Shown in pieces: positions 1 to 35,095 of a stretch of DNA of 35,095 bases; position 1 is the stretch's first letter, and every line of letters begins with the position of its first letter. The position numbers and the translations under genes are program-made. Below the pieces are notes generated by a model. The model was not told the origin of the DNA, did no database searches, and worked only from the letters and a program-made list of their open reading frames with translations. Source of the stretch: Dehalococcoidia bacterium (lineage in GTDB: Bacteria > Chloroflexota > Dehalococcoidia > Bin125); assembly GCA_022824765.1 (NCBI GenBank), contig JAJDZG010000053.1, positions 1 to 35,095 of the forward strand, given 5' to 3'.

Positions 1-328
1 GCTGCCTGCGTGTGGCGCGACGGACTGCTAGGAGCTCATCAGGAGTGAGATCTCTCGACTCCAATCCTTGAGCCCTTCGGAGGTTCGGAGGCACACGAGA
101 TTCCACTGGAGGTGTCTTCCGATAGAAGAACGACTTTGGTCTGTGAGTGAGTTCGGCCAGCCTAGTAAGTTGTCCTCTAGTTGGGGTAGATTCGCCCGCA
201 ATCCACTCTCGAATGAGCGGTTCTGAAGCGTTGACACCCGCCATCTTGACGGCCAGACCTGGCACGCCGTACCCAGAGTCATTGATCGCCCACTCGATCA
301 CTGCTGCGTTGGTCAGGGTGTTGGTCAT
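1..328 (-). CDS. XRE-type HTH protein, probable ImmA/IrrE family, C-terminus beyond the window edge
   Basis: Reading the minus strand from the ATG at 328 gives an open frame of 109 codons with no stop up to the window edge. The start (MTNTLTNAAVIEWAINDSG) is followed by an XRE-like segment containing REWIAGESTPTRGQLTRLAE at about residues 47-66, then RPKSFFYRKTPP, and ends at ELLAVRRATRRQ. This order (WxxGExxPTxxQLxxLA, then RPxxFFF, then RRAxRRQ) is the usual N-terminus of XRE regulators that carry an ImmA/IrrE (DUF955) zinc peptidase domain, often tied to toxin-antitoxin or phage-repressor cleavage roles. The peptidase part and its HExxH motif would lie outside, so the function is inferred. 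The start is 25 bases downstream of the HAD gene stop; no clear ribosome site is seen. It could instead be a stand-alone antitoxin. Confidence 0.72.
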   Translation of the reverse strand, partial: MTNTLTNAAVIEWAINDSGYGVPGLAVKMAGVNASEPLIREWIAGESTPTRGQLTRLAELTHRPKSFFYRKTPPVESRVPPNLRRAQGLESRDLTPDELLAVRRATRRQ

Positions 329-353
329 ACTGACACTTTGCCGCGCCGTGATC

Positions 354-1070
354 TCAGGATAAGAGTTGGCCGCTGAGGTCGGCGAAGTCGGTGGCGTTGA
401 TTGTGAATGATGGATCTGGCGTGAGGTCTGGGTCGTTGCCGGCGCCGCGCTCTCCGACCACGGGGACGTAGGCGGTCGGCATGCCGGCTCTCGCGGCGGC
501 CTGGAGGTCGCCCTTGTGGGCGGCGCACATCATCACTTCGGAGATGTCGAGTCCCAGCAGTCGGGCGCTGGCCTGATATGCCTCTGGTTCGGGCTTGTAG
601 TGTCCGAGGAACTCACAACTGAGGATGCCGTCCCAGGAGATGCCGTTGTGCTTGGAGCAGTCGACGGCGATCGCCCATGACATCACGGTGAGCACGGTGA
701 CCGTGTAGCGGGAGCGAAGCGACTCGAGACACTCCGCCGAGCCGGGCCAGGCGTTCATCCGATGCCACACCTGGTTGAGGTCGTCGCGCTCGCCTGGCGA
801 GAGCTGCAGCTGTGGATGCTTGTCCATCACTTCGTCCAGCACACGTCGGTGCAGCTGATCGGCGTTGAGCCAGGGCAGGTCTCCACGACGGACGAGTTGC
901 AGCCGTTGGAACATGGTGAAGCGCCACATGTTGGTGAATTGCGCGGCGTCCAGCTCGACGCCTTGTGCGTCGGCGATGGCCGAGACTTCGTCGCGAATCG
1001 TGTGGTGCCAATCGAAGATGGTGCCGCCCACGTCCCACGCGAGCGCCTTCACATTGCTCAGCTCGGTCAT
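354..1070 (-). CDS. HAD superfamily hydrolase, haloacid dehalogenase type II-like
   Basis: 238 aa. HAD hydrolases attack their substrate with an aspartate in a Rossmann-like core. Here motif I is WDVGGTIFDW with the nucleophile D13. The usual second Asp (DxD) is Gly, as in L-2-haloacid dehalogenases (DxYGT) rather than phosphatases. A cap region follows; the motif III Lys lies in GHYKPEPEAY and the acidic motif IV is CAAHKGDLQAA. Length fits the dehalogenase type II group. The ATG at 1070 is chosen because the HAD fold begins there; the frame stays open upstream, but that part is only the antisense of the LLM gene. A weak AGGAC lies ahead. It sits 40 bases after the LLM gene stop, so co-transcription is likely. 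The substrate cannot be told; a C-halogen or a small phosphate are both possible. Confidence 0.85.
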   Translation of the reverse strand: MTELSNVKALAWDVGGTIFDWHHTIRDEVSAIADAQGVELDAAQFTNMWRFTMFQRLQLVRRGDLPWLNADQLHRRVLDEVMDKHPQLQLSPGERDDLNQVWHRMNAWPGSAECLESLRSRYTVTVLTVMSWAIAVDCSKHNGISWDGILSCEFLGHYKPEPEAYQASARLLGLDISEVMMCAAHKGDLQAAARAGMPTAYVPVVGERGAGNDPDLTPDPSFTINATDFADLSGQLLS

Positions 1071-1110
1071 GTCTGCGTCCTGTCCCGCTGGATGGTTTTG
1101 TCGATGCAGA

Positions 1111-2178
1111 TTAGCCGAGCGATGATAGTCGTTCGCGGACGATGGGCAGCAGATCGCGCGCGACTCGGACCGCGTAGCCGTTCTGGTCAATGTCTGGAGA
1201 CGGTGGATTGGGAATCGGGTGCAAGACGACGTGCTCGAACTCGATGCCTGACCGCGCCGCATCGGACAGCACGCTGACCAACTGGTCCGCGACCTGTTCG
1301 GGGCTGCCGCGCAGGGAGAAGGCGTCGGCATGGGCGTCACTGAGGAAGTCCACGGCGCGTCCGGCGTTGAGCAGGTCAGGGTCGTGATGGAAGTCTGGCC
1401 AGACGCCGCGATCACGCTTGAGCCGCTCGGGGTCTGGGCCGTCCCAGCGCAGACCTGACGGCTCAAAGAGCATCGGCGAGTACTCGTAGTAGCCCGCCGC
1501 CATGGCTTTGGCCATGAGCAGCGCCTCCTGCGGTTCGTCGGCCAGGACGGTGTGGAAGATGATGCCGAGCGGCACCGAGAGCGGATCGCGACCAGCCGAC
1601 TCCGCACCGTTGCGGATGCGCGACACGGTTGCCGCAATCGTCTGGGGATGTGTGCCGACGCGCATGAAGACGCCGTCGGCGAGCCGACCGCCCATCTCGA
1701 GTGTGCGCGGTCCGCCGGCGGTCAACCAGATGGGCACCGGTCGGTGGAACGGCAGAACGGCGGGACGTTCGGCGCCCACTTCGATCTGCTCGCCGGCGAG
1801 GAGTCCGCGCATGAGGACGATGGCGTCCTCCATTTCGGCGACGCGGGCGGGACGGAGCCCGCTGAGTCGGACGGCCGTATCGCCGGCGCCGAAGCCGAGC
1901 GCGACGCGGCCGGGCGCCAGCTCGTCGATCGTGGAGATCGAAGACGCGGTGACCGATGGATGGCGCGTGATCGGGTTGACCAGGAGCGTGCCAAGTCCGA
2001 TTGACTCGGTCGCCTCGGCCGCGGCGGCCAACAGGACGTAGGTGTCGCGGCGGCGCAGCTGCGAGTCGGGCAACCAGAGGCAGTCCCAGCCCAACGCCTC
2101 GATGCGTCGAGCGTCCTCCGCGAATCGGGCTGGGGACTCAGCATCCTGGCGGTTGATTCCGAAGCGGGGAATGCGCAT
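1111..2178 (-). CDS. LLM class flavin-dependent oxidoreductase
   Basis: 355 aa, luciferase-like (LLM) TIM-barrel family, which uses reduced F420 or FMN to oxidise or monooxygenate small organics in the cytoplasm. Family hallmarks seen: RRIEALGWDCLWLPDS near the N-terminus, IGLGTLLVNPITRHP, then LAPGRVALGFGAGD, and the late stretch PVPIWLTAGGPRTLEMGGRLADG, which is typical of this family. A C-terminal GSPEQVADQL motif also fits. The ATG at 2178 is preceded by a strong GAGGAGG at about eight bases, which decides the start over an upstream one in frame. It lies upstream of the HAD gene on the same strand. The substrate and the choice between F420 and FMN cannot be read from the sequence. Confidence 0.9.
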   Translation of the reverse strand: MRIPRFGINRQDAESPARFAEDARRIEALGWDCLWLPDSQLRRRDTYVLLAAAAEATESIGLGTLLVNPITRHPSVTASSISTIDELAPGRVALGFGAGDTAVRLSGLRPARVAEMEDAIVLMRGLLAGEQIEVGAERPAVLPFHRPVPIWLTAGGPRTLEMGGRLADGVFMRVGTHPQTIAATVSRIRNGAESAGRDPLSVPLGIIFHTVLADEPQEALLMAKAMAAGYYEYSPMLFEPSGLRWDGPDPERLKRDRGVWPDFHHDPDLLNAGRAVDFLSDAHADAFSLRGSPEQVADQLVSVLSDAARSGIEFEHVVLHPIPNPPSPDIDQNGYAVRVARDLLPIVRERLSSLG

Positions 2179-2262
2179 CTGAGCCTCCTCTGTGGAGGGG
2201 AGGGTACGCGATGTGTGTTGCGGACGATCCAAGCCCCTTGTCGGGGCATGGGAGGTCGATCT

Positions 2263-3972
2263 CTAGACCGAGGTCAGCACCTGGCCGGTCGTGACGCCGG
2301 TTGGTTCGCCGTCTCGCATGGTGATGCCGCCGTTGACGATCGACATCCGGTAGCCATCGGCCTTTTGGACGAGTCGGCGCTGGCCGGCGGGGAGGTCGTG
2401 TTCGACCGTCGGTCGTCGGGGACCGACCGTTTCGAGGTCGAAGACGATCAGGTCAGCCTTGTAGCCGCGACGCAGCAGACCACGGTCGGGCAGTTCCCAG
2501 GCTGTGGCCATGTCCCAGGTCAGCATTTTGACGGCCTGCTCGATGCTCAGTTCGCCGACACCGCGAACCCAGTGGGCGAGGACGTGGGTCTGCAGCGACG
2601 AGTCCATGATCTGGGAGACGTGCGCGCCGCCGTCGGAGAATGTGACGAGCGAGCGCGGCTCGCGCATGATTTCGAGCACGGTGTCCTGATGCTCGTTGGC
2701 CAGCGGGACCATGTAGAGCGTCTCGAGGGCCTGCTCAACGCCGACATCGATCATCGTCTTGACCGGGTCTTCCTCGCGTTCGCGCGCGACCTCGCCGAGC
2801 CGCCGGTTGGGCGTGCCGTCGACGTGGTCGAGAATGAACACCCAATCCCAGTCCGATGGTTTGCGCGCCTGCGCCGGCATGACGGTGGAGAAGTCCTCTT
2901 CCTCCGTGTTGGCGATATGCACGAGCTGCGCGACGACGTCGGGATCCTGCAGCAGCGCCAGTTGTTCGTCGAGCGGCTTGCTGCGCAGGTCGCGCCACGT
3001 CGAGAGTCGGTCGAAGGGCATTTCGGTGCGCCAGGACCAGTTGGTCGCCAGTTGGCGCGAGTGGGCCTGACCGAACATGCGCCCGCCTTCACCGGCGGCC
3101 TCCTGGGCGCGATCGAAGAATCGCCGCCAGGTGTCGGGCGCGGCGCGGCGGCTGTGCAGCGCCGGGAAGAACATCGGACGGCCGGACTCAATAGCGAGGT
3201 CGCGGAAGCGGCGCTCGTAGTGATTGGGGTCGTTGGGGTCCTGGCCCATGGTGGGTTCGCCTGAGATCTCGACCGCGCCGCGGTTGATCTCGCCGAGCGC
3301 GAGGACGAGTCGGCGTACTTCCTCCCAGCTGGCCAGGCGCGACGGTACCGGCGCACCCTCGCTGGTCTTGTGCGCGGGCGAGCGTGTCGTCGACAGGCCC
3401 ATCCCGCCGGCCATCACGCCTTCTTGCAGGATTCGCGCCATTTCGTCGATCTCGTCGTCCGAGGCGGGATCGGTGAATGCTCGCTCGCGCATCACGTAGG
3501 TGCGCAGCGCGCTGTGGCCGACGTACCCGCCGTAGTTCAGACCCTTGGGCTTGTCCTGCAGGAACTGCATGAACTCCGGGAATGTCTGCCAGGTCCAGTC
3601 GACGCCGGCGCGTTGTGCCTCGGCGGGGATGTCCTCGACCGCCTCGAGCGTGCGCATGAGGATGTCCTGGTCGTCGGGATGGCAGGGCGCGAGCGTGAAG
3701 CCGCAGTTGCCCATGATCACGGAGGTGACGCCGTGATAGCAGGACGATGTGCCGTACGGGTCCCACGAGATTTGAGCGTCGAAGTGGGTGTGGCCGTCAA
3801 TGAAGCCGGGCGAGACCATCAGCCCGTGCGCGTCGATCTCTTCGGTGCCTCGCTCAGGGATGCGCCCGATTGAGGCGATGCGGTCGCCGGCGATGGCGAT
3901 GTCGGCCTGATAGCGGGGCGATCCGGAGCCATCCACGATGGTCCCGCCGCGAATCACGATGTCGTAGGTCAT
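2263..3972 (-). CDS. Amidohydrolase, N-acyl-D-amino-acid deacylase (D-aminoacylase) family
   Basis: 569 aa. Begins with the typical YDIVIRGGTIVDGSGSPRYQ and carries the metal-binding HTHFDAQ at about residues 68-74, then VIMGNCGFTLAPC, and late SFSDGGAHV-like and LPDRGLLRRGYKADLIVFD signatures. These are standard for the D-aminoacylase branch of the amidohydrolase superfamily, zinc enzymes that deacylate N-acyl-D-amino acids or hydrolyse related amides. The length is slightly above the usual 480-550. The start is set at the conserved N-terminus; the in-frame extension upstream is low-complexity antisense sequence. It lies between an alcohol dehydrogenase (upstream) and the LLM gene (downstream) on the same strand. 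In marine Chloroflexota these enzymes are commonly listed as catabolic; here the substrate is unknown. Confidence 0.9.
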   Translation of the reverse strand: MTYDIVIRGGTIVDGSGSPRYQADIAIAGDRIASIGRIPERGTEEIDAHGLMVSPGFIDGHTHFDAQISWDPYGTSSCYHGVTSVIMGNCGFTLAPCHPDDQDILMRTLEAVEDIPAEAQRAGVDWTWQTFPEFMQFLQDKPKGLNYGGYVGHSALRTYVMRERAFTDPASDDEIDEMARILQEGVMAGGMGLSTTRSPAHKTSEGAPVPSRLASWEEVRRLVLALGEINRGAVEISGEPTMGQDPNDPNHYERRFRDLAIESGRPMFFPALHSRRAAPDTWRRFFDRAQEAAGEGGRMFGQAHSRQLATNWSWRTEMPFDRLSTWRDLRSKPLDEQLALLQDPDVVAQLVHIANTEEEDFSTVMPAQARKPSDWDWVFILDHVDGTPNRRLGEVAREREEDPVKTMIDVGVEQALETLYMVPLANEHQDTVLEIMREPRSLVTFSDGGAHVSQIMDSSLQTHVLAHWVRGVGELSIEQAVKMLTWDMATAWELPDRGLLRRGYKADLIVFDLETVGPRRPTVEHDLPAGQRRLVQKADGYRMSIVNGGITMRDGEPTGVTTGQVLTSV

Positions 3973-4030
3973 GCTCAATCTCGATCCAGTTCCAAGCGAG
4001 TCGTCGTCTGTGCGCAGGCTAGCGTTTCGG

Positions 4031-5059
4031 CTAGAGCGAGTTGGGTTCGTGTGGGGTGACCATGATTTTGCAGTGTTCTTCGGGGTCGCCGAGGGTTTGG
4101 AATGCTTGGGCGACTCCGTCGAGGCCGACGCGGCCGGTGATGATGGGATTGGAGTCGATGCTGCCGTCTGTGATGTTGGCGAGCGTCTCAGCGAACTCAT
4201 CCGGCGTGTAGCCGAGCACGAACTTGAGCTGGATTTCCTTCTCGATCCCGGCCATCGGCACGATTGTGTCCTCCTGCATGCAGACGCCGACGATGACGCA
4301 GCGGGCGCCGCGCTGCGGGGCCTCGCGCATCAGCATGGCGATCGTGCCTCGGACTCCGATGGCGTCGAACAACACCACGTCCTGACCGGGTTGGTAGCCC
4401 TGTTCCTGCAGGGCGGCGATCGGCGGTGTCTCGCGGGGATCGACGACGATGTCAGCGCCGAGAATGCCCGCCAGCTCGCGGCGGCGCGGCGAGAAGTCGG
4501 AAGCGATGATCGTCCCGGCGCCTTCGTTGCGGAGGCTGGCGATCGTGGCCAGTCCGACGGGTCCGCAGCCGTAGACGACCGTCGGTTCGCCGGCCGTGAG
4601 CTTGGCGGCTCGGACGGCGTGCAGACCGACGGCCATGGGCTCGGTCGTTGCGGCGTGCTCCGTCGGGACGCTGTCCTGGACGGGCAGCATCATCGCGGCG
4701 TCGAGCACCATGTACTCACTGTAACCGCCGGGATAGGTGTTGCTGTAGGCGCCACGGCTGGGGACGGACGTGATGCGATCTCCGATGCCGACCGGTCCGG
4801 TGGTGTTGGGGCCATAGGCGACGACCTCGCAGCAGAACTCGTGTCCCATGATGATGTCGCTGCTGAAGTCCGGGGCGAACTGGGCGTTGCCTGACTCTCG
4901 CGAAGCGCGCATCATCTCTTCGCCGAACTGCATGAAGTGGAGGTCCGAGCCGCAGATGCCGCAGGCCAGCACGCGCACCAGCGCTTCACCTTCGACGGGT
5001 TCGGGGCGGTCGACGTCGACCAATCGCAACTCTCCGCTTCGGGCGGCCACGGCGCGCAT
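4031..5059 (-). CDS. Zinc-binding alcohol dehydrogenase family protein (MDR superfamily)
   Basis: 342 aa, medium-chain dehydrogenase/reductase. The catalytic zinc site is visible: CGICGSDLH (C36) and MGHEF (H73, E74). The NAD(P) Rossmann motif VYGCGPVGLATIAS is followed by an acidic residue in IIASDFSP, suggesting NAD(H). The lobe that normally holds four structural-zinc cysteines has none (ITSVPSRGAYSNTYPGGYSE). The start is uncertain by two codons: an AAAGGA lies eight bases before the ATG at 5059 but only two before the ATG at 5065, so 5059 is preferred. It is divergent from the CoA-transferase fragment and shares a palindromic promoter region with it. The substrate is unknown; an alcohol or polyol is likely from the family. 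Confidence 0.9.
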   Translation of the reverse strand: MRAVAARSGELRLVDVDRPEPVEGEALVRVLACGICGSDLHFMQFGEEMMRASRESGNAQFAPDFSSDIIMGHEFCCEVVAYGPNTTGPVGIGDRITSVPSRGAYSNTYPGGYSEYMVLDAAMMLPVQDSVPTEHAATTEPMAVGLHAVRAAKLTAGEPTVVYGCGPVGLATIASLRNEGAGTIIASDFSPRRRELAGILGADIVVDPRETPPIAALQEQGYQPGQDVVLFDAIGVRGTIAMLMREAPQRGARCVIVGVCMQEDTIVPMAGIEKEIQLKFVLGYTPDEFAETLANITDGSIDSNPIITGRVGLDGVAQAFQTLGDPEEHCKIMVTPHEPNSL

Positions 5060-5097
5060 GAGCATTGTCCTTTCCAGTACTCGGTCTCCTGAGTGCG

Positions 5098-5116
5098 CAG
5101 GCTAACCGTTAGCCTG
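5098..5116. promoter_or_regulatory. Palindrome carrying opposed -10 elements of two divergent genes
   Basis: CAGGCTAAC-C-GTTAGCCTG is a perfect 9-bp inverted repeat with one central base. Read on the plus strand it holds TAGCCT (5110-5115), and on the minus strand the same hexamer (5099-5104). Each fits TANNNT and lies 30-40 bases before the start of the plus-strand gene (5152) or the minus-strand gene (5059). It may be a pair of divergent promoters, an operator, or both. No good -35 box was found. Confidence 0.45.
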
Positions 5117-5151
5117 AGGGGAAGTTGGGCAGCCGATGGGAGGCAGGTGCC

Positions 5152-5514
5152 ATGGCCGAGTTCGACGCTCTCCAACGGGCCTACCGTGCGACGGACGGCT
5201 GGGTCCACCTCGTGATCAGTACCGATGTCGAGTGGCGTCGCCTGCGGGACATGCTGGGCGAGGCGGCACTCGCCGATCACATGTGGGACCACCACGAGCG
5301 TCACCCGGCGGACGGCGAGGCCTATCTGCCGGAGTTCCAGCTGCAGATCAGGGACGACCCTCGCTTCGAGACTGCTGAGTCACGGTTGGCGCACGCGTCC
5401 GAGCTGTCCAGTGTGATCGCGGAGGCGTTCCGCAATCGGACGCAACGCGAGTGGGCCGATCTGCTCGACGCCCGCGGCGTTCCGTATGAGGTCAATGTCC
5501 CTGGTCAGCGTTGA
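5152..5514 (+). CDS. Stand-alone C-terminal fragment of a CaiB/BaiF (class III) CoA-transferase
   Basis: 120 aa. The sequence reads like the C-terminal third of class III CoA-transferases: YRATDGWVHLVIS, then WRRLRDMLG, then DDPRFETAESRLAHASEL and AEAFRNRTQREWADLLDARG VPYE. In full enzymes (about 400 aa) these correspond to the small-domain part that follows the catalytic Asp. No N-terminal catalytic domain is encoded upstream, where only 92 bases separate it from a divergent gene. The start at 5152 has GGGAGG eight bases ahead, so it appears to be translated on its own terms. It is either a remnant of a larger gene or a domesticated domain; on its own it cannot hold the catalytic Asp, so transferase activity is not expected. 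An insert around residues 45-60 rich in His and acidic residues is unlike typical members. Confidence 0.72.
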   Translation: MAEFDALQRAYRATDGWVHLVISTDVEWRRLRDMLGEAALADHMWDHHERHPADGEAYLPEFQLQIRDDPRFETAESRLAHASELSSVIAEAFRNRTQREWADLLDARGVPYEVNVPGQR

Positions 5515-5515
5515 G

Positions 5516-5800
5516 TCATTCACGGCTCGGAGGCGGCTCTCGCTGAACCAAGTCGAACGTTGCGGTATTCCCTATCACTCGACAGCGAAGGTAGACCCTC
5601 GGTCTTGTCAGGTTCGTGCCGCTCGACTGCATGGTTCGCTCGCACCAGAAGGTGTGAACGTCAGGGTGTTGCATCGCTCTCTGCTGAACCTCATGCTCCA
5701 GATATCTCTTCAAGAGCTCCGAGCTGCCCGCCCATCCCAGACGGGCGATCTCTTCCTCAAACTCGCTCGTGAAGCTGATATTGAGCATCTGCTCAGACAT
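5516..5800 (-). CDS. Hypothetical protein, 94 aa
   Basis: A frame of 94 codons starting at the ATG at 5800, not matching any family I know. The N-terminal half is predicted helical and acidic (FTSEFEEEIARLGW, then SSELLKRYLEHEVQQRAM); the C-terminal half looks like beta strands (RPRVYLRCRVIGNTATFDLV). No membrane segment or signal peptide is seen. There is no ribosome site, but TAATCT sits exactly six bases before the ATG, as at several other genes here, so it may be made from a leaderless transcript. It is convergent with the CoA-transferase fragment (one base apart) and divergent from the first Panacea gene. A toxin role beside Panacea genes is possible but unsupported. Confidence 0.55.
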   Translation of the reverse strand: MSEQMLNISFTSEFEEEIARLGWAGSSELLKRYLEHEVQQRAMQHPDVHTFWCERTMQSSGTNLTRPRVYLRCRVIGNTATFDLVQREPPPSRE

Positions 5801-5806
5801 TTGACC

Positions 5807-5812
5807 AGATTA
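5807..5812 (-). promoter_or_regulatory. Candidate leaderless -10 element, TAATCT
   Basis: On the minus strand TAATCT ends six bases before the ATG at 5800, which would place the transcription start at or next to the start codon. No ribosome site is present, which agrees with a leaderless message. Confidence 0.4.
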
Positions 5813-5865
5813 CCGCATGGAGGGGGATGCACGAGCGCTAAACTCAGATGGAGGGAGAGCGCAAG

Positions 5866-6411
5866 ATGACCGACCAGGCCCCACGCTTTGACAGTCAACA
5901 GCTTGACGAGCTTGTGCTCTACATCTGCGAGCGGAACGTGAGCGACGATCACTTTGGAAAGGCGAAACTGCACAAACAACTTTGGATGAGCGACTTTCGT
6001 CATTATGAGTTGAGCGGCCATGCCATCACAGGCGCCGCTTACATTCACAGAGAGTCGGGGCCGTTTTGTTCTCAGCTCGAAGCGTCGCTGCGCAGGCTCG
6101 AAGATTCTGGCGGACTCAGCATCCGTCTGCGTGAGCGTTTCGGCTATGTGCAGCAGCGACCGATCGCTCAGCGACGCGCGAACCTTGACCATTTCAGCGC
6201 ATGGGAGATTGCCACAGTCGAGGATATCCTCTGGGAAACGCACGACATGTCGGCGCTGCAGCTGACAAACCGCTCGCACTTGCATCCTGGTTGGTCGCTG
6301 ACCCAGGAAGGTGAAGAGATTAGCTACGAGTTCGCCCGCATTCCCGTGAACGAGCCGCTGGAAGAGCCACTGCAGTTCGCTGTTCCGGCGCCGCAGGCGC
6401 TGACTGATTAG
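5866..6411 (+). CDS. Panacea (DUF4065/SocA-like) domain protein, first of a tandem pair
   Basis: 181 aa. The core matches the Panacea fold: LVLYICERNVSDDHFGKAKL, then a KLHKQLWMSDFRHYEL stretch, AITGAAYIHRESGPFCSQLE, a Gly-rich turn, and RPIAQRRANLDHFSAWEIATVE near residues 110-130, ending in an EEISYEFAR strand. Panacea domains act as antitoxins (PanA) against many toxin types and also occur in the ClpXP adaptor SocA. The start at 5866 has GGAGGGAG eight bases ahead. The next gene (92 bases on) is a paralogue on the same strand. No obvious toxin gene follows; the divergent 94-aa gene is the only unknown next door. Its partner may be elsewhere or it may have another regulatory task. Confidence 0.78.
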   Translation: MTDQAPRFDSQQLDELVLYICERNVSDDHFGKAKLHKQLWMSDFRHYELSGHAITGAAYIHRESGPFCSQLEASLRRLEDSGGLSIRLRERFGYVQQRPIAQRRANLDHFSAWEIATVEDILWETHDMSALQLTNRSHLHPGWSLTQEGEEISYEFARIPVNEPLEEPLQFAVPAPQALTD

Positions 6412-6503
6412 CCAGTTCGGCGCGCCGCCAGGCAGCATGGGGCGCGCGGACGCGCCGATCGCCGATCGACGAGGCAGGGGTGGGCCGCAGAGAGGGTGAT
6501 GAG

Positions 6504-6992
6504 ATGAGCCGCGACAGCTTTGGGTCTGGGCCGGACATTGATAAGTTCGCTGAGCTGTTGCTCTACATCTGCGAGCGGCAGATCACGAATCGCTCCTTCA
6601 GCCTCTCGAAGCTCAATCTGCTGCTCTGCCTGAGCGACATGCTGCACTATCGCCGCCACCGGACCTCGATCACTGGATGCGAGTACGTGCGCGGCGAGTA
6701 CGGACCCTGGACCGTCTCTCTGGCGGAACAAGTGGCCGCGATGGAAGACGAAGGGCGCTTGATGGTGGTTGACCAGCCCGTCGGCGGATTCCTGCAGCGT
6801 CGGCCGTTGGCGCTGGCCAGCGCAGACCTCTTCGATTTCAATGGCGCGGAGATCGCCTCGGTGGAGCAGATTCTGCGCGCGGCGGACGGGCAATCGGCGT
6901 ATCAGATGGCCGAGCTGGCGGACGACGTGTTCGCGTGGCGGGAGCTCGAACTCGGCGACTCAATCACCTACGAATCGGCGCTGTCCGACTAG
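6504..6992 (+). CDS. Panacea (DUF4065/SocA-like) domain protein, second of a tandem pair
   Basis: 162 aa, clearly paralogous to the preceding gene: [76 protein letters not shown] and a terminal DSITYESA strand align one for one. Differences are concentrated at the N-terminus and in the surface loops, suggesting diverged partners rather than a recent copy. A GAGGGTG lies about eight bases before the chosen ATG (6504); an in-frame GTG at 6480 is possible. The stop codon overlaps the ilvC stop codon on the other strand (tail-to-tail), so nothing else can be encoded downstream. Function inferred from family: antitoxin or protein-binding adaptor. Confidence 0.75.
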
Positions 6993-7993
6993 CTGGCCTG
7001 GTCGTTGAGCCAGGACATCATGCCGCGCAGCTCGGCGCCGACTTCTTCCGACTCGTGCCGCGCGGCTCGGGCGCGGAGTTTGTCGAAGCCTGGGCGGCCG
7101 GTCTGATTCTCCATGATCCATTCGCGCGCGAAGGTGCCGTCCTGGATATCGGAGAGGATCTGCTTCATCCGCTGCTTGACCGAATCGTCGATGATTTTCG
7201 GGCCGCGGGTCAGATCGCCGTACTCGGCCGTGTCCGAGATGGAGTAGCGCATGTTGGCGAAGCCGCCTTCGTAGATCAGGTCGACGATCAATTTGACCTC
7301 GTGGATCGTCTCGAAGTACGCCGACTCAGGCTGGTAGCCCGCCTCGACGAGGGTCTCGAAGCCGGCCTGCATGAGTGCGGTGATGCCGCCGCAGAGCACG
7401 GACTGCTCGCCGAAGAGGTCGGTCTCGGTTTCCTCAAGGAAGGTGGTTTCGAGCACGCCGGCTCGAGTGCCGCCGATTCCCTTGGCGTAGGCCAGCGCGA
7501 CCTCCTTGGCGGTCTCCGAGGCGTCCTGGTGGATCGCCAGGAGCGCGGGCACGCCGCCGCCTTCCTCGAACACGCGACGGACGAGGTGACCGGGTCCCTT
7601 GGGCGCGATCATCGTGACGTCGACCTCGGGCGGCGGCATGACCTGGTTGAAGTGGATTGCGAAGCCGTGGGCGAACATCAGCATCTTGCCCTCAGTCATT
7701 GAGGGCGCGACGTGCTGGTCGTAGATTTGCTTCTGGACATGGTCGGGGGTGAGCATCATGACGATGTCGGCTGCGGCGGCGGCGCCGGCGACGGTGTCGA
7801 CGGCGAGGCCAGATTCCTCGACCTTGTTCCAGGAGCGTGAGCCGGGGTAGAGCCCCACGATCACGTCGCAGCCGGAGTCCTTCAGATTCAGGGCGTGTGC
7901 GTGGCCCTGCGATCCGAATCCGATCACGGCGATCTTCTTGTCGGCGATCAGGTCGAGGTCGGCGTCGGCGTCGTAGTACATCAATGCGGGCAT
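6989..7993 (-). CDS. ilvC: Ketol-acid reductoisomerase (class I)
   Basis: 334 aa, the normal class I length. Catalyses Mg-dependent isomerisation and NAD(P)H reduction of acetolactate or acetohydroxybutyrate, the second shared step of valine and isoleucine synthesis. The nucleotide fold is [16 protein letters not shown] (GFGSQG at residues 25-30). The metal and substrate helices include [27 protein letters not shown] and [12 protein letters not shown]. The cofactor loop reads [10 protein letters not shown]; most class I enzymes have Arg where Tyr49 stands, with Ser residues kept, so the cofactor preference is worth testing. AGGAG lies seven bases before the ATG. Last gene of ilvBNC, 65 bases after ilvN. 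Confidence 0.97.
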
Positions 7994-8058
7994 GGCGGCT
8001 CCTGTTGATCTGCGGTCGGTGGTTGAATCTCTCGGTGAGTGTATGCGGGGCAGTCGGA

Positions 8059-8646
8059 TCAGTCGCTGGCGAAGGGCAGCGCACCCTCGGGACGGCGGCC
8101 GAGCATGGCACGAATCGCCGCTGCGGCCTGTTGGGAGTCTGAGATGGCGGGCGGCTTGGTCGTTTCAGGGCCGCGTCGCATGGCAACGCGGCCGGTGCGG
8201 ACCATTTCGAGGATGCCGAACTGCTCGAACATCTTCTCCGCGGCGCTGACCTTGCCCTCGTCGCCGAGCACCTGCACGATCAGGGCATCCGCATGGACAT
8301 CGACCACATCGGCGCGGAAGACCTCGACCACATCGAGCACTTCGCGGCGGTTGAAGTTGGACGCGGATACCTTGATCAACGCCAGTTCTCGATCGACCAT
8401 CGGTGTGTAGGTGATGTCCTCGACCGACACGACATCAATCAGCTTGAAGAGCTGGCGGCAGACCTGGTCGACCTGGTGGTCGTCGCCGTCAACGACGATG
8501 GTCATGCGGCTCAAGCCGGGCTCTTCGCAGTGACCGACGGTCAACGATTCGATGTTGAAACCGCGCCGTCGGAAGAGCGATGCGACGCGGGCCAGGACGC
8601 CGGGTCGGTCCTCAACGTGGGCCACGATGGTGTTGCGGGAAGCCAT
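8059..8646 (-). CDS. ilvN: Acetolactate synthase small (regulatory) subunit
   Basis: 195 aa. The N-terminal ACT domain is clear: [20 protein letters not shown], then [20 protein letters not shown] and a second half with [19 protein letters not shown]. This subunit activates the catalytic subunit and carries valine feedback inhibition. A C-terminal tail of about 30 residues past the usual end is Ala/Arg-rich ([20 protein letters not shown]). GAGGAG lies about ten bases before the ATG. It lies 80 bases after ilvB and 65 before ilvC, so a single operon is expected. I use ilvN, but ilvH would be an equally valid name. Confidence 0.95.
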
Positions 8647-8726
8647 GTCGCGTTACTCCTCTGCTACTCGCCTCTGCTAGTCGAATGCCGTTGATTGGCT
8701 GGCGGCGTGGGACGGCGGCCGAGCGG

Positions 8727-10406
8727 CTAGACTTCCTCGGCCGACTCGATGGTCTCGCTGAGCGCGGCGCCGGCTGGCACCATCGGCCAGACGTTCTCTT
8801 CGCGCTCGAGTTGGAAGTCGATCACGACTGGGCCGTCGTAGTGTTCGATCTCGCGGAAGACTTGCATCGCTTCAGCCCGTGTGGTGGCGCGGATGCCGCG
8901 CACGCCGTAGGCCTCGGCGAGTTTGACGAAGTCGGGCTGGCCCAGGTCGACGGAGTGGTAGTTGTGCTCGTAGAAGAGCTCTTGCCACTGGCGCACCATG
9001 CCCAGGAATCCGTTGTTGAAGATGGCAAAGCGGACGGGCAGGTTGTGGTCGGCGACGGTCTGCAGCTCTTGCGAGGTCATCTGAAAGCCGCCGTCGCCGC
9101 AGATCGACCAGATCGGCTCTTGCTGCGCGAACTGGGCGCCCATGGCCGCCGGCACTTCGTAGCCCATCGTGCCCAGACCGCCTGAGGTGACCCATTGCCG
9201 AGCGCGGGTGTACGGGTAGTACTGCGCGCCCCACATCTGGTGCTGTCCGACGCCGGTGACGATCGTCGCCTGGCCCTGGGTGGACTCAGCGAGCGCCTTG
9301 ACCAGCCATGGACCGCCCAGTCCCGTGCCCTCCTCGATGTAGTCGGTCGGATGATCGGCCATGATCTGATCGATCTCGCCGCGCCACTCAGGGTGCGATT
9401 GCTGTTCGATCTGCGGTAGCAAGCGCGACAGCGTTTCCTTCACGTCGCCGTTGACCGGCGCGTGGGTGACGAAGTTCTTGCCGATCTCGGCTGGATCGAT
9501 GTCGATGTGCACAATCTTCGCGGAGGGGTTGAAGTCCGAGAAGCGGCCCATCGCACGGTCGTCGAATCGCATGCCGATCCCGATCACGACGTCGGCCTGG
9601 TCGGCGGCCATGTTGGCGTAGTAGTGCCCGTGCATACCGAGGAAGCCGTAGGAGAGTTCGTGATCCTCGGGCATGCCCGAGATGCCGAGCAGGGTGGTGA
9701 GCACCGGGCTGTCGGCCCGCTCTGCAAACTGGATCAGCTCGTCCTGCGCCTCCGACTGGACGACGCCGTGTCCGGCGATGATGATCGGCTTGCTTGCGGC
9801 GTTGATGGTCGCGGCTGCGTGATCCACCTCGTCCTCGCGGGGCACGTCCATGATCGGATAGCCGCGCAGCGACACGCCCTGGGGGTAGCCGTCCCATTCG
9901 GCTTCCTCGACGAACACGTCCTTGGGGATGTCGACGAGCACGGGTCCTTTGCGGCCGGTCGAGGCGATGTGGAAGGCTTCCTTGACAGCGGGCGCGATCT
10001 CGGACGCGCGCATCAGCAGGTAGTTGTGCTTGGTGATCGGCAGGGTGATGCCGGTGATGTCGGCTTCCTGAAATCCGTCGCGGCCAATCAGATCGCGCGC
10101 GACGTTGCCGGTCAGCACGACCATCGGCACGGAGTCCATGTAGGCGGTGGTGATGCCGGTGACGAGGTTGGTGGCGCCGGGACCTGAGGTGGCCAGGCAG
10201 ACCCCCGTGCGGCCGGCGACGCGGGCGTAGCCATCGGCGGCGTGCGCCGCGGCCTGTTCGTGGCGGACAAGCACGTGCTTGATGTCGGGGTACTCGCCGA
10301 GTGTGTTGTAGAGCGGCAGGACGACGCCGCCGGGATAGCCGAAGAAGACGTCAACGCCTTCGGCTCGCAAGCATTCCATCAGGATTCGGGCGCCTGTCAG
10401 ACGCAT
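8727..10406 (-). CDS. ilvB: Acetolactate synthase large (catalytic) subunit
   Basis: 559 aa thiamine diphosphate enzyme that condenses two pyruvates, or pyruvate with 2-oxobutyrate, at the start of branched-chain amino acid synthesis. The catalytic glutamate E50 is in VRHEQAAAHAADGYAR. The central FAD-binding domain follows, and the ThDP/Mg motif is SICGDGGFQMTSQELQTV with the partner asparagines in FAIFNNGFLGMVRQWQELFY. Glu, ThDP and the Trp that often decides herbicide response (MVRQWQ) are all present. The length is typical. GAGGAG lies seven bases before the ATG. The 317 bases ahead hold a leader peptide gene and hairpins, suggesting attenuation control of ilvBNC. Confidence 0.97.
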   Translation of the reverse strand: MRLTGARILMECLRAEGVDVFFGYPGGVVLPLYNTLGEYPDIKHVLVRHEQAAAHAADGYARVAGRTGVCLATSGPGATNLVTGITTAYMDSVPMVVLTGNVARDLIGRDGFQEADITGITLPITKHNYLLMRASEIAPAVKEAFHIASTGRKGPVLVDIPKDVFVEEAEWDGYPQGVSLRGYPIMDVPREDEVDHAAATINAASKPIIIAGHGVVQSEAQDELIQFAERADSPVLTTLLGISGMPEDHELSYGFLGMHGHYYANMAADQADVVIGIGMRFDDRAMGRFSDFNPSAKIVHIDIDPAEIGKNFVTHAPVNGDVKETLSRLLPQIEQQSHPEWRGEIDQIMADHPTDYIEEGTGLGGPWLVKALAESTQGQATIVTGVGQHQMWGAQYYPYTRARQWVTSGGLGTMGYEVPAAMGAQFAQQEPIWSICGDGGFQMTSQELQTVADHNLPVRFAIFNNGFLGMVRQWQELFYEHNYHSVDLGQPDFVKLAEAYGVRGIRATTRAEAMQVFREIEHYDGPVVIDFQLEREENVWPMVPAGAALSETIESAEEV

Positions 10407-10424
10407 GGTGCTCTCCTCAACCGT

Positions 10425-10446
10425 GGCGCGGCGTGGTGGCCGCGCC
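10425..10446 (-). promoter_or_regulatory. GC-rich hairpin just ahead of ilvB
   Basis: GGCGCGGC and GCCGCGCC form a perfect 8-bp stem around a six-base loop (CACCAC on the transcribed strand), ending 18 bases before the ilvB start codon and immediately upstream of its ribosome site. No run of T follows, so it is not a textbook Rho-independent terminator; it could pause polymerase or mask the ribosome site. It is the second hairpin after the leader peptide gene. Confidence 0.5.
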
Positions 10447-10500
10447 TGTGCTGCAGATCGGTCTCGCGCAGCTGTGGTGAATCGGCGATAGCGGGGCGTG

Positions 10501-10534
10501 CGGCGCTGGTTCCGAAGGTCTCGTCTGAGCGCCG
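10501..10534 (-). promoter_or_regulatory. Hairpin directly after the ilv leader peptide stop
   Basis: CGGCGCT and AGCGCCG form a perfect 7-bp stem with a 20-base loop, starting five bases past the leader stop codon. A competing short stem CTGAG-N9-CTCAG, which begins at the leader stop region, shares bases with it. The two cannot form together, as expected for alternative structures in attenuation. These are short stems and the pairing is read by eye. Confidence 0.45.
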
Positions 10535-10539
10535 ATCAC

Positions 10540-10632
10540 TCAGCCGCGGAACGCGTGGCCGCCGGGTACAGCGACCACGACCGGCAGGGCGGGCTGTTGA
10601 CGGACGGCGACGATGACCAGCTCAGCAGTCAT
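10540..10632 (-). CDS. Candidate ilvB leader peptide (branched-chain-rich, attenuation)
   Basis: A 30-aa frame in the ilvB leader, beginning at the ATG at 10632 with GAGG four bases ahead. It reads MTAELVIVAVRQQ, then PALPVVVAVPGG, then HAFRG. Ten of 30 residues are Val, Leu or Ile, in two clusters (LVIVAV and LPVVVAV), with seven Val. The ilvB leader peptide of E. coli (IvbL) and those of Corynebacterium ilvBNC show the same kind of cluster, where ribosome stalling at low charged tRNA changes RNA folding. Two hairpins follow before ilvB. An earlier 17-codon frame (10645-10698, with three Ile/Leu-type residues) may also be translated. It has no known family of its own and rests on composition, position and context. 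Confidence 0.6.
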   Translation of the reverse strand: MTAELVIVAVRQQPALPVVVAVPGGHAFRG

Positions 10633-10723
10633 ATTGCCTCGATGCTACAAGCTGGCGCGCGCGGCGTCTGTTATCTGGGTGATCTGATTGAGGTCCATGC
10701 CGTCCGTGCCGTCAACGGCGTGC

Positions 10724-11374
10724 TCAGGCGCTGGCGGCGGCCTTGGCGGCCGCGATCACCTGAATCTCGTAGGCCTGCTCGAGTTCCGGGTAGTCCCAGT
10801 AGCGTTCGCGCAGCAGCTTGTTCATGTCGCGTGGCTGGAAGAAGCGGCGGGTCCACTCGGACTCGAGGTCGGCATCTTCAGGCGCGCCCGCCTCGGCCGA
10901 GACGATGATTTCGTAGCGCGTCGCCTTGGGCGGAACCTCGTCCTGCAGCTCGCGGGCGACCATCTGCACGCGAGTGTGCTGCGACCAGCGGTCAATCGGC
11001 ACCTGCCAGGTCTCCGAGACCACCGAGTTGATTGTCTGGGTCAAGGCGGCGCGGCGCGCGTCCTGGTCGAGTTCGGGGTCCAGGGGCTCGACTTGCGGTG
11101 TGATGTCGAATTCGAGGATCGGGAGCATCCAGGGCTCGTGCCGATCTCCGTGACGCACGGCCAGCCAGCGTCCGCCGCGGTGCACGACGAGGAAGATGCG
11201 CTCGATCAGGGCTGGCTCGGGCAGCTCTTCGGTCTGATCGCGGTACTGCAGGTAGACGTCGTCGACCAGCTTTTCCTGTCGCCATTGCTTTCGGCGCGGC
11301 TTGGGGAGCTGTTTCATCACCTCCGCAGGGTCCATCGCCATCGGATCGCCCATTGGGTGTTCGCCGAAGACCAT
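10724..11374 (-). CDS. Hypothetical protein, 216 aa
   Basis: No family recognised. The protein starts MVFGEHPMGDPMAMDPAEV, then a basic patch (KQLPKPRRKQWRQEK), then a strand-like stretch with IERIFLVVHRGGRWLAVRHG and WMLPILEFDITP. The C-terminal half has an acidic-aromatic segment (ESEWTRRFFQPRDMNKLLRE) and an Ala-rich end. Charged throughout, soluble, with no signal or membrane part. The ATG at 11374 is preferred because it begins after the stop of the upstream gene; a longer start in frame would overlap that gene. It lies 16 bases after the metallo-beta-lactamase gene on the same strand, so they are probably co-transcribed. Whether transcription runs on into ilvBNC is unclear. Confidence 0.75.
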   Translation of the reverse strand: MVFGEHPMGDPMAMDPAEVMKQLPKPRRKQWRQEKLVDDVYLQYRDQTEELPEPALIERIFLVVHRGGRWLAVRHGDRHEPWMLPILEFDITPQVEPLDPELDQDARRAALTQTINSVVSETWQVPIDRWSQHTRVQMVARELQDEVPPKATRYEIIVSAEAGAPEDADLESEWTRRFFQPRDMNKLLRERYWDYPELEQAYEIQVIAAAKAAASA

Positions 11375-11390
11375 CAGTACGCTCTTTCGC

Positions 11391-12317
11391 TCAGTCAGTC
11401 GATGCCGCGGTCGTGTCTGCCACGCCGTGGGGAGTTTCATCGGCCCAGATGCTGCGGCCGCGATCGCCGGCGCTCAGCCGTCCGACGCCTGGGAAGGGGT
11501 TGTGGACGGCGACGAGCAACGACTGGTTCGCAATGGCGTCGGCGATCAGCCTCTTCTTGGTTTCCAGGTTGACCAGCGGCAGCACGTCGAACGATGACAA
11601 CCATGCGACGCGCTCGAGCTGCACCTGGTGTTGAATCATATCGCCGAGGTAGATCGCCGACTCGCCGCCGTTGGCGTTCACGACCGAGGCGTGGTCGGCC
11701 GTATGGCCGGGCGTCTCGATCACGGTGATATCCGATGTGACCTGCGTCTCGCCGTCGATGAACTCGATCTGCCCGGCTGCCTCGACGGGTGTCAGGTTTT
11801 GCGGCAGATATGTTGCGCGGGTTCGTTCGTTGGGATGCATCGCCTCTTCCCACTCGCCGCGCTGGATGTAGTAGCGGGCGTTGGGAAACGTGACGCTCAG
11901 TTCACCATCGTCTCTGGCAACCGTGTTCCAGCCGGTGTGATCGTTGTGCAAGTGTGTGTTGATCACGATGTCGACATCTGACGGCTGCACGCCGTTGCGG
12001 GCGAGGTCATCGATCAGGAGTCCGTGATCGACCGGTCCGCCGCGCCGACGTGTCTGCTCAAAGTCCTTGTTGCCCTGACCGGTCTCGATCAGGACGGTCT
12101 TGCCGTCGGACTCCAGCAGCAGACAGTTGAGCGCGAGTGGGATCTGGTTCAGCTCATTCGTCTCGCCGGTGACGCGCGACCACATGATCTTGGGCACCAG
12201 CCCGAAGACGGCGCCGGCGTCGAGCCAGATCACGCCGTCCGAGAGCACGCGCACCTCGCGCGATCCGACGCGATAGATTGGCGTAGCGCCCAAGCCGTGA
12301 GCGGGGCGTTGACTCAT
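11391..12317 (-). CDS. Metallo-beta-lactamase-fold hydrolase
   Basis: 308 aa. The metal motif THLHNDHTGWN (H122, H124, D126, H127) is complete, and ETPGHTADHA and IYLGDMIQHQV supply the next His and bridging Asp. This is the AHL lactonase/glyoxalase II-like branch that hydrolyses lactones, thioesters or related small esters with two zinc ions. The N-terminal part has the usual two-strand entry (VRVLSDGVIWLDAGAVFG, then LNCLLLES and VLIETGQG). No ribosome site is seen; TACCGT lies exactly six bases before the ATG, suggesting a leaderless transcript. Upstream it is divergent from the thioesterase gene (34 bases). Quorum quenching is possible but not shown. Confidence 0.9.
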   Translation of the reverse strand: MSQRPAHGLGATPIYRVGSREVRVLSDGVIWLDAGAVFGLVPKIMWSRVTGETNELNQIPLALNCLLLESDGKTVLIETGQGNKDFEQTRRRGGPVDHGLLIDDLARNGVQPSDVDIVINTHLHNDHTGWNTVARDDGELSVTFPNARYYIQRGEWEEAMHPNERTRATYLPQNLTPVEAAGQIEFIDGETQVTSDITVIETPGHTADHASVVNANGGESAIYLGDMIQHQVQLERVAWLSSFDVLPLVNLETKKRLIADAIANQSLLVAVHNPFPGVGRLSAGDRGRSIWADETPHGVADTTAASTD

Positions 12318-12323
12318 GTCCTG

Positions 12324-12329
12324 ACGGTA
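12324..12329 (-). promoter_or_regulatory. Candidate leaderless -10 element, TACCGT
   Basis: TACCGT on the minus strand ends six bases before the ATG at 12317 of the metallo-beta-lactamase-fold gene, which lacks a clear ribosome site. Confidence 0.45.
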
Positions 12330-12351
12330 TCACGGAGACAGGGCTGACCCT

Positions 12352-12789
12352 ATGCCAGTACGCAAAGAGCGGGCGCGCGAAGAACGCCGAGACCTCGATC
12401 TGGAGACCTTCCGCGCTCGGATGCGCGGTCTGCTGCCCGAACATCTCGGCATCCGCCTGACGTCAGCGGCGACTGATCTGATGGTGGGTGAGATTGACGT
12501 CAGCAGGAACCTGTGTACGTCGCCCGGTCTGATGCATGGCGGGACGCTGATGGCCTTCGCGGATACCCTGGGCGCGCTGGGCACGATGGCCAACCTGGAC
12601 GACGAGTCGGGTACGACAACGATTGAGTCGAAGACCAACTTCTACCGGGGCGGTCAAGAGGGTCAGACGCTGCGCGGCGAGTCGCGGCCCATGCATCGCG
12701 GCCGACGCACGCAGGTCTGGCAGACCAACATCCTCGACCCGGACGGCCGGCTGGTCGCACAGGTGACGCAGACCCAGATGGTGCTGTGA
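12352..12789 (+). CDS. PaaI-type hotdog-fold thioesterase
   Basis: 145 aa, the length of a single hotdog domain. The conserved helix and turn LMHGGTLMAFADTLGALGTM (residues 60-79) and the strands TTTIESKTNFYRGG and VWQTNILDPDGRLVAQVTQT match the PaaI/YbgC-like group that hydrolyses acyl-CoA or aryl-CoA esters. The HGG with a following Asp corresponds to the active-site region. Cytoplasmic. The first 20 residues are highly charged (PVRKERAREERRDLD) and may not be in all members; a shorter start is possible. The gene is divergent from the MBL-fold gene, and a possible link to CoA-ester catabolism in this window is inference. Confidence 0.88.
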   Translation: MPVRKERAREERRDLDLETFRARMRGLLPEHLGIRLTSAATDLMVGEIDVSRNLCTSPGLMHGGTLMAFADTLGALGTMANLDDESGTTTIESKTNFYRGGQEGQTLRGESRPMHRGRRTQVWQTNILDPDGRLVAQVTQTQMVL

Positions 12790-12855
12790 GGCTGCGCGAC
12801 CTTGCAGGCGGCCATAGGCTCGCTGGACGGTCGACTGAGAGAGAGGGGAGTCCGC

Positions 12856-13857
12856 ATGAGATATCGACGGTTGGGACAGACTGGACTGCGAGTCTCGGAA
12901 ATCTGCCTGGGCACGATGACGTTCGGTTCGCGCACGGACCAGGATGAGGCGCACCGCATCCTGAACACGGCGTTCGACGCTGGCGTGACCTTCCTGGACA
13001 GCTCGGACGCCTATCCCGCGGGCAGCGAGGAGATTGGCGTCACGGAGTCGATCATTGGCAGCTGGCTGGCCGGTCAGCCGCGCGATCAGGTGATTGTAGC
13101 CACGAAGTGCTTCGTGCCGACGGGCCCGAAGCCGCATCAGCGCGGCAACTCGCGCCAGCACATCCTGTCCGCGGTCGACGAGTCGCTGCGGCGGCTGGGG
13201 ACGGACTACATCGACCTCTACCAGTTGCACGGCCCGGATCCGCACACGCCGATCGCGGAGACGATGCAGGCGCTCGACGATCTCGTGCGCTGGGGCAAGG
13301 TGCGTTATGTGGGCGCATCCAACTTCCGCGCCTGGCAGCTGGCGATGGCGCTGCGCGCGTCCGATGTCGCGGGGATCACGCGATTCGTCTGCGATCAGCC
13401 GCGTTACAACATCCTCTGGCGCGACATCGAGGACGATCTGTTGCCACTTTGCCGCGATCAGGGTGTCGGCCTGATCTGTTTCAACCCGCTCGCCGGAGGA
13501 TTCCTGACCGGCCGCTACCGAAACCGCGAGGAACTGCAAGGGGAGAATTGGTTCACCAACCGTCTGACCTCGCAGCTCTACCAGGGCCGCTACTGGGATG
13601 ACATCCAGCACGAGCAGGTGGCGCGTCTGCAGGACTACTTCGCCGAACGCGATCAGAGCATCACGCACGCGGCGATCGCCTGGGTGCTCGCGCAAGCGGG
13701 CGTCACCTCGGCGATCGTCGGTGCGTCACGGGCCGAGCAGATCGAGGATTCCCTGAGGTACGCGGAGGTCGAGTTGAGCGAGGCAGATCTCGAGTTCTGT
13801 GACGAGCCGTGGTACCAGATCCCACGTCCCACCGATCCAGCGGTCGCGCTGCGCTGA
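12856..13857 (+). CDS. Aldo/keto reductase
   Basis: 333 aa TIM-barrel NADPH-dependent reductase. The tetrad is visible: D48 (in TFLDSSDAYPAG), Y53, K84 (in VATKCFVPTG) and H125 (in YQLHGPDPHT). The N-terminus MRYRRLGQTGLRVSEICLGT and the C-terminal VTSAIVGASRAEQIEDSLRY cofactor segment are typical of the YajO/YghZ-like (AKR11/12) groups. GAGGGGAG five bases before the ATG fixes the start over the earlier in-frame one. TAGGCT at 12815-12820 may be its -10. Substrate unknown: sugars, aldehydes or ketones are all reduced by relatives. It lies 66 bases after the thioesterase gene on the same strand. Confidence 0.92.
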   Translation: MRYRRLGQTGLRVSEICLGTMTFGSRTDQDEAHRILNTAFDAGVTFLDSSDAYPAGSEEIGVTESIIGSWLAGQPRDQVIVATKCFVPTGPKPHQRGNSRQHILSAVDESLRRLGTDYIDLYQLHGPDPHTPIAETMQALDDLVRWGKVRYVGASNFRAWQLAMALRASDVAGITRFVCDQPRYNILWRDIEDDLLPLCRDQGVGLICFNPLAGGFLTGRYRNREELQGENWFTNRLTSQLYQGRYWDDIQHEQVARLQDYFAERDQSITHAAIAWVLAQAGVTSAIVGASRAEQIEDSLRYAEVELSEADLEFCDEPWYQIPRPTDPAVALR

Positions 13858-13924
13858 GCTCTGACGCTCATCCGACTGCCTCGCGTGTATCGTGGTGGAA
13901 ATCCAGCCGCAGGAGGAGCGCGCG

Positions 13925-14854
13925 ATGTCTGGCACCGAGATGGCCTACCTGCAGGGTCAGATTCTGCCCTTGGCTGAGGCCAAGATCAGCATCATGACCC
14001 ATGCCCTGCACTACGGCACGGCAGTATTCGAAGGCATCCGCGCGAACTGGAACGCCGACCACGAGGAGCTCTATCTCTTCCGCATGCGGGAGCATTACGA
14101 GCGTCTGCGCAAGTCGGCCCGCGCGCTGATGATGGACCTGCCGCTCTCCGATGACGAGCTCTGCGAGATCACCGTGGATCTCGTGCGCCAGAGCGGATTC
14201 AAGCAGGATGTCTACATCCGCCCGATGGTCTACAAGTCGGCCCAGCAGCTCGGCGTGCGACTGCACGGCATCGATGACGATTTCCTCTGCTTCCTGATCC
14301 CGTGGGGCGCTTATCTCGATGCGACCGGCGGCGTGCACGTGGTGACGTCGTCCTGGCGTCGAACCGAGGACCAGTCGATTCCGGTGCGGGCCAAGGTGAC
14401 TGGGGCGTACATCAACTCTGCGCTGGCCAAGACTGAGGCGGAGACCGCCGGCTTCGACGAGGCGATCATGCTCAACGAGGACGGCCATGTCTCCGAGGGC
14501 TCGGGGGAGAACATCTTCATCGTCAACGATGGCGTGATCTACACGCCGCCGAGTTCGGACAACATCCTGGTCGGGATCACGCGGAACACGGTGATCGAGC
14601 TCGCCCAGCAGGAGCTGGGCATCCCCACGGTGGAGCGGACGCTGGATCGTTCGGAGCTGTGGCTCGCCGACGAGGTCTTCATGACCGGCACGGCTGCGCA
14701 CGTGACGCCGATCGCGTCGGTCGACCGTCGCGTGATCAACGGCGGCGAGACGGGGCCAATCACCGCGCAACTCGAGCGACTGTACTTCGACGCGATCATT
14801 GGGCATCGCGACGCCTACTCGCACTGGCTGACGCCGGTCTACGCGTCCGACTAG
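13925..14854 (+). CDS. ilvE: Branched-chain amino acid aminotransferase
   Basis: 309 aa, fold type IV PLP enzyme that performs the last step of Val, Leu and Ile synthesis. The PLP lysine is K157 in SIPVRAKVTGAYINS, followed by ALAKTEAETAGFDEAIMLNE, the class IV signature. The N-terminus has THALHYGTAVFEGIRA, which is a hallmark of IlvE. AGGAGGAG sits six bases before the ATG at 13925. A TATCGT (13888-13893) may be the -10. It starts an operon with plsY (10 bases apart) and the geranylgeranyl reductase-like gene. It is not part of ilvBNC, which lies 3.5 kb away on the other strand. Confidence 0.95.
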   Translation: MSGTEMAYLQGQILPLAEAKISIMTHALHYGTAVFEGIRANWNADHEELYLFRMREHYERLRKSARALMMDLPLSDDELCEITVDLVRQSGFKQDVYIRPMVYKSAQQLGVRLHGIDDDFLCFLIPWGAYLDATGGVHVVTSSWRRTEDQSIPVRAKVTGAYINSALAKTEAETAGFDEAIMLNEDGHVSEGSGENIFIVNDGVIYTPPSSDNILVGITRNTVIELAQQELGIPTVERTLDRSELWLADEVFMTGTAAHVTPIASVDRRVINGGETGPITAQLERLYFDAIIGHRDAYSHWLTPVYASD

Positions 14855-14864
14855 GCGCGTCGCG

Positions 14865-15446
14865 GTGTCGGAGGCGGTCACGCTCGTCGTTGCCTACCTG
14901 TTGGGCTCGATTCCGATTGCCTGGCTCGTGTTCCGCTGGCGGACTGGACAGGACCTGCGCGAGGTCGGAGATGGCAACGTGGGCGCGGCGAATGCGGCCC
15001 GCGAGGGAGCTGGTCACTTGCTCGGCGCGGTGATCATCGTCCTGGATATCGGCAAGGGCTTGCTGGCCGTTTCCATCGCGCGCGTCTGGGACGTGGAGTT
15101 GGGCTGGTGGATCGCGGCGGGCGGATTGGTGATGGTCGGTCACATGTGGCCGGTCTTCCTGCGGTTCAATGGCGGGCGCGCGGCAGCCACCGGGTTGGGT
15201 GCGGCTGGGGCGTTCATCCCCTGGCAGTTCGGAGTGACCTTCGTCGTGGGAGGGCTGACCTATCTGATCACACGCAAGGCGGAGCTGGGCATTCTGCTGG
15301 TGGCGGCGCCGCTGCCGTTTCTGGCGATCGCCTTCGGCGAACCGATCGAGTCGATCGCCTTCTGCTTTGCCGCGCCGATCGCGGCAGGCGCCAAGACACT
15401 CTGGGACCGGGCCGGGACACGATGGCGCAGCGCTGGGACGCCATAG
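14865..15446 (+). CDS. plsY: Glycerol-3-phosphate acyltransferase, PlsY family (divergent)
   Basis: 193 aa, GTG start, with about five membrane segments. PlsY moves an acyl group from acyl-phosphate to glycerol 3-phosphate at the membrane. Motif 1 is AYLLGSIPIAWLVF, then DLREVGDGNVGAANAAREG (usual DxRxxGSGNxGATNxxR), LDIGKGLLAV, and motif 3 GHMWPVFLRFNGGRAAATGLG. The last normally reads GGKGVAT; here Lys is Arg and Gly-Val is Ala-Ala, so this is a divergent member and may be a paralogue. The C-terminus overlaps the next gene by 25 bases. Another plsY may be elsewhere in the genome. Confidence 0.82.
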   Translation: MSEAVTLVVAYLLGSIPIAWLVFRWRTGQDLREVGDGNVGAANAAREGAGHLLGAVIIVLDIGKGLLAVSIARVWDVELGWWIAAGGLVMVGHMWPVFLRFNGGRAAATGLGAAGAFIPWQFGVTFVVGGLTYLITRKAELGILLVAAPLPFLAIAFGEPIESIAFCFAAPIAAGAKTLWDRAGTRWRSAGTP

Positions 15447-16600
15447 TCGTCGGAGCCGGTCCGGGCGGATCGACGGCCGCCTACGACTTGGCCGGCCGGG
15501 GCGCGCGTGTGCTGCTGCTGGACCGCGCCCGCTTCCCGCGCGACAAGCCCTGCGGCGGCGGCGTCTTGCTCTCGGCTGTGCGATTGCTTCCCTACTCACT
15601 CGATCCGGTCACCGAACAGACCATCACGGCCTTCCGGGTCCGATATCAGCGCCGATGGCAGTTCGAGCATCGCTACCACGAACCGCTCGCCATCATGACC
15701 CAACGATCGAGGCTCGACGCTTTCATGGCCGAGCAAGCGGCGGGCGTCGGTGCGGAGTTTCGCGACGCATCACCAGTGCGGCAGATCGAAGGCACGACGA
15801 TTACGCTCGCGAGCGGCGACGTGCACGAGGCGGAAGCGATCATCGCCGCCGACGGCGCCAACGGCGTCGTGCGTCGCGCGCTCGGCCTGCCGCGACTTCG
15901 GGCGGCGGTCGCGCTGGAGGGCAACGCGCTGCGCGACGGAGAGTCGGCCGCCCAGCGTTGGACTGACGCGGTGGGACTCGAGCTCGGCACGATGCCGAGC
16001 GGATATGGGTGGGTCTTCCCAAAGGGCGACCATTGCAACGTGGGACTAGGTGGCGCGCCCGCTGCAGGTCCGACGCTGCGCCACGAGCTGGCGGATTATG
16101 CGAACTGCGAGTCGTTTGCGTCGGACGCCTTGACCGATCTGCGTGGACACCACTTGCCGCTGCGCGACTCGGACAGCGCGCTGTTCCACGATCGGACGGC
16201 GTTCGTCGGAGACGCGGCGGGTTTGATCGATCCTCTGTCGGGCGAGGGCATCGGCAACGCCATTCGCAGCGGTCAGCTGGCGGCGGAAGCCTCGGGTCGC
16301 GTGCTTGGCGGACGCGCCGACGATCTGTCTGGCTACCGCGGTGCGGTCTTGCGCGAGATCGAACCGGACTTGCGGGTCGCGCGGCAGCTGCAGGCGTTGT
16401 TCCACCTGACACCCTGGCCCTACGTGCAGCTGCTGCGGCATTCGAATCGCTTCTGGACCGCGTTCTGCCGGATTGTGCGCGGCGAGTCCAGCTACAGCGG
16501 CCTGCAGGCTCAGATTGGGCCGGGCAAGTACCTGGTTGAGGCAGCGGCCAGTCTGGCCGATCGGCGTCTGCGCCGCGCGGCGCGGTGGCAGACGGACTAG
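15422..16600 (+). CDS. Geranylgeranyl reductase family FAD-dependent oxidoreductase
   Basis: 392 aa. N-terminal FAD motif VVGAGPGGSTAAYDLAGRGA (GAGPGG at 11-16), the substrate-side PCGGGV at about 43-48, and the second FAD site AFVGDAAGLIDPLSGEGIG near residue 258. This family saturates isoprenoid chains of lipids, chlorophyll tails or menaquinone. The N-terminus MAQRWDAIVV begins within the last 25 bases of plsY, implying translational coupling. Coupling to a membrane lipid acyltransferase points to lipid or quinone-chain reduction at the membrane, but the substrate is unproven. Its stop overlaps the stop of the minus-strand ferredoxin reductase-like gene by four bases. Confidence 0.9.
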   Translation: MAQRWDAIVVGAGPGGSTAAYDLAGRGARVLLLDRARFPRDKPCGGGVLLSAVRLLPYSLDPVTEQTITAFRVRYQRRWQFEHRYHEPLAIMTQRSRLDAFMAEQAAGVGAEFRDASPVRQIEGTTITLASGDVHEAEAIIAADGANGVVRRALGLPRLRAAVALEGNALRDGESAAQRWTDAVGLELGTMPSGYGWVFPKGDHCNVGLGGAPAAGPTLRHELADYANCESFASDALTDLRGHHLPLRDSDSALFHDRTAFVGDAAGLIDPLSGEGIGNAIRSGQLAAEASGRVLGGRADDLSGYRGAVLREIEPDLRVARQLQALFHLTPWPYVQLLRHSNRFWTAFCRIVRGESSYSGLQAQIGPGKYLVEAAASLADRRLRRAARWQTD

Positions 16601-17832
16601 GACTCGATCTCGCGCGCCGTCTCGATCGCTTCTGTCCATGTCGTGCGGTCTCGGATCATGGACTGATAGCGCCGCAGCATCCTGGGCCAGCTGACGCTGA
16701 CGACGCCGGTCAGGTAGCCGCGCAGCCCGTAGAGGGCGGTGAAGCGGTTGCTCTCCAGGCTGCCGTGGACCAGCTGGTACTGGTCGCGGGGGCTGGTCAG
16801 GCCGGATGCCATGATGCTCAGTCCGTGCTGGTCGGACCAGAAGTAGGGCACGGGCGAGAACGGCTCCAACGGCTGGCCGCGCGACTCGAGCAGCAAGTTG
16901 CGAGCGGCCGCCATGCCTTGCTCGACGGCGTTGGTCCAGTGCTCGATCCGCATCGTTCGTTGCGGGTCGGCGTAGGCGAATGGTCCGAACAGGCCATTCG
17001 GCCAGCGGGCGACGTCGCCGGCGGCGAAGACGCCCGGCGCCGCGCGGCAGTATTGATCGCAGATGACGCCGTCGCCGATCGTGAGGCCAGAGTCGGCCAG
17101 CCACTCCACATTGGGCCGCACGCCGATCCCGACAACCACCGTGTCGGCTGCGATCTGGGTGCCGTCGGAGAGCTCGACACTCTCGACCCGCGGTCCGCCG
17201 TGCAGCGCGGACACCGATGTGTCGAACCGCATGTCCACGCCAGCGTCCGCGTGCAGCCCGCGCGCCCACTGCGACAGCTCTTCGCCCAGCGGTCCGAGCA
17301 TCGGACCAGACTGCGCCTCGACGATCGTCACGTCGAGCCCGCGTGCCGTGGCCGACGAGGCCACCTCCGCACCGATGAAGCCCGCGCCGATCACGACGAG
17401 CGGGCCGCCACGGGCGATGTCGTCGCGGATGTGGCCCGCGTCAGCGATCGAGCGCAGGGTGTGCACGCCCTGCAGATCATGACCGAACGGCAGCGACAGC
17501 GCTCGCGCGCCTGTCGCGATGATGAGGCCGTCAAACGGGGTTGTCTGCCCGTCATCGAGACGGAGCCGCTTCGCATCGAGGTCTAGCGCCTGAGCGGTCG
17601 TCCCCGTCCGAAAGGCCAGATTCAGAGCGGCCAACTCGTCGTCGGGTCGGAGCGGCAACCGATCCAGGTCCCATTCACCGGTCAGCAGCTGCTTGGAGAG
17701 CGGTGGTCGGTCGTAGGGGAGATTCGGTTCGTCTCCGATGATCTCGATGTCGCCGTTCCAGCCCTCGGCGCGCAGCGTTTCTGCGGCGTTGAGGCCTGCC
17801 AGCGACGCTCCGACGATGACGATTTTTTCCAT
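16597..17832 (-). CDS. NAD(P)/FAD-dependent ferredoxin reductase-like oxidoreductase
   Basis: 411 aa with two dinucleotide folds: FAD at IVIVGASLAGLNAAETL (8-13) and the NAD(H) fold VVIGAGFIGAEVAS (149-154), followed by a Glu in TIVEAQ that favours NADH. The GVFAAGDVARWPNG motif closes the FAD domain and the C-terminus has RFTALYGLRGYLTGVVSV. This is the rhodocoxin/putidaredoxin reductase group, which passes electrons from NADH to a ferredoxin for a P450 or dioxygenase. No ferredoxin or P450 gene is in this window. TAGGCT lies exactly six bases before the ATG and there is no ribosome site, again suggesting a leaderless transcript. Start and length are normal. Confidence 0.93.
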   Translation of the reverse strand: MEKIVIVGASLAGLNAAETLRAEGWNGDIEIIGDEPNLPYDRPPLSKQLLTGEWDLDRLPLRPDDELAALNLAFRTGTTAQALDLDAKRLRLDDGQTTPFDGLIIATGARALSLPFGHDLQGVHTLRSIADAGHIRDDIARGGPLVVIGAGFIGAEVASSATARGLDVTIVEAQSGPMLGPLGEELSQWARGLHADAGVDMRFDTSVSALHGGPRVESVELSDGTQIAADTVVVGIGVRPNVEWLADSGLTIGDGVICDQYCRAAPGVFAAGDVARWPNGLFGPFAYADPQRTMRIEHWTNAVEQGMAAARNLLLESRGQPLEPFSPVPYFWSDQHGLSIMASGLTSPRDQYQLVHGSLESNRFTALYGLRGYLTGVVSVSWPRMLRRYQSMIRDRTTWTEAIETAREIES

Positions 17833-17838
17833 GTCGAG

Positions 17839-17844
17839 AGCCTA
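17839..17844 (-). promoter_or_regulatory. Candidate leaderless -10 element, TAGGCT
   Basis: TAGGCT on the minus strand ends six bases before the ATG at 17832. The same hexamer is found ahead of other genes in this window (12815, 25679, 28877). Confidence 0.45.
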
Positions 17845-17917
17845 ACGGGGCGTCAATGGTGACCTTCGGTATTATGGATGCATTGATACAGAATTCACGC
17901 ACCAGAAGGAGCGCGAC

Positions 17918-18775
17918 ATGGGCAAGATGGACGGCCAGGTAGCAATCGTGACCGGCGCGAGCCGCGGCATTGGGGCGGCGATTGCTGAGTGTTTCGCGGC
18001 CGAGGGCGCGAAGGTCATCGCCACGGCGCGCACCCTGCAGGAGGGCACGCACCCGCTGCCGGGCTCGCTCGAGATGACGATCCAGAACATCAAGGACGCT
18101 GGCGGCGAGGCCACCGCCGTCGCTGGCAACGTCTCGGAGTACGACGAGTGCGAAGGTATTGTGCAGGCCTGCATTGACACGTACGGCCAGCCGGACGTGC
18201 TCGTCAACAACGCGGCGCTGACCTACTTCATCCCCGTCAAGGACTTTCCGGTCAACCGCTGGCTGCGCTCGACTGCGGTCAACTTTCACGGCCCGTTCTA
18301 CATGAGCCAGCTGTGCCTGAACATGGGCGGCATGATCGAGCGGGGCTCGGGCGCGATCGTCAACGTATCCTCCGCCGCGGCGATCGGCCCCGGCCGCGGA
18401 CCGTACGAGGGCGACGGTGGCGGCGGCACGCTCTATGGCGCGGAAAAGGCCGCGCTCGAGCGCTTCACGCAGGGCCTCGCTTCGGAAGTGCACCAGTACG
18501 GCGTGTCGGTCACCTGCTACAGCCCGTCCCAGATTGTGCCCACGCCGGGCGTCGTCCACCATCGACTGATGGAAGGCCGCGACCCGAACGACGCTGAGTC
18601 GGTGGAGATCATGGCGCAGGCGGCGCTGCTGCTGGCGACTGAGCCGATCGACAAGGTCTCGGGCCGCGTCACGTACTCGCAGGAGATTCTGAAGGAGTTC
18701 GGCTGGGACATGGGCGACAAGACGCCGGCCGGCACGGGCATCACGACGCCGGGTTCTGGCTACTCTCAGATCTAG
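17918..18775 (+). CDS. Short-chain dehydrogenase/reductase (SDR)
   Basis: 285 aa classical SDR. The cofactor motif is TGASRGIGAAIAECF, the structural motif NNAA follows VLVNNAAL, and the catalytic set is Ser in VNVSSAAA with Tyr and Lys in LYGAEKAALERF. An insert of about 12 residues (GPGRGPYEGDGGGG) sits between Ser and Tyr, beyond the usual spacing, so the substrate pocket lid may differ. AAGGAG six bases before the ATG gives the start. TATTAT (17870-17875) may be its -10. The family mostly oxidises or reduces secondary alcohols with NAD(P); the substrate is not readable. Divergent from the ferredoxin reductase-like gene. Confidence 0.92.
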   Translation: MGKMDGQVAIVTGASRGIGAAIAECFAAEGAKVIATARTLQEGTHPLPGSLEMTIQNIKDAGGEATAVAGNVSEYDECEGIVQACIDTYGQPDVLVNNAALTYFIPVKDFPVNRWLRSTAVNFHGPFYMSQLCLNMGGMIERGSGAIVNVSSAAAIGPGRGPYEGDGGGGTLYGAEKAALERFTQGLASEVHQYGVSVTCYSPSQIVPTPGVVHHRLMEGRDPNDAESVEIMAQAALLLATEPIDKVSGRVTYSQEILKEFGWDMGDKTPAGTGITTPGSGYSQI

Positions 18776-18815
18776 CTGGCTCCACCGGGATTGCTGGTCT
18801 CAGCGAGATTGCACT

Positions 18816-18830
18816 GGCCGCGCGGCGGCC
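18816..18830 (+). terminator. Short GC hairpin after the SDR gene
   Basis: GGCCGC-GCG-GCGGCC forms a 6-bp stem 40 bases after the SDR stop, followed by CTTGATT rather than a T-run. Termination is possible but weakly supported. Confidence 0.25.
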
Positions 18831-18848
18831 CTTGATTGCGACATTGTC

Positions 18849-20057
18849 GTGCCTCAGGCGGACGTCGAACGCGTAGAAGCTTGGTTCAACAACGGAGATT
18901 TGCTGCACCCGTTCGAGGGCGATGCGCCGCCCTCGACGGTTGACCTCGCGCGGGCCGTCGCCAATGTCGGCGGCGTGCCGCTCGCCTCGGATGACGCGCG
19001 CGCAGCGGAGCTCGTCGAGCGCATCGGGCGAGATCGGCCGCTGCTGTTTGTGGTGGTTGATGGTCTCGGCTGCGCATTCTGCGGCCGCACTCGGCCCGAC
19101 GGACTGCTGGCGAACGCAGAACACGTCCAGCTGCGGGCGGTGTTCCCATCGACGACTGCCGCTGCGCTGACGACGATCGCGACCGGCGCGTGGCCCTCGC
19201 AGCACGCGGTGATTGCCTGGAACACCCACCTGCATGAACGCGGCCTGACTGCGACGATCCTGCCGTTTGTCGAGCAACGGTCGGAGCGGCCGCTGCAAGA
19301 GTTTGGCGTGCTGCCGGAGGAAGCGTTTAGCTATCCGTCGCGGTTGGCGTCAATCTCCACACAGCTGCGCACGTACCACCCACGAAAGATCGCTGAGAGC
19401 GAGTTCACCACGTACGGACGGGGTCGCTGGAACACCGATCCGTTCGACGCGTTGCAGGACGCCGTCGAAGTTGTCGTACGGCGTCTGTCATCGGACGATC
19501 GGCCCGGCGTCCACTATCTGTACCTGCCGATGGTCGACGCGGCATCGCACCGAACGGGGCCGGATGGCGCGGACACGCAGCGCGCGTTGGAAGCGGTCGA
19601 CAACGCACTGACCTTGATTCAGGAGCGGCTCGACGGCCGCGCGCGGATTGCGGTCACTCCGGACCACGGCGAGCTGCACGTCGCCAAGCGACACAAGTCC
19701 GTCATTCTGCCCGACGACGCGCTGTTGGACGATCTGCACACGACGCCTTTTGGCGAGCCACGCGTGCCGATGTTCTGTGTCCGTCGGGGGCGCTCAGCGT
19801 CGTTTGAGTCAGCGTTCCGGCAGCGATGGGGCGCCAACTGGGCGTTGCTCAGCCGTCGCGAGTGCGAGGAGCTGCAGCTGTTCGGACCCGGCCGTCTGTC
19901 CGAGCGGACGGCGAGCCGGATCGGCACGCACATCGCCATTTCGGCCGAACCGAACATCATCACACACGGCGAGGCGGGCAATCCGCAAGACCGACTGATC
20001 GGCCATCACGCGGGCTTGCGTGCGGAGGAGATGGAGATTCCGCTCCTGCTGGCCTGA
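18849..20057 (+). CDS. Alkaline phosphatase superfamily protein (type I phosphodiesterase/nucleotide pyrophosphatase-like)
   Basis: 402 aa, GTG start. Metal and active-site motifs are complete: LLFVVVDGLGCAF near residue 65 (first Asp), nucleophile in FPSTTAAALTTIATGAWPSQ (Thr or Ser), MVDAASHRTG (Asp and His), TPDHGEL (Asp-His) and a final GHHAGL His. These place it in the nucleotide pyrophosphatase/phosphodiesterase branch rather than PhoA. There is no signal peptide, so a cytoplasmic role is implied, unlike many secreted relatives. It could cleave phosphodiesters, pyrophosphates or phosphonates. The start is uncertain: no clear ribosome site precedes the GTG. Stand-alone, tail-to-tail with the alcohol dehydrogenase gene. 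Confidence 0.85.
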   Translation: MPQADVERVEAWFNNGDLLHPFEGDAPPSTVDLARAVANVGGVPLASDDARAAELVERIGRDRPLLFVVVDGLGCAFCGRTRPDGLLANAEHVQLRAVFPSTTAAALTTIATGAWPSQHAVIAWNTHLHERGLTATILPFVEQRSERPLQEFGVLPEEAFSYPSRLASISTQLRTYHPRKIAESEFTTYGRGRWNTDPFDALQDAVEVVVRRLSSDDRPGVHYLYLPMVDAASHRTGPDGADTQRALEAVDNALTLIQERLDGRARIAVTPDHGELHVAKRHKSVILPDDALLDDLHTTPFGEPRVPMFCVRRGRSASFESAFRQRWGANWALLSRRECEELQLFGPGRLSERTASRIGTHIAISAEPNIITHGEAGNPQDRLIGHHAGLRAEEMEIPLLLA

Positions 20058-20078
20058 CCGGCGCGCGATGCGGTTCGA

Positions 20079-21185
20079 TTAGTCGTTGAACTCCATGATG
20101 GCGCGGCCGAAGATTTCGCCGTGCTCGAGCGCGGTTGTGGCTTCGTTGATCTGGCCGATGGTGAAGCGTTCGGTGACCATCGCGTCGAGGTCGAGCGCGC
20201 CGTCATCAGCCCAGGCGAGGAACATTGGGAAGTCACGGTCGGGTCGGCAGCTGCCGCCGATTGAGCCGATGTACTTCTTTTCGTTGATCAGCATGCCGCG
20301 CATGTCGGTCTCGCTGAAGCTGACGCCCGATTGCGGCACGCCGACTAGGACGGCGGTTCCGCCGGTCTCGGCGCCGAGCACGCCGGGCCGCACCGCCTGC
20401 AATATCTGGTTCATCGTGATCTCACGGCCGATGCAGTCGAAGGCGAAATCGACGCCCGAGACGGCCTCGCCGAAGCTGGTCACGAGGCCGGACTGGGTCA
20501 GCGCGTGGATCTGCTCGATGGCGTCGCCGCCGGAGGCGTTGACGCCGATCGTCGCGCCGAAGCGTTTGGCGAACTCGAGCTTCTCCTCGTCGAGGTCGAC
20601 GGCGATGATCGGGTCCGCGCCGACGACTGAGGCAGCGACAACCGCTGACAGTCCCACGCCGCCGACGCCGAAGACGGCGACGCTCTGCCCCGCGCGCACG
20701 GCGGCCGTGTTGTAGACGGCGCCGGAGCCGGTCAACACGGCGCAGCCGATGATCGAAGTGACATCGCGGCGGGTGTCCTGCGGCACTTTGACGATGTACT
20801 TTTCGTCGGCGATCGTCGTGTCCGCCCAGGTGAAGACGTTGCGCGTGGTGGCGGTCCGCCCGTTCGGCCGTTCGACGACAATCGGGTCAACCTCGCGGGT
20901 GGCGGTTTCGGCGTTCCTGGGCACCCAGGTGACGAAGACGACATCGCCGACCGCCACGTTGGTGACCTGCGCGCCGACCTTGATCACTTCACCCGTCGCC
21001 TCGTGGCCGAGAATCTGGTCGCCGACGCGCGGATTGTGCATTTGGTGCAGCTGTGAGTGGCAGATGCCCGACGCATACTGGCGCACGACCACCTGGAAGT
21101 CGGACGGATCTGGCAGGTTGACGTGTTCCACGGCCAGCGGCTCGTCGGCCTCAGGCAGAAACACCACGCGCGCGGGAGTTGGCAT
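20079..21185 (-). CDS. Zinc-dependent alcohol dehydrogenase (class III-like MDR)
   Basis: 368 aa. Catalytic zinc ligands are C42 (SGICHSQLHQ), H61 and E62 (LGHEATGEVIKVG), and a later Cys in IIGCAVLTGSGA that marks the class III-like branch. The NAD fold is VAVFGVGGVGLSAVVAAS, with acidic VDLDEEKLEFA. The structural-zinc cysteines are missing (between about 85 and 115). An N-terminal MPTPARVVFLPEADEPLAVE fits the family start. The sequence before the ATG is rich in AG (GAGAGAG), a weak ribosome site. Reduces or oxidises alcohols and aldehydes; substrate unknown. It is divergent from the 16S rRNA methyltransferase gene. Confidence 0.92.
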   Translation of the reverse strand: MPTPARVVFLPEADEPLAVEHVNLPDPSDFQVVVRQYASGICHSQLHQMHNPRVGDQILGHEATGEVIKVGAQVTNVAVGDVVFVTWVPRNAETATREVDPIVVERPNGRTATTRNVFTWADTTIADEKYIVKVPQDTRRDVTSIIGCAVLTGSGAVYNTAAVRAGQSVAVFGVGGVGLSAVVAASVVGADPIIAVDLDEEKLEFAKRFGATIGVNASGGDAIEQIHALTQSGLVTSFGEAVSGVDFAFDCIGREITMNQILQAVRPGVLGAETGGTAVLVGVPQSGVSFSETDMRGMLINEKKYIGSIGGSCRPDRDFPMFLAWADDGALDLDAMVTERFTIGQINEATTALEHGEIFGRAIMEFND

Positions 21186-21245
21186 TGGTTGGTTGCTCTC
21201 TCTACGAGTCGTTTACTCGTCGTCTACTCGGTGTATGGCAGATTC

Positions 21246-21251
21246 TAGTCT
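21246..21251 (+). promoter_or_regulatory. Candidate leaderless -10 element, TAGTCT
   Basis: TAGTCT ends six bases before the GTG at 21258. This spacing supports 21258 over the slightly earlier GTG at 21252 as the true start. Confidence 0.4.
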
Positions 21252-21257
21252 GTGGGA

Positions 21258-21872
21258 GTGGAGATCATCACGCGGCGCGGCTCAGAGCAGATGGACGCGG
21301 CAGCATTCCGCGCCGTGCGCACGCAGTACACGTCGACGCTGGTCGATCTCGGCACGGGCGACGGCGCGTGGCCGCGTCGATTCGCGCGCGAGCATCCGCA
21401 GCTGCTTGCCGTGGGGATTGATTCCGATCGAGGGTCGTTGCGCGAAGCCGCGCGCATGGCAGAGCGCAAGCCGGCGCGCGGCGGGGCTCCGAATGCGTTG
21501 TTCGTCGCCGCCGCGGCCGAGTCGTTGCCGAGCGAGCTGTCCGGCGCGGCCGACTGGCTGACGATCTACTTCCCGTGGTCGGCGCTGCTGGCGCTGGTCC
21601 TGCGGGGCGACCCGCGGGTCAGCGAGATGCTGATCCACACGGCGGCAGCACGTGCCAGGCTCAGCATCGTGCTCAACGCCGAAGCCGTCCCCGACGGATT
21701 CGATCTGCCCACGCCCGAGTCGCTGCGGCGCTCGCTCGCTGATCCGCTGGCCGCGGCCGCATTCAGGATCACCAGCTGCGGCTGGACCAGCGAGCCTCCG
21801 CCCACCACATGGTCAGGAAGGCTAGTCAAGGGCAGCGGTCGTCAGCTGATCGGTCTGCAGGCGTTGCGGTAG
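21258..21872 (+). CDS. KamB/NpmA-like 16S rRNA (adenine(1408)-N1)-methyltransferase homologue
   Basis: 204 aa. The SAM motif is TLVDLGTGDGAWPRRFAREHP (29-36) and the acidic ribose-binding IDSDRGSLREA follows. The stretch ARMAERKPARGGAPNALFVAA, then ESLPSELSGAADWLTIYFPW and SALLALVLRG, is the signature of the Kam family that methylates A1408 in the decoding site and blocks aminoglycosides such as kanamycin and apramycin. Kam proteins are about 200-220 aa, which matches. Start chosen at GTG 21258 because of its TAGTCT six bases ahead. Whether this one acts as a resistance enzyme or modifies rRNA for another purpose is unknown. No drug-biosynthesis genes accompany it. Confidence 0.82.
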   Translation: MEIITRRGSEQMDAAAFRAVRTQYTSTLVDLGTGDGAWPRRFAREHPQLLAVGIDSDRGSLREAARMAERKPARGGAPNALFVAAAAESLPSELSGAADWLTIYFPWSALLALVLRGDPRVSEMLIHTAAARARLSIVLNAEAVPDGFDLPTPESLRRSLADPLAAAAFRITSCGWTSEPPPTTWSGRLVKGSGRQLIGLQALR

Positions 21873-21895
21873 AGTTCACGGCAAATGAGCGTGTC

Positions 21896-22102
21896 ATGAG
21901 CAGCAGAACCTCGGACGACTGGTGGTCGAGCGGATCGATGTCTGCACGCTTGGTGTCTGCCTTGTCAGGCGTACCGCGCCGCAGGCTCAAGGGGTGGCGT
22001 CGATCGGGAATCGTCAGCGCGTATGACCTGCCACTGGAAACGGTTGAACGAGTCATTGCGTTCGAGCGCGAGCTTGAGTGGTATGCGTCTGCTGCTGGAT
22101 AG
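21896..22102 (+). CDS. Small MerR-like helix-turn-helix protein, 68 aa
   Basis: A short frame with a probable winged-helix segment: SARLVSALSGVPRRRLKGWR, then RSGIVSAYDLPLETVERVIA and a final FERELEWYASAAG. The pattern resembles the MerR N-terminus (sampling a helix, then LxxWxRxGI), but the second-helix signature is imperfect and the effector part is absent. It begins 23 bases after the rRNA methyltransferase stop. There is no strong ribosome site, and codon use looks like its neighbours. It could be a real small regulator or an accidental frame. Lower confidence than the neighbours. Confidence 0.42.
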   Translation: MSSRTSDDWWSSGSMSARLVSALSGVPRRRLKGWRRSGIVSAYDLPLETVERVIAFERELEWYASAAG

Positions 22103-22143
22103 CGTTGAGGCGTCCCTCCGGGAAGTTGACGATTAGCGTCCGT

Positions 22144-22851
22144 TCAGCCCTTTTGGCCTGTGTGCAGGGCGACTGCTCCCATGGATAGGCGACGGTAGGA
22201 CACGTTGGAGAGGCCGGCTTGCTCGATCATTTTGGCTAACTCGTCGGCGGTTGGGTAGCCGTCCAATGAGTTGGGCAGGTAGCGATACGCCGAGCGGTCG
22301 CCGGAGACCAGGCCGGCCACACGCGTCACGCCTTGCTCGAATCCGAGCCGCAGCACGTTGCCCCACACGGTGTCTGGTGGGTGCGTGATGTCCAGCGCGA
22401 CGAGGCGTCCGTTGGGGCGCAGGACCCGGGCCATTTCGTGGAGGGCGGCGGACAGGTCGGGCAGATTTCTCAGTACGAAGGCTGAGGCGACCACATCGAC
22501 GGACGAGTCGGGAACGGGCAGGCGGTGAGCGTCGGCCACCAGGTAGTGGATGCGATCCGATCCGTACTTGGCGTTGGCTCTGTGCAACATGGCGGCGGAG
22601 ACGTCGAGGGCGGCGACCTCGCGCGCGCCTTGACGGCGAAACTCAGCGCTGAGATCACCGGTGCCTGATCCAAGGTCGAGCACCAGCGCGTCGCGGGGGG
22701 AGGACATCGATACCGCGATCTGCCGCCAGGCGCCGTCTCGGCCAGCCGTCATCAGGCGATTCATGCGGTCGTAGTGGGGCACCAGCCGCGAGAACATGCC
22801 GCCGATCTCTCGAACCCGCTCGCGGGAGTGGTGGGTGCGGTGCTGGGCCAT
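22144..22851 (-). CDS. menG: Demethylmenaquinone methyltransferase (MenG/UbiE)
   Basis: 235 aa. The UbiE/MenG start MFSRLVPHYDRMNRLMTAGRDGAWR and SAM motif VLDLGSGTGDLSAEFR are present, followed by ALDVSAAML, DAHRLPVPDSSVDVV and the family signature FVLRNLPDLSAALHEMARVLRPNGRL. It adds the methyl group that turns demethylmenaquinone into menaquinone. TACTGT lies exactly six bases before the ATG; no ribosome site is seen. It is divergent from the TetR gene with a palindrome between them. With menB and menA nearby this is a menaquinone locus; a ubiquinone role is unlikely given menB. Confidence 0.93.
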   Translation of the reverse strand: MAQHRTHHSRERVREIGGMFSRLVPHYDRMNRLMTAGRDGAWRQIAVSMSSPRDALVLDLGSGTGDLSAEFRRQGAREVAALDVSAAMLHRANAKYGSDRIHYLVADAHRLPVPDSSVDVVASAFVLRNLPDLSAALHEMARVLRPNGRLVALDITHPPDTVWGNVLRLGFEQGVTRVAGLVSGDRSAYRYLPNSLDGYPTADELAKMIEQAGLSNVSYRRLSMGAVALHTGQKG

Positions 22852-22857
22852 GCTGAT

Positions 22858-22863
22858 ACAGTA
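22858..22863 (-). promoter_or_regulatory. Candidate leaderless -10 element of menG, TACTGT
   Basis: TACTGT on the minus strand ends six bases before the menG ATG at 22851. The palindromic operator candidate starts ten bases upstream, where a bound repressor would block polymerase. Confidence 0.45.
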
Positions 22864-22872
22864 CAGAAACCG

Positions 22873-22886
22873 ACCGACGCGTCGGT
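22873..22886. promoter_or_regulatory. Candidate TetR operator between menG and tetR
   Basis: ACCGACGCGTCGGT is a perfect 14-bp palindrome with partial symmetry extending outward (AAACCG on one side, CGTT on the other). It lies between the divergent menG and tetR starts, beside the menG -10 and 17 bases before the tetR start. TetR-family operators are of this size and position; self-regulation plus control of menG is inferred. Confidence 0.6.
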
Positions 22887-22903
22887 TCGTTGCAGGAGTC
22901 TGT

Positions 22904-23605
22904 GTGACGACGACCTCGAGTCAATCCGTGTCTGCGCCGCGCCAGGCCCGCGCGGTCGAGCGGCGCGCCCAGCTGCTTGACGCCGCGGCGCGGGTCTTCG
23001 CACGGCGCGGCTACGAGCGCGCCCAGATGGAGGAGATCGCTGCGGCCGCCGACACCTCGAAGGGCGGGCTGTACTTTCATTTCCCCAACAAGGAGGCGCT
23101 CGCCGCTGCCGTGATCGGTCGCGCCGGCGATCTGCTGCAGCGTCGCGTGAGCGCCGCGATGTCAGCCGCCGGCACGGATCCGGTCGCGCGCGCGGACGCG
23201 GCGCTGGCGACGCTGGTGCGGACGCTGTCCACCCACCGATCGCTGGCCCGAGTGCTGGCCTCGGAGACCTTGAGCGGGTCAGCGGCGGCGCGTGGCCGCG
23301 CGGGGGAGATTGAGGACGACTTCGTCGCGCTGATCGCGGCCGAGTTGCGAACCGCGCTCGATGCTGGCCGCCTGACGCAGCTGGAAGGCCCATTGGACCC
23401 CGAGCTGACGGCCCGCGCCTGGGTGGGACTTGTGCAATCGATGCTCTCGGCCTGGGCCACCGGACGCATCGACGCACCAATCGAGCGCATCTACCCGGAG
23501 CTGCGGCGTCTGCTGCTACGCAGCGCAGGCGCTCCGCTGGCGCCGGTATCCGATCTGCACACCATGACCGCAGCACAGACCACCGCACAGAACGCAGAGG
23601 AGTGA
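22904..23605 (+). CDS. TetR/AcrR family transcriptional regulator
   Basis: 233 aa. TetR HTH at residues 25-65: [20 protein letters not shown], then [20 protein letters not shown] and ALAAAV. The ligand domain after this is Ala-rich with no family motif I can place. The GTG start at 22904 is preferred: AGGAG precedes it by five bases. A longer frame upstream is in the antisense of menG. Its stop is two bases before the menB start, so it is transcribed with menB and menA. The palindrome at 22873 is its likely binding site. Ligand unknown; acyl-CoA or quinone-type molecules are guesses. A TetR leading a menaquinone operon is uncommon. Confidence 0.9.
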
Positions 23606-23607
23606 AC

Positions 23608-24459
23608 ATGTCCCGACCGACCGTCTCGCCGCCCGGAACTGGCTTGCCCGATTGGCAGCGCTCGGGCGACTACGGCGATATCTACTACGACGTCGCCGAA
23701 GGCATTGCCAAGATCACGATCGCGCGTCCCGAGGTGCGGAACGCGTTCCGTCCCAAGACCTTGTTCGAGCTGCAGGACGCGTTCACCCGCGCGCACGAGG
23801 ACATGTCCGTCGGCGTGATCATCCTGACCGGCGAGGGCAAGGAGGCCTTCTGTTCGGGCGGCGACCAACGCATTCGGGGCGACGGCGGTTATGTCGGCGA
23901 CGACGGCGTGCCGAGACTGAACGTGCTCGATCTGCATCGCTACATGAGATCGATCCCAAAGCCTGTGATCGCCATGGTCGCCGGCTACGCGATCGGCGGC
24001 GGGAACGTCCTCGCCACGGTTTGCGACCTGACCTACGCGGCGGACAATGCCTGGTTCGGTCAGACGGGACCGAAGGTCGGCTCGTTCGACGCGGGCTACG
24101 GCACGATGCTGCTCGCCCGACTGGTTGGCCACAAGAAGGCAGCCGAGATCTGGATGCAGTGCCGCCAGTATTCAGGCGAGGAGGCGGTCGCCATGGGCCT
24201 GGCCTGCGAGGTCTTCCCGGTTGACGAGCTGGAACTCGAGGTCGTCAACCGCTGCCGCGAAATCCTGTGCATGTCTCCGACGGCGCTGCGGTTTATCAAG
24301 CGCGCACTGGTCGCCGATACGGACGGACTCTCGGGCATGCAGATGTTCGCGGGCGACTCGACGCTGCTCTACTACCTGATGGAAGAGGCCAAGGAGGGCA
24401 AGAATGCGTTCCTTGAGAAGCGGCGTCCCGACTTCTCCAAGTACCCGCGCTTTCCGTAA
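23608..24459 (+). CDS. menB: 1,4-dihydroxy-2-naphthoyl-CoA synthase
   Basis: 283 aa crotonase-fold enzyme that cyclises o-succinylbenzoyl-CoA in menaquinone synthesis. The diagnostic MenB stretch is present: [20 protein letters not shown], then [20 protein letters not shown], and [20 protein letters not shown] with the family Asp. The C-terminal tail ([18 protein letters not shown]) is also typical. AGAGGAG six bases before the ATG fixes the start (a GTG in frame six bases earlier is less likely). The stop overlaps the menA start by one base, so the two are translationally coupled. Confidence 0.96.
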
Positions 24460-25367
24460 TGGCGTCCGCACCGTCGTCTCCGAGTAAACGGCGAGCCTGG
24501 CTGCTCGCGGTGCGGCCGCCGACGCTGCCGGCGGCGGTGGCGCCGGTCCTGGCGGGGACGGGCATTGCGGCGGTGGACGGCGACTTCGAGGTCGGCCGGT
24601 TCCTGCTCGCCCTGATCGGTGCGCTGCTGATTCAGATCGTGGTCAACTTCGCCAACGATCTGTCGGACTTCCGACGCGGCGCGGACACACCGGACCGGCT
24701 CGGTCCGCCGCGCGCGGTGGCGCAGGGCTGGCTGTCGCAGCGCGAGATGACGATTGGCATTGTCGCAATCACCGGCGCAGCGCTGATCGTCGGCGTGGTG
24801 CTCACGATCATCGTGGGCTGGCCGATCCTGCTGATTGGCGCGGCCTCACTCGTGGCCGCCGTGGCGTACACCGGAGGTCCGCTGCCCTACGGCTACGTCG
24901 GACTGGGCGACATTGTGTGCTTCATCTTCTTCGGCTTTGTCGCGGTGATGGGCGCCGGCTTCGTGCAGATTGAAGAGCTGAGCTGGGAGCTGGCGGCCGC
25001 CTCGGTTCCGCTCGGCTGCACGGTGACGGCGATCCTCGTCGTCAACAACCTGCGGGACATTCACACCGATCGGGCGAGCGACAAACGGACGCTGGCGGTC
25101 GTCATCGGCGAGCGCGCAACGCGGGCCGAGTACGCGATGCTGACGCTGGGGGCGTTCGTCTCGGTGTTGGTGTTCGCCGCCATCGGACTGCTGCCATGGT
25201 GGACCATGCTGGCCTGGGCGTCGCTGCCGCTCGGTGTGATCCTGATCCGCCAGATCGCGGGCGGCCTGACCGGAGGTGCCCTCAATCCGATGCTGAAACG
25301 GACGGCGCAGCTGCACCTGATGGTCGGCGCGCTGATCGGTCTGGGCGGAGTCCTGGCGACGCTGTAG
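24459..25367 (+). CDS. menA: 1,4-dihydroxy-2-naphthoate polyprenyltransferase
   Basis: 302 aa UbiA-superfamily membrane enzyme with about eight to nine predicted membrane segments. It attaches the polyprenyl chain to dihydroxynaphthoate. The first Asp-rich motif is NFANDLSDFRRGADTPDR and the second is NNLRDIHTDRASDKRTL; both are needed for Mg-diphosphate binding. N-terminus RRAWLLAVRPPTLPAAVAPV is typical for MenA. The start codon shares one base with the menB stop. Between it and the convergent small gene are only 14 bases. Together with menB and menG this supports menaquinone as a respiratory quinone. Confidence 0.95.
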   Translation: MASAPSSPSKRRAWLLAVRPPTLPAAVAPVLAGTGIAAVDGDFEVGRFLLALIGALLIQIVVNFANDLSDFRRGADTPDRLGPPRAVAQGWLSQREMTIGIVAITGAALIVGVVLTIIVGWPILLIGAASLVAAVAYTGGPLPYGYVGLGDIVCFIFFGFVAVMGAGFVQIEELSWELAAASVPLGCTVTAILVVNNLRDIHTDRASDKRTLAVVIGERATRAEYAMLTLGAFVSVLVFAAIGLLPWWTMLAWASLPLGVILIRQIAGGLTGGALNPMLKRTAQLHLMVGALIGLGGVLATL

Positions 25368-25381
25368 GGCTGCCGGCCATG

Positions 25382-25621
25382 TCAATCAAGTGTCAGGATC
25401 AGCGAGACGGCGATTGCCAACGCGCCGATCAAGGCAGCGATGATGATTCCGGTCGCAAACGCCACAACCCGCCACATCCTCGCCTCGATCTGATCAACGA
25501 GTCCGGCGAGCAACCACTGGATCTCCTCCTTGGTCATCAGAGGAGCCATTTCGTCTTGGAGCGCCTCGGTGAACTGGCGCGACACCTGGTCGCCCAGACG
25601 CTCACGCAACGTGTCCACCAT
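25382..25621 (-). CDS. Small C-terminally anchored membrane protein, 79 aa
   Basis: No family recognised with certainty. A soluble, likely helical N-terminus (TLRERLGDQVSRQFTEALQD, then EMAPLMTKEEIQWLLAGLVD) is followed by a single membrane segment at about 53-77 (WRVVAFATGIIIAALIGALA, then IAVSLILTL). The layout recalls small coiled-coil proteins with a C-terminal anchor (DUF1640-like), a loose comparison only. Start at 25621 has GGTGGA eight bases ahead. The ten-base block TGTCCACCAT is repeated in tandem at the start (25612-25631), duplicating the ATG. It is convergent with menA. Confidence 0.65.
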   Translation of the reverse strand: MVDTLRERLGDQVSRQFTEALQDEMAPLMTKEEIQWLLAGLVDQIEARMWRVVAFATGIIIAALIGALAIAVSLILTLD

Positions 25622-25712
25622 TGTCCACCATGCGCAACCTGTTGATGATCGCCATTTCGCACTCTTCCGTCGGCAAACTAGGCTGGAACCAGACTAGCAG
25701 TTGGAGCCGACC

Positions 25713-26216
25713 GTGCCGATCTACCGACTCGACGCCTCGCAGACGCTCGCGACCGACATCGAGACCGCCTGGCGGTTCTTCTCCGATCCGTCCAACCTAG
25801 GGGTGATCACACCGCCTGAGATGGAGTTCCAGATCACCGGCGAGCCGCCGACGGCGATCCGGCCCGGGCTGGTCATCACCTACCGATTGAGACCGCTGCC
25901 ATTGCTGCCGCTGCGTGTGTCCTGGGCGACCGAGATTACCCAGGTTGATCAGCCGCACATGTTCGTCGACGACCAGATTGCAGGTCCGTACGCGCTCTGG
26001 CATCACGAGCATCGCTTCCTCGAGGTCGACGGCGGCATCCTCGCGACAGACCAGGTGCATTGGTCGCTGCCTCTGGACCCGATCTCGGCCCCGATCGCCG
26101 AGCTCGCCGTCATCCCGCAACTGCGCCGCATCTTTCAGTTCCGCGCGGAGACGTTGGCCCGAGCGTTCCCATCGCCCAACGACGGGCAGCCCAGCCTCAG
26201 GATCGACCCGCTCTGA
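25713..26216 (+). CDS. SRPBCC (cyclase/dehydrase-like) family protein
   Basis: 167 aa, GTG start with GGAG six bases ahead (an in-frame TTG is 12 bases earlier). The START/SRPBCC helix-grip pattern is present: LATDIETAWRFFSDPSNLGV, ITPPEMEFQITGEPP, then the strands ATEITQVDQPHMFVDDQIAG, PYALWHHEHRFLEVDGGI and a C-terminal helix (LRRIFQFRAETLARAF). Such proteins bind hydrophobic small molecules or lipids. The PYALWHHEHRF motif is typical of the YceI-neighbour SRPBCC group. TAGGCT at 25679-25684 may be its -10. No pathway link is visible. Confidence 0.82.
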   Translation: MPIYRLDASQTLATDIETAWRFFSDPSNLGVITPPEMEFQITGEPPTAIRPGLVITYRLRPLPLLPLRVSWATEITQVDQPHMFVDDQIAGPYALWHHEHRFLEVDGGILATDQVHWSLPLDPISAPIAELAVIPQLRRIFQFRAETLARAFPSPNDGQPSLRIDPL

Positions 26217-26251
26217 TCCCGTCGGGCTGGTGACGCTGCTGGTCGCCAGGA

Positions 26252-26281
26252 TTGACAGTGGCGCGGGACACTCGGTACCTT
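26252..26281 (+). promoter_or_regulatory. Consensus-like promoter ahead of the second LLM gene
   Basis: TTGACA (26252-26257), an 18-base gap, then TACCTT (26276-26281). Transcription from here would give a leader of about 70 bases before the GTG at 26361. This is the best -35/-10 pair I found in the window. Confidence 0.6.
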
Positions 26282-26360
26282 GCCAGCGAGACCGCCCGCA
26301 ATGGGCGATTCCGCTGTGCGCCACTCTTGCCCAGCGGTTGGGACACGAACGGAGTTTCCC

Positions 26361-27653
26361 GTGAAGTTTGAGTTCTTCCACCTGATGCCATATCGAGATC
26401 TGCCCGCAGATTTCGCTGAGACGAACAACTCGGTCTGGGTTGACGTGCCGTCGCACCTCTTCGACCCGCAGAAGGCCCACCAGATGTACAACGACGGCCT
26501 GGACGAGCTCGAGGCCGCCGCGGCCGCCGGCTATGACGGCATCTGCATCAACGAGCACCACCAGAACGCCTACGGTCTGATGCCATCACCGAACCTGATG
26601 GCCGCCAACCTTTGCCGACGGACCAAGGACGTGGCCATCGTCGTGCTGGGCAACTCGATCGCGCTCTACAACCCTCCGACTCGCGTCGCCGAAGAGTTTG
26701 CGATGCTCGACTGCATCTCGGGCGGTCGATTGGTCGCCGGCTTCCCCGTCGGTACGCCGATGGACGACTGCTTCTGTTACGGCGCCAACCCGTCGCACCT
26801 GCGCGACAAGTACTACGAGGCTGCCGACCTGATCACGCAGGCCTGGACGCGGCCGGAGATGTTCAGCTACAACGGCCGCTACAACCAGCTGCGCTACGTC
26901 AACATCTGGCCGCGCCCGATCCAGGACCCGCATCCGCCCGTCTGGATCCCCGGCGGCGGCTCGGTCGAGACGTGGGAATGGTGCGCCGAGCACAACTACG
27001 TGTACTGCTACCTCTCTTACGGCGGCTACAAGGCCGGGCAGAAGAACGTTGACGGATTCTGGCGCACGATGCAGCAGCGGGAGAAGCCGCTCAATCCGTA
27101 TCAGGCTGGATTCCTGCAGCTCGTCGCCGTGGGCGAGTCCGAGCAGGAAGTGGCCGACAAGTTCGGCCCGCACGCCGAGTACTTCTACAACAAGATGCTG
27201 CACATCGACCCGCGCTACGCGGACCCGCCCGGCTACCGCACGGTGCGGACGATCGAGCAGGGCTTCACGCGCAGTCAGGGCCTCAAGCCCGTCTTCGGCG
27301 ACTCGAAGAAGTTCGAGGGCGAGAAGACCGCCGAGAAGATGGTCGAGTCCAAGGCCAACTCGGAGATCACCTGGGCGGATCTGATCCGCGAAGGCAACAT
27401 CGTCGCTGGCACGCCGAGCCAGGTCACCGAGCAGCTCGAGGAAGTGATCAAGACGCTGCACGTCGGTCACTTGATGATTCTCAACCAGTTCGGCTCGATT
27501 CCCAAGGAACTGGCGATCCCGAACATCGAGATGACGGCCCAGCAGGTGCTGCCCAACCTCAAGCACATCTGGGACGACGAAGGCTGGGAAGACCACTGGT
27601 GGCCGCAGGGCCTCGAGGCTGGTCAGGCCGAGCCGCGCGCGCTGGCGTTCTAG
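26361..27653 (+). CDS. LLM class flavin-dependent oxidoreductase (large subtype)
   Basis: 430 aa, larger than the other two LLM proteins here. The bacterial luciferase-like start KFEFFHLMPYRDLPADFAET, then GYDGICINEHHQNAYGLMPS with the active-site His pair, VLGNSIALYNPPTRVAEEFA, and GRLVAGFPVGTPMDDCFCYG; a PPVWIPGGGSVETWEW motif follows. The GTG at 26361 has GGAG six bases ahead. Consensus TTGACA promoter upstream. A hairpin with a short T-run follows the stop (27681). Likely a two-component FMN monooxygenase partnering a flavin reductase; one is encoded 6 kb away but no direct link is shown. Substrate unknown. Confidence 0.92.
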   Translation: MKFEFFHLMPYRDLPADFAETNNSVWVDVPSHLFDPQKAHQMYNDGLDELEAAAAAGYDGICINEHHQNAYGLMPSPNLMAANLCRRTKDVAIVVLGNSIALYNPPTRVAEEFAMLDCISGGRLVAGFPVGTPMDDCFCYGANPSHLRDKYYEAADLITQAWTRPEMFSYNGRYNQLRYVNIWPRPIQDPHPPVWIPGGGSVETWEWCAEHNYVYCYLSYGGYKAGQKNVDGFWRTMQQREKPLNPYQAGFLQLVAVGESEQEVADKFGPHAEYFYNKMLHIDPRYADPPGYRTVRTIEQGFTRSQGLKPVFGDSKKFEGEKTAEKMVESKANSEITWADLIREGNIVAGTPSQVTEQLEEVIKTLHVGHLMILNQFGSIPKELAIPNIEMTAQQVLPNLKHIWDDEGWEDHWWPQGLEAGQAEPRALAF

Positions 27654-27680
27654 CAGCGTCGCTTGGGACTCACGAGATGT

Positions 27681-27710
27681 GGGGCGGAGCTCCGGCTTCG
27701 CCCCGCTTTC
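27681..27710 (+). terminator. Rho-independent-like terminator after the LLM gene
   Basis: GGGGCGGAG and CTTCGCCCC form a 9-bp stem (one G-T pair) around CTCCGG, followed by GCTTTC. It ends two bases before the -10 candidate of the next gene, separating the two transcripts. Confidence 0.6.
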
Positions 27711-27711
27711 G

Positions 27712-27717
27712 TATGCT
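27712..27717 (+). promoter_or_regulatory. Candidate leaderless -10 element, TATGCT
   Basis: TATGCT ends six bases before the ATG at 27724. No ribosome site is present, which fits a leaderless start for the DsbA-like gene. Confidence 0.45.
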
Positions 27718-27723
27718 CTGCAC

Positions 27724-28869
27724 ATGCACCGATCGCTCAACACTCTGCTCGCCGTCGGCCTCATGGCGATCGTCGCCGCCCTGGCGATGCTTGTTGTCGG
27801 CGGTGCGCAGGACTCAGCCAACGATGAAGAAGTCCGCGTCCGCGCGCAGCGCCTTGCTGACGGAAGCGTTGAGTTCACGCTGCTCACCGACGACGGTGTG
27901 CTCGCGCCCAGGCGACGCCTGTTCCCGACCGGCCATTCGCCGACCGGCTGGCTCGTTTCCTCGCCGCTGACGCTGGCTAACGGCGTTGACGTCCAGATCG
28001 TTGCCCGACGCGTGCCGAGCGGCTCTTTGGAGTTTGCTGTGCGTGTTGTCGGACAGCAGGAGCGGCTGCTGCCCCGACCGCGTTTCTTGCCGACCAGCGC
28101 AGCGGTTGGGCGCTGGTTGGTGTCCGGTCCGGTCACGGTGTCAGCGCCCCAGCCTGAGTCAATGCCCGAAGCCGAGCAAGCAGAGCAGCCCGACCAAGCT
28201 GACCAAAGTGACCAAAGTGACCAAAGTGACCAATCGAGCGACAGTGACGACGGCGCGACGGCGCCTCCCACTGGTGCTGACGAATCCCACGATGGCGACG
28301 ATGATGGTTCCGACGCCGACGAGAGCAGCGTCGAACGGATTAGCGGCGGGCATCGCGACGGGCTGATCGTCAACCGCAACGTGATCGGCGATCCTGATGC
28401 GCCGGTCCTCATCGCTGAGTACGGTGATCCCTATTGACCAAACTGTCGCAGCTGGGTGGCTCGGTCCGAGCCGCTCGTGATTGAACAGCTGGTCAGAACC
28501 GGTCAGGCTCGGTTCGAGTTCCGACACTACCCGGCGCATTCGGGCTCAGGCTTCGCGGCCGAAGCGATGGAGTGCGCCGCCGACCAGAGCGGCAACGCCT
28601 TCTGGCAGTTCCACGACGAGTACATGACCAGCTCAGCACTGCGGGGATCACGCAGTCGAGCGTACGAGTTCGCCGCGGAGATCGGTCTCGACGCCGATCA
28701 GTTCAGGCACTGCCTGGATGACGGCACGCATCGGGATCGCATCAACGAGGACTTCAGCGCGGCTCTGAGAGCAAGAGTGAGGTTCACGCCGACCATATTC
28801 GTGAATGAGATGAACGCGGGGACATCGCTTGTCTCGATCACGCGCGCGGTCGAGGACGCGACTCCGTAG
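27724..28869 (+). CDS. Membrane-anchored DsbA-like thiol oxidoreductase, candidate selenoprotein (in-frame TGA at 28435)
   Basis: 381 codons if the TGA at 28435-28437 is read as selenocysteine (residue 238). An N-terminal membrane segment (about 5-27) suggests export. Residues 37-84 and 90-139 are two similar repeats of unknown fold, followed by a Gln/Ser/Asp-rich linker with five DQ(A/S) triplets. A thioredoxin-fold domain begins near residue 222: GDPDAPVLIAEYGDPY-U-PNCRSW, where family members have C-x-x-C. The frame stays open after the TGA, with FEFRHYPAHSGSGFAAEAME and the cis-Pro loop RFTPTIFVNE (P356). The second Cys is C241. A hairpin follows the TGA (see 28453). Without the TGA read as an amino acid the protein loses its active site, so a sequencing error or a dead gene are the alternatives. 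Confidence 0.75.
28192..28236 (+). repeat. Five 9-bp tandem units encoding an Asp-Gln-Ser linker
   Basis: Units begin GACCAA: GACCAAGCT once, GACCAAAGT three times, GACCAATCG once. They encode DQA, then DQS four times, in the linker between membrane anchor repeats and thioredoxin domain. Such arrays change length easily by slippage. Confidence 0.85.
28453..28477 (+). promoter_or_regulatory. Candidate bacterial SECIS hairpin after the in-frame TGA
   Basis: On the mRNA, bases 28453-28463 pair with 28467-28477 for an 11-bp stem (three G-U pairs) capped by GUC at 28464-28466. The inner six pairs (GGCUCG/CGAGCC) are all Watson-Crick. The loop starts 26 bases after the UGA; bacterial SECIS elements have an apical loop with G in the first two positions roughly 16-37 bases after the UGA. 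No bulged U, as in E. coli fdhF, is seen. The pairing was found by eye. Confidence 0.6.
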
Positions 28870-28876
28870 CGACCGC

Positions 28877-28882
28877 TAGGCT
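28877..28882 (+). promoter_or_regulatory. Candidate leaderless -10 element, TAGGCT
   Basis: TAGGCT ends six bases before the ATG at 28889 of the first VOC gene; no ribosome site is seen between them. Confidence 0.45.
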
Positions 28883-28888
28883 GAGCCG

Positions 28889-29299
28889 ATGAAAGCGAAG
28901 ATTTCGATCATCACGCTTGGCGTGTCCAACTTCTCAGAGTCGGTGGCGTTCTATCGCGACGGCCTCGGGCTGCCGGCGCCGAACTACTCGGAGGGCGACG
29001 GCATCTGCTTCCTCGAACTTGAGGGGACGTGGCTCTCGCTCTATCCACGAGAGCGATTCTCCGACGAGGCCGATGTGACTTTCGCCGAGCCGTCGGACGG
29101 GACGCCGACGATCACGCTCGCGCACAACCTGCCGTCGCGTGAAGCGGTGGATGCCGCGATGCAGGAGGCCGTTGCGGCCGGCGCGACGCTCGTTAAGCAG
29201 CCTGAAGAGGTGTTCTGGGGCGGCTATAGCGGTTACTTCGCCGATCCGGACGGCTACCTCTGGGAGCTTGCCTACAATCCGTTCACGGACTTGACCTGA
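28889..29299 (+). CDS. VOC (glyoxalase/bleomycin resistance-like) protein, first of two
   Basis: 136 aa, one pair of beta-alpha-beta-beta-beta units. ITLGVSNFSESVAFYRDGLG opens the first and GYSGYFADPDGYLWELAYNP closes the second; the latter holds the usual metal-binding Glu. VOC proteins bind metals and act as glyoxalases, dioxygenases, epimerases or drug-binding proteins. With TAGGCT six bases before the ATG it may be made from a leaderless transcript. The next VOC gene begins two bases after its stop, so the two are translated together and could form a mixed dimer. Substrate unknown. Confidence 0.88.
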   Translation: MKAKISIITLGVSNFSESVAFYRDGLGLPAPNYSEGDGICFLELEGTWLSLYPRERFSDEADVTFAEPSDGTPTITLAHNLPSREAVDAAMQEAVAAGATLVKQPEEVFWGGYSGYFADPDGYLWELAYNPFTDLT

Positions 29300-29301
29300 C
29301 C

Positions 29302-29658
29302 GTGCCGCGCATCACCTCGCTGAGCGCCGTCACGCTCGCCGTGGCCGATATGGCACGCAGCGTCGCCTTCTATGAGGCGATCGGATTCGAGCGACTCTAC
29401 GGCGGTCCCGAGTCTGGGTTCACGTCGTACCGAGTCGGAACCAGTTATCTCAATCTGCAACTGAGCGAGTCCACGCCTGAGCGAATCTGGGGTCGCTCGA
29501 TCTGGTACGTCGACGATGTCGACGCGTTCTATGCCAACGTCCTGTCGTCCGGCCTGACGCCCGAGTTCGCGCCCCGCGACGCGCCGTGGCGCGAGCGCTA
29601 CTTCCACCTCCGCGATCCTGACGGTCACGAGCTGTCGTTCGCCAAGCCGCTGGCGTAG
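29302..29658 (+). CDS. VOC (glyoxalase-like) protein, second of two
   Basis: 118 aa, GTG start two bases past the previous stop. The first unit opens with VTLAVADMARSVAFYEAIGF and the second closes with YFHLRDPDGHELSFAKPLA, including the Glu expected at the metal site. It is shorter than its partner, and its middle strand holds TSYLNLQL. The pair looks like a two-gene unit with coupled translation. The function cannot be told; both are soluble single-domain proteins. The minus-strand SDR gene ends seven bases beyond its stop, tail-to-tail. Confidence 0.86.
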   Translation: MPRITSLSAVTLAVADMARSVAFYEAIGFERLYGGPESGFTSYRVGTSYLNLQLSESTPERIWGRSIWYVDDVDAFYANVLSSGLTPEFAPRDAPWRERYFHLRDPDGHELSFAKPLA

Positions 29659-29665
29659 GCGCGGG

Positions 29666-30430
29666 CTAGCGCCCGATGTTGCTGGCCGCGGTCAGGCCGC
29701 CGTCGATGATGAACTCGGCGCCCGTGCTGTAGGTGGCGTCGGCGGCGATGAAGAGCATCATCTTGGCGATCTCGTCGGCGCGGCCCATGCGGCTGATCGG
29801 AATCCTCATGGGCCGATCGCCCTGCTCGTTGCGCTTCGCGTTGGGGTTGGCCAGCATCTCGGTGTCGACTGGGCCGGGATGGACGGAGTTGACGCGGATG
29901 TTGTCCGCTCCCAACTCCACGGCGGCGACCTTGGTCAGTCCGCGCACCGCAAACTTGCTCGACGCGTATGCGCCCAACCCGGGATAGCCCTGAATGCCCG
30001 CGGTTGAGGAGGTGTTGATGATGCATCCGCCGCCTGACTCGCGCATCGCTGGAATCACCGAGCGGATACCGAGGAACACGCCGACCAGGTTGACGTCGAC
30101 GACTTCGCGGAAGTGCTCGAGCGTGGCCTGTTCGATCGTTGCGACCGGCAGGATGCCGGCATTGTTGAGTAGAAAGTCCACGCGGCCGAACTCGGCCACG
30201 GCTTGCTCGACGATGCCGCTCCAGTCGGTCTCGCTGGTCACGTCGAGGTGGACATAGGCGGCCTGACCGCCGGCGTCGATGATGCTCTCCGCGACGCGCT
30301 GGCCGTCGTCATCGCGGATGTCGCCGAGCACGACTGCCGCGCCCTCGCGGGCGAACAGCCGCGCCTCCGCCTCACCCTGTCCACGCGCGCCGCCTGAGAT
30401 GATGGCGACCTTGCCGTCGAGCTGTCCCAT
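29666..30430 (-). CDS. Short-chain dehydrogenase/reductase, paralogue A
   Basis: 254 aa classical SDR. The cofactor motif is ISGGARGQGEAEARLFAREG, acidic D in VVLGDIRDDDG favours NAD(H), LLNNAGILPV follows, and the catalytic set is Ser in INTSSTAG with Tyr-Lys in AYASSKFAVRGLTK. The C-terminal signature STGAEFIIDGGLTA is typical. The group resembles 20-beta/3-alpha-hydroxysteroid and glucose 1-dehydrogenase-like SDRs. The N-terminal half is nearly the same as the next gene upstream (paralogue B). GGAG six bases before the ATG. It sits downstream of paralogue B by 38 bases and is probably co-transcribed. Confidence 0.93.
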   Translation of the reverse strand: MGQLDGKVAIISGGARGQGEAEARLFAREGAAVVLGDIRDDDGQRVAESIIDAGGQAAYVHLDVTSETDWSGIVEQAVAEFGRVDFLLNNAGILPVATIEQATLEHFREVVDVNLVGVFLGIRSVIPAMRESGGGCIINTSSTAGIQGYPGLGAYASSKFAVRGLTKVAAVELGADNIRVNSVHPGPVDTEMLANPNAKRNEQGDRPMRIPISRMGRADEIAKMMLFIAADATYSTGAEFIIDGGLTAASNIGR

Positions 30431-30468
30431 GTGATTCTCCGCGTCTAGTCTGTTGAACTGTTTTGGAT

Positions 30469-31242
30469 TTACTCAATCAGCTGGCCGATGTTGCCGCCGA
30501 CGGTCAGCCCGCCGTCGATGACGAACTCGGCGCCGGTGCTGTAGGAGGCGTCAGCGGCGATGAAGAGCATCATCCTGGCCACCTCGTCGGACGTGCCGAG
30601 GCGCGGAATCGGTCCGTCGAAGCTGAAGTCGTCGGCCGGACGTCGGGCAATCTCCGGGTCGCGGATCATCGGGGTGTCGATCGGACCGGGATGCACCGAG
30701 TTGACGCGGATGTTGTACGGCCCAAACTCGACGGCGGCCGACTTGGTCATCCCGCGTACGGCGAACTTGGACGACACGTAGGCGCTGAGGCCGGCGTAGC
30801 CCTCGAGCCCGGCGGTTGACGATGTGTTGATGATGCAGCCGCCGCCGGCTTCTTTCATCGGCTTGACCGCGGCGCGCATGCCCAGCCAAACACCGACCTG
30901 GTTGATGCGGATGACTTCCAGGTACTCCTGCAGCGAGGAGTCCTCAATCATTTTCATGCGGGCGATGCCGGCGTTGTTGATCAGGATGTCCAGGCGGCCG
31001 TAGGTCTCGACCGTCAGGTCGACCAACTCGGCCCAGTTCGACTGGTCGGAGACGTCGAGCTTGGCGAACGTGGCCTGGCCGCCCGTATCGATGATGCTCT
31101 CGGCGACGCGCCTGCCTTCTTCCTCGAGCACATCGCCCAGCACGACGGCGGCGCCCTCGCGAGCGAACAGCCGTGCCTCGGCCTCGCCCTGTCCGCGTGC
31201 GCCGCCGGAAATCAGCGCGACTCTGCCATCGAGTTTGCCCAT
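30469..31242 (-). CDS. Short-chain dehydrogenase/reductase, paralogue B
   Basis: 257 aa, same layout as paralogue A: ISGGARGQGEAEARLFAREG, LGDVLEEEG, ILINNAGIAR, INTSSTAGLEGYAG and AYVSSKFAVRGMTK for the Ser, Tyr and Lys. The substrate-loop region after SVHPGPIDTPMI differs (RDPEIARRPADDFSFDGP versus ANPNAKRNEQGD), which suggests different substrates after duplication. The ATG at 31242 has GGAGG six bases ahead; an ATG three bases earlier is too close. The gene ends with a short extra tail (GNIGQLIE). No substrate can be named. Confidence 0.93.
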   Translation of the reverse strand: MGKLDGRVALISGGARGQGEAEARLFAREGAAVVLGDVLEEEGRRVAESIIDTGGQATFAKLDVSDQSNWAELVDLTVETYGRLDILINNAGIARMKMIEDSSLQEYLEVIRINQVGVWLGMRAAVKPMKEAGGGCIINTSSTAGLEGYAGLSAYVSSKFAVRGMTKSAAVEFGPYNIRVNSVHPGPIDTPMIRDPEIARRPADDFSFDGPIPRLGTSDEVARMMLFIAADASYSTGAEFVIDGGLTVGGNIGQLIE

Positions 31243-31275
31243 CATTCGCCTCCGACCATGTGTCGTGGTGTGTGG

Positions 31276-31860
31276 TTACTGCTGCATGCTGACGGTGAGC
31301 TGCTTGCGGGTCTTCATCGTGTATGGGATCACCTCGCCTGTCTCGAGGTCGAAGAGGTAGCGCCACTGCGCCGGCAGATCGAGACCGTAGACGTGGATGG
31401 CGATCGTCTTGCCTTCGTTGATCTCGACCGCGTGAATGTCGGCGGGCGGATCGGGCAGGTACGTGGTCGTGCCGGGCGTGACGCGGGTCGGTTCGAGCTC
31501 TTCCAGCTCTGCTCGCCAGGGGGTGAGGCCGTCGTCGGTGCGCTGATAGTTGCGATTGAACTCGACTCCCGAGATCACGCCTTCCATCGCCCAGCCGTTG
31601 TGATTGTGGACCGGCGCGCTCGAGCCTTCAGGCCAGACGACGCAGAGGACTGTCAGATTATCGGCGCGGTGGATGACGAAGCCCTTGTCGGGCTCCAGTT
31701 CGTCGTTCTCGGGCAGGTCGAGCAGGCAGTCCTTGCGCTGAATCAGGCGCTCGAGCGGTCCTGAAATCTGGGCGATCTGTCGCTCGGCGGAGTCGCCGCG
31801 GTCGGCAATGCGCTGAGCGTCCAGGACAAACTCCTGCATGGTGTAGGTGGCGGTGGTCAC
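31276..31860 (-). CDS. Cysteine dioxygenase-like cupin protein
   Basis: 194 aa, GTG start. Cupin motif 1 is APVHNHNGWAMEGVISG (H85, H87) and motif 2 has DIHAVEINEGKTIAIHVYGL (H143, then H155). The PVHxHxG and the paired second motif match the cysteine dioxygenase / thiol dioxygenase type I group, iron enzymes that oxidise cysteine, 3-mercaptopropionate or related thiols to sulfinates. Family members keep three His ligands; here H85, H87 and H143 are the best candidates. GGAAGG lies eight bases before the GTG at 31860, and TATACT at 31908-31913 may be the -10. Upstream starts exist. Divergent from the third LLM gene. Confidence 0.8.
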   Translation of the reverse strand: MTTATYTMQEFVLDAQRIADRGDSAERQIAQISGPLERLIQRKDCLLDLPENDELEPDKGFVIHRADNLTVLCVVWPEGSSAPVHNHNGWAMEGVISGVEFNRNYQRTDDGLTPWRAELEELEPTRVTPGTTTYLPDPPADIHAVEINEGKTIAIHVYGLDLPAQWRYLFDLETGEVIPYTMKTRKQLTVSMQQ

Positions 31861-31973
31861 GAGGTCAGCCTTCCGTCGGGATATGCGCCTAGGGAGCGCT
31901 CGCGGCAAGTATAGGCGTGTCCGCTAGCCTGCCCGGACGGACCCGCGTTCGCGTTCGGGGACTGAGGAGCGTC

Positions 31974-33026
31974 ATGGCGGTACAGGCGGAGTTCGGGCTC
32001 TTCTTCCAGCTGCCGCAGGCGGACGGCCAGGATGTGCCGTCGCGCTACCGCGACACCATCGCCCAGGTTGTGCACGGCGACCGGATCGGTTGGAACGCCG
32101 CCTGGCTCGCCGAGATGCACTTCGTGCGTGAGTTCTCTGTGTTGCCGTCGCCGATCGTGACGATGGCCGCGGCCGCGGCCCAGACGGAGCGGATCACGCT
32201 GGGCACCGGCGTCACGCTGGTTCCGCTGCTCGATCCGATCCGCGCCGCGGAGGATGCGGCCACGCTGGACATCATCTCCAACGGACGCCTCGAGTTCGGG
32301 GTCGGACGCGGCAGCATCGGCGAGCATTTCGCGGGCTTCAACGTCGACATCGCCGATCGCGGTGCGCGCTTCGACGAGGCGATCGCGGTGATCCAACAGG
32401 CCTGGCGGCCGGAACCGCTCAACTTTCAGGGACATCACTTCCAGTACCGCGACGTCCAGGTGGTGCCCAAGCCGATTCAGCAGCCTGGTCCGCCGCTGCG
32501 GCTGGCGGCGAACAGCGACGAGTCGTTCGCGCGCGCCTGTGCAGAACAATGGCGCGTGTTCGCCAGCCCGATCACCGCGTTTTACGACGACCTCGATCGA
32601 CGCTTCGCGACGTACCACGAGGCGCGACCGGACGCGCCTGCGTCCGACGCGGGGCTGCTACTGCCCGTCCACGTGCACGAGTCGTCTGAGGTCGCGAGGG
32701 AGCAGGCCCGCGCCAGCTTGATGAGCTATCTGAAGGTCGTCACGGACACCGGCCTGCGCACGTGGACGCGGGCGGGCCGCAGCATGGACGATCTGCCGCC
32801 GCTGCTGGCCCGCAACCGCAGCCTGTCCTACGACGAGGCGGTTGACGAGCTCTGCGCGATCGGCAATCCGGATGAGGTCACGGCCAAGCTCAACGCGCTC
32901 GGCGAGCGCTACGGCACGGGTCATTTCCTGACCTGGTGCAACGCGGGCGGGATCATCCCGCACGATCAGGTGACACGCTCGATGAGCCTGTTCATGCAGG
33001 AGTGCGCGCCCAACATCACGGTCTGA
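31974..33026 (+). CDS. LLM class flavin-dependent oxidoreductase (third copy)
   Basis: 350 aa. Family features: AEFGLFFQLPQADGQDVPSR, AAWLAEMHFVREFSVLPSP with the active-site His region, ERITLGTGVTLVPLLDPIRA, and the flavin-binding FGVGRGSIGEHFAGFNVD. It ends in a region with AIGNPDEVTAKLNAL. It differs clearly from the two other LLM proteins (about 30 percent by eye). GAGGAG four bases before the ATG. TAGCCT at 31925-31930 may be the -10. Its last 11 bases overlap the end of the DNA methyltransferase gene on the other strand. FMN- or F420-dependent oxidation of a small organic substrate is inferred. Confidence 0.91.
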   Translation: MAVQAEFGLFFQLPQADGQDVPSRYRDTIAQVVHGDRIGWNAAWLAEMHFVREFSVLPSPIVTMAAAAAQTERITLGTGVTLVPLLDPIRAAEDAATLDIISNGRLEFGVGRGSIGEHFAGFNVDIADRGARFDEAIAVIQQAWRPEPLNFQGHHFQYRDVQVVPKPIQQPGPPLRLAANSDESFARACAEQWRVFASPITAFYDDLDRRFATYHEARPDAPASDAGLLLPVHVHESSEVAREQARASLMSYLKVVTDTGLRTWTRAGRSMDDLPPLLARNRSLSYDEAVDELCAIGNPDEVTAKLNALGERYGTGHFLTWCNAGGIIPHDQVTRSMSLFMQECAPNITV

Positions 33027-33846
33027 CGACGTTGGCCTCTGGCAGCCGTCGCTGCATGATCTCGACCGCTTCAGGGTTCTGATCGATCAGGATGCAGCGT
33101 CGACCCAGCTTCAGAGCTGCCTCGCCCACGGTCCCGCTGCCGGCGAACGGATCGAGCACCAACGCTTCCGCATCGCTCGAGGCGCGGATGATCCGCTCAG
33201 CCAGCGCGAGCGGCTTTTGCGTCGGATATCCGGTGCGTTCTTTGGCGTTGGTGCCGACGATGCTCTGCCACCAGACGTCTGTCGGCAGCTTGCCCCGCTT
33301 TGCCTTCTCGGGGCCGACCAGCTCCGGGGCCATGTACGGGATCCGGTCGATGGCGTCCTGGTGAAAGACGTAGCGTTCGCGGTCCTTGACGTAGACGAGG
33401 ATGTTGTCGTGCTTGGCCGGCCAGCGACGCTTGGGGCGTCCGCCGTAGTCGTACGACCAGATGATCTCGTTGAGAAAGCAGTCGCGACCGAAGATGTCGT
33501 CGAGCATGACTTTCACGTAATGGACTTCGCGGGCGTCGAGATGCACGTAGAGCGTTCCATCCGCGCTCAACAGCCGCCAGATTTCGGCGAGGCGGGGATG
33601 CAGAAACTCCAGGTAGGACTCGAAGGCGTCGGCGTAGGAGTGCGACGATTCCAGCTCGGATCGGTAGCGATCGCCGCCGAATCCCACGCGGCCGCCGGAC
33701 TCGTCGCGCTGGACGCGGAGGCGGTCGTAGGTGCGGACGCGACCGGTGTTGAACGGTGGATCGGTGTAGACGAGCTGGACGCTCTGGGACGGCATTGCGC
33801 GGAGGATCGGCAGGTTGTCGCCCTCGTGGATGATCGCCTGGGTCAT
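33016..33846 (-). CDS. Orphan DNA (N4/N6) methyltransferase, beta class
   Basis: 276 aa. The order of motifs is IV first (YTDPPFNTG, DPPF at 29-32) and the SAM-binding motif I at the end (LDPFAGSGTVG, 232-238), which defines the beta class of amino-methyltransferases, including CcrM-like enzymes. The middle holds the target-recognition region (RRWPAKHDNILVYVKDRERY and WWQSIVGTNAKERTGYPTQK, the latter motif X-like). No restriction nuclease is seen on either side, so it is orphan. It starts seven bases after the flavin reductase stop on the same strand, with no ribosome site, so translation is probably coupled. The target site cannot be read from sequence. Confidence 0.9.
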   Translation of the reverse strand: MTQAIIHEGDNLPILRAMPSQSVQLVYTDPPFNTGRVRTYDRLRVQRDESGGRVGFGGDRYRSELESSHSYADAFESYLEFLHPRLAEIWRLLSADGTLYVHLDAREVHYVKVMLDDIFGRDCFLNEIIWSYDYGGRPKRRWPAKHDNILVYVKDRERYVFHQDAIDRIPYMAPELVGPEKAKRGKLPTDVWWQSIVGTNAKERTGYPTQKPLALAERIIRASSDAEALVLDPFAGSGTVGEAALKLGRRCILIDQNPEAVEIMQRRLPEANVVRP

Positions 33847-33853
33847 GGACGTG

Positions 33854-34591
33854 CTACGCGTCGGGGAGCTCGCGGGGGAGGCTCGAGGTATCGGGCTCGG
33901 CCTCGCCGCGGCGCTCTGCTTCGTCGCGCCGCTCGGCCTCTTCCTCGCGTTTGATCCGACGCTCGGCCTCCGCCTCCTCGAGCTCGCGGCCGATGCCTTC
34001 CTCGATCATCTGCTCGACCGGGCGCGCCTCCACCGTGGCATCAAAGCGGTCATCGAGCACGCTGTAGGTGCGGCCGCCCAGATACATCAGCGGCTTGTAC
34101 TCGTCGTCCGCCAGCGACCACATGCCGGTGTTCTGATCGAAGGCGTCGGTGTCGGCCTGGGCGGCGACGACCTTGCCAATGAACAAGGTGTGGTCGCCCA
34201 TCGTGTAGAAGTCGTGCAGCGTGCACTCGATCCAGCCGACGCAGCCTTCCAAGAGCGGCGCGTCGATTTCTTTGCCCTTGAAGGTCGGCACGCGCGACGA
34301 TTCCAGCTTGTCGCCGACCGTGTGCGAGACCATCCCCAGCCACTGCGTGTGGTTGAGCAAGACCTTGGAGGGAATGTTGATTGCGAACTCTTCGCCGAAC
34401 TTGATCATGTCGTGCGTGCGGCGCGAGGGATGCACGGCGACGGCGATCAGGGGTGGATTGACCGAGACGGGCATCGCATAGGCGATCGGCGCGGCGTTGC
34501 CGACGGCGCGCCAGCTCGTGCTGACGATCAGCACGGGCGATCCGCCCAGCAGGCGGCGCGCCTCTTCTTCGACCATGCGTTTGCGGACCAT
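33854..34591 (-). CDS. Flavin reductase-like protein with charged C-terminal tail
   Basis: 245 aa. The flavin reductase (FMN-binding split-barrel) signature is clear: SPVLIVSTSWRAVGNAAPIA, YAMPVSVNPPLIAVAVHPSR, RTHDMIKFGEEFAINIPSK, then GDKLESSRVPTFKG and GWIECTLHDFYTMGDHTLFI. This enzyme type gives reduced flavin to monooxygenases such as LLM enzymes. The last 50 residues are a Glu/Arg-rich probable helix (RELEEAEAERRIKREEEAER and so on) not typical of the family. The ATG at 34591 has TACAAT six bases ahead and no ribosome site. It lies just upstream of the DNA methyltransferase gene, an odd pairing, and divergent from the acyl-CoA dehydrogenase gene. Confidence 0.88.
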   Translation of the reverse strand: MVRKRMVEEEARRLLGGSPVLIVSTSWRAVGNAAPIAYAMPVSVNPPLIAVAVHPSRRTHDMIKFGEEFAINIPSKVLLNHTQWLGMVSHTVGDKLESSRVPTFKGKEIDAPLLEGCVGWIECTLHDFYTMGDHTLFIGKVVAAQADTDAFDQNTGMWSLADDEYKPLMYLGGRTYSVLDDRFDATVEARPVEQMIEEGIGRELEEAEAERRIKREEEAERRDEAERRGEAEPDTSSLPRELPDA

Positions 34592-34597
34592 GCTGGA

Positions 34598-34603
34598 ATT
34601 GTA
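34598..34603 (-). promoter_or_regulatory. Candidate leaderless -10 element, TACAAT
   Basis: TACAAT on the minus strand ends six bases before the ATG at 34591. This is the nearest of the eight to the -10 consensus TATAAT. Confidence 0.5.
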
Positions 34604-34685
34604 CCCGCATCGTTCGCTGTGCCGTGCCAGCGTTGTGGTCTGTTGGGATACGATGATCGCATCTGACCTGAGACGGAGACTGACC

Positions 34686-35095
34686 ATGGTTGACTTCCAC
34701 GACAACTCGGAAGAGGCTGCATTCCGCACCGAGGTGCGGTCGTTCATCGAGAGCGAGTTCCTGCCGCGGCGCCAGCAGATGCGCGAGGAGTCGCGCTCGG
34801 CGAAGCCGTTTGACCGTCCGCCGACGCAGCGCGCATGGGAGAAGGAACTGTCCGACCGCGGCTGGGTGGCGCCGGCCTGGCCGAAGCAGTACGGCGGCGC
34901 GGGACTCTCGGTGATGCAGCAGTTCATCTTCAACGAGGAGATGGCGGAGGCGCGCGCGCCGCGACCGGGCGGCATCGCCATCGGGATGGCGGGCCCCACG
35001 ATCATCACGATTGGCACGGAGGATCAGCAGCAGGAGCACCTGCCGCCGATCCTGAGCGGCGAGGCGATCTGGTGCCAGGGCTACTCCGAGCCGGG
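34686..35095 (+). CDS. Acyl-CoA dehydrogenase, N-terminal part (continues beyond the window)
   Basis: Open to the window end, 136 codons seen. The N-terminal domain shows VDFHDNSEEAAFRTEVRSFI, then WEKELSDRGWVAPAWPKQYG, GGAGLSVMQQFIFNEEMA and the start of the middle domain at LPPILSGEAIWCQGYSEPG. The last stretch (WCQGYSEPG) is the conserved flavin-domain beginning (usual QxxTEPxAGSD). Full enzymes are 380-400 aa and oxidise acyl-CoA at the alpha-beta bond with FAD. GGAG lies about nine bases before the ATG. TACGAT at 34649-34654 may be its -10. The catalytic Glu lies outside the window. Confidence 0.92.
   Translation, partial: MVDFHDNSEEAAFRTEVRSFIESEFLPRRQQMREESRSAKPFDRPPTQRAWEKELSDRGWVAPAWPKQYGGAGLSVMQQFIFNEEMAEARAPRPGGIAIGMAGPTIITIGTEDQQQEHLPPILSGEAIWCQGYSEP

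Follow-up and report, generated by a model that had tools for sequence, protein, structure and literature searches.

A probable exported UxxC selenoprotein with a two-repeat module in a Dehalococcoidia genus

The findings in this study suggested that a gene of a Dehalococcoidia bacterium very probably encodes a genuine bacterial selenoprotein that is also an exported oxidoreductase, whichever direction its redox reaction takes. The apparent stop codon at 28435-28437 is almost certainly a selenocysteine (Sec) codon. Positions refer to the window, the whole stretch of DNA that was analyzed (35,095 nucleotides, contig JAJDZG010000053.1 of assembly GCA_022824765.1), and the features of the gene are as follows.

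27724-28869, + strand: selenoprotein gene; probably exported UxxC thioredoxin-fold protein of 381 residues, Sec at 238, stop TAG
27724-27810, + strand: hydrophobic N-terminus (signal peptide or signal anchor), from the sequence, with a predicted helix at 4-23 and AxA-Q-like ends in several orthologues
27826-28149, + strand: two-repeat beta module (2 x ~50 aa) without a Pfam match, recurring in other clade proteins
28150-28332, + strand: low-complexity Gln/Ser/Asp-rich linker, from the sequence; low model confidence, probably disordered
28339-28866, + strand: DsbA/DsbG-like thioredoxin domain (PF13462, PF01323; nearest PDB fold BdbD)
28435-28437, + strand: in-frame TGA, almost certainly Sec, at the attacking position of UxxC (sequence, orthologues, tree)
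28444-28446, + strand: resolving Cys codon of UPNC, invariant in the ten-row orthologue alignment
28453-28477, + strand: bSECIS hairpin within the coding part of the mRNA, with GUC as its apical loop (28464-28466) (folding, codon null, family comparison)
28786-28791, + strand: codons of the Thr-cisPro loop (TP in TPTIFVN); in the ten-row alignment the Pro never varies, whereas the Thr does

The gene, its orthologues and the selenocysteine machinery

The frame opened with ATG at 27724, contained a single in-frame TGA at 28435-28437 (residue 238) and closed with TAG at 28867-28869. Its translation read EYGDPY, the TGA, PNCRSW and, farther on, FTPTIFVNE; the frame around the TGA, the UPNC site and the cis-Pro loop TPTIFVNE, all described in an earlier note on this DNA, were found where that note had placed them. 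The 144 open codons that it counted after the TGA are reached only if the stop is included, there being 143 sense codons. With the TGA read as Sec, Pfam models Thioredoxin_4 (PF13462; E 8.5e-26, residues 219-366, spanning the TGA) and DSBA (PF01323; E 5.2e-8, residues 279-362) both matched above their gathering scores, and the predicted fold was thioredoxin-like. The N-terminal anchor that had been proposed was upheld as far as hydrophobicity; by eye, an AxA-Q-like motif closes the hydrophobic N-terminus in several orthologues, and a cleaved signal peptide may therefore be as likely as a membrane anchor.

Homologues were sought in 100 genomes, the window's own included, and 46 of these matched some part of the protein. 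Orthologues with the full layout (hydrophobic N-terminus, two repeats, linker and UxxC domain) were present in 13 of the 15 genus genomes, own included; among the matches listed, there was none in genus genomes G003 and G014. The TGA stood at the same place in all 13 orthologues, each from a different genome, and no thioredoxin-domain match lacking the TGA occurred in the genus among the matches listed. Because the same TGA stands in 13 assemblies, a base error at this position is very unlikely. That the UGA aligns with the redox Cys of homologues, as had been anticipated, was borne out by the alignment and by a tree of 101 domains.

After the TGA, dN/dS ranged from 0.08 to 0.47 (45 pairs, ten orthologues); for the window against L011, dN was 0.10 and dS 0.54, a ratio of 0.19. 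Differences in length led to the omission of L060 and of pairings between the 144-codon orthologues and either the window or L011. The sequence 3' of the TGA is under purifying selection, and the reading frame is not decaying. Instead of the retained TGA with decayed downstream sequence that the earlier note had considered, the orthologues conserve the downstream part.

The surroundings of the gene were conserved as well. A glyoxalase-family gene lay 3' of the selenoprotein gene in all 12 named related loci (79-89% identical), SDR genes lay 3' in 11 of the 12, and an LLM-type flavin oxidoreductase gene lay 5' in 10, the other two loci beginning at a contig edge. The named relatives are Dehalococcoidia/Chloroflexota MAGs. 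In a comparison of loci L065-L076 with window positions 26280-29299, the selenoprotein was only 37-70% identical and its syntenic LLM-type neighbor 92-98%, indicating that the selenoprotein evolves far faster.

All four genes for which the earlier note had proposed a search, selA, selB, selC and selD, were found in the genome to which the window belongs (171 contigs, 2.35 Mb in total, completeness 91.6%), including selB and selC, whose absence it would have counted against the selenoprotein. SelA matched at E 2.2e-125, SelB was represented by a 638-aa ORF with the winged-helix family above cut-off, and SelD scored 352 bits (cut-off 125) and had an in-frame TGA of its own in NCGG-U-GSK. A tRNA-Sec with anticodon UCA scored 66.4 bits with the Rfam model, and ARAGORN concurred. 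The Rfam tRNA-Sec model also matched all 14 control genomes weakly (above cut-off in 5), as did the SelD model (above cut-off in 2), and no cloverleaf was obtained in the lone minimum-energy fold of the tRNA-Sec. The assignment of tRNA-Sec therefore rests on the ARAGORN call and the 66.4-bit score. Among the 21 genomes for which a thioredoxin-domain homologue with the TGA was listed, 20 had strong SelA (E <= 1e-60), the sole miss being G021, a genome 54% complete; of the other 79, those without a listed TGA homologue, 40 had it.

The bSECIS hairpin, paralogue arrays and two-repeat module

The window carried a hairpin, GGCTCG-GTC-CGAGCC, at 28458-28472. Its stem can be lengthened to 11 bp (28453-28477), and its loop begins at nt 30 when the U of UGA is counted as 1. 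Random recoding of the peptide with matched codons gave a weaker hairpin as a rule, the real one lying at z = -3.04 (0.7% of 300 randomizations). For the family comparison, 66 TGA genes were used, made up of the orthologues, 47 array genes, three genes of G017 and one each of G016, G046 and G042; the counts leave out listed TGA matches in G016:C6, G021, G026 and G039. The base at nt 30 was G in all 66. This G was the third base of a CAG codon in 58 genes, and CAG made up 83% of the Gln codons further downstream; because CAG is the usual Gln codon, conservation of the loop G alone is modest evidence.

In the stem, six of the seven inner positions were paired in 61-65 of the 66 genes, and the seventh was paired in 45. 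Mean stem pairing was 0.913, versus 0.21-0.44 when the register was slid by 1-3. Both sides changed together at several pairs (for example, A-U/G-C at 29:33 and U-A/C-G/G-C at 27:35), counted as sequences and not as events, and one stem pair was A.C in 15 genes. Per gene, all seven pairs formed in 39, six in 22, five in 2, three in 2 and one in 1, so that 61 made at least six of the seven; of the 5 that formed fewer, three (L059 at 6904, L030 and L036) formed three or fewer. Best-hairpin energy averaged -9.9 kcal/mol at the UGA versus -2.7 at 198 control sites within these genes. Against the codon-matched null, Sec genes gave a mean z of -2.23, with 48 of 62 distinct stretches under 5% and 14 not, while 12 Cys active sites of relatives (12 rows from 11 loci, L035 at 169 with z -0.49 being dropped as a spurious frame) gave z of -1.23 to +1.16, not above the null, with the caveat for the Cys rows that the codon table was taken from the Sec genes. 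Thus the GUC-loop hairpin at the right distance from the TGA, which the earlier note had pointed out, was confirmed by folding, by the codon null and by the family comparison.

A tandem run of three to four UxxC genes was present in 14 of the 15 genus genomes (G003 being the exception), amounting to 47 genes, all with the TGA; the array of the window's own genome lies at L045:7944-10559, with counterparts at L046-L058. Most array paralogues had a Gln/acidic-rich linker. A lipobox was found in 43 of the 47 by a crude regular expression, which probably flags L021 in error and passes over four array proteins that look lipoprotein-like by eye. A DUF885 gene adjoined the selenoprotein arrays in all three loci scanned, and genes resembling the terminase large subunit lay near arrays in two genomes (L050:1-756 and L045:13072-14490).

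The tree (81 Sec and 20 Cys domains) was midpoint-rooted, and the program warned of long branches. The family-level rows that were fetched formed one branch with support 100/99, containing Sec only (65 rows for 64 genes, L026 and L064 being the same gene), and the orthologues of the window gene formed a 13-row group, also with support 100/99. Over the whole tree, the Sec/Cys label changed seven times, at least five of these changes being forced by starred branches; therefore, Sec and Cys interchange elsewhere in the phylum.

The N-terminal two-repeat region noticed earlier proved to be real, as in 11 of 11 module copies the alignment of half 1 with half 2 outscored every one of 300 shuffles. 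No Pfam match to the module was found at E 10. It modeled as all-beta (pLDDT 93.6), and a Foldseek search of the PDB returned nothing at E <= 0.001, its best hit having E 0.17. An HMM placed the module in 12 fetched proteins; apart from window positions 27826-28149, its carriers are loci L077-L088, and in L087 it is C-terminal. A Pfam scan of ten module proteins returned a trypsin-like protease (one), a solute-binding protein (one), AhpC/TSA redox domains (two), RCC1 repeats (two), leucine-rich repeats (one) and no match (three). In the two AhpC/TSA-type fusions (L080:837-2333 and L083:1496-2473), the domain has a CxxC, and the clade therefore has both Cys and Sec redox proteins with the module. 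In a draw of 301 genomes of the phylum, which seems to contain only two of this genus, the module matched 11 times in the own genome, 17 in G010 and 2 in G137, with no match at E 1e-6 in the other 298; N-terminal matches in the 100-genome search also came from genus members G017, G018 and G081. The module is a find in itself, a confidently modeled beta domain on unrelated proteins of the clade.

Alternative readings and redox direction

Decoding of the UGA as Cys would yield an ordinary CxxC enzyme, and a reading as Cys or Trp, or leakage through a suppressor, would have to be set against the full Sec machinery in the own genome, a hairpin positioned in the TGA genes but not above the codon null at the 12 Cys active sites, and the use of TGA as their own stop by 37 of the 66 family genes; we regard such decoding as highly improbable. 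As those 37 genes terminate at it, TGA still works as a stop, and a general code change was ruled out. The earlier note had reached the same view from many window genes ending in TGA, a weak argument, since one of the six Pfam-supported neighbors does so. The source is a draft MAG, as would suit a sequencing error or a pseudogene that arose by nonsense mutation from a DsbA gene of the Cys type; the conserved synteny argues against both, the identical TGA in 13 assemblies together with the purifying selection downstream rules them out, and we give them practically no weight.

With selenocysteine as the preferred reading, the machinery and the element are seen in the sequence, and from these the ribosome would be expected to read the UGA at 28435-28437 as Sec, SelB with Sec-tRNA-Sec binding the hairpin at nt 19-43. 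The product would be exported, judging from its N-terminus, and its DsbA/DsbG-like domain would carry out thiol-disulfide exchange outside the cytoplasm, Sec238 attacking and Cys241 resolving. The module may place the protein on the cell surface or bring it to a shared partner, a role suggested by its being appended to unrelated proteins.

The direction of exchange is less settled. A search of the own genome gave a DsbD_TM match with motifs TPCVGP and SPCVLP, in a protein that we read as CcdA-like, and neither the DsbB nor the VKOR family was matched in any of the 15 genus genomes, which are drafts. These genomes nonetheless contain several thiol-redox proteins with export-like N-termini. Because a CcdA-like protein was found and DsbB and VKOR were not, electrons would most likely pass outward through CcdA, keeping the selenoprotein reduced, so that it would act as a disulfide or selenosulfide reductase, or a peroxidase feeder, rather than as a disulfide-forming DsbA. 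The low redox potential of Sec suits a reductive role. We give this CcdA-fed role about an even chance, as the direction rests on the absence of two families from draft MAGs and another oxidant may replace them. The same selenoprotein could instead be an oxidase or isomerase with a DsbA/DsbG role in extracytoplasmic disulfide formation. Among solved structures, BdbD and DsbA proteins come closest to its fold, and Thr precedes the cis-Pro in the window protein, a trait of DsbC/DsbG; however, most aligned orthologues have Gly there, DsbB and VKOR are unmatched throughout the genus, and a CcdA-like protein is at hand, and we consider an oxidizing or isomerizing role unlikely. Returning to the reductive role, we would tentatively extend it to the clade, which may have built a selenium-only extracytoplasmic reducing system in which a module-positioned surface selenothioredoxin and three to four tandem selenolipoproteins are driven by CcdA, with no DsbB/VKOR arm.

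Significance and comparison with known families

Selenoprotein genes with an internal UGA are easily missed, because standard gene-calling programs tend to break them up or cut them short. In the UxxC family, the SelA/SelB machinery has a concrete user that is conserved and present in several copies, probably acting outside the cytoplasm. Enrichment of SelA/SelB has been reported in sponge symbionts, the selenoproteins being unnamed in the accessible part of that paper (PMC5649159), and the family is a candidate user behind it. One relative (L071, MPNM01000004) belongs to one of the bins of that study, bin125 of the sponge Aplysina aerophoba, classed there as Chloroflexia. A selenium-only reducing system would, if real, help to explain the retention of SelA/SelB by sponge symbionts. 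Beyond this SelA/SelB remark, no description of the selenoprotein family, the module or the sponge-symbiont members was found in the accessible portions of the open-licence PMC literature.

UxxC selenoproteins of the DsbA-like and DsbG-like types have been described from the Sargasso Sea, in the GOS study and in a 2026 review (PMC1088965, PMC2398784 and PMC13188914, as far as their accessible parts show). The earlier note had called the two-repeat region novel for Sec-containing DsbA relatives; the fused module is new, and the UxxC DsbA/DsbG-like class was already catalogued. Its PF01323 form appears as "DsbA 1" in PMC2398784 and as "DsbA-like protein form 1" in PMC13188914, and it shares with the window protein the DSBA domain above cut-off and Sec at the first UxxC position; neither a fused module nor a tandem paralogue array is described in the accessible text of these papers.

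The NCBIfam model NF041057 ("Rcas_1661 family thioredoxin-like (seleno)lipoprotein"), whose accession the accessible part of PMC13188914 gives for the UxxC "DsbG-like protein", scored best in NCBIfam for each of the 11 proteins tested (114-152 bits). Its cut-off of 190 bits was reached by none of the 11 (the window protein at 116.1, ten relatives at 114-152); it matched at E <= 1e-15 in 133 of the 301 phylum-draw genomes and above cut-off in 21. A UxxC or CxxC site is common to that family and ours, and phylum members occur with and without the TGA, whereas no Cys form was found among the fetched family-level genes. Unlike the lipoprotein signal of NF041057, no lipobox was detected in the window protein (by the crude expression), and the window protein adds the two-repeat module.

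BdbD, the DsbA-like protein of Bacillus subtilis (PDB 3eu3), was the closest solved fold of the thioredoxin domain (TM-score 0.76 by target length). BdbD has Cys, not Sec, in its active site and works with a DsbB homologue, a family unmatched in the genus genomes. What is new in comparison with these known systems is not Sec at this site; it is the fusion to a two-repeat beta module, carried also by unrelated clade proteins, a candidate user for the SelA/SelB enrichment of sponge symbionts, and the Sec-only expansion of paralogues.
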